Assembly (NCBI RefSeq): GCF_000312385.1
Contig: NZ_HE997626.1
Span: 731,206-795,205 of the forward strand
Direction of reading: 5' to 3'
Length of the DNA: 64,000 nucleotides
Source of the DNA: Tsukamurella sp. 1534
GTDB lineage: Bacteria; Actinomycetota; Actinomycetes; Mycobacteriales; Mycobacteriaceae
Shown: piece by piece, positions 1-64,000 of the stretch
Layout of the letters: each line of letters opens with the position of its first letter
How positions within the stretch are numbered: position 1 is the stretch's first letter
Made by a program: the position numbers and the translations under genes
Notes under the pieces: model-generated
The model's input: only the letters and a program-made list of their open reading frames with translations
Database searches by the model: none
What the model was told of the DNA's origin: nothing

Positions 1-123
1 CGGCACGACTACGGCTGGGAGGTGATCGTGGTGACCAAGAAGATCCTCGCGGACGGGCGCTACGACCTCCTGCGGCACGTGCGGTCCGCGCTGCACGAGA
101 GGGGCTGGAGCCCGTCCGCCTGA
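1..123 (+). CDS. C-terminal end of a DUF559/Vsr-like protein (partial)
   Basis: Only the last 40 codons are inside the window, open from base 1 to a TGA at 121-123. The fragment reads YGWEVIVVTKKIL, then a Leu/Arg helix and ERGW near the end. This pattern (a strand GW-x-V-xx-VT followed by an amphipathic helix) is typical of the C-terminal end of actinobacterial DUF559 proteins, which resemble very-short-patch repair endonucleases. The catalytic part would lie upstream and cannot be seen. The family assignment rests on this short tail, so it is tentative. A strong hairpin follows it. Confidence 0.5.
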   Translation, partial: RHDYGWEVIVVTKKILADGRYDLLRHVRSALHERGWSPSA

Positions 124-135
124 ACATCTTTCGAG

Positions 136-175
136 GCGTTCTGCGACTTCCGAGGCCGAGATCCTCGCAGAACGC
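136..175 (+). terminator. Inverted repeat behind the DUF559-like gene
   Basis: Perfect 11-bp arms GCGTTCTGCGA (136-146) and TCGCAGAACGC (165-175) are separated by 18 bases and followed by TT. It starts 12 bases after the stop codon of the upstream gene and ends 60 bases before the next start, which fits a rho-independent-like terminator of the kind with no long U-tract common in actinobacteria. Confidence 0.55.
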
Positions 176-235
176 TTGGAAGGATGATGTCAGCGGGTGG
201 TGGTTGGATCACCGCACCACGACACGAGGAGAGAC

Positions 236-739
236 ATGACTTTCGCGGAGCGGGTGCAGCGGGCGATCCGGCTGACCGAGCGGCTCAACACGATCCCCTA
301 CGACGAGCAGGAGCGGATCCGGGAGGCGTGGAGCGAGCTCACGGGACGGGAGGTCGACGAGACGTTCCGGCTCATCCCGCCCGTCTACTCCGACCACGGG
401 ATCAACATCACGACGGGCAAGGACGTGTTCGTCAATCAGGGCTGCCGGTTCAACGACATCGGCGGCATCACGATCGGCGACCAGGTGATGCTCGGACCGG
501 ACGTGAGCCTGATCAGCTCGGGCCACCCGCTCGATCCGGCGACGCGGCGGCACGGGATCACGTCGGCGCCCATCGTCCTGGGCCGCAACGTGTGGATCGG
601 CGCCTCGGCGATGGTGATGCAGGGCGTCACGGTGGGCGACGACGCCGTGGTCGCGGCCGGGGCCGTGGTCACCCGCGACGTTCCGCCGCGCACGCTCGTG
701 GCCGGCGTCCCCGCCGCGGTGGTGAAGACGATCGAGTGA
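236..739 (+). CDS. Sugar O-acetyltransferase (maltose/galactoside acetyltransferase family)
   Basis: A 167-residue left-handed beta-helix acetyltransferase of the LacA/Maa/NodL type, expected to move acetyl from acetyl-CoA to a sugar hydroxyl in the cytoplasm. The N-terminal helical Mac domain covers about residues 3-55. Hexapeptide repeats follow (INITTGKDVFVN, ITIGDQVMLGPDV, IVLGRNVWIGASAMVMQGVTVGDDAVV). The catalytic histidine is His97 in SSGHPLD. The ATG at 236 is chosen over one 13 codons upstream because GAGGAGAG lies just in front of it. The length is a little short of the usual 180-200. Its stop codon directly abuts the stop codon of the convergent next gene, so the two ends share the palindrome TGATCA. 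The true sugar substrate is unknown. Confidence 0.9.
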   Translation: MTFAERVQRAIRLTERLNTIPYDEQERIREAWSELTGREVDETFRLIPPVYSDHGINITTGKDVFVNQGCRFNDIGGITIGDQVMLGPDVSLISSGHPLDPATRRHGITSAPIVLGRNVWIGASAMVMQGVTVGDDAVVAAGAVVTRDVPPRTLVAGVPAAVVKTIE

Positions 740-1534
740 TCAGTTCCCCGCGCCGGATTCGGGGTCGGCGGCGGGCGCGGGCCTGGTCACGTTGAACGTG
801 ACGGGTGCGCTGCGCTTCGAGCCGAACTGGGCGACCACCTGGTAGGCGCCGGCGGCGACGGGCACCCGCTGCGCCTGGCATCCGGGCGCCGAGGTGGTGC
901 CGGCCCACTGCAGCTTGTACCGCAGCTGCTGGCCCGGCTGCAGGACCTCGTTCTTGATGCCGGGCTGGAAGGTGCAGTCGAAGTTGGACCACAGCTGCTT
1001 GCTGCCGTCCAGGGTGAGCACGATCAGCTGCTGCTGGCCGGTGCCGATGTCCCGGGCGCAGGGCGAGCTGCCCGCGTTGGTGACGGTGGCCTCGAACGTC
1101 GGCTGCTCGCCGACGGCGTAGGTCGGCTTGTCGGCCGCGACGACGACGGAGATGTTGTCGTCCGGGCACGGACCGCCCGCGACGACGGCACCCGGGGTGG
1201 GGACGCCCGCACCGGAGGATCCCGAGGACGATGCGGCGCCGGACTGCGAGGAGCCCGACTGCGGCGCACCGGACTGCGAGGACCCCTGCATACCCCCGGC
1301 GCCCCCCTGGCCCGGGGCGCCGGACGGAGCCCCGCTGGGCGCCTGGGACGCGGGCAGGCCCGTCGTGCTGGGCGACGACGATGCGGCGGCGGTGTTCTCG
1401 GAAGAGTCCTTCCCACCACCGACGAAGATGATCAGCAGCACCACCACCAGGACCGCGAGCAGCGCCAGGACCGCTGCCAGCACGCGGCGGCGCCAGTAGA
1501 TCTCGGGCGGCAGGGGTCCGTTGGGTTCAAGCAC
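740..1534 (-). CDS. Membrane-anchored conserved protein (Rv3587c-like)
   Basis: A 264-residue protein with a short cytoplasmic N-terminus, one membrane segment (about residues 18-40, Leu/Val-rich) and a Ser/Gly/Ala/Pro-rich linker (45-120). The extracytoplasmic domain has a beta-sandwich-like pattern (VVVAADKPTYAVGEQPTFEATVTN) and four cysteines that could pair. It is placed next to the beta-carbonic anhydrase and mutY exactly as Rv3587c is in M. tuberculosis, so I take it as the orthologue. Function is unknown. The start is a GTG at 1534, with TACCGT six bases upstream, which fits a leaderless promoter. The linker length is likely to vary between strains. Confidence 0.75.
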   Translation of the reverse strand: MLEPNGPLPPEIYWRRRVLAAVLALLAVLVVVLLIIFVGGGKDSSENTAAASSSPSTTGLPASQAPSGAPSGAPGQGGAGGMQGSSQSGAPQSGSSQSGAASSSGSSGAGVPTPGAVVAGGPCPDDNISVVVAADKPTYAVGEQPTFEATVTNAGSSPCARDIGTGQQQLIVLTLDGSKQLWSNFDCTFQPGIKNEVLQPGQQLRYKLQWAGTTSAPGCQAQRVPVAAGAYQVVAQFGSKRSAPVTFNVTRPAPAADPESGAGN

Positions 1535-1594
1535 GATTCAACGGTAGCGTTTCCGCGGCCTCATGCCGCTGACCTGCAGCGGCGTGTCGAGGAG

Positions 1595-2248
1595 TCAGTC
1601 GCCGGAGACGGCGCGGAACGGCGTGGTCGGCGCCTCGCCGATGTCGCCCACCGCGCTCCGCAGGTGCACCTTGCCCTCCGCGAGTTCGTAGGTCAGGCCG
1701 ACGATCGCCACGCTGCCGTCCGCGATCTTGTCCGCGATGATCCGGGAACGCTCGCGGAGCAGCTGCGCGGTCTCCTGCACGTGCTGCGCCGTGAAGTCGT
1801 TGACGTCGGACAGCCCCTCGCGCCGACCCGCCAGGATCGACGGGGTCAGCCGCTCCACGATGTCCCGGATGTATCCGGGCGGCATGGTCCCGGTGTCGAT
1901 CGAGTTCACCGTCGCGGCCACGGCGCCGCAGCTGTCGTGGCCGAGGATCGCGATGAGCGGCACCTTGAGCACCTCGATCGCGTACTCGATGGAGCCGAGG
2001 ACGGCCGCGTCGATGATGTGGCCGGCGGTGCGCACCACGAACATGTCGCCGAGGCCCTGGTCGAAGATCACTTCGGCGGCCACGCGGGAGTCGCCGCAGC
2101 CGAACAGCACGGCGGTCGGCGCCTGTCCCGCCGCGAGTTCCGCCACGCGGGAGTTGCCCTGGTTCGGATGCAGCGGCGTGCCTTCGACGAATCGACGGTT
2201 GCCGTCACGGAGCGCGCGCCAGGCGCCGGGGGGAGTCGATGTAGGCAT
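1595..2248 (-). CDS. canB: Beta-carbonic anhydrase
   Basis: A 217-residue zinc enzyme interconverting CO2 and bicarbonate in the cytoplasm. The zinc ligands of the family are all present: Cys51 and Asp53 in CGDSR (with Arg55), His104 and Cys107 in GHDSCGA. The length is normal for the family. It starts with ATG only 9 bp from the divergent mutY start, the same arrangement as Rv3588c/Rv3589, and probably shares a promoter region with it. Rv3587c-like follows 60 bp downstream on the same strand and may be cotranscribed. Confidence 0.95.
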   Translation of the reverse strand: MPTSTPPGAWRALRDGNRRFVEGTPLHPNQGNSRVAELAAGQAPTAVLFGCGDSRVAAEVIFDQGLGDMFVVRTAGHIIDAAVLGSIEYAIEVLKVPLIAILGHDSCGAVAATVNSIDTGTMPPGYIRDIVERLTPSILAGRREGLSDVNDFTAQHVQETAQLLRERSRIIADKIADGSVAIVGLTYELAEGKVHLRSAVGDIGEAPTTPFRAVSGD

Positions 2249-2257
2249 GGGTCAATA

Positions 2258-3178
2258 ATGCCCGTTGTGGGTTCCCCCAGAAACACCGGCCGCGATCCCG
2301 TCCCGGATCTCGGCACCGTTCTCGCCTGGTTCGACCGTGCCGAACGCGACCTGCCGTGGCGCCGCGACGGCGTGACGCCGTGGCAGATCCTGGTCAGTGA
2401 GGTGATGCTGCAACAGACCCCCGTCGTCCGGGTCGAGCCGGTCTGGCACGAGTGGGTGCGGCGCTGGCCGGCCCCCGCCGACCTGGCGCGGGCGACCGGC
2501 GCCGACGCCGTGCGGGCGTGGGGGAAGCTCGGCTATCCCCGTCGCGCGATGCGCTTGCACGCCTGCGCGCAGGCGATCGTCGAGCGGCACGGCGGCACCG
2601 TCCCGTCGTCCGTCGACGAGCTGCTGGCGCTGCCCGGGGTGGGCGACTACACCGCCCGCGCAGTCGCCTGTTTCGCGTTCGGGCAGGACGTCCCGGTGGT
2701 CGACATCAACGTCCGGCGGGTGCTGGCCCGCGCCGTCGCCGGGGAGTCCGACGCCGCGGCCCCGTCGGCGAAGCGCGATCTGGCGGCGGCCGTCGACGCC
2801 CTCGCGACGGTGCCGGAAGCCAAGCGCCCCAGGCTCTCCGCGGCACTCATGGAGCTCGGGGCGCTGGTGTGCACGGCCCGATCGCCGCGCTGCGGCGAGT
2901 GCCCCGTCTCCGGCGATTGCGCCTGGCTGGCGGCGGGCGCACCGTCGGGCACGGTGGCCCCGCGCAAGGTGCAGAAGTACGAGGGCACGGACCGGCAGGC
3001 GCGCGGGCGCCTGCTCGACGTGCTGCGCGCGTCCGACGGTGCGGTGCCCCGCGCCCGGCTCGACGTGGCGTGGGAGCGCGATCCGGCGCAGCGGGACCGG
3101 GCGCTGGACTCCCTGCTGGTGGACGGGCTGATCGAGCAGACCGAGGACGGGTTGTTCGCGCTCGCCGGGGAGGCCTGA
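2258..3178 (+). CDS. mutY: A/G-specific adenine glycosylase MutY
   Basis: Removes adenine mispaired with 8-oxoguanine or guanine in base excision repair. The 306-residue product has the catalytic Glu48 (SEVMLQQT), a helix-hairpin-helix LPGVGDYTAR (125-134) with catalytic Asp149 in VPVVDINVRR, and the four iron-sulfur cysteines Cys205, Cys212, Cys215 and Cys221 with the classic C-x6-C-x2-C-x5-C spacing. The reading frame is open far upstream, but the ATG at 2258 gives the family length and starts outside the divergent canB gene. The C-terminal NUDIX-like 8-oxoG recognition domain of E. coli MutY is largely missing; a winged-helix-like tail replaces it, as in mycobacterial MutY. Confidence 0.95.
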   Translation: MPVVGSPRNTGRDPVPDLGTVLAWFDRAERDLPWRRDGVTPWQILVSEVMLQQTPVVRVEPVWHEWVRRWPAPADLARATGADAVRAWGKLGYPRRAMRLHACAQAIVERHGGTVPSSVDELLALPGVGDYTARAVACFAFGQDVPVVDINVRRVLARAVAGESDAAAPSAKRDLAAAVDALATVPEAKRPRLSAALMELGALVCTARSPRCGECPVSGDCAWLAAGAPSGTVAPRKVQKYEGTDRQARGRLLDVLRASDGAVPRARLDVAWERDPAQRDRALDSLLVDGLIEQTEDGLFALAGEA

Positions 3179-3190
3179 GACAACTTTTTA

Positions 3191-3219
3191 TTCACGACTG
3201 TAGGAATTGGTGATAGATT
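3191..3219 (+). promoter_or_regulatory. Leaderless promoter of the MpaB-like gene
   Basis: TTCACG (3191-3196), a 17-base spacer and TAGATT (3214-3219), six bases before the ATG at 3226. This is the arrangement expected for leaderless transcription starting at or next to the ATG. No Shine-Dalgarno sequence precedes the ATG. Confidence 0.5.
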
Positions 3220-3225
3220 CGGGAC

Positions 3226-4158
3226 ATGAAGCTCTCAGACGGCCCCCTACGCGTCACCGACCAGGGATTCTTCGGCCCCGACTCCCCCACCTGGAAGGTG
3301 TGGGCGGCGCCCACCGCCCTCATCGGGTTCCAGCGCTCCGTGGTGCTGGAGCATTTCGACCCCGACCTGACCGCCGCGGTCGCGGACTCCGCCGGGATCT
3401 ACACCGATCCGTTCGGCCGGCTCGACCGGACGCTCGCCTACTTCCTGCTCGTCGCCACCGCCGACGGCCGCACCGCGATCGCCGCGTCGGAACACCTCAT
3501 GGACGTGCACCGCAAGGCCACCGGCATCGAGCCGGTGACCGGGAAGCGGTACAGCGCCAACAATCCCACGTCCCAGCTGTGGATCCACGTGACCGGCTGG
3601 CATTCGGTGCTCAAGTGCTACGAGATGTACGGGCCGGGCCCGCTCGCCCCCGACCAGGAGGCGCGGTACTGGCGGGACTGCGTCACGGCCGCGGAGCTGC
3701 AGACCTGCGACCCCGCCGACGTCCCCGCATCGCGCGACGAGGTGCGCGCGTACTTCGCCCGGGTGCGGCCTCGGCTCGCCCTCACCGAACGCGCCCGCAC
3801 GGGCATGCACTACCTGCTGCGCACCCGCGACCGGGGCGTGCGTCTGCGCACCGGCAGCTCGCTCATCGCACCGGCCACCATCGCGACGCTGCCCCGGTGG
3901 ATGCGCACCATGGGCGGCTTCGATCAGCCGGGCATCGTGGATTCGCTGTATCCGCGGGCGGTCCGGCTCGCGGTGCGCGCCGCGTCCGCGCAGCACTCCG
4001 CGGGCACCGTGCGGCTCAGCGGCCTGATCGCTCCGATGACGGGCGACATCCTGCGGCGTCACTTCGCGCAGTCCGCCGAGCCCGCCTCCGGCACCGTCAC
4101 GCCCGCACAGGCGCGCGAGCAGTACGGCCGCGCGGCGCGCACCGCCCCGGCCTCCTAA
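3226..4158 (+). CDS. Oxygenase MpaB family protein (DUF2236)
   Basis: A 310-residue member of the MpaB/latex-clearing-protein superfamily, whose members use a bound heme or metal to oxygenate substrates. The N-terminal FFGPDSPTWKVWAAP and GFQRSVVLEHFDP, the pair His90/His95 (SEHLMDVH), and VTGWHSVLKCYEMYG match the family signature. The best-known relatives are MpaB' of mycophenolic acid synthesis and rubber oxygenase Lcp, but most actinobacterial members have no known substrate and I do not assign one. The protein has no signal peptide. It lies alone after mutY, with its own leaderless-type promoter. Confidence 0.75.
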   Translation: MKLSDGPLRVTDQGFFGPDSPTWKVWAAPTALIGFQRSVVLEHFDPDLTAAVADSAGIYTDPFGRLDRTLAYFLLVATADGRTAIAASEHLMDVHRKATGIEPVTGKRYSANNPTSQLWIHVTGWHSVLKCYEMYGPGPLAPDQEARYWRDCVTAAELQTCDPADVPASRDEVRAYFARVRPRLALTERARTGMHYLLRTRDRGVRLRTGSSLIAPATIATLPRWMRTMGGFDQPGIVDSLYPRAVRLAVRAASAQHSAGTVRLSGLIAPMTGDILRRHFAQSAEPASGTVTPAQAREQYGRAARTAPAS

Positions 4159-4168
4159 GGTGGCACCC

Positions 4169-5008
4169 ATGACTACCTACATCGTGACCGGCGCCAACGG
4201 CGGCCTCGGCGAGGTCGTGACCCGCCGGCTCGCGGCGACGGGCGGCCGCGTCGTCATGGCGTGCCGCGACGTCGACGGGGCGCGGCGCATCGCGGACGGC
4301 ATCGACGGCGACGTCACCGTCGGAAAGCTGGACCTGGCCGACCTCGATTCGGTGCGGGCCTTCGCCGACACCGTCGACGAGGTGGACGTGCTGGTGAACA
4401 ACGCGGGGCTGATGTACGTGCCGCTCACCCGTACGAAGCAGGGCTTCGAGATGCAGTTCGGCGTGAACCACCTGGGGCACTTCGCGCTCACGGGGCTGCT
4501 GCTGGACCGGCTCACGGACCGGGTGGTGGCCGTCTCCTCGGTGGCGCACCGGCAGAACTTCCGGTGGCGGATGGACGATCCGAACTACGAACACCGCCGG
4601 TACCTGCGCACCGAGGCGTACGGGCAGAGCAAGCTCGCGAACATGATGTTCGCCCGCGAGCTGCAGCGCCGCTTCGAGACCGCCGGATCGGCGAAGAAGG
4701 CCTACTACGTGCACCCCGGCGTCTCCGCGACGGGCCTGTTCGCGCGGACCGACACCCCGCTCGACGCCGTCCTCAAGCCCGCGGTCTCGCTCCTCAACAA
4801 CCCGCCGGAGAAGGCCGCGGAGGCGTTGGTCCTCGCCGCCACGGACCCCGATCTCGACCCGCACCCGTGGTGGGGCCCCACCCAGCTGATGCAGTCCCGC
4901 GGGCCCGTCGGCAAGTGCCCCACCACCTCGACGTCCAAGGACGAGGCGAAGTGGGCCGAGCTGTGGGACGTCTCGGAGAGGCTCACCGGGGTCTCGTACC
5001 CGCTCTGA
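4169..5008 (+). CDS. Short-chain dehydrogenase/reductase
   Basis: A 279-residue NAD(P)-dependent oxidoreductase of the retinol-dehydrogenase-like SDR group. Motifs: TGANGGLG (7-14) for cofactor binding, NNAG (77-80), Ser123/124, Tyr151 and Lys155 (YGQSK) as catalytic residues. A longer insertion between Ser and Tyr (RWRMDDPNYEHRRYL) and a C-terminal extension with HPWWGPTQLMQSRGP are features of this SDR subgroup. The ATG at 4169 has AAGGTGG five bases upstream; an in-frame GTG at 4160 overlaps that site and is less likely. The substrate cannot be told from sequence. Confidence 0.85.
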   Translation: MTTYIVTGANGGLGEVVTRRLAATGGRVVMACRDVDGARRIADGIDGDVTVGKLDLADLDSVRAFADTVDEVDVLVNNAGLMYVPLTRTKQGFEMQFGVNHLGHFALTGLLLDRLTDRVVAVSSVAHRQNFRWRMDDPNYEHRRYLRTEAYGQSKLANMMFARELQRRFETAGSAKKAYYVHPGVSATGLFARTDTPLDAVLKPAVSLLNNPPEKAAEALVLAATDPDLDPHPWWGPTQLMQSRGPVGKCPTTSTSKDEAKWAELWDVSERLTGVSYPL

Positions 5009-5056
5009 CCGCCCCCACCCGGGAATCGGCGGGCGCCCACGCGCGTTGAACACCAC

Positions 5057-5770
5057 ATGCGCGTGGACGTCTGGACCGATATCAACTGCCCCTTCTGCTA
5101 CATCGGGAAGGCCCGCTTCGAGGAGGCGCTCGCGGCCTTCCCGGGCAGGGCGGGCGTCCAGGTGATCCACCGCTCCTTCGAGCTGGACCCGTCCGCCGGC
5201 GGTTCGGAGCCCGTGGTCCCGCGGATCGCCGCGAAGTACGGCATCAGCGAGGCGCAGGCCGCCGCGAACGAGCGCGGCCTGGGCGCGCAGGCGCAGGAAC
5301 TGGGGCTGCCGTACCAGACCGAGGGACGCGACAGCGGCAACAGCTTCGACATGCACCGCCTGCTGCACTGGGCGCTGGAACAGGGACGGCAGGAACAGCT
5401 CCTCGACGCGCTCTACGCCGCCAACTTCGCCTCTCCCGAACCGGCTTTCGGCGACCGGGACCGCCTGGTGGCGGTCGCCGAATCCGCCGGATTCGACGGT
5501 GCCGCGGCCCGCAGGGTCCTCGAGGACGAGCAGGCCTACGCCGAGAACGTCCGCGCCGACGAGCAGATCGCCCAGCGCATCGGCATCAGCGGCGTGCCCT
5601 TCTTCGTGTTCGATTCCACGTACGCCGTCTCCGGCGCGCAGCCGGCCGAGGTGTTCACCGAGGCGATGGAGAAGGCGTGGGCGGACGCCGGCGGGACGCT
5701 CACCGTCGTGGGCGGGGACGACGCCGACGCCTGCGGCCCCGACGGGTGCGAGCTGCCGCCCCGCGACTGA
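5057..5770 (+). CDS. DsbA-family oxidoreductase (FrnE-like)
   Basis: A 237-residue thioredoxin-fold protein of the DsbA/2-hydroxychromene-2-carboxylate isomerase family. The active-site motif is Cys11-Pro-Phe-Cys14 directly after the first strand, followed by the usual all-helical insertion, and the fold closes with GISGVPFFVF containing the cis-proline. There is no signal peptide, so it acts in the cytoplasm, unlike periplasmic DsbA. A C-terminal CGPDGCELPP adds two more cysteines. FrnE-like proteins are thought to act in disulfide handling or polyketide modification; the substrate here is unknown. It begins 48 bp after the SDR on the same strand. Confidence 0.85.
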   Translation: MRVDVWTDINCPFCYIGKARFEEALAAFPGRAGVQVIHRSFELDPSAGGSEPVVPRIAAKYGISEAQAAANERGLGAQAQELGLPYQTEGRDSGNSFDMHRLLHWALEQGRQEQLLDALYAANFASPEPAFGDRDRLVAVAESAGFDGAAARRVLEDEQAYAENVRADEQIAQRIGISGVPFFVFDSTYAVSGAQPAEVFTEAMEKAWADAGGTLTVVGGDDADACGPDGCELPPRD

Positions 5771-5780
5771 CCGCCCCCGA

Positions 5781-6566
5781 TCACGGCCCGGGCTGGCAGG
5801 ACGGGCACCAGAAGATGGACCGCTCGGGCTCGTCCCCTGCACCCAGCAGGCCCGCACGGATCGTGGTGCCGCACCGCAGGCACGGACGTTTCGCACGGTC
5901 GTAGACGAAGGCGCGCAGGCCGTTGCGGTCGACCCCCGTCGTGACGCGGATCGTCCGCCCCCGGTTGGCGCGCAGCAGGCGCGCGGCGTCCTCGGCCCAG
6001 GCCAGCAGGTCGCCGCAGTCCCGCACCGGTGCCGACGGGTGCGCGCCGCGCAGGAAGCACAGCTCGTTGCGGTAGACGTTGCCCACCCCGGCCAGATTCC
6101 GTTGGTCCAGTAGCGCGTGCCCGACGGCGCGCTCCGGATCGCCGCCCAGGTTCGCGGCGGCGCGGCCGGCGTCCCAGTCGGGCCCCAACGGGTCGGGCCC
6201 GAGGTGGGCGAGGGCGCCGTCGGCCTCCCGTTCCGTGAGAACGTCAACGGTGCCGAGCGAGAAGCCCACGGCCTGAGCGTCTTCCGTCGCCAGGACCACG
6301 CGCGCGGTGTGCGCGGGGCGGCGCCACCGCGCGCCGGGGCGGTAGAGGTGCCACTCCCCCTCCATTTTCAGGTGGCTGTGCAGCACCGCGTCGCCGGCGC
6401 GGATCAGGAGGTGCTTACCGCGCGCGGTCACGGCGTCGACGGTGCGCCCGCTGAGGTCGACGGTGGCGTACCGCGGCACCCGGATGTCGCACCCCGTCAG
6501 GCGGCGGCCGGTGAGCGCCGCGCCGAGGCGGTCGGCGAGGTTGTGGACCGTGTCTCCCTCGGGCAC
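5781..6566 (-). CDS. Fpg/Nei family DNA glycosylase (endonuclease VIII type)
   Basis: A 261-residue bifunctional DNA glycosylase/AP lyase for oxidised bases. After GTG as initiator the protein begins P-E-G-D-T, giving the catalytic Pro2 and Glu3 after Met removal. The H2TH region (LLDQRNLAGVGNVYRNE) and a C-terminal zinc finger with CLRC and CPSC are present. The GTG at 6566 is chosen because it puts Pro at position 2; the open frame continues upstream into the next gene. The PEGDTVHNLA start and short length match the actinobacterial Nei2 group more than Fpg. The hydrolase gene upstream ends 8 bp away on the same strand. Confidence 0.9.
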   Translation of the reverse strand: MPEGDTVHNLADRLGAALTGRRLTGCDIRVPRYATVDLSGRTVDAVTARGKHLLIRAGDAVLHSHLKMEGEWHLYRPGARWRRPAHTARVVLATEDAQAVGFSLGTVDVLTEREADGALAHLGPDPLGPDWDAGRAAANLGGDPERAVGHALLDQRNLAGVGNVYRNELCFLRGAHPSAPVRDCGDLLAWAEDAARLLRANRGRTIRVTTGVDRNGLRAFVYDRAKRPCLRCGTTIRAGLLGAGDEPERSIFWCPSCQPGP

Positions 6567-6574
6567 GCCGTCGC

Positions 6575-7360
6575 CTACTCCGCCGGGTCCAGGCCGGAGA
6601 GGAACGCCTCGACGGCGCCGCGGTACTGCTCGGGGGCATCGTCGTGCGCGAGGTGGCCGGCACCGTCGAACCTGATGTACCGCAGGTCGGGACCCGCGTA
6701 CTCCCGGACCATCCGCTCCCCCACGCCGGGCGGGACGACGGAGAACTCGGCCTCGATGAGCAGGGCCGGCGCCCGGATCGCGCGCCACTGCGCCCAGTGA
6801 TCCCGCGGCCCCCAGTGGTCCGCGATGGCGCGGAAGGTGTCGAGGTCGCCGTGCAACGCACCGTCGTCGAAGGCCTCGTAGAAATAGCGTCCGGCGACGG
6901 GGCCGAACAGCTCCTCGCAGGCGGCCTGCGATCCGAAGCGGTCCGGCCAGCTCTCGAACCAGGGCGCCCAGGCGTCAGTGGACTGGCCCGTGAACTCGGG
7001 CGACATGTCCTCGACCACGAGGGCCTTCACGAGTTCGGGGTACTCGGCGGCGGTGCACCACGCGTGCAGCCCGCCCATCGAGTGCCCGACGAGCACGGCC
7101 GGCCCCCGGTCGAGGAGGGTGAGGATCTCCGCGACGTCGCCCACGAACCGCTCGGTGGTGATCTCCTCCCGGGGGACGGGGACCGCGAAACCCGTGCCGC
7201 GGTGGAATTCGGCGTCGAAGGTGAACACCCGCCCGTACCTGCGCAACCAGGGGATCTGGCGTCGCCAGGTGCGGCCGCGTCCCATGAGCCCGTGCAGCAG
7301 CAGGATCGGGGCGCCGTCCGCACGGCCGCCCCAATCCCGCAGGCCCACACACTCATCCAC
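6575..7360 (-). CDS. Alpha/beta hydrolase (Rv3591c-like)
   Basis: A 261-residue cytoplasmic alpha/beta-fold hydrolase. The oxyanion-loop motif is LLLHGLMG (20-27), the nucleophile is Ser94 in GHSMGG, and the C-terminal GAGHLAHDDAPE carries the catalytic His. Substrate unknown. It stands divergent from mhuD, the same arrangement as Rv3591c/Rv3592. I place the start at the GTG at 7360: TAAGTT lies seven bases upstream, matching a leaderless promoter, while a TTG three codons further up has no such support. It probably forms a two-gene unit with the downstream Nei-type glycosylase. Confidence 0.85.
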   Translation of the reverse strand: MDECVGLRDWGGRADGAPILLLHGLMGRGRTWRRQIPWLRRYGRVFTFDAEFHRGTGFAVPVPREEITTERFVGDVAEILTLLDRGPAVLVGHSMGGLHAWCTAAEYPELVKALVVEDMSPEFTGQSTDAWAPWFESWPDRFGSQAACEELFGPVAGRYFYEAFDDGALHGDLDTFRAIADHWGPRDHWAQWRAIRAPALLIEAEFSVVPPGVGERMVREYAGPDLRYIRFDGAGHLAHDDAPEQYRGAVEAFLSGLDPAE

Positions 7361-7391
7361 GGGAACCAACTTACCGGGCTATGTTGGAGGC

Positions 7392-7724
7392 ATGTCGGTA
7401 GTGAAGATCAACGCGATTCATGTCCCCGAGGCCGCGGGCCCCGAGCTCGAGAAGCGGTTCGCGAACCGCGCGCACGCCGTGGAGAACTCCCCCGGTTTCC
7501 TGGGGTTCCAGCTGCTGCGCCCGGTCAAGGGCGACGACCGCTACTTCGTGGTCACGCAGTGGGAGTCCGAGGAGGCGTTCGCCGCGTGGCGCGACGGCCC
7601 GGCGCGAGAGGCGCACGCGGGCCAGCGCGACCCGAACGGCGGCGAGGGCCGCAAGCCCGTCGCCACGGGCGCGGACCTGCTGGAGTTCGAGGTCGTCCTC
7701 GACGTCGCCGGGAAGTCGTCCTAG
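7392..7724 (+). CDS. mhuD: Heme-degrading monooxygenase MhuD
   Basis: An ABM-fold, IsdG-family enzyme that breaks heme to release iron (in mycobacteria giving mycobilin without CO). The 110-residue protein keeps the three key residues at the same numbers as M. tuberculosis MhuD: Asn7 (VKINAI), Trp66 (AFAAWRDG) and heme-ligand His75 (REAHAG). The core FANRAHAVENSPGFLGFQL is nearly identical to the Mtb sequence. An insertion of about eight residues (NGGEGRK region) sits after His75. The promoter has TATGTT six bases before the ATG, and GGAGG overlaps the same gap. No IdeR-like box was found directly upstream. Confidence 0.95.
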   Translation: MSVVKINAIHVPEAAGPELEKRFANRAHAVENSPGFLGFQLLRPVKGDDRYFVVTQWESEEAFAAWRDGPAREAHAGQRDPNGGEGRKPVATGADLLEFEVVLDVAGKSS

Positions 7725-7734
7725 CGAAGGCCGA

Positions 7735-8289
7735 TCACCGGGTGGCGACGGCGCCCGCCTCGGCCGCGTCGGCCTGGCGCCGGCGGTCGGGCGCCTCGTC
7801 GGGCACCAGCGACAGGAAGTACGTCTGCGGCTTCGTGTCGATGACGGTCACCCGGAACCGGTCGGCCCGCACCGGCCCGCCGTCGATCCGGACTTCGGCG
7901 GTGGCGCGCGAGGCCGGGATACCCGAGACGGTGGTGGGCGTGATGGCCAGGCCCTCGATGCGCGCCTTGGACGACTTGTAGGCCTTGTTCGACGGCGCGT
8001 TGAGCACGATCGCCCGCGCCACGTCGCGCGAGGCGCGGCCGTCGGCCTCGGTGGTGCCGAACTCGATCAGGGAGGCCCAGTTCCTGTCCTGGAGCTGTGC
8101 AACGGCGGAGACGATCTGATCCGGGCCCGGCCCCCGGACCTCCCAGCCCGCGAGCGCGGCGCGGGGAACCGAGATGGGGCCGACGGCGATGCGGCCCGGG
8201 TCGGCCGCGACCGGGCCGGCGAAGACGGCGGCCGCGACCGCGGTGGTGGCGACGGCGGCGGAGACCGCGCGGGTCATGAGTGCGTTCAT
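7735..8289 (-). CDS. Exported protein of unknown function
   Basis: A 184-residue protein with a clear Sec signal peptide (positive MTR, then an Ala/Val-rich core, cleavage likely after about residue 29 at VAA-DPG). There is no lipobox cysteine. The mature part contains VPRAALAGWEVRGPGPDQI and a mixed alpha/beta pattern but no motif I recognise. The start at 8289 includes five residues before a second ATG at 8277; either could be used, and neither has a good ribosome site. An inverted repeat at 8297-8319 lies just upstream. Confidence 0.6.
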   Translation of the reverse strand: MNALMTRAVSAAVATTAVAAAVFAGPVAADPGRIAVGPISVPRAALAGWEVRGPGPDQIVSAVAQLQDRNWASLIEFGTTEADGRASRDVARAIVLNAPSNKAYKSSKARIEGLAITPTTVSGIPASRATAEVRIDGGPVRADRFRVTVIDTKPQTYFLSLVPDEAPDRRRQADAAEAGAVATR

Positions 8290-8296
8290 GGCAATG

Positions 8297-8319
8297 ATAG
8301 TTGCATAGTGGAAAACTAT
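8297..8319. promoter_or_regulatory. Inverted repeat in front of the exported-protein gene
   Basis: Arms ATAGTT (8297-8302) and AACTAT (8314-8319) with an 11-base spacer, covering the likely promoter of the minus-strand exported protein and the last bases of the EamA gene. The 12-mer GATAGTTGCATA at 8296-8307 recurs exactly at 15886-15897 in the acyl-CoA island operator region. Confidence 0.35.
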
Positions 8320-9233
8320 TCGCACTTCCGGCTGGTGCGATCGCGAAGAAGCGGCCCGGCCTGCACCTCGTCGGACTCCGCGGCGGGCTCCGACGCCACC
8401 CGGCGCGCGATCATCCAGTTCACCGCCATGCCCGCGCCCACGACGAGGACGATCCCCACGACCGATGCCACGGTGACGCTCTGATGCAGGAACGCCGCAC
8501 CCACGACGACGCCGATCGCGGGGTCGAGGCCGAACAGCAGCGCGATCATCGCCGCCGACGCCCGCCCCGCCGCGAGAGCGTCGCACGAGTACGAGATGAC
8601 GACCCCGAAGAACGCCGCAGCCAGCAGGATCCCGACGGTCCGCGGCGTGAGGCTCCCGATCGCCCGGAGCGACCACGGTGCCGTCGCCGCCGCGGCGATG
8701 ACGACCGCGAGGGCCAGCTTGGACATCGGCCGGCTCTGCCTGCCCACCCGCTCGGCGAGGAGGGCGTAGCCGGCGAAGCAGAGACCCGCACCGAGCCCGA
8801 AGGCGATGCCCACCAAGCTGATTCCGCTCCCCTGACCAGCGATGAGTGCCACCCCGAGCAGCGCCACCGGCGCGCAGCACCGCTCCCGCCACCGCTTGGC
8901 CATGACGAAGGCCAGGCCGCACGGGCCGAGGAAGTCGAGGGTCACCGCGACGCCGAGCGGCAGCCTGTCGATGGCCTGGTAGAGGCACACGTTCATCGCG
9001 GCCATCACCACGCCGAAGGCGACGATGGCCGACCACTCCCTCCTGGTCACGCGACGCAAGTCCGGCCGGGTCAGCGCGCACATCATGGCCGCGGCGCCGG
9101 CCATCCGGAGCCCGGAGACGGAGACCGGGCCGGCGCGGGTGAAGGCCTGCAGCGACAACGCGGAAGACGTCTGCGTGCTCACGGCGCTGACGAGCATGGT
9201 GGACGAGGTTTCCAGTTGGGCGCGCATGCGCAT
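8316..9233 (-). CDS. EamA-family transporter (RhtA-like)
   Basis: A 305-residue inner-membrane protein with about ten hydrophobic segments arranged as two EamA (DUF6) halves, like the threonine/homoserine exporter RhtA. Recognisable pieces are ALSLQAFTRAGPVSVSGLRM in the first helix region, LDFLGPCGLAF, and FFGVVISYSCDALA in the second half. It probably exports a small metabolite or amino acid. The ATG at 9233 has GGGAGG upstream; a longer reading from 9296 has no such site and would add an unusual polar stretch. The gene stands alone with no regulator beside it. Confidence 0.8.
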   Translation of the reverse strand: MRMRAQLETSSTMLVSAVSTQTSSALSLQAFTRAGPVSVSGLRMAGAAAMMCALTRPDLRRVTRREWSAIVAFGVVMAAMNVCLYQAIDRLPLGVAVTLDFLGPCGLAFVMAKRWRERCCAPVALLGVALIAGQGSGISLVGIAFGLGAGLCFAGYALLAERVGRQSRPMSKLALAVVIAAAATAPWSLRAIGSLTPRTVGILLAAAFFGVVISYSCDALAAGRASAAMIALLFGLDPAIGVVVGAAFLHQSVTVASVVGIVLVVGAGMAVNWMIARRVASEPAAESDEVQAGPLLRDRTSRKCE

Positions 9234-9378
9234 GACGAACGACACCTCCCTGCACGGCGACTCCGCCGGACCGATCGCCGGCGGCACCGTCAACACTATC
9301 GTTACTTAGGCGAAACAGTGTTGTGTCGTGATTCACACCTCCCCCAGGCGGCCGCACGCGTCTGATGGACTGGCACCG

Positions 9379-9461
9379 ATGAGCGACGACCTGCCCGCCC
9401 CGGTCGCGGACGCCGTGCGAGCCGCGTGGGGCTTCCCCCTCACGCGGCCCGCGACCCGCCC
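9379..9461 (+). pseudogene. 5' end of the phosphotransferase gene in a shifted frame
   Basis: ATG at 9379 reads MSDDLPAPVADAVRAAWGFP, the usual start of an aminoglycoside-phosphotransferase-like protein. The conserved nucleotide-loop motif LAGGQES that should follow is encoded in the next frame (from 9461). One extra C in the CCC at 9459-9461 would explain the break. So the gene is either frameshifted in this strain or the base is a sequencing error. Confidence 0.5.
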
Positions 9462-9484
9462 TCGCCGGTGGACAGGAGTCGATC

Positions 9485-10249
9485 GTGTATCGCTGCGGCG
9501 AGACGGTGGTGCGGGTCGGCGCGACGTTCCGCGACGTCGGCGACGTCGCGTGGTGCAGCGCCGTCGCCGCCGCCGTCGCGCGCCGCGTACCTGAGGCGAT
9601 CGCGCCCATGCCGACCGCGGACGGCCGACTGGCTGCGGGGGTGTCCGGGAGACCGGTTTCGCTGTGGCCCTTCGTTCCCGGGCTTCCGGGTGACGACGCC
9701 GACCCGAACCAGAGGCGCCGGGCGGCGCACCTTCTGGCCCGCGTGCACGCGGCGCTCGCGGGCGTCACCGTGGCGGTCACACCCCGCCGGCGGATGCCCG
9801 CGGCACCCGTCCCGGATCTGCACGACCCGGCCCTCGACACATGGCTCGAAGAATACGGCGAGCCCACGCCCCAGTTGATCCATGGAGACTTCTACGCGGA
9901 CAACGTGATCACCGACGACCGCGGCACCGTCATCGCCCTGATCGACTGGGACGAGGCCGCATTCGGCTCCGCCGAGAAGGAGCTGGCGGGCGCCGCCTGG
10001 GAATGGGGCCGCTGCAGGGAGAGCCTGGACCTCACGCCCGCGAGGCGGTTCGTCGACGACTACGCCGCCGCGGGCGGAACCGCCGACCGCCTCGACGACA
10101 CGGCACTGCGTCAACTGATCCGGGCACGCGTCCGCGACGAGATCGCCTACGACAGGGCGACGGCGGCATCACGCTCTGCCGACGCCGAGGACGAGGACGA
10201 CGAGTACCAGCGGCTGCAGGTCCGGGCGTTCACCGAGCTGCGGCCGTGA
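9485..10249 (+). CDS. Aminoglycoside phosphotransferase-family kinase (5' frameshift)
   Basis: Member of the APH/choline-kinase fold family, which phosphorylates small molecules with ATP. Visible motifs counted from the GTG at 9485: the Brenner motif HGDFYADN (133-140) with catalytic Asp135 and Asn140, and ALIDWDEA with metal-binding Asp154/156. As called from 9485 it lacks the glycine-rich LAGGQES loop, which is present immediately upstream in the same frame but without a start codon. The complete gene very likely runs 9379-10249 with one frameshift near 9460. Substrate unknown; resistance cannot be inferred. The C-terminus has an acidic run (EDEDDE). Confidence 0.7.
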   Translation: MYRCGETVVRVGATFRDVGDVAWCSAVAAAVARRVPEAIAPMPTADGRLAAGVSGRPVSLWPFVPGLPGDDADPNQRRRAAHLLARVHAALAGVTVAVTPRRRMPAAPVPDLHDPALDTWLEEYGEPTPQLIHGDFYADNVITDDRGTVIALIDWDEAAFGSAEKELAGAAWEWGRCRESLDLTPARRFVDDYAAAGGTADRLDDTALRQLIRARVRDEIAYDRATAASRSADAEDEDDEYQRLQVRAFTELRP

Positions 10250-10282
10250 GCCGCCCAGCCCGGCCGGGCGACCGCGCAGCGG

Positions 10283-10852
10283 TCAGAGCCAGGCGCCCGC
10301 GTCCCAGGTGAGGAAGGACTCCAGACTCGAGGCCGGGTGCTGCTGCGGGTGGTTCGTGGACAGGTACGCGCCGCGGTAGAACAGCAGCGGCTTCCCGTCG
10401 TTCACATCGCCGAGCGCGTGCACCCGGCCGATCGCGATGTGGTGATCGCCGCCGTCCAGCACGTTCTCGAGGGTGCAGTCGATCCACGTCAGAGAGTCGT
10501 CGATGGTGGGATTGCCCAGCGGCGACGGGGTCCAGTCCAATCCCTCGAACTTGTCGTCCACGGACCGGCCGAAGGCCGCGCTCACCGATTCCTGCGACTG
10601 CCCCAGCACCGATACCGCGAACCTGCCCGACGCCTCGACGTGCCTCCACGTGCGCGACGTCTTCATCGGGCAGAACAGCACCAGCGGGGGCTCCAGCGAC
10701 AGCGCCGCGAACGACTGGCACGCGAAACCGACGGGCTTCCCCTCGTCGTTCGACGTGGCGATGATGGTGACGCCAGTACAGAATTGGCCCATCACGTGCC
10801 GGAACGTGCGCTGATCGAACGTGCCGGATTCAGGGGCGCCGGTTTCGGTCAT
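10283..10852 (-). CDS. Flavin reductase, HsaB-like
   Basis: A 189-residue flavin:NADH reductase of the class that feeds reduced flavin to two-component monooxygenases. The protein reads FRHVMGQFCTGVTII, then GFACQSFAALSLEPP and SRTWRHVEASGRFAV, closely matching HsaB, the reductase partner in steroid A-ring cleavage, and it shares the GDHHIAIG and PLLFYRGAY segments. In mycobacteria hsaB sits in the hsaACDB cluster; here it stands alone, so the oxygenase partner must be elsewhere. ATG at 10852 is preceded by TAGGTT and six bases, a leaderless-type promoter. No KstR-like box was seen in front of it. Confidence 0.75.
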   Translation of the reverse strand: MTETGAPESGTFDQRTFRHVMGQFCTGVTIIATSNDEGKPVGFACQSFAALSLEPPLVLFCPMKTSRTWRHVEASGRFAVSVLGQSQESVSAAFGRSVDDKFEGLDWTPSPLGNPTIDDSLTWIDCTLENVLDGGDHHIAIGRVHALGDVNDGKPLLFYRGAYLSTNHPQQHPASSLESFLTWDAGAWL

Positions 10853-10902
10853 GCTGCCAACCTACTCCCGGCCCTCGCACCGACCGGAGGCCGCAGGCGC
10901 CC

Positions 10903-11013
10903 TCAGTCCGCGACGACGAAACCGATCGCCGTGGCGGGTACCGTGACCGCGCACAGCGACAGGGAAAGACGCAGGTAGTACCACACGGACTGTCGGAGAG
11001 TTCGGTTCTTCAA
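10903..11013 (-). CDS. Possible 36-residue membrane peptide with TTG start
   Basis: A short frame beginning at TTG 11013 with an excellent Shine-Dalgarno match (GGAGG, eight bases upstream, inside AGGTGGAGGT). The product begins MKNRTLRQSVWYYLRLSLSL and continues as one hydrophobic segment ending GFVVAD, i.e. a positively charged N-terminus and a single membrane helix. It lies between the HsaB-like gene and the divergent K+ channel gene. No homologue is recognised; the strong ribosome site is the main support. Confidence 0.35.
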   Translation of the reverse strand: MKNRTLRQSVWYYLRLSLSLCAVTVPATAIGFVVAD

Positions 11014-11131
11014 GGCGTGCACCTCCACCTCACCTGAATCCAATCGGAATGATCCATAGGCTACCCCCGAAACACAGCCTGCGCTGACTATGTCATCGCA
11101 AATTCGGGAAGTCGCCTCCGCGGGCGCGCGA

Positions 11132-11137
11132 TAGATT
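11132..11137 (+). promoter_or_regulatory. Leaderless -10 element of the channel gene
   Basis: TAGATT six bases before the GTG start at 11144, with no Shine-Dalgarno sequence, as in several other genes of the window. Confidence 0.4.
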
Positions 11138-11143
11138 GCGCCG

Positions 11144-11890
11144 GTGACGCGCAGACAGCAGTGGGAACGCCGGACCAACCCGGCCATGATCGCGCTCGCG
11201 GTCGGCTTCCTCGGCGTGTACGCGGTGCAGGTGCTCGACGTGGCGCCCACTCCCCTCGTGCAGCACCTCATCGCCTGGGCGGACATCGCGATCTGGGCGA
11301 CCTTCGTGGCCGATTACGCTATCCGCGTGCGGCTCTCGACGGACCGCTGGCGGTTCGTCCGCACCCATCCGCTCGACCTCGTCGCCATCCTCCTGCCCCC
11401 GTTCCGGCCGCTGCGGGCCCTGCGCGCCGCCCCGATGCTCATCAGCGGCCTGCATCGTGCCCGCCTGACCCGGGCCCGGCTGGCGGTGTTCGTCGGCTCG
11501 ACGAGCCTGCTGGTGGTGTTCCTGTGCAGCCTCGCGTTCCTCGACGCCGAGCGCGGCGCCCCGGACACCAAGGTGACCGACTACGGCGACGCGCTGTGGT
11601 GGGCCGCCGTCACGGTGACGACCGTCGGCTACGGCGACGTCTACCCCGTCACCGTCGAGGGCCGCGTGGTGAGCATCGTGCTGATGGCCTTCGGCATCGG
11701 CCTCATCAGCTTCGCGATCGGCACCGCCACCAGCTGGGTGGTGGACCAGGTCAAGAGCGTGGACGCGAGCGCGCGGCGCACCGACCGCGAGGTCGACGAG
11801 CTCACGGCAGAGGTGCGCGCGCTGCGCGAGGAGATCGCCGCGCTCACCGAGGCCGCCCGGGCCGAGCCGGACCGGCGCACCGCCCCGTAA
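11144..11890 (+). CDS. Voltage-gated-type potassium channel
   Basis: A 248-residue ion channel subunit. The potassium selectivity filter TVGYGD is at residues 160-165, between a pore helix (ALWWAAVTVTT) and the last membrane helix. The N-terminal part has several membrane segments, and the arginine-spaced stretch RPLRALRAAP to RARLTRARLAV (88-113) resembles an S4 voltage sensor. A C-terminal coiled coil (about 213-240, heptads of Leu/Val with Glu/Arg) could assist tetramer assembly. It likely carries K+ across the cytoplasmic membrane. The GTG start is supported by the leaderless-type promoter. Confidence 0.85.
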   Translation: MTRRQQWERRTNPAMIALAVGFLGVYAVQVLDVAPTPLVQHLIAWADIAIWATFVADYAIRVRLSTDRWRFVRTHPLDLVAILLPPFRPLRALRAAPMLISGLHRARLTRARLAVFVGSTSLLVVFLCSLAFLDAERGAPDTKVTDYGDALWWAAVTVTTVGYGDVYPVTVEGRVVSIVLMAFGIGLISFAIGTATSWVVDQVKSVDASARRTDREVDELTAEVRALREEIAALTEAARAEPDRRTAP

Positions 11891-11913
11891 CGGGGTACCG
11901 CGGCGCCCGTCCG

Positions 11914-12714
11914 TCAGGCGCCGGCGCCCTCGACGATGGCGCGCGCGACCGGGGAGAGCTCCGCGACCGGGCGGCCCAGCTCGATCCGGCCGGTGGGCAA
12001 CAGCGGCGGCTGGGCCAGGAACCGCGGCGCGCGGCCGGCGGCGGGGCGCATGGCCTGCGCCGCGTGCACCAGGAACGGATGGCACACGAACACGTCGCCC
12101 GCCTCGCCGGTGGCGAGCACCTCGGGCAGCCCGTCGGTCTCCGCGTACTCGCCGGTCATCCCGAACACCTCGACGCCCTCGTCGCCGTAGCGGCGCAGCG
12201 ACGCCGCGATCCGACGGTGCGAGCCGACCCGGATCCGGGTCGGGGCGTCGCCGGGACCGGTGTCGGAGAACAGGTACAACAGGAGCAGTGCGCGGCCGTC
12301 GCTGCGGAAGTTCACCCGCCAGCGCAGGAAGTTCGTGGGGTCCTCGCCCGGGAAGCCCGCGTCCACGTGCCACCCGTCGTCGACGGGGTCCTCGTCCGAC
12401 GGGAACCGCACGGGGAAGGTGCCCAGCGAGACGCGCCGCAGCCAGCGCCCCGCCCCCACCAGGCGATCCGCGGCTGACACCACCGCCGGGGCCCGCGCCG
12501 CGGCCCGGAAGGGCTCCTCCCCGTGGTCGCCCAGGCGGACCACCGGCCGCTCCCAGGTCGACGGGTCGTCGCGACGGACACCCGACCGTTCCAGTTCCTC
12601 CCACAGGACGTCGCGACCCGCGGCGGCGGTCCCGGCGTCGAACGCGCCCCGCAGGGCGACGAACCCGTCGCGGACGAACGCCTCCACGTCGTCGTCGGTC
12701 AGTTCGTCGTCCAT
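11914..12714 (-). CDS. Phytanoyl-CoA dioxygenase family protein
   Basis: A roughly 266-residue Fe(II)/2-oxoglutarate-dependent oxygenase. The metal ligands are His116 and Asp118 (GWHVDAG) and a distal His in VFVCHPFLVHAAQ (His212 or His217); the Arg of APRFLAQPP would bind 2-oxoglutarate. Such enzymes hydroxylate lipids, osmolytes or natural products, and the substrate is not evident. Three starts are possible (GTG 12756, ATG 12720, ATG 12714). I chose 12714 because GGGG stands seven bases upstream and the product still begins before the first conserved helix (LTDDDVEAFVRDGFV). Confidence 0.75.
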   Translation of the reverse strand: MDDELTDDDVEAFVRDGFVALRGAFDAGTAAAGRDVLWEELERSGVRRDDPSTWERPVVRLGDHGEEPFRAAARAPAVVSAADRLVGAGRWLRRVSLGTFPVRFPSDEDPVDDGWHVDAGFPGEDPTNFLRWRVNFRSDGRALLLLYLFSDTGPGDAPTRIRVGSHRRIAASLRRYGDEGVEVFGMTGEYAETDGLPEVLATGEAGDVFVCHPFLVHAAQAMRPAAGRAPRFLAQPPLLPTGRIELGRPVAELSPVARAIVEGAGA

Positions 12715-12829
12715 CGGCATGCCCCGACCGTTCCACCCCGTGCGCACCTGCGCCACCGATTTACCGGTGCTCCACAGGCGCCGCCCGCGGATTCGCGGCG
12801 TCCGTCACACGCATCTGTTGAGCCCGCGG

Positions 12830-13120
12830 CTAGCACACCACGTCGAGGTATTCGATGCGCGGCGCCTGCTCCAGGAGACTGCCGATCGTTGTGGAGAACG
12901 CGCGGAAGTGCTCTGATTTCGCGTGAGCCTCCAACGCCTCTGCATCGGAATAGGATTCGATCATCGTGTACAGCCGCGGCGTGCGTCGGGACTTACCCAG
13001 CCGGTATTGGCGGTTGCCGGGTTCGTTGTCCCTGACATGGGCGGCGAACACGCGCACCGCCTCCTCGAACTCGGCCTCTTCGCCGGCTTTGACGTGGATT
13101 TCTGCGAGGACTGCGATCAT
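12830..13120 (-). CDS. Putative quinol monooxygenase (ABM domain)
   Basis: A 96-residue antibiotic-biosynthesis-monooxygenase-fold protein. It reads MIAVLAEIHVKAGEEAEFEEAV at the start, with ESYSDAEALEAHAKSEHFRAF in the middle, the pattern of YgiN-like quinol monooxygenases. They are dimeric cytoplasmic enzymes or sensors without cofactor. Base composition and codon use from here to about 18.2 kb look slightly less GC-rich than in the core genes, and this gene is the left edge of that stretch. It may be cotranscribed with nothing else; the acyl-CoA dehydrogenase ends 88 bp upstream on the same strand. Confidence 0.75.
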   Translation of the reverse strand: MIAVLAEIHVKAGEEAEFEEAVRVFAAHVRDNEPGNRQYRLGKSRRTPRLYTMIESYSDAEALEAHAKSEHFRAFSTTIGSLLEQAPRIEYLDVVC

Positions 13121-13208
13121 TTTCGATATCTGCCTACGGTCGATGAGCGGATACTACGAGCGGTCGATCGATGCATGTCCCGTGCCCCGATTCGAAGCCC
13201 GCGGATGG

Positions 13209-15020
13209 TCAGAACCATGAGTCGGACAAGTCGAGCGTCGTGCGATCGTTCCGAAGGAGCAGATCGAACTGGCACCCGGTCTTGGGGAGTTCATGGGCGA
13301 AGAAGTAGCGCGCGGTCAGCCGCTTCCCCTCGTAGAAGTCGCCCGGCCTCCCGTCCGATACGAGTGCTTGTTCCAGCCAGATCCACGCCACGACGCAGTG
13401 ACCCACCGCTTCGAGGTAGATGCTGGCATTGGCGAGCGCGGCCTCCGGATCGCCCTCGCGCCACAGGTGTTCGGTGACGCTCTCGATACGATTCCGGGAG
13501 CGCCGGAGCGCTTCTCCCCACACCTCGACCTCGCCACCGAGCCGGCTCGCGCGAGCGCTCGTGTCGTCCATCTCGTCGAGGAGCAACCGGAGGGCCGCAC
13601 CGTCGCCCATGCGCACCTTTCTGCCGAGCAGGTCCAGGCCGTGAATCGCGTGCGTTCCCTCGTGGATCGCGTTCAGGCGATTGTCTCGATACAACTGCTC
13701 GACGTCGTAGTCCCGGGCGTACCCGGCGCCGCCGTGCACCTGGATGGCGAGGCTGTTCGCCTCGAGCGACCATTGCGCGGGCCAGCTCTTGACGATGGGA
13801 GTGAGGAGCTCGAGGAGGAGACCCGCGCGTTCACGACTCTCGACATCGTCGGCGGTGGCCGCCTCGTCGACGAGTTTGGCGCAGTACAGACCCAGCGCGA
13901 GAGATCCCTCGGCGTACGACTTCTGCGCGACGAGCATCCGGCGGACGTCCGGATGGCCGATGATCGGCACCTGGTCGGCGCTGTTGCCGGAGAGTGGCCG
14001 GCCCTGGATTCGGGTTCGGGCGTACTCGACGGATTTGAGGAAGCCCGTGTACCCGAGTGAGGCGGCGGCGAGACCGACGCCGATGCGGGCTTCGTTCATC
14101 ATGTGGAACATCTGGTGCAGGCCCCGGTTCTCCTGCCCGACGAGATGGCCGACTGCTCCGGGGCTGCCTCCGGGCCGATGCGTGCCGCCGCCGAGGGTCA
14201 GCAGGGCGTTGGTGGTTCCGTGGTTGCCCATCTTGTGATTGAGGCCGGTGAGGACGACATCGTTCCGTTCAGCGGGGTCACCGTTCTCGTCGAGGAGGAA
14301 CTTGGGAACGATGAACAGGGAGATCCCTCCCACCCCGGGTGGGCTGTCTGGAAGTTTCGCCAGGGTGAGGTGAACGATGTTCTCGCTCATCTCATGGTCG
14401 CCGCCGGTGATCCACATCTTGCTACCGGTGAGGCGGTAGGTCCCGTCGTCCTCACGGACGGCGCGCGTGGTGATGTCGGCGAGCGATGAACCCGCTTCGG
14501 GCTCCGACAGGCACATCGTGCCGAAGAAGCGGCCGGCGATCATGGGACGCACCCAGCGCTCGACCTGGTCGGGAGTGCCGTAGGCCTCGAGCAGATGCGC
14601 GTTGGCAATCGTGAGCAGGGCGTACGAGACGGTGCTCACGTTCGCCGCCTGGAACCAGCAGTTCGCGGCTTTCGATACAACATAGGGAAGTTGCATGCCG
14701 CCCAGTTCGGAGCTGAATTCGCCGGCGAAGAAGCCTGCGTCGCGGAGGGCTTCGAGCGCTTCCTGCACCCCTGGTGCGGTGACCACGCGTCCCCGCTCAT
14801 CGACATGGGGTTCGTGGACATCGGCCGTCTTGTTGTGCGGGGCGAACCTGTCGATCGCGAGGTCCGCCGACAAGTCGAGCACCGCGTCGAAGGTGTCCCT
14901 CGAGTGGTCTCCGAACCGGTCACGGGCACACAAGGACTCCACGTCCAGCCACTCGTAGAGGAGGAAGTCGAGGTCGCGCGGATTCAGGATGGCGGCGCCG
15001 GCCTTGAGATTCTGTTTCAT
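13209..15020 (-). CDS. Acyl-CoA dehydrogenase, large (AcdB/DmdC-type)
   Basis: A 603-residue flavoenzyme introducing the alpha-beta double bond into an acyl-CoA. It is of the longer class (about 590-610 residues) with an N-terminal extension and an extra C-terminal helical domain, as in DmdC-like and FadE5-like enzymes. FAD-contact motifs LSEPEAGSSLADI (171-183) and the TGSKMWITGG segment are intact, and the catalytic base is Glu454 in NAIHEGTHAIHG. It starts 6 bp after the enoyl-CoA hydratase stop, so both form an operon. With the divergent ligase they make a fatty- or branched-acid activation and beta-oxidation set. Substrate chain length cannot be told. Confidence 0.9.
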   Translation of the reverse strand: MKQNLKAGAAILNPRDLDFLLYEWLDVESLCARDRFGDHSRDTFDAVLDLSADLAIDRFAPHNKTADVHEPHVDERGRVVTAPGVQEALEALRDAGFFAGEFSSELGGMQLPYVVSKAANCWFQAANVSTVSYALLTIANAHLLEAYGTPDQVERWVRPMIAGRFFGTMCLSEPEAGSSLADITTRAVREDDGTYRLTGSKMWITGGDHEMSENIVHLTLAKLPDSPPGVGGISLFIVPKFLLDENGDPAERNDVVLTGLNHKMGNHGTTNALLTLGGGTHRPGGSPGAVGHLVGQENRGLHQMFHMMNEARIGVGLAAASLGYTGFLKSVEYARTRIQGRPLSGNSADQVPIIGHPDVRRMLVAQKSYAEGSLALGLYCAKLVDEAATADDVESRERAGLLLELLTPIVKSWPAQWSLEANSLAIQVHGGAGYARDYDVEQLYRDNRLNAIHEGTHAIHGLDLLGRKVRMGDGAALRLLLDEMDDTSARASRLGGEVEVWGEALRRSRNRIESVTEHLWREGDPEAALANASIYLEAVGHCVVAWIWLEQALVSDGRPGDFYEGKRLTARYFFAHELPKTGCQFDLLLRNDRTTLDLSDSWF

Positions 15021-15026
15021 TCGGAC

Positions 15027-15845
15027 CTACTTTCCGGTGAAGCGGGCGTCGCGCCGCTCGATGAACGACCGCATGCCCTCCCGGCCGTCGTCGGTATGGA
15101 GCAGCGCGGACATGTCGGCGTCCAATCGAGCGAATGCGGCGCCCTCTCCTTCGAGGCGTGCGCGGTGGGCCGATTCAAGCGTGGTCTTGACCCCGAGCGG
15201 GCCGGCCTTCTCGCTGATGTACTCGGCGATCTCGATTGCGCGGTCGAGTTGGCGGCCGGGCTGGACCACCTCTTGCGCGAGGCCGATCCGTAGTGCCTCG
15301 TGGGCGTCGTACGGCTCGCCGGTGAGCAGCCACCTCATCGCGTTTCCCCAACCGGCTTCGCGAGGAAGCCGAACAGTCGCACCGCCGAAGGCATAGATTC
15401 CGCGGTTGATCTCCATCTGCGAGAAGCGCGCGTCCGAGGCGGCGACACGGATGTCGGCGGCGAGCATGAGCTCGATGGCCAGCGTCATGACCCAGCCCTG
15501 CACCGCCATCACCAGCGGGGTGGTCCAGATCCCGTCTCTGCGCCAGGGATCACGCAGACCGGGCTTGCCGTAGTCCAGGATGCCCTCTTCGATCCGGGGG
15601 CCGACCTCGGCGAGATCGAGGCCTCCCGTGAAGTGCTCCCCTCGGGCGAACAGCACGCCGCAGCGAATCTCCGGGTCCTCCTCGAGCCGGTGATAGGCCT
15701 GCGCGAGTTGTTCGATCAGTTCGAGGGTGAACGCGTTGCGCTTCTCGGGGCGGTTGAGACCTATGAGAAGCACATGGCCGCGCTGTTCGACGGTGACCGC
15801 AGGCGGCTGCTCCGCCTGGGACGGTGAGGGATTCGATGTGGTCAT
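15027..15845 (-). CDS. Enoyl-CoA hydratase/isomerase family protein
   Basis: A 272-residue crotonase-fold protein, expected to hydrate the enoyl-CoA made by the neighbouring dehydrogenase. It has the oxyanion segments NRPEKRNAFTLELI and HFTGGLDLAEV, and the trimer-interface LMLAADIRVAASDARFSQ. The usual catalytic Glu pair is altered: VQGWVMTLAIEL takes the place of the common GxxxGGG stretch, so catalysis may differ from classic crotonase. The open frame extends 47 codons upstream, but the ATG at 15845 has GAGAGG in front and gives family length. First gene of the operon with the dehydrogenase. Confidence 0.8.
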   Translation of the reverse strand: MTTSNPSPSQAEQPPAVTVEQRGHVLLIGLNRPEKRNAFTLELIEQLAQAYHRLEEDPEIRCGVLFARGEHFTGGLDLAEVGPRIEEGILDYGKPGLRDPWRRDGIWTTPLVMAVQGWVMTLAIELMLAADIRVAASDARFSQMEINRGIYAFGGATVRLPREAGWGNAMRWLLTGEPYDAHEALRIGLAQEVVQPGRQLDRAIEIAEYISEKAGPLGVKTTLESAHRARLEGEGAAFARLDADMSALLHTDDGREGMRSFIERRDARFTGK

Positions 15846-15887
15846 GGTCCACCTCTCGGTACGAGACGATCTGGTCAACAGATTCGA

Positions 15888-15904
15888 TAGTTGCATATCA
15901 CTAC
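15888..15904. promoter_or_regulatory. Operator-like site 1 (HxlR regulon candidate)
   Basis: Sequence TAGTTGC-ATATC-ACTAC with short inverted arms TAGT/ACTA. It belongs to a group of four sites of form MGTTGC-N5-RCTAY found only around this island (others at 16007, 17714 and 18211). It sits 43 bp upstream of the enoyl-CoA hydratase start. Confidence 0.5.
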
Positions 15905-15983
15905 TGTTCTGGCTAGCGCTTTCACCTAACTCGGACGAACAAGCCCCGCTAGAACATCGACTATTACTGGCATTTTTCACACA

Positions 15984-15999
15984 CACGGCTTGAGCCGTG
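15984..15999. repeat. Palindrome in the divergent intergenic region
   Basis: Arms CACGGCT (15984-15990) and AGCCGTG (15993-15999) with a TG centre, between operator-like sites 1 and 2. It could be another operator or a small hairpin; nothing decides between them. Confidence 0.4.
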
Positions 16000-16006
16000 C
16001 TATCAC

Positions 16007-16023
16007 TAGTTGCAGATCACTAC
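16007..16023. promoter_or_regulatory. Operator-like site 2 (HxlR regulon candidate)
   Basis: Sequence TAGTTGC-AGATC-ACTAC, identical to site 1 in 15 of 17 positions and in the same orientation, 119 bp away. It precedes the SDR relic and the acyl-CoA ligase on the plus strand. Confidence 0.5.
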
Positions 16024-16057
16024 CTAATGGAGAAGCAGTGAGCGTGCTCGCCCTGTT

Positions 16058-16170
16058 CGCTTCGGCACCCCGGAGGAACTGGCGGCCACGGTCGCGTTCC
16101 TTGCCTGCCCAGCGGCGGGCTACATGACGGGAGCGACGATCCGCTCGACGGCGGCCTCACCGCCGACTGA
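16058..16170 (+). pseudogene. Relic of a FabG-like SDR gene (3' end)
   Basis: Reads RFGTPEELAATVAFLACPAA then GYMTGATIR, the C-terminal signature of 3-oxoacyl-ACP reductase-type SDRs. After ATIR the frame breaks; adding one G between 16144 and 16145 restores VDGGLTAD and a TGA at 16168-16170, the normal end of such proteins. The rest of the gene is gone, so this is a deletion remnant with an added frameshift. It suggests the island once carried a 3-hydroxyacyl-CoA dehydrogenase-like step between the operator and the ligase. Confidence 0.75.
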
Positions 16171-16206
16171 ACACAGCCCTCGCCCTCCCCGAAAGGAGTT
16201 CAACCA

Positions 16207-17673
16207 GTGGAGAACGCACTCGCAACGCTCGCCGACACGATCGCCGCGACCGACGCCGCGCGCCCCGCTTTCGTCGGCGACGACTTCGCCATCACCTACG
16301 CGGACCTGACAGAACGGATCGCTGCGGCCCGCGCGGCGTTGCGGGACACAGGAGTCCGCCCCGGAGACCGTGTGGCCATCAGCCTGGCCTCGGCACCGGA
16401 GTTCGCAGTCGCCTTCTACGCCACGCTCGGAGTAGGGGCCGTCGCCGTGCCGGTGAACCCCGCCCTGACCCCTAGGGAGGCCAGCTTCTACCTCGAGGAT
16501 TCGGGCGCGGTCGTACTCGTCCGCCGGCCCGGTGCCGAGTGGGCCGGATCGAAGGGATTGCGCACCATCGGGCCGGAAGGGTTACAGGGGCCCGGCGGGC
16601 GCCGCGAGGTCGCCGCGGTCGCCCCCGACACGACGGCGGTCCTCCTTTACACATCGGGAACGACCGGCGTGCCGAAGGGGGCGGAGCTGACGCACGACAA
16701 CCTGGTGTTCAACGCGACCGCTCTATCCGACCCCGCCATCATCGGCCCGTCGCCGGGCGACGTGGTCGCCGGCATCCTGCCCCTGTTCCACACGATGGGC
16801 CTGACCGTCCTCAACGTCACCCTCTTGTGCGGCGCCGCTATGTGGCCGATCGAGAAATTCGACGGGCGCCGGATCGCGGAACTCATTGACGGGGGGAAGA
16901 TCTCGATACTCTCCGGAGTGCCGACTCACCTACAGATGATCATGGCCGCATCCGACGACCTGTCACTTCCCGCGCCTCTGCGTCGAGTCTCCACAGCCGG
17001 GTCAGAACTGCCTGCTTCCATCTCCGAGTGGGTAAAAGCACGACTCGGAACATCGGTCATCGAGGGGTACGGCCTCACCGAGGCATCCCCGACCGTGGCG
17101 TACAACCGCGCGGACACCGAGATCCGCCCGGGCTCGGTGGGCCGACCCGTTCCGGGCGTAGACGTTCAGATCGTGGACCCGAACGGAGACCCGGCCGAGC
17201 CCGGCTCACTCGGCCACATTCACGTGCGCGGCCCCAACGTGATGAAGGGGTACTGGAACCAGCCCCGCGCAACCTCCGAGACCGTTCGGAACGGCTGGCT
17301 CGCCACCGGCGACGTCGGCCGCGTCGACGCAGACGGTTACCTCTATGTCGTCGACCGGCTCAAACAAATCATCATCCGAGCGGGGTACAACGTCTACCCC
17401 CGCGAGATCGAGACCGTGCTCAGTGAACATCCTGCCGTCGCCGCCGCAGTCGTGGTCGGCGTACCCGATGCGCGGGTGGGCGAGGAGATCGCCGCGTTCG
17501 TCCTCGGCACCGGCGCGCCGATCACCGAGGACGAACTCCGACGACATGCGAGCACCAACCTCGCCGCGTACAAGACGCCCAGACGGTACTTCTTCACGTC
17601 CGAGTTCCCTCGAACCGCGACCGGCAAGATCGCCCGTGCCGAGCTGCGTGACTCCCTCTTGCGAGACGGATGA
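16207..17673 (+). CDS. Class I adenylate-forming acyl-CoA ligase
   Basis: A 488-residue ANL-superfamily enzyme activating a carboxylic acid to its CoA thioester via an acyl-adenylate. The phosphate-binding motif YTSGTTGVPKG is at 148-158. Further motifs are the aromatic-linked EGYGLTEASP (A5), the A7/A8 stretch WLATGDVGRVDADGYLYVVD followed by KQIIIRAGYNVYP, and the C-terminal catalytic lysine in TATGKIAR. It starts with GTG at 16207, behind AAAGGAG. It is probably the entry enzyme for the divergent hydratase/dehydrogenase operon. Substrate class (long-chain, branched or aromatic acid) is undetermined. Confidence 0.9.
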   Translation: MENALATLADTIAATDAARPAFVGDDFAITYADLTERIAAARAALRDTGVRPGDRVAISLASAPEFAVAFYATLGVGAVAVPVNPALTPREASFYLEDSGAVVLVRRPGAEWAGSKGLRTIGPEGLQGPGGRREVAAVAPDTTAVLLYTSGTTGVPKGAELTHDNLVFNATALSDPAIIGPSPGDVVAGILPLFHTMGLTVLNVTLLCGAAMWPIEKFDGRRIAELIDGGKISILSGVPTHLQMIMAASDDLSLPAPLRRVSTAGSELPASISEWVKARLGTSVIEGYGLTEASPTVAYNRADTEIRPGSVGRPVPGVDVQIVDPNGDPAEPGSLGHIHVRGPNVMKGYWNQPRATSETVRNGWLATGDVGRVDADGYLYVVDRLKQIIIRAGYNVYPREIETVLSEHPAVAAAVVVGVPDARVGEEIAAFVLGTGAPITEDELRRHASTNLAAYKTPRRYFFTSEFPRTATGKIARAELRDSLLRDG

Positions 17674-17713
17674 CTGCGACGCTGCGGTCGCCCTCGGTGC
17701 CGACTCGGCATCG

Positions 17714-17729
17714 ATAGCAGATCGCAACT
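17714..17729. promoter_or_regulatory. Operator-like site 3, upstream of hxlR
   Basis: On the minus strand it reads AGTTGC-GATCT-GCTAT, fitting the MGTTGC-N5-RCTAY pattern of sites 1 and 2. It lies 21 bp before the HxlR start and just upstream of a leaderless -10 (TACACT, 17738-17743), suggesting autoregulation. Confidence 0.4.
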
Positions 17730-17749
17730 GACACCCGTACACTGACGAT

Positions 17750-18208
17750 ATGAAGCACGAAGACCTGCTGGACGAGAACTGCGCCATCGCGCGTTCATCG
17801 GCAGTACTCGGCGAACGCTGGGTGTGGCCGATCCTCAGGCAGGCCTTCAACGGCGCACGGCGCTTCGAGGAGTTCCAGCGAGGAATCGGCCTCGCCCGCA
17901 ACATCCTCACCGATCGGCTGAACCTCCTTGTGGAACAGGGCATCCTCGAGCGGCGGGCCTCCCAGCCCGAAGGGAAGCACCAGGAGTACCGGCTGACCGA
18001 CAAGGGCCACGATCTATTCCCCGCCTATGTGGCCCTGATGGAGTGGGGCAACAAGTGGACCGGCCTTGCAGCACCTCCGATCGACCTGTTGCACAAGCCG
18101 TGCGGTCACCGGATGCGGGGCCGCGTGGTCTGCTCTGAATGCGGCGAGGACCTCAACGACCGGGAAACCGAACCGGTGGTGGGCAAAGGCTTGTTCTTCC
18201 ATCGCTGA
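17750..18208 (+). CDS. HxlR-family transcriptional regulator
   Basis: A 152-residue winged-helix regulator. The family signature is at the N-terminus: Cys11 in ENCAIAR, VLGERWVWPILRQ, then the recognition region FEEFQRGIGLARNILTDRLNLLVEQGIL. The C-terminal extension carries a possible metal-binding cluster (CGH and CSECGE). The ATG has TACACT six bases upstream (leaderless type). It follows the ligase by 76 bp in the same direction and is the natural controller of the acyl-CoA genes. HxlR proteins usually bind inverted repeats near their own and neighbouring genes, which fits the sites listed here. Confidence 0.85.
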   Translation: MKHEDLLDENCAIARSSAVLGERWVWPILRQAFNGARRFEEFQRGIGLARNILTDRLNLLVEQGILERRASQPEGKHQEYRLTDKGHDLFPAYVALMEWGNKWTGLAAPPIDLLHKPCGHRMRGRVVCSECGEDLNDRETEPVVGKGLFFHR

Positions 18209-18210
18209 CC

Positions 18211-18226
18211 CGTTGCACATCGCTAT
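18211..18226. promoter_or_regulatory. Operator-like site 4, directly after hxlR
   Basis: CGTTGC-ACATC-GCTAT, the fourth match to the island motif, two bases after the hxlR stop codon. No gene starts nearby in its direction, so it may be a chance match or a remnant. Confidence 0.3.
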
Positions 18227-18288
18227 CACCGCTCCGGCACCGTCGGCGGATAACGACAGGCCGGCCGATTCCCGAACCACCCCACGAT

Positions 18289-18328
18289 GAGAGGGCCGCC
18301 GCCCGGTGTCCCGGACGGCGGCCCTCTC
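18289..18328 (-). terminator. Terminator of clpC
   Basis: Perfect 13-bp stem GAGAGGGCCGCCG (18289-18301) and CGGCGGCCCTCTC (18316-18328) with a 14-base loop, starting 12 bp after the clpC stop. There is no U-run, typical for actinobacterial hairpin terminators. It may also stop transcription coming from hxlR. Confidence 0.75.
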
Positions 18329-18340
18329 GTCGATCTTCCG

Positions 18341-20911
18341 TTAGGCGGTGTCGCCCGGCGACTTCTCGCCGGCCAGGGCGGGCACCGCATCGTCGTCGGA
18401 GGAGTCCTCCGAGGACGCCGGCTTGGGCTTGCCCGCGAAGACGAACTTCGCGTCCTCGCCCTTGCTCTTGCCGTCCCAGCCCTCGACGTCGACCTCGATG
18501 ATCTGGCCCGGGCCGACCTCGCCGAACAGGATCTTCTCGGACAGCGCGTCCTCGATCTCCCGCTGGATGGTGCGGCGCAGCGGACGGGCGCCGAGCACCG
18601 GGTCGAAACCGCGCTTCGCGAGCAGCGACTTCGCCTGGTCGGTGACCTCGATCTCCATGTCCTTGTTCTTCAGGGCCGCGCCCACCCGCTTGAGCATCAG
18701 GTCGACCATCTCGATGATCTCGTCCTGCGTCAGCTGGTGGAAGACGACGATGTCGTCGATGCGATTGAGGAACTCGGGGCGGAAGTGCTTCTTCAGCTCG
18801 TCGTTGACCTTGAGCTTCATCCGCTCGTAGTTCGCACCGTCGGAATCGCCGGAGGTGAAGCCGAGGCCCACCGCCTTGGAGATGTCGCCGGTACCGAGGT
18901 TCGACGTGAAGATCAGCACCGTGTTCTTGAAGTCGACGGTGCGGCCCTGGCCGTCGGTCAGGCGACCGTCCTCCAGCACCTGCAGCAGCGTGTTGTAGAT
19001 CTCGCTGTGCGCCTTCTCGATCTCGTCGAACAGCACCACCGAGAACGGCTTCCGGCGCACCTTCTCGGTGAGCTGGCCGCCCTCCTCGTAGCCCACGTAC
19101 CCGGGAGGGGCACCGAACAGGCGCGAGGCGGTGAAGCGGTCGTGGAACTCGCCCATGTCGATCTGGATGAGCGCGTCGTCCTCGCCGAACAGGAAGTTCG
19201 CGAGCGCCTTCGACAGCTCGGTCTTACCGACACCGGACGGGCCGGCGAAGATGAACGAGCCCGAGGGGCGCTTCGGATCCTTCAGGCCGGCACGGGTGCG
19301 GCGGATCGCCTTCGAGACCGCCTTGACGGCGTCCTCCTGGCCGATGATCCGCTTGTGCAGCTCGTCCTCCATGCGGAGCAGACGCGTGGTCTCCTCCTCG
19401 GTGAGCTTGAACACCGGGATGCCGGTCCAGTTGCCCAGAACCTCGGCGATCTGCTCCTCGTCGACCTCGGCCACGACGTCGAGATCACCGGCGCGCCACT
19501 GCTTCTCGCGCTCGGTGCGCTCGGCGATGAGCTGCTTCTCCTTGTCGCGGAGCGACGCGGCCTTCTCGAAGTCCTGCTCGTCGATCGCCGATTCCTTCTC
19601 GCGGCGGGCGTCGGCGATCTTGTCGTCGAACGCACGCAGGTCCGGCGGCGCGGTCATCCGGCGGATGCGCATCCGCGCGCCCGCCTCGTCGATGAGGTCG
19701 ATCGCCTTGTCCGGCAGGAACCGGTCGTTGATGTACCGGTCCGCCAGGGTGGCGGCCGCGACCAGGGCACCGTCGGTGATGGAGATCCGGTGGTGCGCCT
19801 CGTACCGGTCCCGCAGGCCCTTGAGGATCTCGATGGCGTGCTCGACGCTCGGCTCGCCCACCTGGACGGGCTGGAACCGGCGCTCCAGGGCGGCGTCCTT
19901 CTCGATGTACTTGCGGTACTCGTCGAGGGTGGTGGCGCCGATGGTCTGCAGCTCACCGCGGGCCAGCTTCGGCTTGAGGATGCTGGCCGCGTCGATCGCG
20001 CCCTCGGCGGCACCCGCGCCGACGAGCGTGTGCAGCTCGTCGATGAACAGGATGATGTCGCCGCGGGTGTCGATCTCCTTGAGGACCTTGCGCAGGCGCT
20101 CCTCGAAGTCACCGCGGTAGCGCGAACCGGCCACCAGGGACCCGAGGTCCAGGGTGTACAGCTGCTTGTCCTTGAGCGTCTCCGGCACGTTGCCGTTGAC
20201 GATGGCCTGCGCGAGGCCCTCGACGACGGCCGTCTTACCCACGCCGGGCTCGCCGATCAGCACCGGGTTGTTCTTGGTACGCCGCGAGAGCACCTGCATG
20301 ATGCGCTCGATCTCCTTGGACCGGCCGATGACCGGGTCCAGCTTGCCCTGCGCGGCGGCAGCGGTCAGGTTTCTACCGAACTGGTCGAGGACCAGGGAGG
20401 TCGACGGTGTGCCGGCCTCGCCCCCGCCGCTGGCCCGGGCCCCGGCGCCGGCGGGCTCGCCGCCCTCCTTGCCCTGGTAGCCCGACAGCAGCTGGATCAC
20501 CTGCTGGCGCACGCGGTTGAGATCGGCGCCCAGCTTCACCAGGACCTGGGCGGCGACGCCTTCGCCCTCGCGGATCAGGCCGAGCAGGATGTGCTCGGTG
20601 CCGATGTAGTTGTGCCCGAGCTGCAGCGCCTCGCGCAGCGACAGCTCCAGGACCTTCTTGGCACGCGGCGTGAAGGGGATGTGACCGGACGGGGCCTGCT
20701 GGCCCTGGCCGATGATCTCCTCGACCTGGCTGCGCACGCCCTCCAGGGAGATGCCGAGCGACTCGAGGGCCTTGGCGGCCACACCCTCACCCTCGTGGAT
20801 CAGGCCCAGGAGGATGTGCTCGGTGCCGATGTAGTTGTGATTGAGCATCCTGGCTTCTTCTTGCGCCAGGACGACGACGCGGCGAGCGCGGTCGGTGAAC
20901 CTCTCGAACAT
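18341..20911 (-). CDS. clpC: ATP-dependent Clp protease ATPase subunit ClpC
   Basis: An 856-residue Hsp100 unfoldase that feeds substrates to the ClpP1P2 protease; in mycobacteria (ClpC1) it is essential and an antibiotic target. Two N-terminal repeat motifs ([15 protein letters not shown] and [15 protein letters not shown]), a first AAA+ module with GEPGVGKT and [10 protein letters not shown], a UVR segment ([12 protein letters not shown]), and a second AAA+ module with GPSGVGKT and [11 protein letters not shown] are all intact. The start [12 protein letters not shown] at 20911 matches ClpC1 exactly; an in-frame ATG two codons upstream sits closer to GAGG and may be used. The C-terminal tail (SSEDSSDDD) is acidic. 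Confidence 0.95.
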
Positions 20912-21184
20912 GGCCATTTTCCTCACATCCCGGTTACTTCGGGGACCGGCGATGCCGGGCCCGCAGATAGCCGTCTGCAATCAACGTCTTCCCACTGTAG
21001 TTCGGACCGGTCAGCGGCGGTGTCGGCAGTGCCCCGCGGGCGGGGCCCCGGTGCCGGGTCTCGTCGCCTTCCGTTCCTGATACACCAGGTCAAACGCGGC
21101 CCGGCCGGGATTTGATCCCCGTTCCGCCGTGAGCGAAACAGGGCACGGAATCGGGCGGACCGACCGGCGGGGCCCCGAGACGCA
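20912..21184 (-). promoter_or_regulatory. clpC upstream region
   Basis: A stretch of about 350 bases separates clpC from lsr2 and holds no convincing gene. On the minus strand TACAGT (20999-20994) is a possible -10 that would give a 5' leader of about 75 bases before clpC. No clear -35 or regulator site was recognised. Confidence 0.3.
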
Positions 21185-21219
21185 CGCCGCCCCGGTGCGC
21201 GATGCGCACCGGGGCGGCG
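21185..21219 (-). terminator. Terminator of lsr2
   Basis: Perfect 16-bp arms beginning CGCCGCCCCGG (21185-21200) and ending CCGGGGCGGCG (21204-21219), with only a GAT loop, 44 bp behind the lsr2 stop. One of the strongest hairpins in the window. Confidence 0.8.
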
Positions 21220-21263
21220 GAAGAGAACGCGCGCTCGACCTCGGTCGGCCTCGTCGCTCGACC

Positions 21264-21608
21264 TCAGTTGGCCTCGTTGTAGGCGTCGATGACGTCCTGG
21301 CTGATGCGGCCGCGGTCGTTGACCTTCATGCCGGCCTTGCGGGCCCAGTCGCGGATCGCGGCGCTCTGCGAGCGGTCGATCGGCGTGCGGCCGCGGGGCG
21401 CCGAGAGGGCGCGGCCGCCGCGCTTGCGGCCGCCGCTGCGGCGCGCGCTGGCGACCCAGCTGTCCAGCGATTCACGCAGCTGCGCCGCGTTCTTCGCCGA
21501 AAGGTCGATCTCATAGGTCACGCCGTCCAGACCGAATTCGACGGTCTCGTCCGCGGTCTGCGTATCGTCCACATCATCGACAAGTGTCACGGTGACCTTG
21601 CGCGCCAT
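21264..21608 (-). CDS. lsr2: Nucleoid-associated protein Lsr2
   Basis: A 114-residue H-NS-like xenogeneic silencer that bridges AT-rich DNA. The N-terminal dimerisation domain begins [14 protein letters not shown] and includes [13 protein letters not shown] basic Gly/Arg linker ([10 protein letters not shown]) leads to the C-terminal DNA-binding domain with the RGR AT-hook-like motif ([15 protein letters not shown]). Length and order of parts match mycobacterial Lsr2. It sits between clpC and lysS as in M. tuberculosis and has its own strong terminator. It is also the likely silencer of any less GC-rich island such as that at 13-18 kb, though this is inference. Confidence 0.95.
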
Positions 21609-21776
21609 AAGTGCGTCCCCTATCCCAGTGAAATCCGGCTAATGTCTCAACCACTGTATACACGGAATTCCGGACGCCCTCAATTCACGTGCGAATTCAA
21701 TGTCCCGATTGTGTAACGGTTCGAATTCAGTGGTCGCAGTGCGGACGATTCGCGGAGTTTCTCCGAATATCGGCTG

Positions 21777-23555
21777 CTACGCGCCCGGTTCCACGAGTGC
21801 GCGTACACGTTCGGCGCCCACGGCGAGCAGCAACGTGGGAAGCCGCGGACCGGTATCGCTGCCCACCAGAAGCCGATAGAGCAGAACGAAGAATGCGCGC
21901 TGCGCGGCGCCGAGCTCCTTATCGCCCTTGACGATCTGATCGGCGCCGAGCCCGCGCTGCACCTTGGCCACGCCGTACACCTGATGGGTGATCCCGGCCA
22001 GGGTCCAATCGTCCTCGAGGCGGCCGAGCCCCTCCGGTGCCGGCGTCCCGGAGCCGTCCAGCAGCAACCGCAGGCCCTCCCGCTCGAAATCGCCGAGCGA
22101 GGCGAGGAGCTCGATGTCGGGCTCCGCGCGCACGACGGTGCGCTCCTCCGCCGGCATCTGCTCGTTCACCCAGGCGGTGGCGCGGTCCAGCCGCGGGCGC
22201 AGCGGGTCGAGTCCGGCGAGCTCGTCGTCGGGCTCCAGGGCGCCCAGGATGCGCAGGGTCTGCTCGTCGTCGCCCGTCGTGATGTCGACGACGGAGGCCA
22301 GCGTGCGATACGGCATGGTGCGCGGCGTGAGCGGCAGCTCACGGACCGTCCCGGTGGCCGTGTCCAGCACCGATGCGGCGCGGGCGCGGGCGGCGATGTC
22401 GCCCGGCTGCGCCTTCTCGCCGCCCACCTTGCGGGTGAGGGCGTCCCACTCGTCGTAGGTGCGGGGCAGTTCACCGTCGAGCGCCACGTCGAACGACTGG
22501 TTCGGCTTCTTGCGCCCGTAGAGCCAGCGCAGCAGCGGCGGCTCCAGGTAGCGCAGGGCGATCGCGGCCGTCGGGACCCCGCCCTTGGAGGACGACATCT
22601 TCGCCATGCCGCGGATCCCGACGAAGGCGTACATCGGTCCCAGCGGGCGACGCCAGCCGAAGATCGGCGCCACGTCCTTGCCCACGGCGAACGAGGAACC
22701 GGGCGACTGATGATCGACGCCCGAAGGCTCGAAGGTGACTTTCTCGAATGCCCATCGCATGGGCCAATCGACCTTCCACACCAACTTGCCGTTCACGTGC
22801 TCGCGCAGCAGAACGGTTTCTTCGTGTCCACATCGACATGTGTACCGCAGTTCGGTGGACGCGTCGTCGTACGCGGTGACGGTGGTGAAATCCGTTCCGC
22901 ACGCCGAGCAGTAGGGCTTGTACGGGTAGTAACCGGAATCGCCCGAACCGTCGGCGTCCTCCGCGGCGCCGGACGTGGCGTCCGAGGCGTCCTGCGCTTC
23001 CTGGGAATTCTCCTCGGGCGCGGATTCACCGCGATCCAGGGTGCGGTACCGCTCCAGGATCCGGTCGATGCGGTTTCGCTCCGCCATCGCGTGCAGAACC
23101 CGGTCGATATACGCGCCAGAGGTATACATCCGGGTCTGGCTGATTCCGGTGTACTCGACGCCCAGATCAGCCAGCGCGCCCTCCAATTCGCGCCGGAAAT
23201 GCTCGGCCCAGTTCTCCGCGTCCGATCCGTGCGGCGCGGGAACCCGCGTCAGTGGTTTACCGATGTGCTGATCCCACGAGGAATCGACGCCCTCGACCTT
23301 GGGGACCTTCCGGAACCGGTCGAAATCGTCCCAGGAGATGATGTGCTCGACGGTGCGGCCGCGACGGCGCAGCTCGTCGGCCACCAGGTGCGGCACCATC
23401 ACCTCGCGCAGGTTGCCGAGGTGGATCGGACCGGACGGCGAGATCCCGGAGGCGACTTTGACGGGGGTGTCGTTCTTCTCCGCGAAGGCGACCGCCTCGT
23501 CGGCCAGTCGGGTGACCCAGTCGTCCAGGGGCGCGTTCTGCGGGGCTTCACTCAC
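21777..23555 (-). CDS. lysS: Lysyl-tRNA synthetase, class I
   Basis: A 592-residue LysRS1. The class I signatures are present: the HIGH-like PIHLGN (43-48) after SGISPSG, and KMSSS (319-323). Class II motifs are absent. A zinc-ribbon-like insertion holds Cys216, Cys219, Cys240 and Cys242, and is preceded by a low-complexity acidic stretch (about 175-208, rich in Glu, Asp, Ser and Ala). The enzyme charges tRNA-Lys. The position between lsr2 and coaX is where M. tuberculosis has a class II lysS. GTG at 23555 is taken as start (MSEAPQ); a TTG three codons earlier is possible. No close Shine-Dalgarno is visible. Confidence 0.9.
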   Translation of the reverse strand: MSEAPQNAPLDDWVTRLADEAVAFAEKNDTPVKVASGISPSGPIHLGNLREVMVPHLVADELRRRGRTVEHIISWDDFDRFRKVPKVEGVDSSWDQHIGKPLTRVPAPHGSDAENWAEHFRRELEGALADLGVEYTGISQTRMYTSGAYIDRVLHAMAERNRIDRILERYRTLDRGESAPEENSQEAQDASDATSGAAEDADGSGDSGYYPYKPYCSACGTDFTTVTAYDDASTELRYTCRCGHEETVLLREHVNGKLVWKVDWPMRWAFEKVTFEPSGVDHQSPGSSFAVGKDVAPIFGWRRPLGPMYAFVGIRGMAKMSSSKGGVPTAAIALRYLEPPLLRWLYGRKKPNQSFDVALDGELPRTYDEWDALTRKVGGEKAQPGDIAARARAASVLDTATGTVRELPLTPRTMPYRTLASVVDITTGDDEQTLRILGALEPDDELAGLDPLRPRLDRATAWVNEQMPAEERTVVRAEPDIELLASLGDFEREGLRLLLDGSGTPAPEGLGRLEDDWTLAGITHQVYGVAKVQRGLGADQIVKGDKELGAAQRAFFVLLYRLLVGSDTGPRLPTLLLAVGAERVRALVEPGA

Positions 23556-23615
23556 AGCCCGCAATCGTACCGACAGCGGTCGGCGACGACGGGCGGAGGC
23601 GTACCGGGCGCCCGC

Positions 23616-23990
23616 TCAGGCCTCGTGGGCGGCGAACGCCGCGACCGCCCGACGGTACGCGGCCGACTCCGGCCGGGCCGCTCCGCCGGGCGCGACGCCC
23701 AGGGCCAGGGCGCGGAAGCCCCCGTCGACGGAGGTGGCGCGCACCCCGCGGTCCCGCAGCCGGGTGGCGATCGCGGAGGCGGTGGCACCGTTGTTGCTGA
23801 CCAGAACCCACCGGGTGTCCGCCGCGGCGGCGGCGAGGCTGGTGGGGAGGCCGGGCACGAGGCGGGCGGCGACGGCCGCGGCGTCGAGGGCGATGGCGCC
23901 GGTCAGGATGCCGTCGCGGCTGCGGTCGGACTGGTCGCGCAGGTCCACGACGATCGCATCGTCGGCGGGGGTGTAGTGCACGGGGTGCAT
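23616..23990 (-). CDS. Rhodanese-like domain protein lacking the catalytic cysteine
   Basis: A 124-residue single rhodanese-fold domain. It has the early VVDLRDQSDRSRDGILTGAI segment and the strand-loop WVLVSNNGATASAIATRLRDRG, where the active-site loop cysteine of rhodaneses is replaced (Ser65-Asn66-Asn67-Gly68). It is therefore unlikely to transfer sulfur by the normal mechanism and may bind anions or act as a sensor. ATG 23990 has GGAG six bases upstream; a longer frame to 24086 overlaps the cysteine-rich mini-ORF region and is rejected. The mini-ORF 78 bp upstream suggests sulfur-responsive control. Confidence 0.7.
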   Translation of the reverse strand: MHPVHYTPADDAIVVDLRDQSDRSRDGILTGAIALDAAAVAARLVPGLPTSLAAAAADTRWVLVSNNGATASAIATRLRDRGVRATSVDGGFRALALGVAPGGAARPESAAYRRAVAAFAAHEA

Positions 23991-24067
23991 CGGGATCTCC
24001 AGGAGGGAGGCGGACGCTCGGCTCTCGAGACGAGGCGGCGTCCGGGCAGCGGGAAGGGGCCGGGTTC

Positions 24068-24112
24068 CTAGCGGACCCGACAACACTCCATGCAGCTGCG
24101 CACCTGGCTCAT
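24068..24112 (-). CDS. Cysteine-rich 14-residue leader peptide
   Basis: ATG at 24112 encodes MSQVRSCMECCRVR and stops with TAG. Three of fourteen residues are cysteine, two of them adjacent. TAACTT lies seven bases before the ATG, the signature of a leaderless transcript. Short leaderless ORFs with clustered Cys codons are known in mycobacteria as cysteine-responsive attenuators in front of sulfur genes. This one precedes the rhodanese-like gene on the same strand. No other protein feature is visible; the peptide itself need not be functional. Confidence 0.55.
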   Translation of the reverse strand: MSQVRSCMECCRVR

Positions 24113-24170
24113 GGAAGCGAAGTTAGCACCCCGGCTCCGCGCCGGGCAAGGGTTGGAATCACCTGTGACG

Positions 24171-24992
24171 TCAATCCCGGGCGCGGCGCTCGCGCTGGGC
24201 CCGGTTCGCGCTCTCCCGCAGGTACACCGCCCGCAGGCCCTGCAGCGTCAGGTCGGCGCGGCGGTGCGTGACCGTCGCGCACTCGCCCGCAACGCCGTCG
24301 TCGTAGCCGCCGGTGGCGATCACCGCGGCGCCGGGGACCACGTGCAGCGCCCGGCCCACGAGCGCGTCGACCATCCCCGCGAAGCCGTACAGGATGCCCG
24401 CCTGCAGCGCCTCCACGGTGTTCTTGCCGACCACCGACCGGGGCGGGGTGAGCTCCACCCGCCGCAGCGCGACGGTGCGGTCGGCGAGCGCGTCGAGGGC
24501 GCTGCCCACGCCGGCGGCGATGGCGCCGCCGAGGAACTCGCCCTTGGCGCTGACCACGTCGACGCGGGTGGAGGTGCCGAAATCGACCACGATGCACGGG
24601 GTTCCGGCGTCGCGGCCGTGCACCTCGAAGGCGCCGGCGGCGTTGGCCACGCGGTCGGCGCCCACCTCGCGCGGGTTGTCGACGTGCAGCGGTACCCCCG
24701 TCTTCACGCCGGGCTGCAGGATCACCTGCTGCGCGGCGCCGTAGTAGCGGGACGCCATGGCGCGCAGGGAGTGCAGGATCTCGGGCACCGTCGAGCACGC
24801 GGTGAGCCCGGTGACGGCGGCGGGTTCGAAGCCCCCACCGGCGAGGAACCCGCGGATGATCAGCGCGAGCTCGTCGGAGGTCATGCGCGGGTCGCTGCGC
24901 AGCCGCCACGTGCCGAGCAACTCCTCGGAAGCGGCGTCGGCGAACAGCCCGACGGTGACCGAGGTGTTCCCGGCGTCGATCGCCAGGAGCAT
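24171..24992 (-). CDS. coaX: Type III pantothenate kinase
   Basis: First step of CoA synthesis, phosphorylating pantothenate. A 273-residue ASKHA-fold protein with the phosphate-1 motif LLAIDAGNT at the start, the pantothenate-binding GADRVANAAGA, VVDFGTSTRVDVVSAKGEFLGGAI (normally DFGTATT) and NTVEALQAG with the C-terminal GGYDDG-type strand. Mtb CoaX (Rv3600c) carries variations at the same motifs and is thought to be inactive, so activity should not be assumed. ATG overlaps the panD stop by one base, so the genes are translationally coupled. It is the last gene of the DUF2520-panC-panD-coaX run. Confidence 0.9.
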   Translation of the reverse strand: MLLAIDAGNTSVTVGLFADAASEELLGTWRLRSDPRMTSDELALIIRGFLAGGGFEPAAVTGLTACSTVPEILHSLRAMASRYYGAAQQVILQPGVKTGVPLHVDNPREVGADRVANAAGAFEVHGRDAGTPCIVVDFGTSTRVDVVSAKGEFLGGAIAAGVGSALDALADRTVALRRVELTPPRSVVGKNTVEALQAGILYGFAGMVDALVGRALHVVPGAAVIATGGYDDGVAGECATVTHRRADLTLQGLRAVYLRESANRAQRERRARD

Positions 24993-25399
24993 CAGAGCCT
25001 GCCCGTCACCAGGCCGTAGCCGTCGGGCACGTGCGCGGCGTCGGCGGTGAGTTCCACGGCCCGGTTGTCGCCGTCCACGAACACCACGTTCGGCGCGTAC
25101 TCCTTCAGCTCCGCCTCGTCGAGCACGCCGTAGGCGATGATGATCACGATATCGCCGGGGTTCACCAGATGCGCTGCGGCGCCGTTGATCCCGATGATTC
25201 CGCTGCCGCGCTCGCCGGCGATGGCGTAGGTCTCGAGGCGAGCGCCGTTGGTCACGTCGACGATGGCCACCTGCTCACCCTCGAGCAGGTCCGCGGCGTC
25301 GAGCAGGTCCTGGTCGATGGTCACCGAGCCCACGTAGTGCAGGTTGGCCTCGGTCACCGTGGCGCGGTGGATCTTGGACGTCATCATGGTGCGCAGCAC
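24992..25399 (-). CDS. panD: Aspartate 1-decarboxylase
   Basis: Makes beta-alanine from aspartate for pantothenate. The 135-residue proenzyme cleaves itself at Gly24-Ser25 (HYVGSVTID) to form the pyruvoyl group. Other conserved parts are Lys9, the stretch [20 protein letters not shown] and Arg/Tyr residues around [12 protein letters not shown] 25399 gives the start [14 protein letters not shown], matching the Mtb enzyme; GGAGG lies ten bases upstream inside panC. Only two bases separate it from the panC stop. The C-terminal tail, target of pyrazinoic acid resistance mutations in M. tuberculosis, is present but different in sequence. Confidence 0.95.
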
Positions 25400-25401
25400 G
25401 G

Positions 25402-26331
25402 CTATTCGACCTCCTCGCCGATGCGGCCCGCGGACTCCGATTCCGGCGCCGCGAGGAAGCCGGTGCCGATGGCGACGCCCACGTTGTCGATCAGGCGGGT
25501 GTTCCCGAGCCGGGCCGCGACCAGCAGGCGCCCGTCGCCGGTCTCGGGGGCGGGGCCCAGGTCGGGCGCACGCAGGGCGAGGTACTCGACCTGCAGCTCC
25601 TGCTTCTCGGCGAGCACCTCGCGAGCGGCGGCGAGGATCGCCGGCTCGCCGCCCTGGGCGGCGTACGCGCCGGCCAGCAGGGCCGCGGAGAGCGCGGTCG
25701 CGGCCTCCCGCTGCTCGGGCTCGAGGTACACGTTGCGCGAGCTGAGCGCCAGGCCGTCGTGCTCGCGGACCGTCGGGACCCCGACGATGGTCACGTCCAT
25801 GTTCAGGTCCGTGACCATCTGCCGGACCAGCACCAGCTGCTGGTAGTCCTTCTCGCCGAAGAAGGTGGTGTGCGGCCGGACGATGTTGAGCAGCTTGTTG
25901 ACCACGGTGAGCATGCCCGCGAAATGGGTGGGCCGGCTGTCGCCCTCCAACTGCGCGCCGGCGGGGCCGGGGTGGATCGTGGTGCGGGGCCCCTTGGGGT
26001 ACATGTCGGCCGCCGACGGCGCGAACACCAGCTCCACGCCCGCGGCGCGCAGCTTCTCCACGTCGCTGTCCAGGGTGCGGGGGTAGGCGTCCAGGTCCTC
26101 CCCCTCGCCGAACTGCAGCGGGTTCACGAAGATCGACACCACGACCACGGCGCCGTTCAGCTTGGCGGCGTGCACCAGCTCCAAGTGGCCGGCGTGCAGC
26201 GCGCCCATGGTGGGCACGAACGCGATCCGCCGCCCCGTCGCCTTGAGCGCCGAGGTCACCTTGGTCAGCTGCGCGGGGTCGTGGTGCACGGTCAGCTGGC
26301 CGGGCGTGTACGGGCGGGTGGGTGCACTCAT
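25402..26331 (-). CDS. panC: Pantothenate synthetase
   Basis: Joins pantoate and beta-alanine with ATP. A 309-residue class I-tRNA-synthetase-like fold with the HIGH-like [14 protein letters not shown], the pantoate-binding [16 protein letters not shown], and the KMSKS-like loop ending SSRNVYL. The ATG at 26331 overlaps the upstream DUF2520 stop by four bases (ATGA). The frame is open far upstream but that part is the shadow of DUF2520. Together with panD and coaX the operon covers three pantothenate/CoA steps; panB and panE are not in the window. Confidence 0.95.
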
Positions 26332-27314
26332 GATGCTTCCTCGGTTCGGTGTGCCAGGACGGGGTCGATGGCGGCGGACGTGCGGGACTGGGCCGCCGCG
26401 CGGCGGGACTGGGCGCGGTAGGCGTCGGCGATGAGGGGGCCGGTGGTGGGGTCGAGCGCGTCCAGCGCGTCGAGGTGGCGGGCGACGGCCGCGGCGTCCC
26501 CGCGCGCGGCGGGTCCGGTGAGGGCGGCGGGGCCACTGCGCAGGGCGTTGTCGAGGGCGGCGCGGGCCAGTGGGGCGAGGACCCGCTCGGGCAGGCCCTC
26601 GGTCGGGCCGCCCACGGTGTCCAGGCCGGCGCCGCCCGCGAGCGCCCCGGCGAGCGCGGTCACGGCGTCGTCGACGAGCGCGACCAGGTGGTTCGCGCCG
26701 TGTGCGAGGGCGGCGTGGTACAGCGGGCGGGCGGCCTCGGGGACGCGGACGGGCTCGGCGCCCAGTTCCAGCGCGAGGGCCTGTCCCACGGCGTGGCCCA
26801 CCTCGTCGGCGGCGGTGACGCCGACGCAGCAGGCGCGCAGGCGGGCGGTGTCCTCCTCGTCGCCGACGAAGGTCATGGCGGGGTGGAAGGCGATGGTGGT
26901 GCACCCCAGGCGGGCCAGCGGCGCGAGGACGCCCACGCCGAGCGCTCCGGAGGTGTGCAGCACGATCGCCGACGGGTTGATCCGGGGCGCCAGCTCGGCC
27001 ACGAGCGCCTCGAGCTCGGTGTCCGGGACGGCCAGGATCAGGAGCTCCGCGGTGGCGGCCATGTCCGACGGTGCCGCGATCCGCGCCTCGGGGAGGCGGC
27101 GGGCGGCGCGGGCGCGCGAACGGGCGGAGGGCGCCGAGACGGCGGTGACGACGTGACCGACCTGCTCCAGGGCCGCGCCGAGAGCGGTGCCGACGCGGCC
27201 GGCGGAGATCACGCCGACGGAGAGCCGCGCGGGCGTGGGGGGATTGGGGATGCCCGACAACCGGTCGTCCCCCGTGTCGGGGCGACCCGGTGATCCGGGC
27301 GGGAATTCGGGCAT
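26328..27314 (-). CDS. Rossmann-like and DUF2520 protein (Rv3603c-like)
   Basis: A 328-residue NAD(P)-binding protein: [22 protein letters not shown] (about 33-54) is a dinucleotide-binding fold, [12 protein letters not shown] follows, and the C-terminal DUF2520 helical domain contains FHPAMTF and [16 protein letters not shown]. The layout resembles ketopantoate reductase PanE and proline-type reductases. Its four-base overlap with panC suggests a role in pantothenate synthesis, possibly the ketopantoate reductase step as described for PanG-type proteins in other bacteria; this is inference. ATG with GGAGG ten bases upstream. The first 30 residues are Pro/Gly-rich and probably disordered. Confidence 0.75.
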
Positions 27315-27382
27315 ACGGGATGCGCCTCCAAAGGTCGTTCCAGTCCCGCAGCGCGGGTACCAGACGGTCGGTAGAAGGCTAT

Positions 27383-27403
27383 GCCCGGGCGCGATGCCCG
27401 GGC
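27383..27403 (-). terminator. Hairpin between DUF6779 and DUF2520
   Basis: GCCCGGGC (27383-27390) repeated at 27396-27403 with a five-base GCGAT loop; each copy is self-complementary, so the pair forms an 8-bp stem. It is 33 bp behind the DUF6779 stop and would separate the folate/DUF run from DUF2520-panC-panD-coaX. Confidence 0.5.
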
Positions 27404-27435
27404 AATGCTGTGTGAGCTAGTTCATGGGTGGCGGA

Positions 27436-28623
27436 TCACTCGGGCTTGCGCCGCCGGCCGCCGCTGCGCTCGGTGTCGGCGTTCATCCGGGCGATGAGCT
27501 CGGCGACGGTGCTGCCCGAGGTGTGCTGGCCCTGCGTGTGATCGGGCTCGGCCCGCTCGGGCTGCGCGGCGCCGGCCTCGGGGTCGACGGCCTGCTCGAC
27601 GCGGGTCGGGTTCTCCTCCTGCCACGGGCGCTCGGGCACCCACTGCTGCTCCGGGGTCTCCTCGGGCGCCGGGGCGAAGCGGCGGGGCGGGAACGGGGGC
27701 CGGTACCCGGACTGCGGCGCGAGCGGCACGAACGGCTCGTCGGTGGTGTGCTCGACGTGCTCGACGTGCTCCACGTCGACGGGCGGCTCGGCCTCGGTCT
27801 GCGGGAACCCCTCGGCCTGCGGGAACGTCTGCGTCGCCGCGGGCGCCTGGGGTTCGGCGTGCGGCGGCACGTGCCCCGGCCCCTGCTGCTCGGGCGGCGC
27901 GTCGTCGGTGACGGTCTGGAACACGGTGGTGGGCGCGTCCTCGCCCGGGCGGCCGGCGGGCGGCGCGGGAGCGGGCTCGGTGACGGACGTCGCCCCGTAG
28001 TAGTCGTCGACCGCAGCGGAGGCCGAGGCGGCGGCCCCCGGGGCGCCCGGTGCGGCGGCGTCGGGCACGGGGACGCCGGCGAAGTCCTGCTGGGCGCGGA
28101 ACCGGTCGTCGTCCTCGAACACGGACTTGGCCTGCTGGGCGGCGATGGCCCGCTGCTCGGCGGCGGCGTACAGCTCGGAGTACGACGGTCCCAGGTCGCG
28201 GCCCAAGAGCTCCTCGAGGTTCGCGCGCAGCGCGAGCACCTCGGCCTTGAGCGCGGTGAGCTCCTCGTTCGACTCCTCCCGCATCTCGGCGCGGATGTCG
28301 TGTTCGAGGCGGAGCTCGTACTCGCGCCGGGCGCTGATCTCGCGCTCGAGTTGCAGCTCGTAGACCGATTTGAGGCCGCTCTCCTTGGATTCCGCGGCCC
28401 GCAGGTCGCGGGTGTAGCGGGCGATGAGGAAGGCGGCGATGACAAGGCCCCAGATCAGCATGATCAGGGCGACGAGTCCCCAGCGTTTGTCGTCGGAGAA
28501 CACCCACAGCCCGGTGCCCAGCACGGCGAGGCCGATCACGATCCCGAGCATCCACTGCCCGGCGCCACCTGAGGAACGGCGCGATGTGCGCTTGCGGATG
28601 GGCGGGCTCGCGGGATCCGTCAT
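27436..28623 (-). CDS. DUF6779-type membrane protein (Rv3604c-like)
   Basis: A 395-residue protein with a short basic N-terminus, two adjacent membrane segments (about 23-65: MLGIVIGLAVLGTGLWVF and VALIMLIWGLVIAAFLIARY), a charged coiled-coil region (about 70-150, many Glu/Arg/Leu) and a long Pro/Glu/Gln-rich disordered tail containing EHVEHVEH. Function is unknown; such proteins are conserved next to the folate genes in mycolic-acid bacteria. ATG 28623 is chosen (MTDPASPP) over a GTG seven codons upstream. It lies 48 bp behind the DUF3180 gene on the same strand. Confidence 0.75.
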   Translation of the reverse strand: MTDPASPPIRKRTSRRSSGGAGQWMLGIVIGLAVLGTGLWVFSDDKRWGLVALIMLIWGLVIAAFLIARYTRDLRAAESKESGLKSVYELQLEREISARREYELRLEHDIRAEMREESNEELTALKAEVLALRANLEELLGRDLGPSYSELYAAAEQRAIAAQQAKSVFEDDDRFRAQQDFAGVPVPDAAAPGAPGAAASASAAVDDYYGATSVTEPAPAPPAGRPGEDAPTTVFQTVTDDAPPEQQGPGHVPPHAEPQAPAATQTFPQAEGFPQTEAEPPVDVEHVEHVEHTTDEPFVPLAPQSGYRPPFPPRRFAPAPEETPEQQWVPERPWQEENPTRVEQAVDPEAGAAQPERAEPDHTQGQHTSGSTVAELIARMNADTERSGGRRRKPE

Positions 28624-28671
28624 GATCGTGACCCTACCGTTCACCGGCCAGTATGCGGCTCAAGCTGAGGT

Positions 28672-29199
28672 TCAGGCCGGGGACGTGTCGGCGGACTGGT
28701 CCTCGGGGTCGTCGGGCGTGCGGCAGCACCGCTCCAGCCACAGCGCCGCCCCGAGCAGCACGGCTGCGCCGAGGAGCCCGATCCAGGCGCCCGGCCGGTC
28801 CGCGTGCGTCGCGGCGAGGCGATCGCCCTCCGTGAGGAGGAACACGAGGACCCCGCCGAAGAAGCCGGACGCGACGGCGCCGAGGTACGCGGAGGCCTTG
28901 GCGAGCGCCACGGCCCGCGCGACGGCGATCGGGTGGATCCGGCCGGGGCCCAGGCCCACCTCGCCGCGGCCGACCCGCCCTCGGATGAGCTGCGCGATGT
29001 ACAGGTCGGCGGCGGCGATGCCGTAGAGCAGGGCGCCCGCCCACACCGGGATCGGCGGCACCAGGTCGCGCACCAGCACGTAGGTGCCGCCCGCGACGCC
29101 GACGACGATGACGGCGAGCTCCACCCAGGTGGTGGAGCGGACGGTGGGCCCACCGGGCTCATCGGGATCACCGGACTTCTTCGGCGACGGCGCGGTCAC
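28672..29199 (-). CDS. DUF3180 membrane protein (Rv3605c-like)
   Basis: A 175-residue protein with about four membrane helices: LAVIVVGVAGGTYVLV, PIPVWAGALLYGIAAADLY, LGAVASGFFGGVLVFLL and WIGLLGAAVLLGAALWL. The stretch IHPIAVARAVALAKASAYLGA between the second and third is the most conserved part of the family. Function unknown; it always accompanies folK in mycobacteria and relatives. Start is a GTG overlapping the folK stop (GTGA), so translation is coupled. The C-terminus is acidic. Confidence 0.8.
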   Translation of the reverse strand: MTAPSPKKSGDPDEPGGPTVRSTTWVELAVIVVGVAGGTYVLVRDLVPPIPVWAGALLYGIAAADLYIAQLIRGRVGRGEVGLGPGRIHPIAVARAVALAKASAYLGAVASGFFGGVLVFLLTEGDRLAATHADRPGAWIGLLGAAVLLGAALWLERCCRTPDDPEDQSADTSPA

Positions 29200-29684
29200 A
29201 GCGGCGTCACCTCCGCGACCTCGCCGGCCGGCAGCGCGGCGATCAGGGCCTCGACGGTGCCCTGCCCGGGCAGTACGGCGGCCGGGTCGGCCGCCAGCCA
29301 GGGCACGAGCACGAACGCCCGCAGCCGTGCGCGCGGGTGCGGGAGGGTGAGCTCGGGGTCGTCGGAGAGCACCGGCTCGACGCCGTCCCAGACGGCGACG
29401 ACGTCGACGTCGAGCGTGCGCGGGCCCCACCGCACGTCGCGGACCCGCGCCGCTGCGGCCTCCTGCTCGCGGGCGAAGTCGAGCCACCCGGCGGCGTCGC
29501 GCGCCGGATCGTCCGCGATCACCGTCGCGTTGACGAAGTCGTCCTGCTCGACGCCGCCCCACGGGGGCGTGCGGTAGAGCGGCGAGGAGCGCACCAGCGC
29601 GGGGCCGAGGGCGTCGACGGCGCCGCGGACCGTCGCCTCCGCGGCGCCGAGGTTCGCGCCGATCGAGAGCACGGCGCGGGTCAC
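29196..29684 (-). CDS. folK: 6-hydroxymethyl-7,8-dihydropterin pyrophosphokinase
   Basis: Transfers pyrophosphate from ATP to the pterin, preparing it for FolP. A 162-residue protein with the start [10 protein letters not shown], the loop [21 protein letters not shown] and the signature [12 protein letters not shown] (metal-binding Asp pair) then [21 protein letters not shown] start overlaps the folB stop by four bases. Third enzyme in the folE-folP-folB-folK run, in the same order as Rv3609c-Rv3606c. Confidence 0.95.
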
Positions 29685-30064
29685 CCCTGCACCGCCCGGG
29701 CCCCGGACCGGGAACGACGGGCCACGACGGCCACGTCCTCGAAGGTCAGCGGGATCGGCGCGGAGGGCTTGTGCACCGTCACCTCGACGGCGTACACCTT
29801 CTCGTCGGCGGCGACCGCCTCGGCGATCTCCGCGGCGACGGTCTCGATGAGGTTCCGGGGCTCCCCCGCCACGATGTCGTGGGCGCGTTGCGCGAGCGCG
29901 CCGTAGTCGACGGTGTCGGCCAGGTCGTCGGACGCGGCGGCGGGCCGGGAGTCGACCCACAGCACCAGGTCGATCACGAACTCCTGGCCGTCGCGCCGCT
30001 CGTGCTCGAAGACGCCGTGGTGCCCGCGGACCCGCAGGCCGCGCAGCTCGATCCGGTCGGCCAT
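29681..30064 (-). CDS. folB: Dihydroneopterin aldolase
   Basis: Splits dihydroneopterin to hydroxymethyl-dihydropterin and glycolaldehyde. The 127-residue protein starts [22 protein letters not shown] (family start with the Glu and GxxG region), has [10 protein letters not shown] and the pterin-anchoring Glu in [14 protein letters not shown], and the catalytic Lys in [12 protein letters not shown]. It forms an octamer in relatives. One base separates its start from the folP stop. Confidence 0.95.
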
Positions 30065-30065
30065 G

Positions 30066-30980
30066 TCAGGCCCTGCCTCTCTGCCGGGCGGCCGATGCGG
30101 CCGCCCCTCTGCGCCACGCCGTCGACACCGCGACGGCGTCGACCGACGAGCGGACGTCGTGGACGCGCACGCCCCATACCCCGGCCTGCGCGCTGAGCGC
30201 GGAGACGGCCGCCGTGGCCACCTCGCGGCCCGCGGGTGGGCGGCCGCCCAGCAGCTCACCGAGGAAGCGTTTGCGGGAGGCGCCGACGAGCACGCGGAAA
30301 CCGGTGTCCTGCAACGTGTCCAGGCCGTGCAACAGCGCCCAGTTGTGGTCGGCGTCCTTGGCGAAGCCGAGGCCGGGGTCGAGCACGATGCGGTCGGGCG
30401 CGATGCCCGCGGCGATCGCCGCATCGGCCTGGTGCAGAAGCTCGTCACGGACCTCGGTCACCACGTCGTCGTAGTCGGTGACGCCGTGGTGGATGGCCGC
30501 CCACGTGTCGGCGCCCGGGGCGCCGGGCGATGGGCGCCAGTGCATGAGGATCCAGGGGACGTCCGAGGCGGCGACGACGCGGGCCATACCGGGGTCGGCG
30601 CGGCCGCCGGAGACGTCGTTGACGATGGCGACCCCGGCCTCCAGCGCGGCCTCGGCGACCGAGGCGCGCATGGTGTCGACGGAGACGGCGATCCCGTCGG
30701 CGGCGAGCGCGGCGATCACGGGCACGACGCGATCGCGCTCCACATCGGCGGGCACGCGGTGCGCCCCCGGCCGGGTGGATTCGCCGCCCACGTCGATGAT
30801 CGCGGCGCCGTCGGCGACGAGCTCGCGGGCCTTGGCGACGGCCGCGCCGGTGTCGAGGTAGCGGCCGCCGTCGGAGAACGAATTCGCGGTCACGTTGACC
30901 ACGCCCATCACCAGGGTGGCCGCGTCGGGCCGCTCGCCGGCGGCGCGGTCGTCTCGGGCGGGTCCGGTGGGCACGGTCAC
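30066..30980 (-). CDS. folP: Dihydropteroate synthase
   Basis: Condenses the pterin pyrophosphate with p-aminobenzoate; the sulfonamide target. A 304-residue TIM barrel with [15 protein letters not shown], the [11 protein letters not shown] loop, [20 protein letters not shown] (Asp/Lys region) and VGASRKRF, ending with the RVHDV signature. GTG 30980 overlaps folE's stop (GTGA); a second GTG two codons on is possible. The residues around the sulfonamide pocket look wild-type in kind, but resistance cannot be judged from this. Confidence 0.95.
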
Positions 30981-31572
30981 CGCCGCAGGATCAGCTCGAG
31001 TGCTTCGGCGCGCGAGGTGGCGCTCTCCTTGAACGCGCCGCGGACCGCGGAGGTGGTGGTGCTGGCGCCCGGCTTGCGGATGCCGCGCATCGCCATGCAC
31101 AGGTGCTCGGCCTCGATCACCACGATCACGCCGCGAGGATCGAGCTTGCGCACCACCGCGTCGGCGATCTGGGCGGTGAGCCGTTCCTGCACCTGGGGGC
31201 GCTTGGCGTAGAGATCCACGACCCGCGCCAGCTTGCTCAGGCCCGTGACCCGCCCCGATTCCCCCGGCAGGTAGCCCACGTGGGCCACGCCGTGGAACGA
31301 CACCAGGTGGTGCTCGCACGTCGAGTACATCGGGATGTCCTTGACCAGCACCAGCTCGTCGTGGTTCTCCTCGAAGGTGGTGTCCAGCACCGCGTCCGGG
31401 TCGGTGTGCAGGCCCGCGAACATCTCGGCGAACGCCCGGGCCACCCGCTCCGGGGTGTCCTGCAGCCCGGAGCGCTGCGGGTCCTCACCGACGGCCACGA
31501 GCAGTTCACGGACCGCGGCGACGGCGCGCGCGTGATCGAACGGCGCCACGGCCGCCCCGTCTCCCGCCGCCA

Positions 31573-31573
<1 letters not shown>
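30977..31573 (-). CDS. folE: GTP cyclohydrolase I
   Basis: First step of folate synthesis, turning GTP to dihydroneopterin triphosphate. A 198-residue protein with the zinc ligands in [10 protein letters not shown] and the second Cys in [10 protein letters not shown], the GTP-binding stretch [12 protein letters not shown] and the family C-terminus FLxR-like (ALELILRR). ATG overlaps the ftsH stop by one base, linking folate synthesis to the FtsH transcript as in mycobacteria. Confidence 0.95.
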
Positions 31574-34056
<2,483 letters not shown>

Positions 34057-34206
34057 ATCGCTTCGCCTTGCGGCTCGTCAGTCCTTCTTCAGCGGCACGC
34101 GCGGGTCGCCGCGCAGGGTCGACTTCCCAGGTTACCGTGCGGTGCGCCGGGGTCGCCGGGCGCGGTTTGCGCCGACGGCGAACACCGCGCGTTCACCGGC
34201 GGGCGC

Positions 34207-34212
34207 TACCCT
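34207..34212 (+). promoter_or_regulatory. Leaderless -10 element of the DUF2628 gene
   Basis: TACCCT, six bases before the ATG at 34219. It supports 34219 as the true start and therefore the frameshift inside that gene. Confidence 0.4.
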
Positions 34213-34218
34213 CCATCC

Positions 34219-34666
34219 ATGACCGATCCTCAGTTTCCGCAAGAGCCGATGCACTCACCTTCTGATCAGGCGCCACAGGTTCAGGCCCCTTCCCCCCGCT
34301 TGGCAGAGCAGGTTCGAGTTCTTCGCTCACTACGGTCAGCCGGCGTCGTCCCCCGAGTCCAAGGCGGCGTTCCGGCGGCTGTCGTTCCTGCAGCGCGCCC
34401 GGCTGGGCTCGAACATCCTCGCGTTCCTGTTCGGCCCGATCTACTTCGCGATCAAGGGCATGTGGCGCAAGGGCCTCACGATCCTCGGCTCCTCGCTGGC
34501 AGTGATCGTGGTGCTGAGCTTCTTCCCGCTCCCCGATCTGGTGTTCCGCGGCTTCGGCTTCGCGGTCGCCGCGGTGTACATGACCACCGCGAACTGGGCG
34601 TACTTCCTGCACGTGACCCGCAGCAGCCGGTCCTGGAACCCGTTCGAGGGCATGAACGCCCTGTAG
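34219..34666 (+). pseudogene. DUF2628-like membrane protein gene with a frameshift in a C6 run
   Basis: From ATG 34219 the first frame gives MTDPQFPQEPMHSPSDQ and a Pro/Gln-rich N-terminus; after the six Cs at 34292-34297 the sense continues one frame over as PPAWQSRFEFFAHYGQPASS and on through RLSFLQRARLGSNILAFLFGPIYFAIKGMWRKG. Two to three membrane helices follow (LTILGSSLAVIVVLSFFPLP, FRGFGFAVAAVYMTTANWAYF), ending at TAG 34666. One C too many in the run explains it. Small DUF2628-like proteins of this form are common in actinobacteria. Without repair only a 68-residue piece from 34460 would be made. Sequencing error, strain mutation or slippage are all possible. Confidence 0.65.
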
Positions 34667-34678
34667 TGGTGCGGCGGG

Positions 34679-35989
34679 CTACACCTCGAGTTCGGCGGCC
34701 ACGGCGAGCAGGTCGGCCTCGCCGCCGGGGCGGGCGATCAACTGCACGCCCTCGCCGCGGTAGGGCACCGTCATCGCCGGCCACCCGACGAGGTTCCACA
34801 GGCTCGGATACGGCGCGTACGCGAGGCTCGGCACGGCGCTGGCCGCCCACGGCAGGGCGTTGTAGGCGCGCGCCTCGGCGGGGCGGCGGGCCAGCGCCGG
34901 GGTGACGAGGACGTCGATGCGCTGGACGGCGAAGAACCGCTCCAGCGCGGATTCGATCCCGGCGGCGTCGGCGGGCCGCACCAGGTTCCGCCGCTCGACG
35001 GTCCGCCCCAGCGCCACGTGGCGCCGCGTACGGGACTGCAGCAGAGCGGGATTCGCACCGCGGGCCACGATGTCGTCGGCGTCGGCGGCCGCCGCCGCGG
35101 CCCACCGCGCGAGCAGCGGCAGCGGCGTGGCCGGGTACGGGACCTTGACGTCGCGCACCGAATGACCGCGGCCCGAGAGCGTGCCCGCGGCACCGCGCAC
35201 GGCGTCGACGATGGCCCGTGCGGTGAAGGTGACCGGCGTCGGGCGGTTGAGGCCGAGGCCGATGCGGAGCCCGGCACCGTCGCCGATCTCGGCGAGCTCG
35301 GGCCGCCCGGCCATCACGGACAGGGCGAGGGCCGCGTCCTCGACGGTCCGCGTGAGCGGGCCGTTCTCGGCCATCCCGAACCAGTCGGTGGGGCCGAGCT
35401 GCGCGGGCACCACGCCCCGGCCGGGCTTGATGGTGACGACGCCGCAGGCGGCGGCGGGCCCACGCAATGAGCCGAGGCCGTCGTTGCCGTGGGCGAGCGC
35501 GACGTGGCCGGCCGCCACCACGGCGGCGCTGCCCCCGGAGCTGCCGCCGGCGGTCCGCCCGGGCCGGTGCGGGTTCGCGGTGACCGCCTCGGCGTCGTCG
35601 GTCATGGCCCACAGGCACAGCTCGGGCACGCGGGTGAGGCCCACGACCACCGCACCCGCGGCGCGCAGCCGCTTCACGACGGGGTGGTCGGACTGCTCCA
35701 CCGGAAGGCCCGCGCCGCAGGAGGCGGAGACCCCGTCGAGCATCCGGTGACCGGAGACGGCCACGTTGTCCTTGATCGCGATCGGCACCCCCGCCAGCGG
35801 CAGCGAGTACCGGTCGGGGCGGGCGTCGACGGCCGCGGCCTCCTCCAGAGCGGCGTCGGGGCGCAGCACCCGCCAGCCGTTCACCGCATCGGGGCCGATG
35901 CGCTGCAGGGCGTCCCGGGTCGCCTCGACGGCGGTGACGCTCCCGGAGCGCACCCGGTCCGCGGTGGCCGCGGCGGTCAGCAGGGTCAT
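34679..35989 (-). CDS. Amidase (amidase signature family)
   Basis: A 436-residue serine amidase hydrolysing an amide bond in an unknown substrate. The Ser-cisSer-Lys triad can be located: Lys in GVPIAIKDNVAV, cis-Ser in GGSSGGSAAVVAAGHV, and the nucleophile Ser in NDGLGSLRGPAAACG (normally GGSIRxPA; here the leading Gly and the Arg context are altered). The rest of the fold follows the family. It is convergent with the DUF2628 gene and separated by 4 bp from hpt. Relatives include GatA-like and urea or drug amidases; it is not a GatA orthologue. Confidence 0.85.
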   Translation of the reverse strand: MTLLTAAATADRVRSGSVTAVEATRDALQRIGPDAVNGWRVLRPDAALEEAAAVDARPDRYSLPLAGVPIAIKDNVAVSGHRMLDGVSASCGAGLPVEQSDHPVVKRLRAAGAVVVGLTRVPELCLWAMTDDAEAVTANPHRPGRTAGGSSGGSAAVVAAGHVALAHGNDGLGSLRGPAAACGVVTIKPGRGVVPAQLGPTDWFGMAENGPLTRTVEDAALALSVMAGRPELAEIGDGAGLRIGLGLNRPTPVTFTARAIVDAVRGAAGTLSGRGHSVRDVKVPYPATPLPLLARWAAAAAADADDIVARGANPALLQSRTRRHVALGRTVERRNLVRPADAAGIESALERFFAVQRIDVLVTPALARRPAEARAYNALPWAASAVPSLAYAPYPSLWNLVGWPAMTVPYRGEGVQLIARPGGEADLLAVAAELEV

Positions 35990-35993
35990 GGCG

Positions 35994-36569
35994 CTACTCG
36001 CTGTAGACCTTGGGATCGAGGATGCCGATGTACGGCAGGTCGCGGTACCGCTCGGCGTAGTCCAGGCCGTAGCCCACGACGAACTCGTTGGGGATGTCGA
36101 AGCCGACCCACTTCACGTCGATGTCCACGCGCACCGCGTCGGGCTTGCGGAGCAGGGTGACGATCTCGAGCGAGCGGGGCTGGCGGCTGGCCAGGTTGCG
36201 CATGAGCCAGCTCAGCGTGAGGCCGGAGTCGATGATGTCCTCGACGATGAGCACATCGCGGTCGGAGATGTCGCGGTCGAGGTCCTTGAGGATCCGCACG
36301 ACGCCGGAGCTGGAAGTGGACGAGCCGTAGCTGGACACCGCCATGAACTCGAGCTGCGTCGGCACCGGGAGCGCGCGGGCGAGGTCGGTCACGAACATGA
36401 CGGCGCCCTTGAGCACGGTGATCAGGAGGAGGTCGGTCTCACCGTCCCGGGCGCCGTACTCCTCGGCGATCTGCTCCGCCAGTTCGGCGGTCCGCTGCTT
36501 GATCCGGTCCTCGGAGAGCACCACTCCGGCGATGTCTCCCGCGTACAACTCACCCGTGCCGTTCACCAC
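35994..36569 (-). CDS. hpt: Hypoxanthine-guanine phosphoribosyltransferase
   Basis: Purine salvage enzyme transferring phosphoribose from PRPP. The 191-residue product has [14 protein letters not shown], the flexible-loop [15 protein letters not shown], the PRPP motif [14 protein letters not shown] and the base-binding [23 protein letters not shown], in all parts like the Mtb enzyme. Two adjacent GTG codons (36569 and 36566) could start it; the second overlaps the tilS stop as GTGA. Downstream of tilS as in most actinobacteria and firmicutes, where the pair often precedes ftsH. Confidence 0.95.
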
Positions 36570-37501
36570 GCACTCAGAATGCCACCTGCCCTCGACACCT
36601 GCAGGCGCCGCCCCGATGTTCCGCCCGGTACGGCGGTCGGCCCCTGGCCGTGCCAGTCGCTGACCAGCGCGTCCACGGCGGCCAGGTGACCGGCGGTGAG
36701 CGCGCGGGCGCCGCGCCCGGCGAGCCAGGCGCGCAGCACCCTTCGGCGCAGCGCGGGTGGCAGGCCCGCGATGTCGGCGACCGCGAGCTCCTCCCCCGAC
36801 GGTGCCGGCGCGAGCGCGTCGAGCGCATCGTTGTCGTCGCGCAGTTGTGCCGCGGTGCGGGCCAGGGCCTCGGCGACGCCGCCGCCGAGGACGTCCTCCA
36901 GCAGCGGCAGCACCTCGGTGCGCAGCCGCACCCGGGTGTAGCGGGGATCGGCGTTGTGCGGGTCGTCCCACGGCACGAGGCCGAGCTCGGCGCAGCCCGC
37001 GCGGGTCTCGGTGCGCCGCACGCCCAGCAGCGGCCGGCCGTAGGGCTCGGCCCATGCCGCCATCCCGGCCAGCGACCGGGCGCCGGAACCACGACCCAGC
37101 CCGAGGAGCACGGTCTCGGCCTGGTCGTCGAGGGTGTGGCCGAGGAGGACGGGCGCGCCGTCCCGGGCGGCGTCGAGCGCGGCGTAGCGCGCGGAGCGGG
37201 CGGCCGCCTCGGGACCGCCGGCACCGTCGACGGCGACGGGCAGCACCCGCGCGCCCGCACCCAGCCGGCGGGCGGTGGCGGCCGCGGACTCGGCGACGTC
37301 CCGGGAGCCGTCCTGCAGTCCGTGATCCACGACGAGCGCGGTGGTCTCGAGCCCCGCGGCCAGCGCGCCGGCGAGGAGCGCGAGCGAATCCGCGCCGCCG
37401 GAGAGGGCGACCGCGACCCGCGGCGGCGCGCCGCGGTCCCGGTGCCAGGCCTCGACGGCGCGCCGTACCCGCAGCGCGGCGGGGCCGGGGCGGCCGGTCA
37501 C
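36563..37501 (-). CDS. tilS: tRNA(Ile)-lysidine synthase
   Basis: Modifies C34 of the CAU-anticodon tRNA-Ile to lysidine, essential for reading AUA. A 312-residue N-type ATP pyrophosphatase with the P-loop SGGADS at 34-39, the [14 protein letters not shown] motif and GVRRTET-type loop, followed by a shortened C-terminal domain as in mycobacterial MesJ. GTG start overlaps the stop of the metalloprotease gene (GTGA). Confidence 0.92.
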
Positions 37502-38544
37502 GGCGTCGGCCCGCCCAGGACCCGGTCGATCCAGCGCTGCGGTTCGTCGAGCTCGTCGGGCAGGGGCAGGGTCTCGGGCCCCGTCCACACGGCGTTGAAC
37601 CGGTCCATGCCGACCTGCGCGACGACGGCGTCGACGAACTTCTTGCCGCGCACGTACTGCGCGATCTTGGCGTCCATCCCGAGCAGGGCGCGGAGCAGGC
37701 GTTGCAGCGGGTTCGACGGTGCCGACCGGCGCCGGTCGAACGCGGCGCGGATGGTTCCGACGGTGGGGATCACGGTGGGGCCGACGGCGTCCATGACGTG
37801 GTCGGCGTGCCCCTCCAGCAGCGTCCCGAGCATGAGCAGACGCTCGACGGCGGCGAACTGCTCTGCGGGGGAGGCGATCTCGAGCAGTCCGATGACGCCG
37901 GTGTGCCGCTGTCCGCCGGACAGCGCGCGGGTCACCCGCTCGAGGAGCTCGCCCAGCGATCCGGCACCGTCGGCGCCGGTGAGGGCGGCGACGTTCTCGC
38001 GCATGTAGTCCCGCAGCCACGGGTTCGCGGCGAACTGCACGCGGTGGGTGACCTCGTGCAGGCACACCCACATCCGGAAGTCGTCGGGATCGAGGGCGAG
38101 CGCCCGCTCCACCTGCAGCACGTTGGGCACCACGAGCAGCAGCACTCCCCCGTCGACTCCGAACGGGTCGTACTGCCCCAGAACCGATCCCGACACCAGA
38201 CCGAGCATCCCGCCGGCCTGCACCCCGGCGATCCGGGCGCTGATCCCCGGCCGCCCGGCCGCCTCGCCGTCCACCAGCCCGGCCATGGACCGGGCGGCGG
38301 CGTCGACCCACTCCCGGCGGTCCACGGTGCGCGCCGCGGGCACCTCGGTTCCGGTCGCCAGGCCCGTCACGTCGCGGACGTGGGCCTCCGCGTCCACGGC
38401 GAACCGGGCGAGCTGCTCCTCGGCGCGGCGGCGCGTGTAATCGGTACTGGCGGGCCAGTTCCCGGTGACGGCGACGATGCGTCGGCCCGCGGCGGCGGCG
38501 GTCGACCAGTCGACCTGCGCGCGTGCCCGATCCCTGCCGGCCAT
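37498..38544 (-). CDS. Zinc-dependent metalloprotease (DUF2342, Rv3626c-like)
   Basis: A 348-residue protein with a gluzincin-like motif His163-Glu-x2-His167 ([11 protein letters not shown]) and a downstream acidic [15 protein letters not shown], the third-ligand region of this family. Annotated in databases as zinc-dependent metalloprotease or coenzyme-F420 biosynthesis-associated protein; neither role is proven. No signal peptide, so it is cytoplasmic. Frame is open upstream but ATG 38544, just behind the dacB stop (gap 5 bp), gives the family start. Conserved in the dacB-metalloprotease-tilS-hpt order. Confidence 0.85.
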
Positions 38545-38549
38545 GACGA

Positions 38550-39920
38550 TCAGCGGCACCCGCAGCCGCGGAGCGCGGCGGTGACGGCGTCCATCGCGGG
38601 GCGCGCCACGTCGACCGGCGTCCCGGCGGACATGAGCGTGAAGGTGATGACGGCGCCCTGGCGGTCCACGACGTACCCGGCGAGGGTGCTGACACCGGAG
38701 AGGCTGCCCGTCTTGGCGCGGACGTAGCCGGCTCCCGGGCGGTTCACGGTGACGTAGCGGTCGGCGAGGGTGCCGGTGGCGGCCGCCACGGGCAGCATGT
38801 CGAGCAGCGGCCGCAGTTGCGGCTTCGAGGGGCCCGCGGCGGCGGTGACGATCTCGTCGAGCACCGTGGCGGGGATGCGGTTCTGCGTGGAGAGCCCGTC
38901 GACGTCGGACAGCTCGACGCCGGTGAGGTCGAACCCCGCGGAGCGCAGCGCGGAGGTGACCGCGCGGGTGGATCCGTCGAAGGAGAGGGGCTGGCCGGTG
39001 GCGGCCGCGATCTCGCGGCCGATGCTCTCGGCGAGCACGTTGTCGGAGTGCACGAGGGCCTCCTGCAGTCGCACGCTGAGCGGTGCGCTGTGCACGGAGG
39101 CGAGCTGCGCGGCGCCGGTCGGCGCGGTCCCGGCGGCGACGGCGGTCGCGGGGAGGCCGAGGCCGGCGGCCAGGGTGCGGCCCGCGGCGAGGGCCGGATC
39201 GGGCACGCGCGGCGAGTAGTCCTCCCCGGGGCGGATCCGCCCGGAGTCGGCGATGAGCGATTGGATCGGCGTGACGTCGCCCCCGGCGATGTCGGCGCGG
39301 TCCCAGCCGCGGGCGAAGTCGGGGCCGGTGAACAGCGAGGTGTCGACGAGCACGCGGGACACGCGGGTGCCCTTGGCGCGGATCTGCGCCACCAGGTCCG
39401 AGATCTTGGGGGCGCCGGTGAACAGCGAGTCGGATCCGGCGCGCAGCGTGGGGTCGCCGGCGCCCACCAGCACCACATCGCCGGGGGCGGCCCCCTCGAC
39501 CACGGTGGTGCTGATCCGCTTGTCGGCCTGCAGCGTCAGGAGCGCGGCCGCGGCGGTGAGCAGCTTGGTGGTGGACGCGGGGGTGCGGGGCTGATCGGCG
39601 CCGCGCTGCCACAGGGCCTGGCCGGAGGCGGCGTCGACGATGGTGCCGGTGAAGTCGCCGAGGTCGGGATTGCGGAGCGCGGCGGCGATCTGGGCGACGA
39701 CGCCCGCGGGAGTGGGCGAGCCCGCGGACTGCGCGGACTGCATCGCCGGGGTGTACGCGGCCTCGGCGGGCCGGGGCGGAACGTTGTCCGCGAGCTCCTG
39801 CCGGTCGCGGTACACGCCGTATCCGAGGGTCGCGGCGACCGCGCCGACGACGACCAGCGCCAGCACGATCACGGTGATCGAGAGGCGCACGAGGGTTCGA
39901 CGGATCCGCGAGCGAGGCAC
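38550..39920 (-). CDS. dacB: D-alanyl-D-alanine carboxypeptidase/endopeptidase (PBP4)
   Basis: Peptidase family S13 protein trimming or opening peptidoglycan cross-links. The 456-residue protein has one N-terminal membrane segment (about 13-35), then the penicillin-binding motifs: nucleophile Ser116 in PASTTKLL (SxxK), SDN in VHSDNVLAE and KTG in RAKTGSLSG. The inserted domain between SxxK and SxN is typical of S13. Start GTG 39920 has TAGGGT six bases upstream, a leaderless promoter. Equivalent to Rv3627c, divergent from ppa (Rv3628). Confidence 0.93.
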
Positions 39921-40031
39921 CGCACCACCCTAACGGCACCCGGAGACCACGAGCGGAGTGAGCGGGTCGCGGCGCGGCTGCAAAGGGTATCCTCGGCGTG
40001 CAGGTTGACGCGCAGCGAAGGGAATCAGAGC

Positions 40032-40526
40032 GTGGAATTCGAGGTCACCGTCGAGATCGCCAAGGGCTCGCGGAACAAGTACGAGGTCGACCACAGGACC
40101 GGCCGCCTCAAGCTGGACCGCTACCTCTACACGTCGTTCGGCTACCCCACCGATTACGGCTACATCGAGAACACCCTGGGCGAGGACGGCGATCCGCTCG
40201 ACGCTCTGGTCCTTCTGCAGGAGTCGGTGATCCCCGGCTCGTTGGTGGACTGCCGCGCCATCGGCATGTTCAAGATGGAGGACGAGAAGGGCGGGGACGA
40301 CAAGGTCCTCGTCGTCCCGGCCGGGGATCCGCGGTGGGACGCGGTCCAGGACCTCGCCGACGTGGTGAAGTTCGAGCTGGACGCCATCGAGCACTTCTTC
40401 GTCCACTACAAGGACCTGGAGCCGGGCAAGTTCGTCAAGGGCTCCACCTGGGTCGGCAAGAAGGAGGCCGAGGAGGAGATCGCCCGGTCGATCACCCGCG
40501 CGGAGACCGCCGCGGAAGAGCACTGA
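40032..40526 (+). CDS. ppa: Inorganic pyrophosphatase
   Basis: Soluble family I pyrophosphatase driving biosynthetic reactions by removing PPi. The 164-residue protein has [36 protein letters not shown] with the metal-binding DGDPLD, and [15 protein letters not shown], all family signatures. GTG at 40032 with AAGGGAA upstream; the longer open frame upstream is a shadow of dacB. Hexameric in relatives. Ends before a strong bidirectional hairpin. Confidence 0.95.
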
Positions 40527-40548
40527 GGACCCACCCGGGCCACTCGCG

Positions 40549-40584
40549 AACGCGGCGGCGAGGAGCGATCCTCGCCGCCGCGTT
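40549..40584. terminator. Bidirectional terminator between ppa and the lipoprotein gene
   Basis: Perfect 16-bp stem (40549-40564 with 40569-40584) closed by a GCGA tetraloop and followed on the plus strand by TTTT six bases later. It lies between convergent genes ending at 40526 and 40603 and can serve both. Confidence 0.8.
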
Positions 40585-40602
40585 CCGCGTTTTCCGGCGC
40601 CG

Positions 40603-41274
40603 TCAGAGCTTGGCGGCCACCGTCTTCACGACCCCGTCGAAGGCCTTGGTGTCCACCTTCCCGTCCGCGCCGGGGTTGGCGTTGACGAGTGCGGTGACTC
40701 CGGCCCCGGTGAAATAGGCCGAGGCGGCGCGCGTCGTCTGTTCGCCGGAGACGCGGGTGATCTCGAGTACGAAACCCTCGGCTCCGGTGCCGTCCGGCAG
40801 GGCCTTCCTCACGGTGGTCTGCTTCGCGCCGCCGATCTGCACCTCGGCGCAGGGGCCGGTGCCGGCTGCCTCGAACACGGAGAGCTTCGCGGAGTCCGGG
40901 AGGAAGTTGATCCCGTAGAGCACCCGGCCGTCCTTCATGATGTTCTGCTGCACACCTGACTTCACGGTCTCCATCAGCTCCTGCTGTGCGGCGACGTTGC
41001 GCTGCTTGCACTCCGCGGGCCGGATGTCCGCGGACTCCACACCCTGCACGGAGGTCATGGCCGCCTGGAACGCGTCGTCCGACGGCACGGTCATGACGGT
41101 CTGCCCCGGCGCCACGTCGGCCTGGGTCAGGGACTTGCCGAGGGCCGCGTCGTTCGACGGGGCCGTGCTGGGGCGTGCGGCGTCCTCGCCTCCGCCGCAC
41201 GCGGCGAGGACGAGCCCCACCGCCAGGACGGACGCTGCTGCGCCGAGGGAACGGACCGACTGACTGGGACGCAA
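40603..41274 (-). CDS. Putative lipoprotein
   Basis: A 223-residue protein with a lipoprotein signal peptide: basic start, hydrophobic core and lipobox LAAC (Cys about 26), then GGGED. The mature part is about 195 residues with three further cysteines and a segment AGTGPCAEVQIGG resembling the extracellular sensor fold seen in mycobacterial PknH-like and Lpp proteins; that likeness is weak. Start is TTG at 41274, with GGAG six bases upstream. It probably sits on the outer face of the membrane. Function unknown. Confidence 0.7.
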   Translation of the reverse strand: MRPSQSVRSLGAAASVLAVGLVLAACGGGEDAARPSTAPSNDAALGKSLTQADVAPGQTVMTVPSDDAFQAAMTSVQGVESADIRPAECKQRNVAAQQELMETVKSGVQQNIMKDGRVLYGINFLPDSAKLSVFEAAGTGPCAEVQIGGAKQTTVRKALPDGTGAEGFVLEITRVSGEQTTRAASAYFTGAGVTALVNANPGADGKVDTKAFDGVVKTVAAKL

Positions 41275-41308
41275 CGGCTTCTCCTACCGATCGTGCGCTC
41301 CGAGCCGG

Positions 41309-44300
41309 TTAGACGGTACCGAATCCGCGCAGGAATGATGTAGCGAAACCAGGGTAACCCCCGTGTGCCATCGCGCGCCGGGCGGCCGCCGCCAGGGCGA
41401 CGAAGAAGTGCTCGTTGTGCAGCGTGCACAGGGTGACCGCCAGGCCCTCGTTCGCGGCGAACAGGTGGTGGACGTAGGCGCGGGTGAACTCGTCCGCGCG
41501 GTTGGGCACACCCTGCCACCGCGCGTCGGGGTCCAGCGGCCGGAAGTCGGTCCGGTGCACCGGGTCCGTGAGGTCGACGATCCCCCGGGTGGTGAACACG
41601 GTGCCCGCGGCCCCGGCGACGGCGGGGCCGGTCCCGTCGATGAGATCGATCCCGGCGTCGATCGCGGCGAACAGGTCCGCGGGGTCCGAGACCCCGGCAA
41701 GGTAGCGGGGCCGGTCGGCCTCGAGCTCACCGACGGCGGCGCGCAGGAGATGGGCCCGCGCGGCCCCGTCGGCGCCCTCGATCCGGTAGCCGCCGAACCC
41801 GAGTCCGCCCTCCTGGCGGTCGTGCTCCGACGCGGTCCGCAGGGCGACCGCGGCGGCGCGGCGGAGGTCGGGATCGGCGCCTCCGGTGACGGTGGCCCAC
41901 AGGGAGACCGAATTGTGCCGGTCCGCGGTCTGCCACGCGTGCTCGATGAGCGCGCGCCGCGCCCAGGCGCCGGTACGGCCGACGCCCGCCTGCTGCGCGG
42001 AGCGGGGCTTGGCGGGGTCGACGGGGTCGGCGAGGGCGAAGGCCACGTCGACGCCCATCCGATGGGCGATCCGCACGGCGCGCTCGGGGTCCCAATCGTG
42101 CGGGGATCCGTCGAGCCTGCCGCGGAAGGCGATCCCCTCGTCGGTGACGCGGGTGCGCTTCTGCCGCCCGATCGCGCCGACACCGGTGTCGCCGAACACG
42201 GGTGCGGGCCAGGCCATCGCGGCGCCGATGCCGCCGAGGCCCTCGATCACCTCGGGGCCGGGCTGCAGGTACATCTCGTGCAGGTCCACGGTGAGCGCGC
42301 GGGCGCCGAGCCGGATCATCTCGTCCGGCGTGATCCCGGCGATCGCGCCGCGCCCGGCAACGGGAACGTAGGCGGGGGTGGCGATCTCGCCGCGCGGGGT
42401 GGTGAGCACGCCGGCGCGGGCGTTGTCCGGGCCGTCGGCCTCGACGCGGAAGGACGTCGATTCGGTGATGCCGGCGGCGCGCAACCGGGTGTGCCCGGCG
42501 ATGGCGCGGTAGCCGGTGCGCAGCTCGGCGAGCTCCGCGGCGAGCGCGTCGTTCTCCGCGCGGAGCTCGGCGATCTCGGACCGCGCGGGATCGGGCACCA
42601 CGCGCTCGGTCCGGGCGGGCTCGGTCCGGGCGGGCTCGGATCGGGCGGGATCGGATCGGGCGGGATCGGCGGCGGTGATGGGCTCGGTCCTTTCCTGCGG
42701 CGGTGTCACAGCAACAATAGGCGCCGTCGCGGCGAGATCCGCCGTCGCACCCGCCGCGGCGGCCTCGTCGCCGTTGGCCTCGATCCCCGCGGCGGTGCGC
42801 AGCGGCACCGACTTCCAGAACAGCACCAGCACCAGGCCGATCGCGGACAGCACGGTGACGGCGAGGAACACCACGTCCATGGAGTCCGCGAAGCCCGCCT
42901 TGAGCGGATGCACCAGCGTGCCGGGGAGCTTCTCCAGCGCCGAGGTGTCGGACATGACGTCGCTGACGGCGCCGGAATCGCCGTGCACCAGCTGGGTGGC
43001 GAACGCCTGCGCCTCGGCACCGTCGTGCCCGGCGGCCGCACGCTGGACGGCGCCGGTGTACTCGGGGTCGTTGGCGGCGTCGGTGAGGCGGCCGGACATC
43101 TTGCCCGGCATCTGGGCGAACAGCACGGAGAGGAACACGGCCACGCCGAGGGTGCCGCCGATCTGCCGGAAGAAGGTGGCGGCGGCCGTGGAGACGCCCA
43201 TGTCGCGCGGCGGCAGGATGTTCTGCATCGCCAGGGTCAGCGGCTGCATCAGGTTGCCGAGGCCGAAGCCGACCACGGCGGCACCCGCCATGACGTAGCC
43301 GATGCGCACATCGGCGCTCACGTAGTGCAGGCCGAACATGCCGGCGGTGAGCAGGACGGCGCCGATCACCGGGTAGATCCGGTATCTGCCGGTGCGGGAG
43401 ATCATCTGCCCGGCCAGGATCGAGCCCAGCATGAGGCCCGCGACCATCGGCAGCATGAGGAAACCCGATTCGGTGGGGCTGGCGCCGCGCACCACCTGGA
43501 AGTACTGGGGCAGCAGCGAGATTCCGCCGAACATCGCGGCGCCGACGACCACGGAGATGAGGACGCCCTGCGCGAAGATCCGGTTCGCGAAGATGCGCAG
43601 CGGGATGATCGCGTCCTCACCCATGATCTTCTCGATCACCACGAACGCGACGACCCCCACGGCGCCGACGGCGTAGCAGATCAGGGACTTCGACGCGCCC
43701 CATCCCCATTCCTGGCCCTGTTCGGCGACGATGAGCAGCGGCACGAGGCCCACCGCGAGCGCCACGGCGCCGAACCAGTCGATGCGCACGCCCTCGCGGC
43801 GGGTGTGCGGGAGCCGCAGCACCCGGAAGACGACGGCCAGGGCGATCATCCCGATCGGCACGTTGACCAGGAACACCCAGCGCCAGCCGGAGATCCCGAG
43901 GATCTGGTCCGCCCCCGAGAACAGGCCGCCCAGCACCGGGCCCAGCACCGAGCTGGTGCCGAACACCGCGAGGAAGTAGCCCTGGTACTTGGCGCGCTCG
44001 CGGGGCGGCACGATATCGCCGATGATGGTGAGCGCCAGCGACATCAGCCCGCCCGCACCGATCCCCTGCACGGCACGGAAACCCGCCAGCTCGTACATCG
44101 ACGTGGACGTGCTGCACAACAGCGAGCCGATGACGAACACCGTGATGGCGAACATGAAGAAGGGCTTGCGGCCGTAGATGTCGGACAGCTTGCCGTACAG
44201 CGGCGTCACGATCGTCGACGTGATGAGATACGCGGTGGTGACCCACGCCTGCTGCGAGTAGCCGTGCAGATCGTCGGCGATCGTGCGGATCGCCGTCGAC

Positions 44301-44437
44301 ACGATGGTCTGGTCCAGCGCCGCGAGGAACATGCCGGTCATGAGCCCGGACAGGATGTAGAGGATCTGCTTGTGCGTCAGCAGCGGCGCGGCCTCGGCGG
44401 GCCCGGCCGGCTCCGGGCGGGTGGCGGTGGCGGACAT
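41309..44437 (-). CDS. MFS (DHA2) transporter fused to a degenerate tRNA-guanine transglycosylase-like domain
   Basis: A 1042-residue fusion. Residues 1-545: 14-helix drug:H+ antiporter-2 transporter, with LDQTIVSTAIRTIADDL, the A-loop GKLSDIYGRKP and motif C LGPVLGGLFSG. Residues 546-662: an Ala/Pro/Glu linker with PAR-repeats (591-619) and a coiled coil (620-642). Residues 663-1042: a full-length TGT-like domain (TTPRGEIATPAYVPVAGRG, YLQPGPEVIEGLGGI, GFGGYRIEG, EFTRAYVHHLFAANEGLAV, TLHNEHFF). Asp750 and Asp934 match the two catalytic Asp positions and His1007 the zinc histidine, but GGFQ, DCVLPTR and the three zinc cysteines are lost. ATG overlaps the MarR stop by one base. The frame has no stop in the linker. 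Transport substrate and the domain's role are unknown. Confidence 0.85.
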   Translation of the reverse strand: MSATATRPEPAGPAEAAPLLTHKQILYILSGLMTGMFLAALDQTIVSTAIRTIADDLHGYSQQAWVTTAYLITSTIVTPLYGKLSDIYGRKPFFMFAITVFVIGSLLCSTSTSMYELAGFRAVQGIGAGGLMSLALTIIGDIVPPRERAKYQGYFLAVFGTSSVLGPVLGGLFSGADQILGISGWRWVFLVNVPIGMIALAVVFRVLRLPHTRREGVRIDWFGAVALAVGLVPLLIVAEQGQEWGWGASKSLICYAVGAVGVVAFVVIEKIMGEDAIIPLRIFANRIFAQGVLISVVVGAAMFGGISLLPQYFQVVRGASPTESGFLMLPMVAGLMLGSILAGQMISRTGRYRIYPVIGAVLLTAGMFGLHYVSADVRIGYVMAGAAVVGFGLGNLMQPLTLAMQNILPPRDMGVSTAAATFFRQIGGTLGVAVFLSVLFAQMPGKMSGRLTDAANDPEYTGAVQRAAAGHDGAEAQAFATQLVHGDSGAVSDVMSDTSALEKLPGTLVHPLKAGFADSMDVVFLAVTVLSAIGLVLVLFWKSVPLRTAAGIEANGDEAAAAGATADLAATAPIVAVTPPQERTEPITAADPARSDPARSEPARTEPARTERVVPDPARSEIAELRAENDALAAELAELRTGYRAIAGHTRLRAAGITESTSFRVEADGPDNARAGVLTTPRGEIATPAYVPVAGRGAIAGITPDEMIRLGARALTVDLHEMYLQPGPEVIEGLGGIGAAMAWPAPVFGDTGVGAIGRQKRTRVTDEGIAFRGRLDGSPHDWDPERAVRIAHRMGVDVAFALADPVDPAKPRSAQQAGVGRTGAWARRALIEHAWQTADRHNSVSLWATVTGGADPDLRRAAAVALRTASEHDRQEGGLGFGGYRIEGADGAARAHLLRAAVGELEADRPRYLAGVSDPADLFAAIDAGIDLIDGTGPAVAGAAGTVFTTRGIVDLTDPVHRTDFRPLDPDARWQGVPNRADEFTRAYVHHLFAANEGLAVTLCTLHNEHFFVALAAAARRAMAHGGYPGFATSFLRGFGTV
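42605..42670 (-). repeat. Tandem 15-bp repeats in the MFS-TGT linker
   Basis: About four copies of a unit like CGGGCGGGCTCGGTC, encoding DPARS/EPART pentapeptide repeats in the linker between the transporter and the TGT-like domain. Copy number may vary between strains. Confidence 0.6.
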
Positions 44438-44910
44438 CAGGCCTCGCGCATCAGCCGGAGGGCCTGCTCGAACTGGCCGAGGGCCCGGTTGCCCAGGGTC
44501 ACGAACTGGTCGATCTCCTCGTCGGTCCACTGCTCCAGGAGCGGCCGCAGGCGCAGGTTGCGCTGTTCCCGGATGAACTCGAACTTCTCGCGTCCCGCAT
44601 CGGTGGCGGCCACGAGGGCCGCACGACGGTCGGACGGGTCGGGGCTGCGCTCGGCGTAGCCGAGCGTGGTGAGCGTCGTGACGTACCGGCTGGCGGTGGA
44701 GGGATCGGTGTGGATCGTCTCCGCGAGCACCGAGGACCGCATGGGGCCGTCGTTGACGAGCGCGAACAGTGCGGTGTAGGCGGCCAGTTCCACGCCGTCG
44801 GGCGCGACGGCGTGCCGGGTCATCGCCGCATGCCGCTCCTTGAGCCGGGTGAGCTCAGCGATCACCCGGACCAGATCCTCGATCCGCTGGGCACGTTCAT
44901 CGTCGGTCAT
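44437..44910 (-). CDS. MarR-family transcriptional regulator
   Basis: A 157-residue winged-helix regulator, typical of drug-efflux control. The DNA-binding part is SSVLAETIHTDPSTASRYVTTLTTLGYAERSPDPSDRRAALVAATDAG, with the DxRxx wing motif. ATG 44910 has GGAGG four bases upstream. It is the first gene of a two-gene operon with the MFS-TGT fusion (one-base overlap), and a perfect palindrome stands upstream, so autorepression with release by a ligand is likely. Confidence 0.88.
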   Translation of the reverse strand: MTDDERAQRIEDLVRVIAELTRLKERHAAMTRHAVAPDGVELAAYTALFALVNDGPMRSSVLAETIHTDPSTASRYVTTLTTLGYAERSPDPSDRRAALVAATDAGREKFEFIREQRNLRLRPLLEQWTDEEIDQFVTLGNRALGQFEQALRLMREA

Positions 44911-44979
44911 CACGCCTCCGTCGAGATCCGGGCGCCACGGCGGGCCCGGAGTCGGACAAACTGCGTGCAGCCTACAACT

Positions 44980-44994
44980 ACTAGATCCTCTAGT
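44980..44994. promoter_or_regulatory. Operator palindrome upstream of marR
   Basis: ACTAGA (44980-44985) and TCTAGT (44989-44994) with a 3-base spacer, 69 bp before the MarR start. AT-rich against its surroundings. Probable binding site of the MarR dimer. Confidence 0.55.
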
Positions 44995-45015
44995 CGATTC
45001 GGGCGGAACGGAAGG

Positions 45016-45495
45016 TCACGCCGATGTCCGGACGATCCGGGCGCCGGTCAAGGCCGCGAGGGCGGCGAAATCCGTGCGGAAGATCGTGTCGTGCGTGCCC
45101 GCCGCGGCGTACAGGTCCGGATAGTCGCGCAGCGAGTCGTCGAGCACGGTGACCAGCGGCGCGGGGTGCCCGACGGGCGAGACCCCGCCGATCACCTGGC
45201 CGGTGGCCGCGGCCACGTCGTCCGCGGTGGCGCGCGAGATCGTCGCGTACCCCAGCCGCTCCGCCAGCCCGGCGGTGTCCACCCGGTGCCGGCCGCTGGA
45301 CAGCACGAGCAGCGGCGCACCGTCGGCGAGGAAGACCAGGCTGTTGGCGATCGCGCCCACCTCGCAGCCCAGCGCGGCCGCGGCCTCGGCGGCCGTCCTG
45401 GCACCGTCGGGCACCAGCCGGACGGTGTCGGGGTGGCCCGATGCGGCCAGCGCCGCGCGGACGGTCTCGGTACGGGCGGAGAACTGCTCGGTCAC
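45016..45495 (-). CDS. YbaK/aminoacyl-tRNA deacylase-domain protein
   Basis: A 159-residue protein of the YbaK/EbsC/ProX fold, which hydrolyses mischarged aminoacyl-tRNAs such as Cys-tRNA-Pro. It has the ALGCEVGAIANSLVFLADG strand-loop, where the catalytic lysine common to the family is replaced by Asn, and VIGGVSPVGHPAP, the family GxxxPxG loop. Many actinobacterial members share this Asn, so another chemistry or role is possible. GTG start at 45495. Third gene behind the SAM-IV riboswitch. Confidence 0.8.
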   Translation of the reverse strand: MTEQFSARTETVRAALAASGHPDTVRLVPDGARTAAEAAAALGCEVGAIANSLVFLADGAPLLVLSSGRHRVDTAGLAERLGYATISRATADDVAAATGQVIGGVSPVGHPAPLVTVLDDSLRDYPDLYAAAGTHDTIFRTDFAALAALTGARIVRTSA

Positions 45496-45518
45496 GCCGA
45501 TCAGTATGCCGCGCGGGA

Positions 45519-45908
45519 TCAGGCCGCCAGCAGCGTGGCGATCAGCTCGGTGGTCCGCTCGCCACCCACGGGGCGCAGCACGACCGCGTCGGCGACCTCG
45601 GCCGCGTACACGTCCTCGATCAGGGAACGCAGGCCCGACGGGGTACCCACGTAGGTGACCCCGTCGCGCGCGGCGCCGAGGCCGGCGTAGCTGGCCCGCG
45701 CCTGGGCGGCGCGCTCGTCGATGACCACGTCCACCTCCAGCGCCACCGCGCCGGGCTCGCGGCCGTCGAGCTCCGCCTGGGCGCGCAGGTAGCCCCGCTG
45801 CTTCTGCGCGAGGCGCAGATCGGCGGCGCGGACCCGGGTCAGCGCCTCCGCGGCGGGCTCGCCGTCGACGGTGACCACCAGCGCGGGGCGGGAGAGGGTC
45901 GCGGTCAT
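45519..45908 (-). CDS. Small protein resembling the C-terminal end of luciferase-like oxidoreductases
   Basis: A 129-residue protein starting MTATLSRPALVVTVDGEPA. Its second half (VTYVGTPSGLRSLIEDVYAAEVADAVVLRPVGG) looks like the last alpha/beta units of LLM-class flavin-dependent oxidoreductases, where GTP-x-x-L is followed by DG-x-x-L. The first half does not match a barrel. It may be a remnant or an unrelated small protein; I cannot assign a function. It lies between the class V aminotransferase (27 bp) and the YbaK-like gene (23 bp) on one transcript. Confidence 0.55.
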   Translation of the reverse strand: MTATLSRPALVVTVDGEPAAEALTRVRAADLRLAQKQRGYLRAQAELDGREPGAVALEVDVVIDERAAQARASYAGLGAARDGVTYVGTPSGLRSLIEDVYAAEVADAVVLRPVGGERTTELIATLLAA

Positions 45909-45935
45909 GGTTCCTCCGGTTCTGTGCTTTCCGTG

Positions 45936-47222
45936 TCAGTTGGTTCGTGCGGTCAGGTCTTCGAGGGCGCGGACGAGCCGGTGTACGTCGTGCTCGCCGG
46001 TCCCGAGGCCCAGGCTGGCGCGGACGGCGCCGCCGGGGCAGCCGAGCCGGTCCACGACGGGGTGGGCGCAGAACTTCCCGTCGCGCACGCCGATCCCGTG
46101 ATCGTTCGAGAGGTACTCGGCCACCTCGCGCGGGGTGCGGCCGTCGACGGTGAACGCGACGATGCCGACGCGTTCGGTGGAGTCGGCCCAGATCTTCAGG
46201 GTGCGTACCCCGTCGAGCTCCCCGAGCGCGCCGACGAGGAGGTCGGTGAGGAAGCGCTCGTGGCGGGCGATCGCGTCCTCGCCGATCCGGGTGAGCTCGC
46301 GGCAGGCGGCCGCGATGGCCACGGCGCCCAGCACGTTCGGCGATCCGGCCTCGTGCCGGGCGGGGCCGGTGTGCCAGGCCACCTCGACCGACTTCGTGGC
46401 GGGGGTGCCGATCACCTGGTAGCTCGCGCCGCCGCCGCACCGGAAGGGCTCGGCCTCGTCGAACCAGTCGGCGCGGCCCACGAGCACCCCGGAACCGAAG
46501 GGCGCGTACAGCTTGTGCCCGGAGAAGGCGAGATAGTCGACACCGCTGTCGCGCAGCGAGATCCGGCGATGCGGGACGAGCTGCGCCCCGTCGACGGCGA
46601 TCCTGGCGCCGTAGCGGTGCGCGAGCGCGGCGAGCGTGCGGATGGGCAGCACCTCGCCCGTGACGTTGGACGCGCCGGTCACGGTGAGCAGCGCGGCGGG
46701 ACGCCGGGAGAGCTCCTTCTCGATGGCCTCCAGCGTGCCCGCCACCGAGAGCGGCGCGGACACCACGCGGGCGCCGATCCGCCTCCAGGGCAGCAGGTTC
46801 GCGTGATGCTCGCAATCGAGCACCACCACCTCGCCGGGCACGCAGGCCGCCAGCAGGTTGATCGAATCGGTGGTGTTGCCGGTGAAGATCACGTGGTCGT
46901 CGGGGCGCGCGCCCACGAACTCGGCGACCACGTCGCGGGCCTGCTCGTAGCGGGCGGTGGAGCGCTGCGAGAGGTGGCCGGCGCCGCGGTGCACGCTCGC
47001 GTACTCGGCGAGCGCCTCCGTGACGGCGTCCCTCACCGCCTCCAGCGCCGGCGCGCTCGCCGCGTAGTCGAAGTTGGCGTACCGCACGGTGGCCCCGTCG
47101 GCGAGCGGCGCGTATTCGTCGGCCCCGGTCACGGCCGCGATGGGCCCGAGGGCCACGGGCGACGACGGTGCGCTGCGCACGGTGGGGTTGACGCAGACGG
47201 TGCGGTCGATGGTGACAGTCAT
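45936..47222 (-). CDS. Class V aminotransferase / cysteine-desulfurase-like protein
   Basis: A 428-residue PLP enzyme of fold type I. The PLP lysine is in AFSGHKLYAPFGSG, the phosphate cup in TGNTTDSINLLA, and the substrate Cys position of desulfurases may be served by FCAHP near residue 390. Overall it is close to SufS/CsdA-type enzymes but also to isopenicillin epimerase-like members, so the reaction is open. A SAM-IV riboswitch directly upstream places it in sulfur amino-acid or SAM metabolism. First gene of the operon with the small protein and the YbaK-like gene. Confidence 0.85.
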   Translation of the reverse strand: MTVTIDRTVCVNPTVRSAPSSPVALGPIAAVTGADEYAPLADGATVRYANFDYAASAPALEAVRDAVTEALAEYASVHRGAGHLSQRSTARYEQARDVVAEFVGARPDDHVIFTGNTTDSINLLAACVPGEVVVLDCEHHANLLPWRRIGARVVSAPLSVAGTLEAIEKELSRRPAALLTVTGASNVTGEVLPIRTLAALAHRYGARIAVDGAQLVPHRRISLRDSGVDYLAFSGHKLYAPFGSGVLVGRADWFDEAEPFRCGGGASYQVIGTPATKSVEVAWHTGPARHEAGSPNVLGAVAIAAACRELTRIGEDAIARHERFLTDLLVGALGELDGVRTLKIWADSTERVGIVAFTVDGRTPREVAEYLSNDHGIGVRDGKFCAHPVVDRLGCPGGAVRASLGLGTGEHDVHRLVRALEDLTARTN

Positions 47223-47285
47223 TTCTCAGTCCTTCTGTCGGTAAGGACCCGCCGCACCGGGGAAGGGGTCGGCGAATCCGCGCTT

Positions 47286-47389
47286 GCCGCACGCGTTCGG
47301 TGCGGCCAGGTCGTCACCCGGAGCACCCCACCGCGGAGGAGGGTTGCCGACCAGCGAGCCGGGGCTTGGCGCTGGCACTCATGACCTGG
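47286..47389 (-). ncRNA. SAM-IV riboswitch
   Basis: On the minus strand the conserved SAM-I/SAM-IV core can be read: GGTCATGAGTGCCAGCG, CAAGCCCCGGC, CGGCAACCCTCC, GCGGTGGGGTGC, then CGGGTGACGACC. The outer P1 stem is CCAGGTC (47389-47383) with GACCTGG (47312-47306). Directly 3' comes a 7-bp hairpin GCCGCAC/GTGCGGC (47306-47286), the extra element that marks SAM-IV. It lies 63 bp before the class V aminotransferase start and should shut the operon when S-adenosylmethionine is plentiful. Confidence 0.85.
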
Positions 47390-47468
47390 AGCCAGGATGC
47401 CCTGCCGGCGGGGCGCCGGTCAAGGTTCGAATCACGGCGCGCGGAAACCCGGGTGAGCCCCCTCACCT

Positions 47469-47489
47469 TTTCTGGAATCGTTCCAGAAA
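47469..47489. promoter_or_regulatory. 21-bp palindrome upstream of dps
   Basis: Arms TTTCTGGAA (47469-47477) and TTCCAGAAA (47481-47489) with a TCG centre, perfect over nine base pairs. It lies 67 bp before the Dps start in an AT-rich patch. Form and place suggest a Fur-family (FurA/PerR-like) or other redox regulator site; the regulator is inferred, not shown. Confidence 0.6.
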
Positions 47490-47556
47490 TGCGGCTAGAG
47501 TTGTGGTCATCGGGCGCCCTACCCGCCGAGATCCATTCCCCACCAAGGAGGTAACG

Positions 47557-48030
47557 ATGTCGAACCCCATCACCAGCACCCTGTCCGACGAGGCCCGGAA
47601 GGTCGCCGGAGACGCCCTGCAGGGCTCCCTCGTCGACCTGCTCGACCTGAGCCTCATCGCCAAGCAGGCGCACTGGAACGTCGTCGGATCGCAGTTCCGG
47701 TCGGTGCACCTCCAGCTCGACGAGCTCGTCGCCGACTCGCGCGGCTTCGTCGACGAGGTGGCCGAGCGCGCCGCCGCGATCGGCGTGAGCCCGGACGGCC
47801 GCGCGGAGACCGTGGCGAAGACCGCCGCGACCGTCGGTTTCGAGGCGGGATGGCGGCCGGACGGCGACGTGGTGGGCGCGGTCGTGGCGAACCTCGCCGC
47901 CGTGGTGGCGGCGCTGCGCGGCCGGATCGCCGACACCGAATCCGCCGATCCCGTCACGCAGGACCTGCTGATCTCGATCACCGCACGCCTGGAGCAGCTG
48001 CACTGGATGTGGCAGGCGCAGCAGGCCTGA
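47557..48030 (+). CDS. dps: Dps/ferritin-like DNA-binding protein
   Basis: A 157-residue four-helix protein that stores iron in a dodecamer and protects DNA from peroxide. The ferroxidase motif is in [42 protein letters not shown] (His and Asp/Glu ligands). The ATG at 47557 has a perfect AAGGAGG eight bases upstream; the longer frame upstream overlaps the riboswitch. A large palindrome upstream suggests control by iron or oxidative stress. Confidence 0.93.
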
Positions 48031-48050
48031 CCAGCGTAAAGTGTCGTTCC

Positions 48051-48836
48051 ATGACCACATGGCACTACCTGATGGACATGGACGGCGTGCTCATCCACGA
48101 GGAGCACCTGATCCCCGGCGCGGACGCGTTCATCGCGGAACTGGCCGAGGCGCAGACGCCCTACATGGTGCTCACCAACAACTCGATCCGGACTCCCCGG
48201 GATCTCCGGGCCAGGCTGCTCGCCTCGGGACTGGACATCCCGGAGAGCCGGATCTGGACGTCGGCGCTGGCCACCGCGAAGTTCCTGCAGGACCAGCGCC
48301 CCAACGGCAGCGCGTACGTCGTGGGCGAATCCGGGCTCACCACGGCGCTGCACGACGTGGGTTACGTGCTCACGGAGAACGATCCCGATTACGTGGTGCT
48401 CGGGGAGACGCGCACCTATTCGTTCGAGGCCATCACCACCGCGATCCGGCTGATCGAGCGCGGATCGCGGTTCATCGCCACCAACCCCGACCCGACGGGG
48501 CCCTCCAAGGACGGTTCGCTCCCCGCGACCGGCGCGGTGGCGGCGCTGATCCGGGAGGCGACGGGCCGCTCCCCCTATTACGTGGGCAAGCCGAACTCGC
48601 TGATGATGCGGTCCGCCATCCGCGCGCTCGGCGCCCACTCCGAGGACACGCTGATGATCGGCGACCGGATGGACACCGACATCGTGTGCGGTCTCGAGGC
48701 GGGCCTCCGCACGATCCTGGTACTCACGGGCATCTCGACGGAGCAGTCGGTGACGCTCTACCCCTACCGGCCCACCCGCGTACTCGACTCCGTCGCCGAC
48801 CTCGTCGGCAGCACCCAGGACCCGTTCCCCCGCTGA
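48051..48836 (+). CDS. HAD-IIA (NagD-like) sugar or nucleotide phosphatase
   Basis: A 261-residue HAD hydrolase with the nucleophile motif MDMDGVL (Asp8/Asp10), motif II LTNNS, the C2-type cap of the IIA class and motif [12 protein letters not shown]. Members dephosphorylate nucleoside monophosphates or sugar phosphates in the cytoplasm. It begins 20 bp after dps, with TAAAGT eight bases before the ATG, so it may have its own promoter. Relation to dps is unclear. Confidence 0.9.
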
Positions 48837-48837
48837 T

Positions 48838-50178
48838 TCACGGGCCCGCCCTGGCCACGGCTGCGGCCCCCACGGCGATCACCACCGCCACCGCGGCCAT
48901 GATGGTGAACGCCGCCTGGTAAGCCTGGGCGGGTTGCGTAGCGGCGGAGGTGGCACCGACGACCGCAGCGAGGCCGACTCCCCCACCGATCTGTTTGGCG
49001 GAGTTCATGATCCCCGAGGCAGCACCTCGGTCAGTCTCAGCGACGCCCGCGACCGTGGCGACGGACAGCGGAAGGGTGAGCAGACCCGCTCCCCCTGCGA
49101 TGAGAACCGCCGGGAGCAGCACCGCCGACACATAGGTCGATCCGGCGGTGAGCGTGCTCTGCCACGCGAATCCCGCGGCCAGGAGGGCGCCGCCGACGAG
49201 CACCAGACGTGCGGCCGGAGCACGCCGGAGAAGGCGCGGGGTGAGCCACAACCCGACGCCGAGCTGAATCAGTGTGTGCGGCAGGAACGCCAGACCCGAC
49301 ATGAGCGGCGAGTAGCCCAGCACCACCTGCAGCTGCAGCGTGAGAAAGAACCACATCGGGACCAGCGCGGTACCCGCGAGCAGGAGCCCGGCGTTACCGA
49401 GCCGAACGGAGCGGATCGCGAGAAGGGCCCTGGGAAGCAGCGGGTTCCGTGCGGTTCCATCGCGCCGGACGAACGCCGCGAACAGAGCCGACGCCAGGAA
49501 CACCGCCATCACACCCGGAGCCCATCGGCGGCCGCCGATCGTGCTCAACCCGTATGCGAGCACGAGGAGTCCGGCCGTCACAAGCAGCGCGGGAAGGGTG
49601 TCGATCCGCCCTCCTTCACGGCGTGCGGCCGGCAACACACGCGCCGCGAGTACGAGCGCGAGCACGCCGAGCGGCACGTTGACCAGGAGCGTGGAGCGCC
49701 AGCCGAGGAATTCGGTGAGCACGCCACCACTGAGGTTTCCCGCGGCCCCTCCAGCGATGCTCGTCGCAGTCCACCACGCCATCGCCCGGGTCCGCGGGTC
49801 ACCCTCGGGGAACGTTCCGGTGATCGCGGTGAGTGTCGCGGGCGCGAGCACCGCAGCCGCGAGTCCCTGCGCCGCGCGACCGGCGAGGAGCACTTCCGGC
49901 CCCGGCGCGACACCCGCGATCAGGCTCGCGGCCACGAACGCGCTCGTACCCGCCAGAAACACCCGGCGCACCCCCACCACATCGGCGACGCGGCCGCCGA
50001 GCAGCAGGAATCCGGCGAACGGCAATGCGTACGCGGTAACGATCCACTGTTGCCCCACGACACCGAGTCCGAAGTCGTCGCGAATGCTCGGGAGCGCGAT
50101 GTTGACCACCGACACGTCGAGGGTGACCATCAGCTGCGCGAGGCACGCCGCCGCAAGGACCTGCGGAGATGTGCGCAT
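48838..50178 (-). CDS. MFS transporter (DHA2 family)
   Basis: A 446-residue drug:H+ antiporter-2 family member with many hydrophobic segments. Motifs: MVTLDVSVVNIALPSI in helix 1 (DHA2 signature), GGRVADVVGVRRVF in the first loop, and SGGVLTEFLGWR in helix 5. It is shorter than the usual 14-helix members and may have 12-14 helices. It likely exports a hydrophobic drug. ATG 50178 is chosen (MRTSPQ); a GTG at 50217 would add 13 residues inside the operator. Divergent from the TetR gene, which probably represses it. Confidence 0.85.
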   Translation of the reverse strand: MRTSPQVLAAACLAQLMVTLDVSVVNIALPSIRDDFGLGVVGQQWIVTAYALPFAGFLLLGGRVADVVGVRRVFLAGTSAFVAASLIAGVAPGPEVLLAGRAAQGLAAAVLAPATLTAITGTFPEGDPRTRAMAWWTATSIAGGAAGNLSGGVLTEFLGWRSTLLVNVPLGVLALVLAARVLPAARREGGRIDTLPALLVTAGLLVLAYGLSTIGGRRWAPGVMAVFLASALFAAFVRRDGTARNPLLPRALLAIRSVRLGNAGLLLAGTALVPMWFFLTLQLQVVLGYSPLMSGLAFLPHTLIQLGVGLWLTPRLLRRAPAARLVLVGGALLAAGFAWQSTLTAGSTYVSAVLLPAVLIAGGAGLLTLPLSVATVAGVAETDRGAASGIMNSAKQIGGGVGLAAVVGATSAATQPAQAYQAAFTIMAAVAVVIAVGAAAVARAGP

Positions 50179-50210
50179 CCGGTCACCGACCCCTTCGTTC
50201 TTCGTCACCT

Positions 50211-50231
50211 GTATCACAACAACTGTGATAC
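50211..50231. promoter_or_regulatory. TetR operator palindrome
   Basis: GTATCACA (50211-50218) and TGTGATAC (50224-50231) with a 5-base spacer, in the divergent gap between the MFS and tetR genes. A further half site GTATC follows at 50236-50240. Expected to control both genes. Confidence 0.65.
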
Positions 50232-50255
50232 GACTGTATCAAGAAGGAGGTGGAC

Positions 50256-50870
50256 ATGCCCCGGACCGTCGATCACGACGAACGCAGGGCGCAGCTGTCG
50301 GATGCGCTCGCGCGGGTCGCAGCGCGCGAGGGACTCCACGCGGTGTCGATGCGATCCGTCGCCGCAGAGGCGGGCGTCTCCCTCCGGCTCGTCCAGTACT
50401 ACTTCACGAACAAGCAACAGCTGCTCGTCGGCGCGCTGCGCCGCATGGAGGAGCAGTCGAACGACCGCTGGCGCACGCGGCTCGCGGAGATCGGGAGATC
50501 CCCCGTACCGCGGGAGATACTGGCGGCCTTCATCGATGAAGCGCTGCCGACGGATGCCCCGAGCCGGGACTTCTACATGGTGTCAGCCGCGTTCAGCGGG
50601 CTCGCGTCGACCGAGCCGGCCCTCGCGGCGGAGCCGCTCGCAGGGGGAGTCGCCCGGCTGCGCGAGAGCGTCGCCGCCGCCTTCCACGAGGCTGCCGGCC
50701 TCGATCAGCTCGCTCCCGGCGCCGACCCCGACGCGGAGGCCGACGGCCTCATCGCCCTGTGCAACGGCCTGAGCACCGCCGTGGTGATCGGACACCACAC
50801 ACCCGAGCGCGCGGTCGACGTGGCGAGGTACCATCTCGACCGCGTTCTCCCTACTGCCCCTTCACGTTGA
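50256..50870 (+). CDS. TetR-family transcriptional regulator
   Basis: A 204-residue repressor. The N-terminal helix-turn-helix is VAAREGLHAVSMRSVAAEAGVSLRLVQYYFTNKQQLLVGAL, and the C-terminal ligand domain is of the TetR_C_6 (BetI-like) kind. ATG 50256 has GGAGG five bases upstream. Divergent partner of the MFS gene with a palindrome between them. CutC follows after 21 bp in the same direction and may be cotranscribed. Confidence 0.9.
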   Translation: MPRTVDHDERRAQLSDALARVAAREGLHAVSMRSVAAEAGVSLRLVQYYFTNKQQLLVGALRRMEEQSNDRWRTRLAEIGRSPVPREILAAFIDEALPTDAPSRDFYMVSAAFSGLASTEPALAAEPLAGGVARLRESVAAAFHEAAGLDQLAPGADPDAEADGLIALCNGLSTAVVIGHHTPERAVDVARYHLDRVLPTAPSR

Positions 50871-50891
50871 CGATCTGACACAGGTGATCGC

Positions 50892-51563
50892 ATGACACTG
50901 CTGGAAGTCATCGCCATGGACGCGCGGGACGCCGTGGCGGCGCAGGAGGGCGGGGCGGACCGGGTGGAGCTGGTCGCCGACATGGACGCCGACGGGCTGA
51001 GCCCCTCTCCCGCCACTGTCGCCTCCGTCCGCGCGGCCGTGGACGTCCCCGTGCGCGTGATGCTCCGGCTCACCGACGGTTTCGCGTCCGGAGACCTCGA
51101 CGGGCTGGCGCGGCGCGCGATCGACCTGGCGAGCGCAGGGGCGGAGGAGTTCGTGCTCGGCTTCCTCACGCCTGGCGGGGCGGTCGACCTGCCGGCGGTC
51201 ACGCGCATCGTGGACGCGATCGGCGGCGCCCCATGGACGTTCCACCGCGCGATCGATCGGTGCGCGGATCGGGGCGCACTGCGGCGGGAGCTCAGCGGAC
51301 TGTCCGGGCTCGACACGATCCTCACCGCCGGCGCGCCGACCGGCGTGGAGGACGGCATCGACATCCTCATCGCCGAAACCGACTGTCCCCATCGCACACT
51401 CGTCGGGGGCGGCCTGCGCCTGGATCACCTGCCGCGACTCACGGCGGCGGGGATCGACGCCTTCCACATCGGCAGCGCAGCGCGGCCGCACGGCTGGGAG
51501 TCGCCCGTATCGGCGGCGGCGGTCAGGACGTGGCGGGCCGCCATCGACGACCAGACGCTCTGA
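50892..51563 (+). CDS. cutC: CutC family protein
   Basis: A 223-residue TIM-barrel protein once called copper homeostasis protein CutC; the copper role is now doubted for many members. Family marks are the N-terminal LLEVIAMDARDAVAAQEGGADRVEL, VRVMLR, EEFVLGFLTPGG, WTFHRAIDRC and TLVGGGLRLDHLPRL, with DAFHIGSAARP at the end. Length is slightly below the E. coli protein (248). Short gap to tetR on the same strand. Confidence 0.9.
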   Translation: MTLLEVIAMDARDAVAAQEGGADRVELVADMDADGLSPSPATVASVRAAVDVPVRVMLRLTDGFASGDLDGLARRAIDLASAGAEEFVLGFLTPGGAVDLPAVTRIVDAIGGAPWTFHRAIDRCADRGALRRELSGLSGLDTILTAGAPTGVEDGIDILIAETDCPHRTLVGGGLRLDHLPRLTAAGIDAFHIGSAARPHGWESPVSAAAVRTWRAAIDDQTL

Positions 51564-51564
51564 G

Positions 51565-51603
51565 GCGGTCGGAAACCCACCGATAGCGCAGGAAACCGAC
51601 CGC
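51565..51603. terminator. Possible terminator between cutC and metZ
   Basis: GCGGTCGG (51565-51572) and CCGACCGC (51596-51603) form an 8-bp stem around a 23-base loop, between two convergent genes. Moderate support only. Confidence 0.4.
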
Positions 51604-51619
51604 ACTCGCGGCAGCGGGC

Positions 51620-52825
51620 TCAGCCGAGGGCGCGATCGAGGTCGGCGATCAGGTCGTCGACGTTCTCCAGGCCGACCGACAGGCGCAGCATCGAATCGGT
51701 GAGGCCGATCTTCGCTCGCCCCTCGGGCCCCGTCGCACGATGCGTCGTGGTGGCGGGGTGGGTGATGAGCGACTTGGCGTCGCCGAAATTGTTGGAGATG
51801 TCGATCACCTGTAAGCGGTTGAGGAACTGGAAGGCGCGGTCCTTGCCGGTCGCGTCGGCGGAATCGGCCAGTTCCACGGTGATCACGGTGCCGCCCGCTT
51901 TCATCTGCGCCTTCGCGAGCTCGTGCTGCGGGTGCGAGGGCAGGAACGGGAACAGCACCTTCGACACCCGCGGATCGGCTTCGAGGAACTCCGCCACCCT
52001 CTGCGTGTTGGCGCTCACCCGCTCGGCGCGCAGGTCCAGCGTCTCCAGCGCCTTGAGCAGCACCCAGGCGTTGAACGGCGCCATGGCCGGGCCCGTGTGC
52101 CGCATCAGCTGCTTCACCGGCCCGTCGATGTAGTCCTCGCGGCCCAGGATCGCGCCGCCCATGACGCGCCCCTGCCCGTCCATGGTCTTGGTCGAGGAGT
52201 GCACCACCACGTCGGCGCCCATCCCGAACGAGTCCTGGTACCCGACGGGGGTGAACCCCGCGTCGAGCACGACCTGTGCGCCCGCGGCGTGCGCGAGCTC
52301 GGAGACCGCTCGTACGTCGACGAGGCCCTGCATGGGGTTGGCCGGCGTCTCGAAGAACACCGCCTGCGCGGGCGTGCTCAGCGCCTCGCGCCACTGGTCG
52401 AGGTCCTCGCCGTCCACGAACACGGTCTCGATGCCCCAGCGCGGAAGGATCTCGTTGCACACGACGTAGCAGGATCCGAACAGCGAGCGGGCGGCCACGA
52501 GCCGGTCGCCCGCCTGCAGCAGAGCGCCGAGCGAGGTGAACACCGCGGACATGCCGGAGGCGGTCGCGAAGCACGCCTCGGCGCCCTCCATCAGGCGCAG
52601 CCGCTCCTGGAACATCGCCACCGTCGGGTTGCCGTAGCGGGAGTACACGAACCGGTCGATGTCACCGTTGAACGCGGCCTCGGCGGCCTCGGCGTTCTCG
52701 TAGGTGTACCCCGAATTGAGGTACAGCGCCTCGGACGTCTCCTCGTAGTTGCTCCGCAGCAGGCCGCCGCGCACCCCGAGAGTCTCGGACCGCACACCGT
52801 CGGGAAGGCGATTGAACTCCGTCAT
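51620..52825 (-). CDS. metZ: O-succinylhomoserine sulfhydrylase
   Basis: Makes homocysteine from O-succinylhomoserine and sulfide in methionine synthesis. A 401-residue Cys/Met-metabolism PLP enzyme: TYENAEAAEAAF, SRYGNPT, the substrate loop and the PLP lysine in HSSTKTMDGQGRVMGGA. C-terminal ITHPATTTH is typical of the MetZ group. ATG 52825; the longer open frame upstream is not used. The rhodanese gene precedes it by 10 bp, as Rv0390 precedes metZ (Rv0391) in M. tuberculosis. Confidence 0.93.
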   Translation of the reverse strand: MTEFNRLPDGVRSETLGVRGGLLRSNYEETSEALYLNSGYTYENAEAAEAAFNGDIDRFVYSRYGNPTVAMFQERLRLMEGAEACFATASGMSAVFTSLGALLQAGDRLVAARSLFGSCYVVCNEILPRWGIETVFVDGEDLDQWREALSTPAQAVFFETPANPMQGLVDVRAVSELAHAAGAQVVLDAGFTPVGYQDSFGMGADVVVHSSTKTMDGQGRVMGGAILGREDYIDGPVKQLMRHTGPAMAPFNAWVLLKALETLDLRAERVSANTQRVAEFLEADPRVSKVLFPFLPSHPQHELAKAQMKAGGTVITVELADSADATGKDRAFQFLNRLQVIDISNNFGDAKSLITHPATTTHRATGPEGRAKIGLTDSMLRLSVGLENVDDLIADLDRALG

Positions 52826-52835
52826 GGAGTCAAGA

Positions 52836-53249
52836 CTAGAACTGCCGCCAGGGCAGGCCCTCGGCGCGCCAGCCCGCGACGCCGCGGTGTCCGAATGCGT
52901 CGAGGCCTCCCTCGAAGCCCTCGAGAACGTTGTAGGCCCGCTGGACGCCCGCCGCGGTGGCCGCCTCGGCCGCTCCGATCGAGCGGTGCCCGGACCGGCA
53001 GATGAACGCGACCGGCGTCTCGTCGGTGACGCCCTTGCGCCGGAGGTCGGCGACGAACCGGGGATTGCGCGCACCGTCGGGATAGGTCTGCCACTCCACC
53101 AGGACGACGGTGCGCCCGACCTGCGAGAGTTCGGGGATGCCGACGTAGTTCCACTCGGCCTCGGTGCGGCAGTCCACGAGGACGGCCTGCGGATCGTCCT
53201 GGAGCAGCTGCCAGGTCTCCTGCGGGGTGAGGTCGCCGGTGTAGGTCAC
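52836..53249 (-). CDS. Rhodanese-like sulfurtransferase (Rv0390-like)
   Basis: A 137-residue single-domain rhodanese with the catalytic Cys in VAFICRSGHRSIGAAEAA and the N-terminal PQETWQLLQDDPQAVLVDCRTEAEW. It transfers sulfur to an acceptor, plausibly providing or handling sulfide for MetZ. GTG start overlaps the stop of the upstream membrane protein by four bases. Unlike the rhodanese-like protein at 23.6 kb, its active site is intact. Confidence 0.9.
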   Translation of the reverse strand: MTYTGDLTPQETWQLLQDDPQAVLVDCRTEAEWNYVGIPELSQVGRTVVLVEWQTYPDGARNPRFVADLRRKGVTDETPVAFICRSGHRSIGAAEAATAAGVQRAYNVLEGFEGGLDAFGHRGVAGWRAEGLPWRQF

Positions 53250-53713
53250 GAGCACTTCTTCCACTTGTCGTCCTCGCGCACGAACGTGGCCGGCTCCTTG
53301 CGTTCGCCGGCCTTCTCGTACTTCAGGGTCAGCTGCGCGGTCGCGGAATCGCCGTTGACCTGCACGTCCTTGATGCCGTTCTCGTCCAGGGTCACCTCGC
53401 CCTCGCGCTCGACGACGGCCTTGCGGGCGTCGGCGTACCCGGCCTCCTGCGGGAAGTCGGCGGCGGCGCGATCCTTGGCGCAGGTGTTGGCGACGAGATC
53501 GGCGTAGCGGCCCTTGTTCAGCGCGCCGTAGTACTGGCCGACGGTCTTCGCGATCTGCCCGGAATCGTTGACCCGCGTATCGGCGGGGCGGATGAAGTTC
53601 CAGGTCAGGATGCCTCCGACGGCGATGACGGCGATCACCAGCGCGATCAGGAACGGGGTGGCGGTGGTGCCGCGCGCCGCGGGTTCGCCGGGGGTGCCCT
53701 TGTCTGCGCTCAT
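53246..53713 (-). CDS. Membrane-anchored hypothetical protein (NTF2-like domain)
   Basis: A 155-residue protein with a cytoplasmic Gly/Pro-rich head, one membrane helix (about 21-43, FLIALVIAVIAVGGILTW) and an outer domain (IAKTVGQYYGALNKGRYADLVANTCA to KKCS) like small NTF2-like or DUF4878-type domains. Two cysteines may pair. It is the first gene of the operon with rhodanese and metZ. Function unknown. A KstR-like box lies 22 bp upstream. Confidence 0.65.
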   Translation of the reverse strand: MSADKGTPGEPAARGTTATPFLIALVIAVIAVGGILTWNFIRPADTRVNDSGQIAKTVGQYYGALNKGRYADLVANTCAKDRAAADFPQEAGYADARKAVVEREGEVTLDENGIKDVQVNGDSATAQLTLKYEKAGERKEPATFVREDDKWKKCS

Positions 53714-53735
53714 GCTTGTCTCTACCCTCTGTAAC

Positions 53736-53749
53736 TAGAACACGTTCCA
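53736..53749. promoter_or_regulatory. KstR-like operator
   Basis: TAGAACACGTTCCA fits the KstR consensus TnnAACnnGTTnnA at every fixed position. It lies in the divergent gap between the rhodanese-metZ operon and fprA, close to the former's start. Confidence 0.5.
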
Positions 53750-53858
53750 CTTGGTGACGGGGTGTGATCGGACACCCGCACTAGGAACGCTCCATTAGTC
53801 CGCACTAACCTGGTGGGGACAGAACCGCTGGTTTGCAGACAAAGGTAGCCGACTCTCT

Positions 53859-55247
53859 ATGACCGAACAGAACCGCCCGTTGCGCGTAGCGATCGTGGGC
53901 GCAGGCCCCGCCGGCATCTACGCGGCGGACGCACTCATGAAGTCCGACGAGGCGAAGGACCCGGGCGTCAGCATCGACCTGTTCGAGAAGATGCCCGCGC
54001 CGTTCGGCCTGATCCGATACGGCGTCGCGCCCGATCACCCGCGCATCAAGGGCATCATCACCGCCCTGCACAAGGTGCTCGACAAGCCGCAGGTGCGCCT
54101 GCTGGGCAACCTCGACTTCGGCAAGGACTTCTCGCTCGAGGACGTGCGACGTCACTACGACGCCGTCATCTTCTCGACCGGTGCCGTCGCCGACCGGAAC
54201 CTCGACGTCCCCGGCATCGACCTGGACGGCAGCTTCGGCGCCGCCGAGTTCGTGGCCTGGTACGACGGCCATCCGGACTTCTCCCGCGAGTGGCCGCTCG
54301 AGGCCGAGAAGGTGGCCGTGCTGGGCGTCGGCAACGTGGGCCTCGACGTGGCCCGCGTGCTCGCCAAGACCGCCGACGAGCTGCTCCCCACGGAGATCCC
54401 GCCGAACGTCTACGAGGGCCTCAAGCAGAACAAGGCCACCGAGGTGCACGTGTTCGGCCGCCGCGGCCCGGCGCAGGTGAAGTTTACCCCGCTCGAGCTC
54501 AAGGAGCTCGACCACTCGGACACCATCGAGGTCATCGTCAACCCCGAGGACATCGACTACGACGAGGGCTCCACCAAGGCTCGCCGCGAGTCGAAGATCA
54601 CCGACCAGGTGGCCACGATCCTCGAGAACTACGCGATCCGCGAGCCCACGAACCGCCAGCACAAGCTGTACATCCACCTGTTCGAGTCGCCCGTCGAGAT
54701 CCTCGGCGAGGACGGGAAGGTGGTCGGCCTGCGCACCGAGCGCACCGAGCTGGACGGCACGGGCAACGTGCGCGGCACCGGGAAGTTCACCGATTGGGAG
54801 CTCGGCGCCGTCTACCGCGCCGTCGGCTACCTGTCCAACGACCTGCCGGAGATCCCCTTCGACGATCAGGCGGGCGTGATCCCCAATGAAGCCGGCCGCG
54901 TCGTCGACGCAGGTCAGCACATCCAGGGCGTGTACACCACGGGCTGGATCAAGCGCGGTCCCGTCGGCCTCATCGGGCACACCAAGGGCGACGCCAACGA
55001 GACGATCGCCTGCCTGCTGGAGGACTTCCACGCCGGCAGGCTGAACGCCCCGTCGGACCCGTCCTCCGACGGCGTCACGAACTGGCTGGACGAGCACGAG
55101 ACCCCGTACACCACGTGGGACGGCTGGTACCGGCTCGACGAGCACGAGCGCAGCCTGGGCGAGGCCGAGGGCCGCGAGCGCGTGAAGGTGGTCGAGCGCG
55201 ACGACATGCTGGCCGCCTCCGAGCCGAGCAAGGTCGAGCAGAACTAG
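53859..55247 (+). CDS. fprA: Ferredoxin/adrenodoxin-type NADP+ reductase FprA
   Basis: A 462-residue flavoprotein passing electrons from NADPH to ferredoxins, e.g. for cytochrome P450s. FAD site GAGPAG (14-19) in VAIVGAGPAGIYAADAL, then PTPFGL-like MPAPFGLIRYGVAPDHPRIKGI, the NADP site VLGVGNVGLDVARVLA, and the C-terminal GWIKRGPVGLIGHTKGDANET. Length and order match mycobacterial FprA and mammalian adrenodoxin reductase. Own promoter region with a KstR-like box about 110 bp upstream. Confidence 0.93.
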   Translation: MTEQNRPLRVAIVGAGPAGIYAADALMKSDEAKDPGVSIDLFEKMPAPFGLIRYGVAPDHPRIKGIITALHKVLDKPQVRLLGNLDFGKDFSLEDVRRHYDAVIFSTGAVADRNLDVPGIDLDGSFGAAEFVAWYDGHPDFSREWPLEAEKVAVLGVGNVGLDVARVLAKTADELLPTEIPPNVYEGLKQNKATEVHVFGRRGPAQVKFTPLELKELDHSDTIEVIVNPEDIDYDEGSTKARRESKITDQVATILENYAIREPTNRQHKLYIHLFESPVEILGEDGKVVGLRTERTELDGTGNVRGTGKFTDWELGAVYRAVGYLSNDLPEIPFDDQAGVIPNEAGRVVDAGQHIQGVYTTGWIKRGPVGLIGHTKGDANETIACLLEDFHAGRLNAPSDPSSDGVTNWLDEHETPYTTWDGWYRLDEHERSLGEAEGRERVKVVERDDMLAASEPSKVEQN

Positions 55248-55271
55248 CCCTCGCGGCTCAGATCCGACGGT

Positions 55272-55301
55272 GCCGCCGTCCCGATTCTTCGGGACGGCGG
55301 C
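55272..55301 (+). terminator. Terminator of fprA
   Basis: 13-bp perfect stem GCCGCCGTCCCGA (55272-55284) and TCGGGACGGCGGC (55289-55301) with a TTCT loop, 25 bp after the stop, followed by a short T-rich patch (CCTTTCG). Confidence 0.8.
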
Positions 55302-55412
55302 GCCTTTCGCTCACGATGATTCCAATCGCGTTCCCGGATGCGGGTTCTGCGGTGGTTCGCGGCTGATTCGCGCCGCGGACGCGCCGGAAATCCGATTCTC
55401 CGAACGCGGCCC

Positions 55413-55784
55413 TCACTCCCAGGCGAGCCCGCGGACCCCGTGGCGGCACGTCAGCATCCCGCCGACGCCGACCCGCTTCGCCCCGACGGCGGTGCAACGG
55501 TCCCCCTCCTTCGGCGTCGGGTTCGCCCGCCATCGGCCGGCCACGCACTTCAGGTCGCGCCCCGGCGCGCGCTCCCCGAACGAGCAGGCCTTGCCCTTGC
55601 GTGGCGGCGAGGGGTCGACGCGCCACTCGCCCGACCGGCACTCGTAGCCGGGCTTCGTCTCGAACATGCGGCATTCGTCGCCCGAGGCTCCCGGACGCAC
55701 AGCCGCTGCGCCGGCACCCGGCAACACCATCCCGGCGGCCACCACCGCCACGGCCGCGAGCCGCGCGATTCGCGTCGCCCCCAT
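55413..55784 (-). CDS. Small exported cysteine-containing protein
   Basis: A 123-residue protein with a signal peptide (cleavage likely near residue 28, GAGAAAV) and a mature part with six cysteines spaced in three pairs (DECRMF, YECRSG, KACSFG, LKCVAG, DRCTAV, LTCRHG). Each pair is followed by a similar G-x-W-R or GE motif, suggesting three small repeats of about 30 residues (GYECRSGEWRVDP, LKCVAGRWRANP). Function unknown; similar Cys/Trp repeats occur in secreted actinobacterial proteins. ATG 55784 with GGAGG close upstream. Confidence 0.6.
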   Translation of the reverse strand: MGATRIARLAAVAVVAAGMVLPGAGAAAVRPGASGDECRMFETKPGYECRSGEWRVDPSPPRKGKACSFGERAPGRDLKCVAGRWRANPTPKEGDRCTAVGAKRVGVGGMLTCRHGVRGLAWE

Positions 55785-55846
55785 CACCCTCCTTCGTCAG
55801 TCGACAGAAAGAGTATGCGATCGACAACGCCGGAGGAATCGGATTG

Positions 55847-56158
55847 TCAGTTCTCGCGGGCCCAGTCCCAGACGGGCCACAGAGCGCGCCCGAGCGCCTC
55901 GCCGCGCGAGGTGAGCTCGTACTGCTTGTCCGCGAGCTTCCGCACGACCCCCTTCTCCACCAACATCGCCAGGCGGGCCGCCAGCACGCTGGAGCTGCAG
56001 TTGCCCATGCGGCGGCGCAGTTCGAGGAATCCGAGCGCGCCCGGTTCGAGCTCCCAGACGATGCGGATCACCCAGCGCTGACCGAGGAACTCCATGGTCG
56101 CGAGCACTTCCGGCTCCGACTCCTCGCGCCGTTGGGACACCACATCGCGGACGGACAC
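55847..56158 (-). CDS. HxlR-family transcriptional regulator
   Basis: A 103-residue winged-helix protein: LATMEFLGQRWVIRIVWELEPGALGFLELRRRMGNCSSSVLAARLAMLVEKGVV is the HxlR domain, though the usual N-terminal conserved Cys is absent and one Cys sits in the recognition part. GTG start at 56158 is preceded by TAGGCT and six bases, a leaderless promoter. Divergent from the SDR gene that it probably controls, with an inverted repeat between them. Confidence 0.85.
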   Translation of the reverse strand: MSVRDVVSQRREESEPEVLATMEFLGQRWVIRIVWELEPGALGFLELRRRMGNCSSSVLAARLAMLVEKGVVRKLADKQYELTSRGEALGRALWPVWDWAREN

Positions 56159-56173
56159 ATGCAGAGCCTACTT

Positions 56174-56194
56174 GCGCTTCTGATTTCGAAGCGC
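56174..56194. promoter_or_regulatory. Inverted repeat between hxlR and SDR
   Basis: GCGCTTC (56174-56180) and GAAGCGC (56188-56194) with a 7-base AT-rich spacer, next to the leaderless -10 of hxlR. Likely the HxlR operator. Confidence 0.55.
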
Positions 56195-56238
56195 CATGCT
56201 GGGCGCCAGTTCTTTTTTAGAAGCATGGAGGTAGTCCG

Positions 56239-56970
56239 ATGGCGTCCAAGGTGATCGTCGTGACGGGGGCGTCGCGTGGCGTCGGGGCCGAGACCGCGGT
56301 GGCGCTGGGCGCCCGTGGCCACGACGTGGTGGTCAACTATCGCGAGAAGGCCCGCCGCGCCGAGAAAGTCTGCGAGCTGGTCCGGGAAGCCGGTGGGCGC
56401 GCCGTCGCGATCGGGGCGGACGTCACCGCCGTCGACGGTCCGCGCCTCCTTCTCGACGGCGCGATCGCCGGGTTCGGTCGCGTGGACGCGGTGGTGCTCA
56501 ACGCCTCCGGCGGCCTGGAGCTGGGCGCCGACGAGGGGTACGCGATGCGCTTGAACCGCGACGCCCAGGTGACGATGGCACGCGCCGCCGCGGGTGCGAT
56601 GACGGCCGGCGGCCGGATCGTGTTCGTCACCAGCCACCAGGCGCACTTCTCCCGGACGCGCCCCGTGCCCGACGGGTACGGGCCGATCGCCGCCAGCAAG
56701 TTGGCGGGCGAGCTCGCCCTGCGCGACCTCGCCGCGGAGGAGGACCTTCGGCTCGGCGTCGTCTCCGGCGACATGATCGACGGGACGATCATCGTGCGGC
56801 TCCTGGAGCGGCGCGACCCGGCCGCCGTCGAGGCCCGCCGTGCGCACGGCCCGCTCCCCACGGTCACCGAGTTCGCCGCCGCGATCGCCGCTGCCGCCGA
56901 CGCGGAGACCCCGTCGGGCCACACCACCTACGTCGGCGGCGGCGACCTCGTCGCGGAGCTACAGCGCTGA
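56239..56970 (+). CDS. Short-chain dehydrogenase/reductase
   Basis: A 243-residue classical SDR with TGASRGVGAETAVAL (about 9-23), VVLNASGG in place of the usual NNAG, Ser in VFVTSHQAHF, and the catalytic pair in GYGPIAASKLAGE. It ends after a YVGGGDLV strand typical of SDR C-termini. Substrate unknown. Divergent from an HxlR regulator, a common arrangement for redox-stress oxidoreductases. Its last 12 bases overlap the convergent ABC transporter gene. Confidence 0.85.
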   Translation: MASKVIVVTGASRGVGAETAVALGARGHDVVVNYREKARRAEKVCELVREAGGRAVAIGADVTAVDGPRLLLDGAIAGFGRVDAVVLNASGGLELGADEGYAMRLNRDAQVTMARAAAGAMTAGGRIVFVTSHQAHFSRTRPVPDGYGPIAASKLAGELALRDLAAEEDLRLGVVSGDMIDGTIIVRLLERRDPAAVEARRAHGPLPTVTEFAAAIAAAADAETPSGHTTYVGGGDLVAELQR

Positions 56971-58800
56971 GAACTCCCACGCACCCGTCCCGCTGAGTTC
57001 GAGGCGCAGGGCGTGGTGCCGGTCGACGGTGCTGCGGTGGGCGACGCTCACGAGGATCGCATCGGGCACTTCGGTCCGGATCAGGGTGTACAGCGAGTGC
57101 TCGAGCCCCTCGTCGACTGCGGAGGTGGCCTCGTCGAGGAACACCGCTTGCGGCTTGGCGAGGATGACGCGCGCGAAGGCGATGCGCTGCTGCTCCCCCG
57201 GAGAAAGCACTGCGGCCCAGTCCTCCTCATCATCGAGTCGATCAGCGAGGTGCGGCAGGAAGACCTTGCCGAGCGCTTCCCGCAACACGTCGTCGTCGTG
57301 GATTCCCGGCTCCGCCGGGTAGCTGAGCGCGGTCCGGAGGTCGCCGAGCGGCAGGTACGGCATCTGAGACAGGAACAGGGTCTCGGCACCTGCAGGACGG
57401 GCCACCTCCCCCTCCGAGTAGGGCCAGATCCTGGCGAGCGCCCGCAGCAGTGTCGTCTTGCCCGAACCGGAGGCACCCTTGACGACCATCGTGTCGCCGC
57501 TCCGCAGGCTCAGTCGCAGACCGTCGACCAACACGATCCCATCGGGCGTGCGGACCGCTACACCGTCCAGCCGAACAGCCCCGTCCGCATCGGTCCCCGC
57601 GACACGGGCCAGATCCCGGGACTGCGCGTCGGCCGTGAGGAGGCCGTCCAGGCGCATGAGGGCCGCGCGGTACTCCGCGAAGTCGTCGTAGGACAGGCGG
57701 AAGAACGACAGTGAGTCGTGCACCTGCCGGAACGCGCTCCCGGTCTGGCTGACGTCACCGATGGTGAGTTCTCCGGAGAACACGCGGGGAGCCTGGATCG
57801 CCATGGGGAACACCTCCGCCGTCTGGCTCACCGTGAGGTTCCATCCGTTGAACTTCAGGCTGCGGAACACGATCGCCCAGGTGTTGGCGATGACGGCGGC
57901 GAAGCGGCCCAGCAACGTGCGCCGCTCCACCTGTTCGCCGTGGTAGAACGCCACCCGCTCGGCGTTGTCCCGCAGTCGGACGAGGGCGTACCGGTACGCC
58001 GCGGTGAGCCGTTCGTTGAGGAAGTTGAGATTGATCAGGGGTCGGCCGATCCAGAACGCGATGACCGTACTGACCAGGACGTACACGAACACGAGCCACA
58101 GCATCGCCCGGGGAATCGTCACGCCGAGCACCGTCATCGGCGCGGAGAGGTCCCACAGGACCTTCGTGAACGAGATGATCGAGGCCACGGCGCTGACGGC
58201 GCCGAAGGAGAGTGATACCGACGTACCGACGAACGCGGCGATGTCCGACTGGATCCGCTGGTCCGGGTTGTCGATGGTGTCGTCGATGAATCGGTTGCGG
58301 TAGTAGGCCTCCCCATCGAGGTAGTCGTCCACCACCCTGCCTGTGAGCCACACGCGCCAGTCGATGACGAGCCACTGGTTCACAAGGAGGTCGATCAGCG
58401 CGCGGGCCACCCAGAGCACCGCGAGCAGCGCGAAGATGCGCATCGAGAGCCAGAACCCGTCCACGGCGGCCTGCAGCGCGGGCGAATCACCCTTGGACAC
58501 CGCCTGCACGGCGTATTGCAGCGCCGTCTGAGAGTCGTTGTAGAAGTATGTGAACAACACGGACAGCCGGACGGCCGCGAGCGTCGACACCAGGAGCAGC
58601 AGGATGCGGGCGTAGACGCGCCAGGAATCGCGTCCGGTGAAGTAGGCGCCGGAAACCCGCCAGAATTGGCGCCCCCATCGGGTACTCACGAAACAGATGG
58701 CGAGCACGATCACGAAGATCGGCGCGGTGATCGCGACGGCCTTGAGCAGCCACCACCCACTCGCGCCCCACTCCGCACTCCAATCGATGGACATCTTCAT
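56959..58800 (-). CDS. ABC transporter, SbmA/BacA-related (Rv1819c-like), fused membrane and ATPase domains
   Basis: A 613-residue half transporter: a six-helix membrane domain of the ABCD/SbmA-BacA type (starting about residue 15; FWRVSGAYFTGRDSW, RWRxW-like WRVWLTGRVVDDYLDGEAYY, DNPDQRIQSDI) and a C-terminal ATPase with Walker A GASGSGKTT, signature LSPGEQQR and Walker B AVFLDEATSA. DNPDQRI is the hallmark of this family. Relatives take up cobalamin, antimicrobial peptides or fatty acyl-CoA. ATG 58800 with AGGAG six bases upstream. Divergent from the siderophore-interacting protein, so a link to iron or cofactor uptake is plausible. Confidence 0.9.
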   Translation of the reverse strand: MKMSIDWSAEWGASGWWLLKAVAITAPIFVIVLAICFVSTRWGRQFWRVSGAYFTGRDSWRVYARILLLLVSTLAAVRLSVLFTYFYNDSQTALQYAVQAVSKGDSPALQAAVDGFWLSMRIFALLAVLWVARALIDLLVNQWLVIDWRVWLTGRVVDDYLDGEAYYRNRFIDDTIDNPDQRIQSDIAAFVGTSVSLSFGAVSAVASIISFTKVLWDLSAPMTVLGVTIPRAMLWLVFVYVLVSTVIAFWIGRPLINLNFLNERLTAAYRYALVRLRDNAERVAFYHGEQVERRTLLGRFAAVIANTWAIVFRSLKFNGWNLTVSQTAEVFPMAIQAPRVFSGELTIGDVSQTGSAFRQVHDSLSFFRLSYDDFAEYRAALMRLDGLLTADAQSRDLARVAGTDADGAVRLDGVAVRTPDGIVLVDGLRLSLRSGDTMVVKGASGSGKTTLLRALARIWPYSEGEVARPAGAETLFLSQMPYLPLGDLRTALSYPAEPGIHDDDVLREALGKVFLPHLADRLDDEEDWAAVLSPGEQQRIAFARVILAKPQAVFLDEATSAVDEGLEHSLYTLIRTEVPDAILVSVAHRSTVDRHHALRLELSGTGAWEFSAL

Positions 58801-58892
58801 CCGCGGCTCCTCTGCTGGACCGAGCGAAAAATCGAGGAAGCTTAACCCGCATCGCCCCAGCGCAGGGGCATATGAGCGCAAACGACATTTGA

Positions 58893-58911
58893 TTAGGCTA
58901 GGCTCAGCTGC
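58893..58911. promoter_or_regulatory. IdeR/DtxR-like iron box
   Basis: TTAGGCTAGGCTCAGCTGC matches the 19-bp IdeR consensus in 14 positions, best in the left half. The same stretch holds TAGGCT (58899-58904), seven bases before the ATG at 58912, so a bound repressor would block a leaderless promoter. Confidence 0.6.
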
Positions 58912-59634
58912 ATGGGTAGAGGAGTGACCGGCCTGATCCTCAAGGCGATGCGGGCCGACGACTACGTGTTCACCGTGCTGTCCACGGAGAAGGTCAACGC
59001 GCACTACCACCGCATCCGGTTCGACGGTGGCTCGTTCCTGCAGGAGAATCCCTGGTTCCCCACCATGTGGGTGCGGCTGTGGGTGCCGAAGAGCGGCGAG
59101 GCCACGACCGACGAGGGCGATGGCACGCTCGTCCAGCGCGGCTACACGATCATCGACCCGGACGGCTCGGAGTTCGCCATCGAGTTCGCGATGCACGACG
59201 GGCCCGCCCCGCGCTGGGCGCTCGACGCACAGCCGGGCGACCGGATCGCGGCGACCATGATGGGCTCGGATCTGACGGTGCCGCAGGAGCCCGCACCATC
59301 CGAGTACGTGCTCGTGGGCGATTCGGCGTCGATCCCCGCGATCAACTCGCTCACCGCCGCGGCGACGGTGCCGTGCCGGATCTTCCTGGAGTACCAGCAC
59401 GAGGACGAGCGCGAGCTCGCGGTCCGCGGCGACGACGTGGCCTGGGTGCCCCGCGAGGATCGCGGCGCCACACTGGTATCCACCGTGACCGCGGCCGGGA
59501 TCCCGTCCAGCGCTTTCCTGTTCGTCGCCGCGGAGACCAAGGCCACGCGGGAGATCGCCAAGGTCGCGAAGAAGGACTTCGGCCTGGCGAAGGAGCGAAT
59601 CAAATCGCAGGCCTACTGGCTCCAGCGCGGGTAG
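58912..59634 (+). CDS. Siderophore-interacting protein (FAD-dependent ferric reductase)
   Basis: A 240-residue SIP-family protein which reduces ferric siderophores in the cytoplasm to free iron. FAD-binding is by RGYTIID (the RxYT motif); the middle has ALDAQPGDRIAATMMG, and the C-terminal NADH-binding half has YVLVGDSASIPAINS and FVAAETKATREIAK with a conserved Glu. Close in form to ViuB and to the SIP domain of mycobacterial IrtA. Likely repressed by iron through the IdeR-like box. Confidence 0.9.
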   Translation: MGRGVTGLILKAMRADDYVFTVLSTEKVNAHYHRIRFDGGSFLQENPWFPTMWVRLWVPKSGEATTDEGDGTLVQRGYTIIDPDGSEFAIEFAMHDGPAPRWALDAQPGDRIAATMMGSDLTVPQEPAPSEYVLVGDSASIPAINSLTAAATVPCRIFLEYQHEDERELAVRGDDVAWVPREDRGATLVSTVTAAGIPSSAFLFVAAETKATREIAKVAKKDFGLAKERIKSQAYWLQRG

Positions 59635-59650
59635 CCCTCCGGGAAAACGA

Positions 59651-59681
59651 ATGGCACCGTGCCGCACCCGGCGGCTATGGT
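59651..59681 (+). promoter_or_regulatory. Leaderless promoter of the erm leader
   Basis: ATGGCA (59651-59656), a 19-base spacer and TATGGT (59676-59681), six bases before the leader ATG. An A-rich AAAACGA stretch (59644-59650) abuts the -35, as in WhiB7-controlled resistance promoters. The WhiB7 link is inference. Confidence 0.45.
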
Positions 59682-59687
59682 GCCCGC

Positions 59688-59750
59688 ATGAGTTCTGCAG
59701 CAGCAGCCGCGGCCGCGGCCGCGGCGGTCGTGGAGCGCGGCCGCCCGTAG
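59688..59750 (+). CDS. Poly-alanine leader peptide of erm
   Basis: A 20-residue ORF: Met-Ser-Ser, ten consecutive alanines (GCA, GCC and GCG codons), then VVERGRP and TAG. It lies 102 bp before the Erm start. Short ORFs before erm genes act as ribosome-stalling sensors of macrolides; poly-alanine would be an unusual sequence for one. The leaderless-type promoter puts its ATG at the transcript start. Peptide function is not shown. Confidence 0.5.
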   Translation: MSSAAAAAAAAAAVVERGRP

Positions 59751-59751
59751 C

Positions 59752-59817
59752 GGCGGCGAAGCCTCCACCGACGACGCTTCACCGCCCCAGTGCATTCCAG
59801 CTGGGCGGCGCTTCGTG
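59752..59817 (+). promoter_or_regulatory. Possible attenuator between erm leader and erm
   Basis: GGCGGCGAAGC (59752-59762) can pair with GCTTCACCGCC (59776-59786), ten of eleven bases. A second GCTTCG at 59812-59817 can pair with the same CGAAGC, giving mutually exclusive stems, as in erm attenuators. Confidence 0.4.
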
Positions 59818-59852
59818 CTGCCCGGGCGATCCTCGAGCCCGGAGAACTCCCC

Positions 59853-60614
59853 ATGCCCACGTATCGTGGCGGCCGTCATGAGCACGGCCAGAACTTCCTC
59901 ACCGACCGCGCGACCGTCAGGGCGGTCGTCAACCTCGTCGCGGACACCGACGGACCGATCCTCGAGATCGGCCCCGGCAGCGGGGCGCTGACGCGGCCGC
60001 TGGCGTGCCTCGGTCGCCCCCTCACCGCCGTGGAGATCGACGATCGGCACGCCCGCCGGCTACGCCGAGAACTGCACGGCACCACTGTGATCCATCGAGA
60101 CTTCCTCGATCATCGACTGTCACCCGAGCCGCACACCGTGGTCGGCAACCTGCCCTTCCACCTCACCACCGCCATCCTCCGCAAGGTGCTGCACGCGCCG
60201 CACTGGACGGACGCGGTGCTGATCACCCAATGGGAGGTGGCCCGGCGGCGCGCCGGAGTCGGCGGCTCGACGATGATGACCGCGCAGTGGCTGCCCTGGT
60301 ACGAGTTCCGTCTCCGGCAGCGGATTCCCGCGGGTGCGTTCACCCCTCGGCCCACCGTCGACGCGGGCCTACTCACCATCACCCGGCGGACGAGCCCCCT
60401 CGTGCCGGTCGCGAGACGCCGGGCCTACTCCTCGTTCGTGCACGCCGTCTTCACCGGGCGCGGCCACGGTCTCGCCGCGGTACTCGCCGGCGTCGCTCCG
60501 CAGCACGCCGGTGCGGCGCGGAAATGGGTGGCGGCACAGGGCTTCCGCGGGACCCCGCTCCCCCGCGATCTCGACGCCGCGCACTGGGCCGACGCGTTCA
60601 CCCGGTTCGGATGA
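59853..60614 (+). CDS. erm: 23S rRNA (adenine-N6) methyltransferase, Erm family
   Basis: A 253-residue Rossmann methyltransferase that would methylate A2058 of 23S rRNA and give macrolide-lincosamide-streptogramin B resistance. Motifs: GQNFLTDRATV, SAM-binding LEIGPGSGALTRPL, acidic VEIDDRH, and catalytic NLPFHLTT (motif IV). Arg-rich N-terminus RGGRHEHGQNF and length match actinobacterial Erm (ErmE/Erm(37) group) rather than KsgA, which is longer and differs at motif IV. ATG 59853 with GGAG upstream; a GTG at 59790 would overlap the attenuator. The leader peptide upstream fits an inducible gene. Confidence 0.85.
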   Translation: MPTYRGGRHEHGQNFLTDRATVRAVVNLVADTDGPILEIGPGSGALTRPLACLGRPLTAVEIDDRHARRLRRELHGTTVIHRDFLDHRLSPEPHTVVGNLPFHLTTAILRKVLHAPHWTDAVLITQWEVARRRAGVGGSTMMTAQWLPWYEFRLRQRIPAGAFTPRPTVDAGLLTITRRTSPLVPVARRRAYSSFVHAVFTGRGHGLAAVLAGVAPQHAGAARKWVAAQGFRGTPLPRDLDAAHWADAFTRFG

Positions 60615-60617
60615 CGC

Positions 60618-61229
60618 TCAGTCCGCGCGCGCGAGCAGGTGGTACTCCGGGAATCGGTGCGTCGCATCGGGTCTCGATACCGTGCGCCACACCTCGGCGA
60701 ATCCCGCTGCTGCCAGGGTCGCCGCCATCGAGTCGGGATGCCAGCGCCACGCCGGCGCGACGGCGTGATCGAATTCGACCACACCGGCCTCGTCGTTCGC
60801 CTGCCCCGCGACGAGCAGGAGCGCGCCGGCGGGCAGGCGGCGACGCCAGTCGGCGAGCACGGGAGGGATCTCCTCGGGCCGCACGTGGATCAGGCTGAAC
60901 CGGGCCAGCACCCCGTCGACGGTGCCGAGGTCCACACCGGCCAGCCGGTGGTCGCCGTCGTGGAACGTGATCCCCGCGTGCTTGTTCCGCGCGATGGCGA
61001 GCATCTCGACGCTGGGGTCGACGCCGTCGACGGTGAGGCCGCGTTCGCTCAGATGACGCGCGGTGTTGCCGGTACCGCAGCCCACGTCGATCACCCGCGG
61101 CACGCCGTCCCGTTCGCCCACCGCATCGGCGAACGCGTCGACGGCGCGCCGCTCCAGCGGCGAGTAGAACGGGTCGGGGAACGTCTCCTCGTAGGTGGCT
61201 GCGAGGGCGTCGTAGCCGGGCTGGGTCAC
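60618..61229 (-). CDS. Class I SAM-dependent methyltransferase
   Basis: A 203-residue small-molecule methyltransferase: [19 protein letters not shown] (motif I), [15 protein letters not shown] (motif II) and the [38 protein letters not shown] run. The substrate is unknown. GTG start overlaps the purT stop (GTGA). It ends four bases after the convergent erm gene. Weakly like UbiE/biotin-type methyltransferases. Confidence 0.8.
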
Positions 61230-63154
61230 TCGCCCTGCTGCGGACGCTTCGGGGCCATCCCCATCGACGTGGGCGGGTTGTGGTCGTACTCGTCGGTCTC
61301 CTTGCCGGACGGCGGAGGCGTGCCCGCCGGGTCCGACGGCCGGCTCACCGAGGGCCGCGGCGCCGGCTGGATCGGGCGGGGTGCGGTGGGACGGCGACCC
61401 GTCGCCTGATGCACTGCCGTGGCCGGTGTCTCGCCGTCGCCCTGCCCCTGTCCCTGCGGCCCGGGTGCGGGCCGCCCGGGCGGCATGACCCGCGACGAGG
61501 CGCCGTGGGGCCTGGGCCCGTTCGGCCCGACGACCGGAGCGGCAGCCGTCGGCGGGGCATTGGGGGGCACCACCGGCGACGCGGCAGTCGGCGGAGCATT
61601 CGGCGGCGGAGCGCTCGGGGGCACAACGGGCGACGCGGCAGTCGGCGGTGCGTTCGGCGGCGGTGCGTTCGGCGGCACGACGGGCGAAGCGGAGGTCGGG
61701 GGCGCGGACGGCGGAGCGGCGGGAGGCGGCGCGGTCGGGGGCTTGGGGATCTGCGGTCCCGGCGCCTGGCCGGGGGTCGGCTGCTGCTCCGCCGCGGCCT
61801 GCTGGGTGGGGATCGCGCGGGTGGACAGGTCCTCCTGCTGCTGCGGCCGCTGGATCGGCACGGCGACGGTGGCGGGCGCGGCCGGCGCCACGGGATCGTC
61901 GCTGTCCACGACGGACACCCGGCCCGCGGCCTCCGCGGCGTTGGCGCGCGCGACCTCGACGGTGTCGGCGGTCGCGACCGTGACCCCGAGGCGCCGCTTG
62001 GCGTAGCCCTCGGGCTTACCGAACAGCCGGATGTCGGTCTCCGGCACCTGCAGCGCCCGGGAGACGCTGTCGAACGCGACGGAACTGCTGTCCTTGGTTC
62101 CGTAGATCACGGCGGACGCGGCCGGCGACATGAGCGAGGTGTCCACGGGCAGACCGAGGATCGCACGGGCGTGCAGCTCGAACTCCGAGAGCCGCTGCGA
62201 CCCCAGGGTCACGAGGCCGGTGTCGTGCGGGCGCGGCGAGACCTCGGAGAAGTACACGTCGTCGCCCTTGACGAACAGCTCCACGCCGAACACCCCGCGG
62301 CCGCCCGCGGCACCGTCGCCCAGGGCGGTCGCGATGCGCCCCGCGACCGACGTGGCCGCGTCGTACGCCGCCTGGCTCATCGGCTGCGGCTGCCAGGACT
62401 CGACGTAGTCACCGTCCTGCTGCCGGTGCCCGATGGGCTCGCAGAACCGGGTGACGACCTTGCCCCGCTCCGCGTCGAAGACCCGGACGGTGAGCAGCGT
62501 GATCTCGTAGTCGAAGTCCACGAAGCCCTCGACGATCACCCGCTCGTTGCGGACCCTGGCGCCCGTGACGGCGGCCTCCCAGGCACCGTCGAGCTCCTCC
62601 GGCGTGCGGACCACGGACTGGCCCTTGCCCGAGCTGGACATGACGGGCTTCACCACGCAGGGGAAGCCCACCTCGCGGGCGCCCTTCCGGAGCTCCTCGA
62701 GCGAGGACGCGAACGCGTACGGCGAACAGGGCAGCCCCTGCTCCTCGGCGGCCAGCCGGCGGATGCCCTCCCGGTCGAGGGTCAGCGAGACGGCGCGGGC
62801 GGTGGGGATGACCTCCGCGAGGCCGTCCTCGTCCACGGCGACCAGCGCGTCGGTGGCGAGCGCCTCGATCTCCGGAACCACGTACTGCGGCTTCTCCTCC
62901 TCGATGACGGTGCGCACCTGTTCGGCGTCGGTCATGTCGATGACGCGGCTGCGGTGCGCCACCTGCATGGCGGGCGCGTTCTCGTACCGGTCCACGGCGA
63001 TCGTCTCCACGCCGAGGCGCTGGAAGGCGATCACGACCTCCTTGCCCAACTCGCCCGATCCCAGCAGGAGCACCTTCGTGGCGCCGGGCGTCAGGGCCGT
63101 GCCGATCCGAGGGTTGCCGCCGTTCTCGGTGAGCTTCGTCATGGGCTCCATCAT
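61226..63154 (-). CDS. purT: Formate-dependent GAR transformylase PurT with long Pro-rich tail
   Basis: A 642-residue ATP-grasp protein using formate and ATP to formylate glycinamide ribonucleotide in purine synthesis. Residues 1 to about 415 are a complete Pur[41 protein letters not shown] (ATP-grasp loop) and [10 protein letters not shown]. The remaining 225 residues are a Pro/Ala/Gln-rich disordered tail with tandem repeats ([13 protein letters not shown] units), absent in ordinary PurT of about 390-400 residues. ATG 63154 has GGAG six bases upstream. The methyltransferase gene follows with a GTGA overlap. Confidence 0.9.
61541..61700 (-). repeat. Tandem repeats in the purT tail
   Basis: A 54-bp unit (for example from 61575 and again from 61629) encodes the 18-residue Pro/Ala repeat [18 protein letters not shown]; about two and a half copies with variants. 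A likely site of length variation. Confidence 0.65.
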
Positions 63155-63277
63155 GGCAAACTCCTGCGCTCGGCGACACGCCCGCAGACCCTTCTATTCC
63201 GTTTACTTCCGATCGCTTTGGGCTGGCGAGCGTTTCATCCGTTATCGCTCGTGGCGACGCGGAGGAGGCCTACTTTC

Positions 63278-64000
63278 GTGTTCATGCAAGCACTCGTGAT
63301 CCGGAGCGCCGTCGTCGCCGCGACCGGCGGACTCATCTTCGGCTTCGACACCGCCGTGATCTCGGGGGCCGAGAAGCAGATCCAGGAGCAGTTCGGCGGC
63401 CCGGACGGGCTGTCCGACGCGCAGCTCGGCTTCACCGTGACCACCGCGCTGATCGGCACGATCATCGGCGCGCTGGTGACCGGCCGGCTCGCGGACCGGT
63501 TCGGCCGCAAGAAGGTCCTGTACACGATCGGCGTCCTCTACGTCGTGAGCGCCGTCGGCTGCGCCCTGGCGCCCACGTCGACGGTCGAACTGTTGCAGCT
63601 GTTCCGGTTCCTGGGCGGCCTGGGCATCGGCGCGTCCAGCGTGTGCGCCCCGATCTACACCGCGGAGATCGCCCCGCCCAAACACCGCGGACGCCTGGTG
63701 GGACTCGTGCAGTTCAACATCGTGCTCGGCATCCTCGTCGCGTACGCGTCGAACGCGATCATCCGCACCGTGATGGGCGACGACCCGAACGCGTGGCGCT
63801 GGATGCTCGGGGTCATGGTGGTGCCCGCGGCGCTGTTCCTGGTCATGCTGCCGACGGTGCCGGAGACCCCGCGCTGGCTCGCCGCGAGCGGCGACATCGC
63901 CGCGGCCCGCGCCACATCGGAGCGCCTGTGCTCGACCCAGGCCGAGGCCGACGAGCAGATGCAGGAGATCGAGGAGTCCCTGGCCGCCGAATCCGGCCGC
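63278..64000 (+). CDS. Sugar-porter family MFS transporter (N-terminal part)
   Basis: Open to the window end; 241 codons are visible. The start region LIFGFDTAVISGAEKQ and the loop GRLADRFGRKKVL, then the sugar-porter motif VPETPRWLAASGD mark the MFS sugar porter family, importing a sugar or polyol with protons. About six membrane helices are present before the central loop, so half the protein is missing. GTG 63278 lies nine bases after GGAGGAGG and is preferred; the ATG two codons later is 15 bases away. Divergent from purT. Confidence 0.88.
   Translation, partial: MFMQALVIRSAVVAATGGLIFGFDTAVISGAEKQIQEQFGGPDGLSDAQLGFTVTTALIGTIIGALVTGRLADRFGRKKVLYTIGVLYVVSAVGCALAPTSTVELLQLFRFLGGLGIGASSVCAPIYTAEIAPPKHRGRLVGLVQFNIVLGILVAYASNAIIRTVMGDDPNAWRWMLGVMVVPAALFLVMLPTVPETPRWLAASGDIAAARATSERLCSTQAEADEQMQEIEESLAAESGR

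Follow-up and report, generated by a model that had tools for sequence, protein, structure and literature searches.

A drug-type transporter of Tsukamurella carries at its C terminus a duplicated tRNA-guanine transglycosylase (TGT) domain that has lost its base-recognition residues and is under purifying selection. The gene lies in the window, a stretch of 64,000 nucleotides from Tsukamurella sp. 1534, and degenerate TGT copies of the same descent, preceded by the same coil sequence, have spread to other transporters of the genus. Judged from these sequences, the tail may be a TGT-derived cytosolic dimerisation or coupling module on an old DHA2 exporter, which is the explanation that we tentatively prefer.

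The fusion itself is already published. Quaiyum et al. 2024 (PMC11130926, section 2.2) name a Tsukamurella MFS-TGT (Tpau_0550) and an MMPL-TGT (Tpau_4044) as candidate queuosine-precursor transporters, so the statement of the sequence-only reading that no transporter of this form had been described was wrong. Tpau_0550 (UniProt D5USC3), which has the same architecture as the window protein and comes from the same genus, is there one of the candidates that a search for fusions brought up; section 2 and further passages of the paper do not mention its lost recognition residues, the further fusions, the coil or the MarR operon. A literature search on the Tpau accession names found only this paper. 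Keyword searches found nothing in print on the spread of degenerate tails, a result of little weight since one such search missed this same relevant paper. New here are the spread of the tail, its lost base recognition, the selection on it and the shared coil.

One open frame behind a MarR regulator

The fusion gene is a single uninterrupted frame of 1042 codons, as the sequence-only reading held, on the minus strand, which it had left unstated (Table 1). Its N-terminal half is a DHA2 transporter, as proposed there. NCBIfam TIGR00711 matches at 265 bits against a cut-off of 230, and Pfam MFS_1 matches residues 32-431 at 178 bits. Hydropathy resolves 13 peaks in residues 1-560, and a further peak falls in the Ala-rich linker (559-577); the peaks plus one weaker helix are compatible with 14 helices, which we take to be the count for DHA2. 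The transporter half resembles the EmrB/EfpA-type DHA2 exporters (scores of 160 bits against solved EmrB and 123 against EfpA), none of which, to our knowledge, carries a TGT tail. Orthologues at E <= 1e-100 occur in 16 of the 21 other family genomes searched, none of them in frame with a TGT, and plain orthologues are present in two genomes (G026 and G032) where no TGT was found. The orthologue in G004 is 85% identical to the window protein in the transporter part.

The stop of the MarR gene overlaps the transporter start (TGATG), so the two look like one operon, and the MarR regulator placed above the transporter by the sequence-only reading is indeed there. A MarR-like frame lies upstream at 15/15 loci of the window's transporter type (DHA2-A) or the free tail, the window included, and equally in the 6/6 plain, tail-less orthologues read. 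Downstream, the predicted lipoprotein gene has no Pfam match; a relative of it adjoins the fusion or free tail at all 14 further loci of this kind (weakly, at 64 bits, at one locus and split over two frames at another), and none was found beside L067, L077 or the six plain orthologues. PADLOC gave no match that would point to an anti-phage defence role.

That the fusion arose from a misread base or an overlooked stop codon in the linker is ruled out, because all 14 complete orthologues of the genus, the window included, share one open frame with TGT; the fifteenth (G011) is a fragment at the end of a contig, and this transporter is missing from G009. The proposed linker of repeats and coiled coil is also borne out, by a 15-bp unit in 6.3 copies and by heptad spacing with a predicted core of Ile622, Leu625, Asn629, Leu632, Leu636, Leu639, Tyr643 and Ile646.

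Table 1. Features of the fusion gene and its neighbours in the window
Feature	Coordinates	Strand	Basis or remark
Predicted lipoprotein gene, no assigned family	40603..41274	(-)	Next gene downstream of the fusion
Whole fusion gene	41309..44437	(-)	1042 aa + stop; DHA2 transporter, linker, coil and TGT-like domain
TGT-like domain, residues 670-1042	41312..42430	(-)	Pfam; PDB TGT chains; residue tables
Coiled-coil heptads, residues ~621-648	42494..42577	(-)	3-4 spacing; predicted from sequence
Repetitive linker, residues 546-620	42578..42802	(-)	15-bp repeat at 42575-42669; fast-evolving
DHA2 drug-type MFS transporter, residues 1-545	42803..44437	(-)	TIGR00711 over cut-off
MarR-family regulator, leading gene of the apparent operon	44437..44913	(-)	Pfam MarR_2/MarR; stop overlaps transporter start

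Residues kept, lost and new in the TGT-like domain

The C-terminal domain is a genuine member of the TGT family, as the sequence-only reading had judged. Pfam TGT (PF01702) covers residues 672-1038 (profile positions 2-354 of 357) at 241 bits against a cut-off of 26.3, a score at which a chance match is rejected, and TGT chains in the PDB match at 4e-49, a full-length likeness to the bacterial enzymes of Z. mobilis and E. coli. The model for the bacterial queuosine enzyme itself, the Tgt equivalog TIGR00430, gives 196 bits, below its cut-off of 307. In the alignment to Zymomonas TGT, whose numbering is used below, Asp750, Asp934 and His1007 stand at Asp102, Asp280 and His349, which upholds their assignment to the two catalytic Asp positions and the zinc His; both Asp equivalents, shared with the bacterial enzymes, are kept in 15/15 members of the window's group. 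In contrast to bacterial TGT, the window domain is fused to a membrane protein and no longer has the residues for guanine and preQ1 recognition: Asp156 is replaced by Ala and Gln203 by Thr or Ala, and position 106 (the Tyr/Phe106 loop) is deleted, each in 15/15. Because of these losses, the binding of 7-deazaguanine or guanine that had been suggested for the tail is not supported by its sequence.

The absence of GGFQ, VLPTR and the zinc cysteines from the window's domain is confirmed by the residue tables, the zinc His being kept in 15/15. The residue comparison set comprised the best 30 single-TGT loci from 142 matching genomes, a biased sample, and 12 further separate TGTs of related genera were chosen individually. 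Loss of the zinc cysteines was rejected as a sign of decay since 9 of these 12 unfused TGTs lack them too; it is a lineage trait and not diagnostic.

Within the window's group, 184 of 332 domain columns are near-invariant. Five consecutive pocket-wall positions (69-73) are near-invariant yet unlike those of the canonical copy, and this extends to L067, a copy on another MFS transporter, and L066, a free copy; the pocket wall of the window protein has the newly fixed stretch Asp718-Leu719-His720-Glu721. Taken together, the 21 pocket columns have a conservation of 0.85 vs 0.78 for the domain, a difference that is not significant (p = 0.077). Arg289 is Ala in 13/15, and Arg286 is kept in 12/15 but is Val in the window; both positions presumably have a role with tRNA.

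The best-kept segment is the helix block 324-352, which faces the dimer mate (0.89 within the group and 0.64 vs the canonical copy, against 0.35-0.57 for other segments). The residues at Tyr330 and His333 are unchanged in 15/15 and Phe occupies position 326 in 15/15, whereas the Phe92 position is Ala in 14/15; the hot-spot role of dimer-face positions is described in PMC5395182. Since TGTs in general keep this C-terminal block well, its conservation is no proof of dimerisation.

TGT tails across Tsukamurella

The 16 Tsukamurella genomes examined hold 41 TGT genes, after L002 and L102, duplicates of the window, were dropped. An MmpL3-like transporter (MMPL-A) carries the canonical copy; four further transporters bear degenerate copies, and one such copy is free-standing. 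Five different transporters carry the tail: MMPL-A, MMPL-B, DHA2-A and, each in a single genome, DHA2-B and DHA2-C. The free copy, in G009, is a coil and TGT directly behind MarR, with no transporter between them. Canonical and degenerate TGTs occur together in 15/16 genomes; only G011, whose assembly is fragmented, departs from this. The degenerate tails form one clade (100/100) beside the canonical TGT, inside a clade of Tsukamurella TGTs (100/100), in a tree without the fragment L101. Tpau_4044 (D5UNC0), the second fusion of the genus, has the same coil before its TGT and belongs to the neighbouring clade; unlike the window's group, its group keeps Asp102, Ser103, Phe106, Asp156, Gln203, Gly230 and Asp280 in 15/15 complete domains, L101 again being left out of the counts. 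Outside the genus, all 132 matching family genomes have a single TGT each, so TGT fusions in other family genera are not supported. Around some of these single TGTs lie long frames; at those with a locus (for example L047, L048 and L052, 716-717 aa) the stretch before the TGT start, judged by eye, resembles open frame and not protein. Of 12 related genomes read, 6 have an mmpL gene upstream of an unfused tgt.

A single coil with a core Asn precedes the TGT in 40/40 readable tails, and the Asn, both later Leu and the Tyr are identical in all 40 in an alignment built without the motif (the 41st tail, L101, ends short of the coil). A count by a pattern in which the Asn, the Tyr and one Leu were obligatory gave 39/41; L080 failed it through one Arg-to-Lys change. 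Among 2330 frames of the fusion loci a pattern for the coil matches tail frames only, and in frames of related genera it has 0 matches. The register is common to window-type tails and the canonical MMPL-fused TGT.

The tail is under purifying selection. Median dN/dS is 0.196 for the tail, 0.157 for the transporter and 0.168 for the coil, against 0.535 for linker residues 546-610 (13 sequences, 78 pairs, leaving out L062, L066, L067 and L077). Constraint is weaker on the MMPL-B tail (0.336), an estimate made without L083, which a contig end truncates; L100 and L101 were left out of the MMPL-A estimate. In the MMPL-B branch Asp280 is Glu and position 73 is Arg, each in 7/8, and the dimer block shares an identity of just 0.34 with its canonical counterpart. 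The MMPL-B gene of G015 is interrupted, and that of G012 lacks the tail.

What the tail may do

In our preferred explanation, the starting point would be an ancient DHA2 exporter of the family under MarR control, which in the ancestor of Tsukamurella would have gained a cytosolic tail of coiled coil and duplicated TGT. The duplicate has lost its residues for guanine/7-deazaguanine recognition and would no longer be a working queuosine enzyme. Coil and TGT dimer face may hold two transporter chains together; alternatively, the tail may pair the transporter with the canonical MMPL-fused TGT. Eukaryotic QTRT1/QTRT2 follow the principle of a non-catalytic TGT partner, a likeness of concept, and we know of no transporter fusion for them. 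The analogy would be a TGT dimer in which one subunit only supports the other: catalysis falls to one monomer, and its mate helps to bind the tRNA (PMC5395182). Coupling is favoured by the five transporters with a tail, the free coil and TGT in G009, the single clade of the degenerate tails, the constraint on the tail, the coil in 40/40 tails, the best-kept block 324-352 and the kept dimer-face positions 326, 330 and 333; the less constrained MMPL-B tail and its divergent dimer block speak against it, and the new Asp-Leu-His-Glu in the pocket wall rather fits ligand binding. It is unlikely that, in a wider scheme, a portable TGT tail copied onto unrelated transporters, lipid-type MMPL and drug-type MFS, pairs them mutually and with the canonical TGT, itself fused to a membrane protein, and would so physically link envelope transport to tRNA queuosine, its pocket rebuilt for a new ligand.

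Ligand sensing, akin to the membrane sensor suggested by the sequence-only reading, is a possibility that we regard as rather doubtful: the remodelled pocket, made of the two old Asp with Asp718, His720 and Glu721, would bind a small molecule or cation and gate or regulate the exporter. MarR-DHA2 operons are typically drug-responsive, and both the kept Asp pair and the changed, near-invariant positions 69-73 would suit such a pocket; against it, the pocket as a set is not significantly more conserved than the domain mean, and the Glu and Arg of MMPL-B mean that the acidic set is not general. It is quite improbable that the tail is an inert passenger, a TGT copy pasted behind the transporter and decaying without function. 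Its lost motifs, the faster MMPL-B tails and the interrupted and tail-less MMPL-B genes fit decay, but the low dN/dS in the window's group, the 14/14 complete orthologues that are open and fused, the many near-invariant columns and the tail retained without a transporter in G009 do not.

Less probable again is a queuosine-precursor transporter fused to its enzyme, with the MFS half importing preQ1 or queuine and the tail capturing it, as put forward by Quaiyum et al. 2024 and, as a salvage system, by the sequence-only reading. QPTR-TGT fusions exist, and transporter-TGT fusions are read as precursor transport in section 2.2 of PMC11130926. QueA was found in 0/16 Tsukamurella genomes, vs matches in 9 of 14 control genomes, and salvage is therefore needed if queuosine is made at all. 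A search for Qng1 was empty in the genus and equally so in every control genome, and hence carries no weight. The tail has lost base recognition, however; QPTR, a dedicated queuosine-precursor transporter family, is already present in 16/16 genomes, which with the plain orthologues of G026 and G032, where no TGT matched, weakens the salvage role. According to the same paper, a C. propinquum MMPL failed to complement preQ1 uptake, poor expression being left possible by its authors. Least probable of all is a QTRT2-like tRNA helper, the tail being a non-catalytic subunit of the canonical MMPL-fused TGT: Arg289 is mostly Ala and Arg286 is Val in the window, and outside the genus 132/132 matching genomes manage with one TGT. 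The shared coil register, the presence of both TGT kinds in all but the fragmented G011 and the helper principle of TGT dimers (PMC5395182) are points in its favour.

The window's case weakens the guess in the literature that a TGT fusion is a sign of queuosine-precursor transport, because base recognition is gone from the tail here and Tsukamurella possesses a transporter family dedicated to such precursors. A tRNA-modifying enzyme would here have been domesticated to serve as a tail on transporters, and the successive stages can still be seen: adjacent mmpL and tgt in relatives, a fused copy with a full active site, degenerate but selected copies elsewhere, and one copy without a transporter. 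Whether TGT-fold domains may serve as dimerisation or sensor parts becomes a question testable with a small soluble domain.

The fusion gene and its neighbours

The protein encoded at the locus carries MFS_1 at residues 32–431 and a full-length TGT domain at 672–1038 in a single frame, as the sequence-only reading had proposed. It scores above the cut-off of the DHA2 model and below that of the Tgt equivalog model, and its TGT domain matches solved TGT chains at 4e-49. The stop codon of MarR overlaps the transporter start in TGATG. That reading knew of no described transporter of this form, but the gene is a genuine fusion previously noted in print: Quaiyum et al. 2024 (PMC11130926) list three transporter kinds fused to TGT, namely QPTR, the dedicated queuosine-precursor transporter family, a Tsukamurella MFS (Tpau_0550) and a Tsukamurella MMPL (Tpau_4044).

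Features of the fusion locus in the window
Feature	Coordinates	Strand
MarR	44437-44913	minus
DHA2-TGT fusion, 1042 aa	41309-44437	minus
Predicted lipoprotein, no Pfam match	40603-41274	minus

The sole other TGT match in this 4.50 Mb genome is canonical and shares a frame with an MMPL transporter, whose closest solved MMPL structure is MmpL3. A relative of the lipoprotein adjoins all 14 further loci of the window's transporter (hereafter DHA2-A) or its free tail, split across two frames in G009 and matching weakly in G010; none was found beside the tails on other transporters (L067 and L077) or six plain, tail-less orthologues from other genera. The lipoprotein is perhaps a genus-specific partner of the locus.

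Distribution and descent of the TGT copies

All 16 Tsukamurella genomes have TGT matches, amounting to 41 genes after pieces were joined. Canonical-type domains account for 16, of which 14 are in frame with an MmpL3-like transporter (MMPL-A), one, in G009, lies in a different frame from its MMPL and one, in G011, is a contig-end fragment. Another 17 are tails of the window's kind, each a coil and a TGT-like domain, and 8 are more degenerate domains on a second MMPL (MMPL-B). The DHA2 fusion recurs across the genus, one of two in which the sequence-only reading suggested looking: all 14 complete DHA2-A orthologues carry the tail. Two fusions, found in one genome each, place it on non-orthologous DHA2 transporters, one 26–28% identical where aligned (L067, in G007) and the other, a third kind, 27% identical to the window's (L077, in G010). 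In Tsukamurella sp. PLM1 (G009; loci L066 and L140), a 452-aa coil and TGT frame directly follows MarR with the transporter absent between them; because this one-contig assembly has a completeness score of 83% and other genes in it are frameshifted, the arrangement calls for caution. In G012, MMPL-B fills a frame of 766 aa that has no TGT match; in G015 (G015:C3:3866357-3872255) it is interrupted, its two matched pieces lying ~3.7 kb apart with a stop inside one frame. Outside the genus, 132 of 141 family genomes have a single TGT and 9 have none; a collection scan with the tail returned 11 loci, 9 named Tsukamurella and two distant TGTs (Rehaibacterium, 31% identity; a Chlamydiae MAG, 26%).

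In a tree of 55 TGT domains, all Tsukamurella copies form one clade (100/100), within which all degenerate copies form another (100/100) beside G010's canonical copy (97/83). Support for the group of the window is 100/99, and the L067 tail clusters with tails of G006 and G012, away from G007's own; the order of the degenerate branches is unsure owing to long branches. In six of 12 related genomes fetched, a separate tgt is preceded on its own strand by mmpL, directly adjacent in five and about 1.9 kb away in L126, and in L122 and L133 the two open frames are parted by one in-frame stop codon; no mmpL was found within the fetched stretch in the other six, and the coil is absent from every frame of the 12 loci. 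The DHA2-A transporter predates the fusion: of 21 further genomes of the family that were searched, 16 have an orthologue at E <= 1e-100 (62–68% identity in 15, 56% in one), at sites apart from the genome's TGT. A MarR-like frame precedes all six plain orthologues read, and G026 and G032 hold a plain orthologue and no TGT match.

Residues, coil and selection in the tail

Residues are numbered as in the Zymomonas enzyme and were counted over 15 members of the window's group, with roles of positions 102, 106, 156, 203, 230, 260 and 280 and of the dimer hot spot taken from PMC5395182. Asp102 and Asp280 are kept in all 15, as is His349, with the zinc cysteines gone. Position 106 is deleted and Asp156, Asn70 and His73 are replaced by Ala, Asp and Glu throughout; Gln203 has become Thr (13/15) or Ala (2/15), position 260 is Ala in 8/15 and Gly230 is kept in 14/15, positions 231 and 232 being alignment gaps in all groups. 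The numbers of the zinc ligands and the tRNA arginines are general background. MMPL-B tails have Glu for Asp280 in 7/8. Canonical Tsukamurella copies retain the same catalytic and base residues in 15/15 complete domains, and also lack the zinc cysteines. These are likewise missing, with the following HN motif kept, from 9 of 12 separate TGTs of related genera (L122–L130), and present in L132 and L133, the state being readable in all of the 12 but L131.

Nei–Gojobori dN/dS values, which are rough on GC-rich genes, had medians over 78 pairs of 13 DHA2-A fusions of 0.157 (transporter), 0.535 (linker), 0.168 (coil) and 0.196 (TGT). The seven MMPL-B fusions gave 0.094 (transporter) and 0.336 (TGT). 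The free G009 copy (0.319 against 13 relatives) and the window's copy (0.336 against 12) differ little, and therefore no relaxation is visible after transporter loss. A separate observation concerns the canonical TGT within the MmpL3-like transporter (L086–L099; in the window's genome L091, G000:C1:1507300-1516500): the transporter half evolves faster than the TGT half (0.262 and 0.089, 14 fusions).

Possible roles of the tail

The reading that fits best is that the tail would act as a dimerisation or coupling module. One heptad register, in an alignment built without the motif in view, is common to all 40 tails reaching the stretch, irrespective of transporter, with the core I/L-L/I-N-L/I/M-L-L-Y-I/M/L/T, in which Asn, two Leu and Tyr are identical in 40/40. 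An Asn at the core is typical of parallel two-stranded coils. Within the TGT part, the segment turned towards the dimer mate is kept best (identity to the canonical copy 0.64 versus 0.35–0.57 elsewhere), although it is conserved in TGTs at large, and two residues of the classical interface, Phe92 and Lys52, have been lost. The main rival is a sensor tail with a rebuilt pocket.

Queuosine import by the fusion is unlikely. Quaiyum et al. 2024 (PMC11130926) propose TGT-fused transporters as candidate queuosine-precursor transporters; the genes assayed there are others than Tpau_0550 and Tpau_4044, and a Corynebacterium propinquum MMPL did not complement, poor expression being left possible by the authors. 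The further queuosine genes that the sequence-only reading suggested looking for are there in part: QPTR occurs in 16/16 Tsukamurella genomes, and QueA was matched in 0/16, versus 9/14 control genomes. A QueC profile matched 15/16 at 20.7–22.4 bits (14 counted above the cut-off of 22), spanning only profile positions 5–60 of 210 in 656–1255 aa frames; given this partial cover and the long frames, we rejected QueC and read the matches as another ATP-binding enzyme. With QueA absent and QPTR present throughout, Tsukamurella most likely relies on salvage, for which it has a dedicated transporter, and most likely does not need the window's MFS for import. Every mechanistic step past anatomy, descent and selection is one that we infer; the tail itself is a derivative of TGT, either neofunctionalised or structural.
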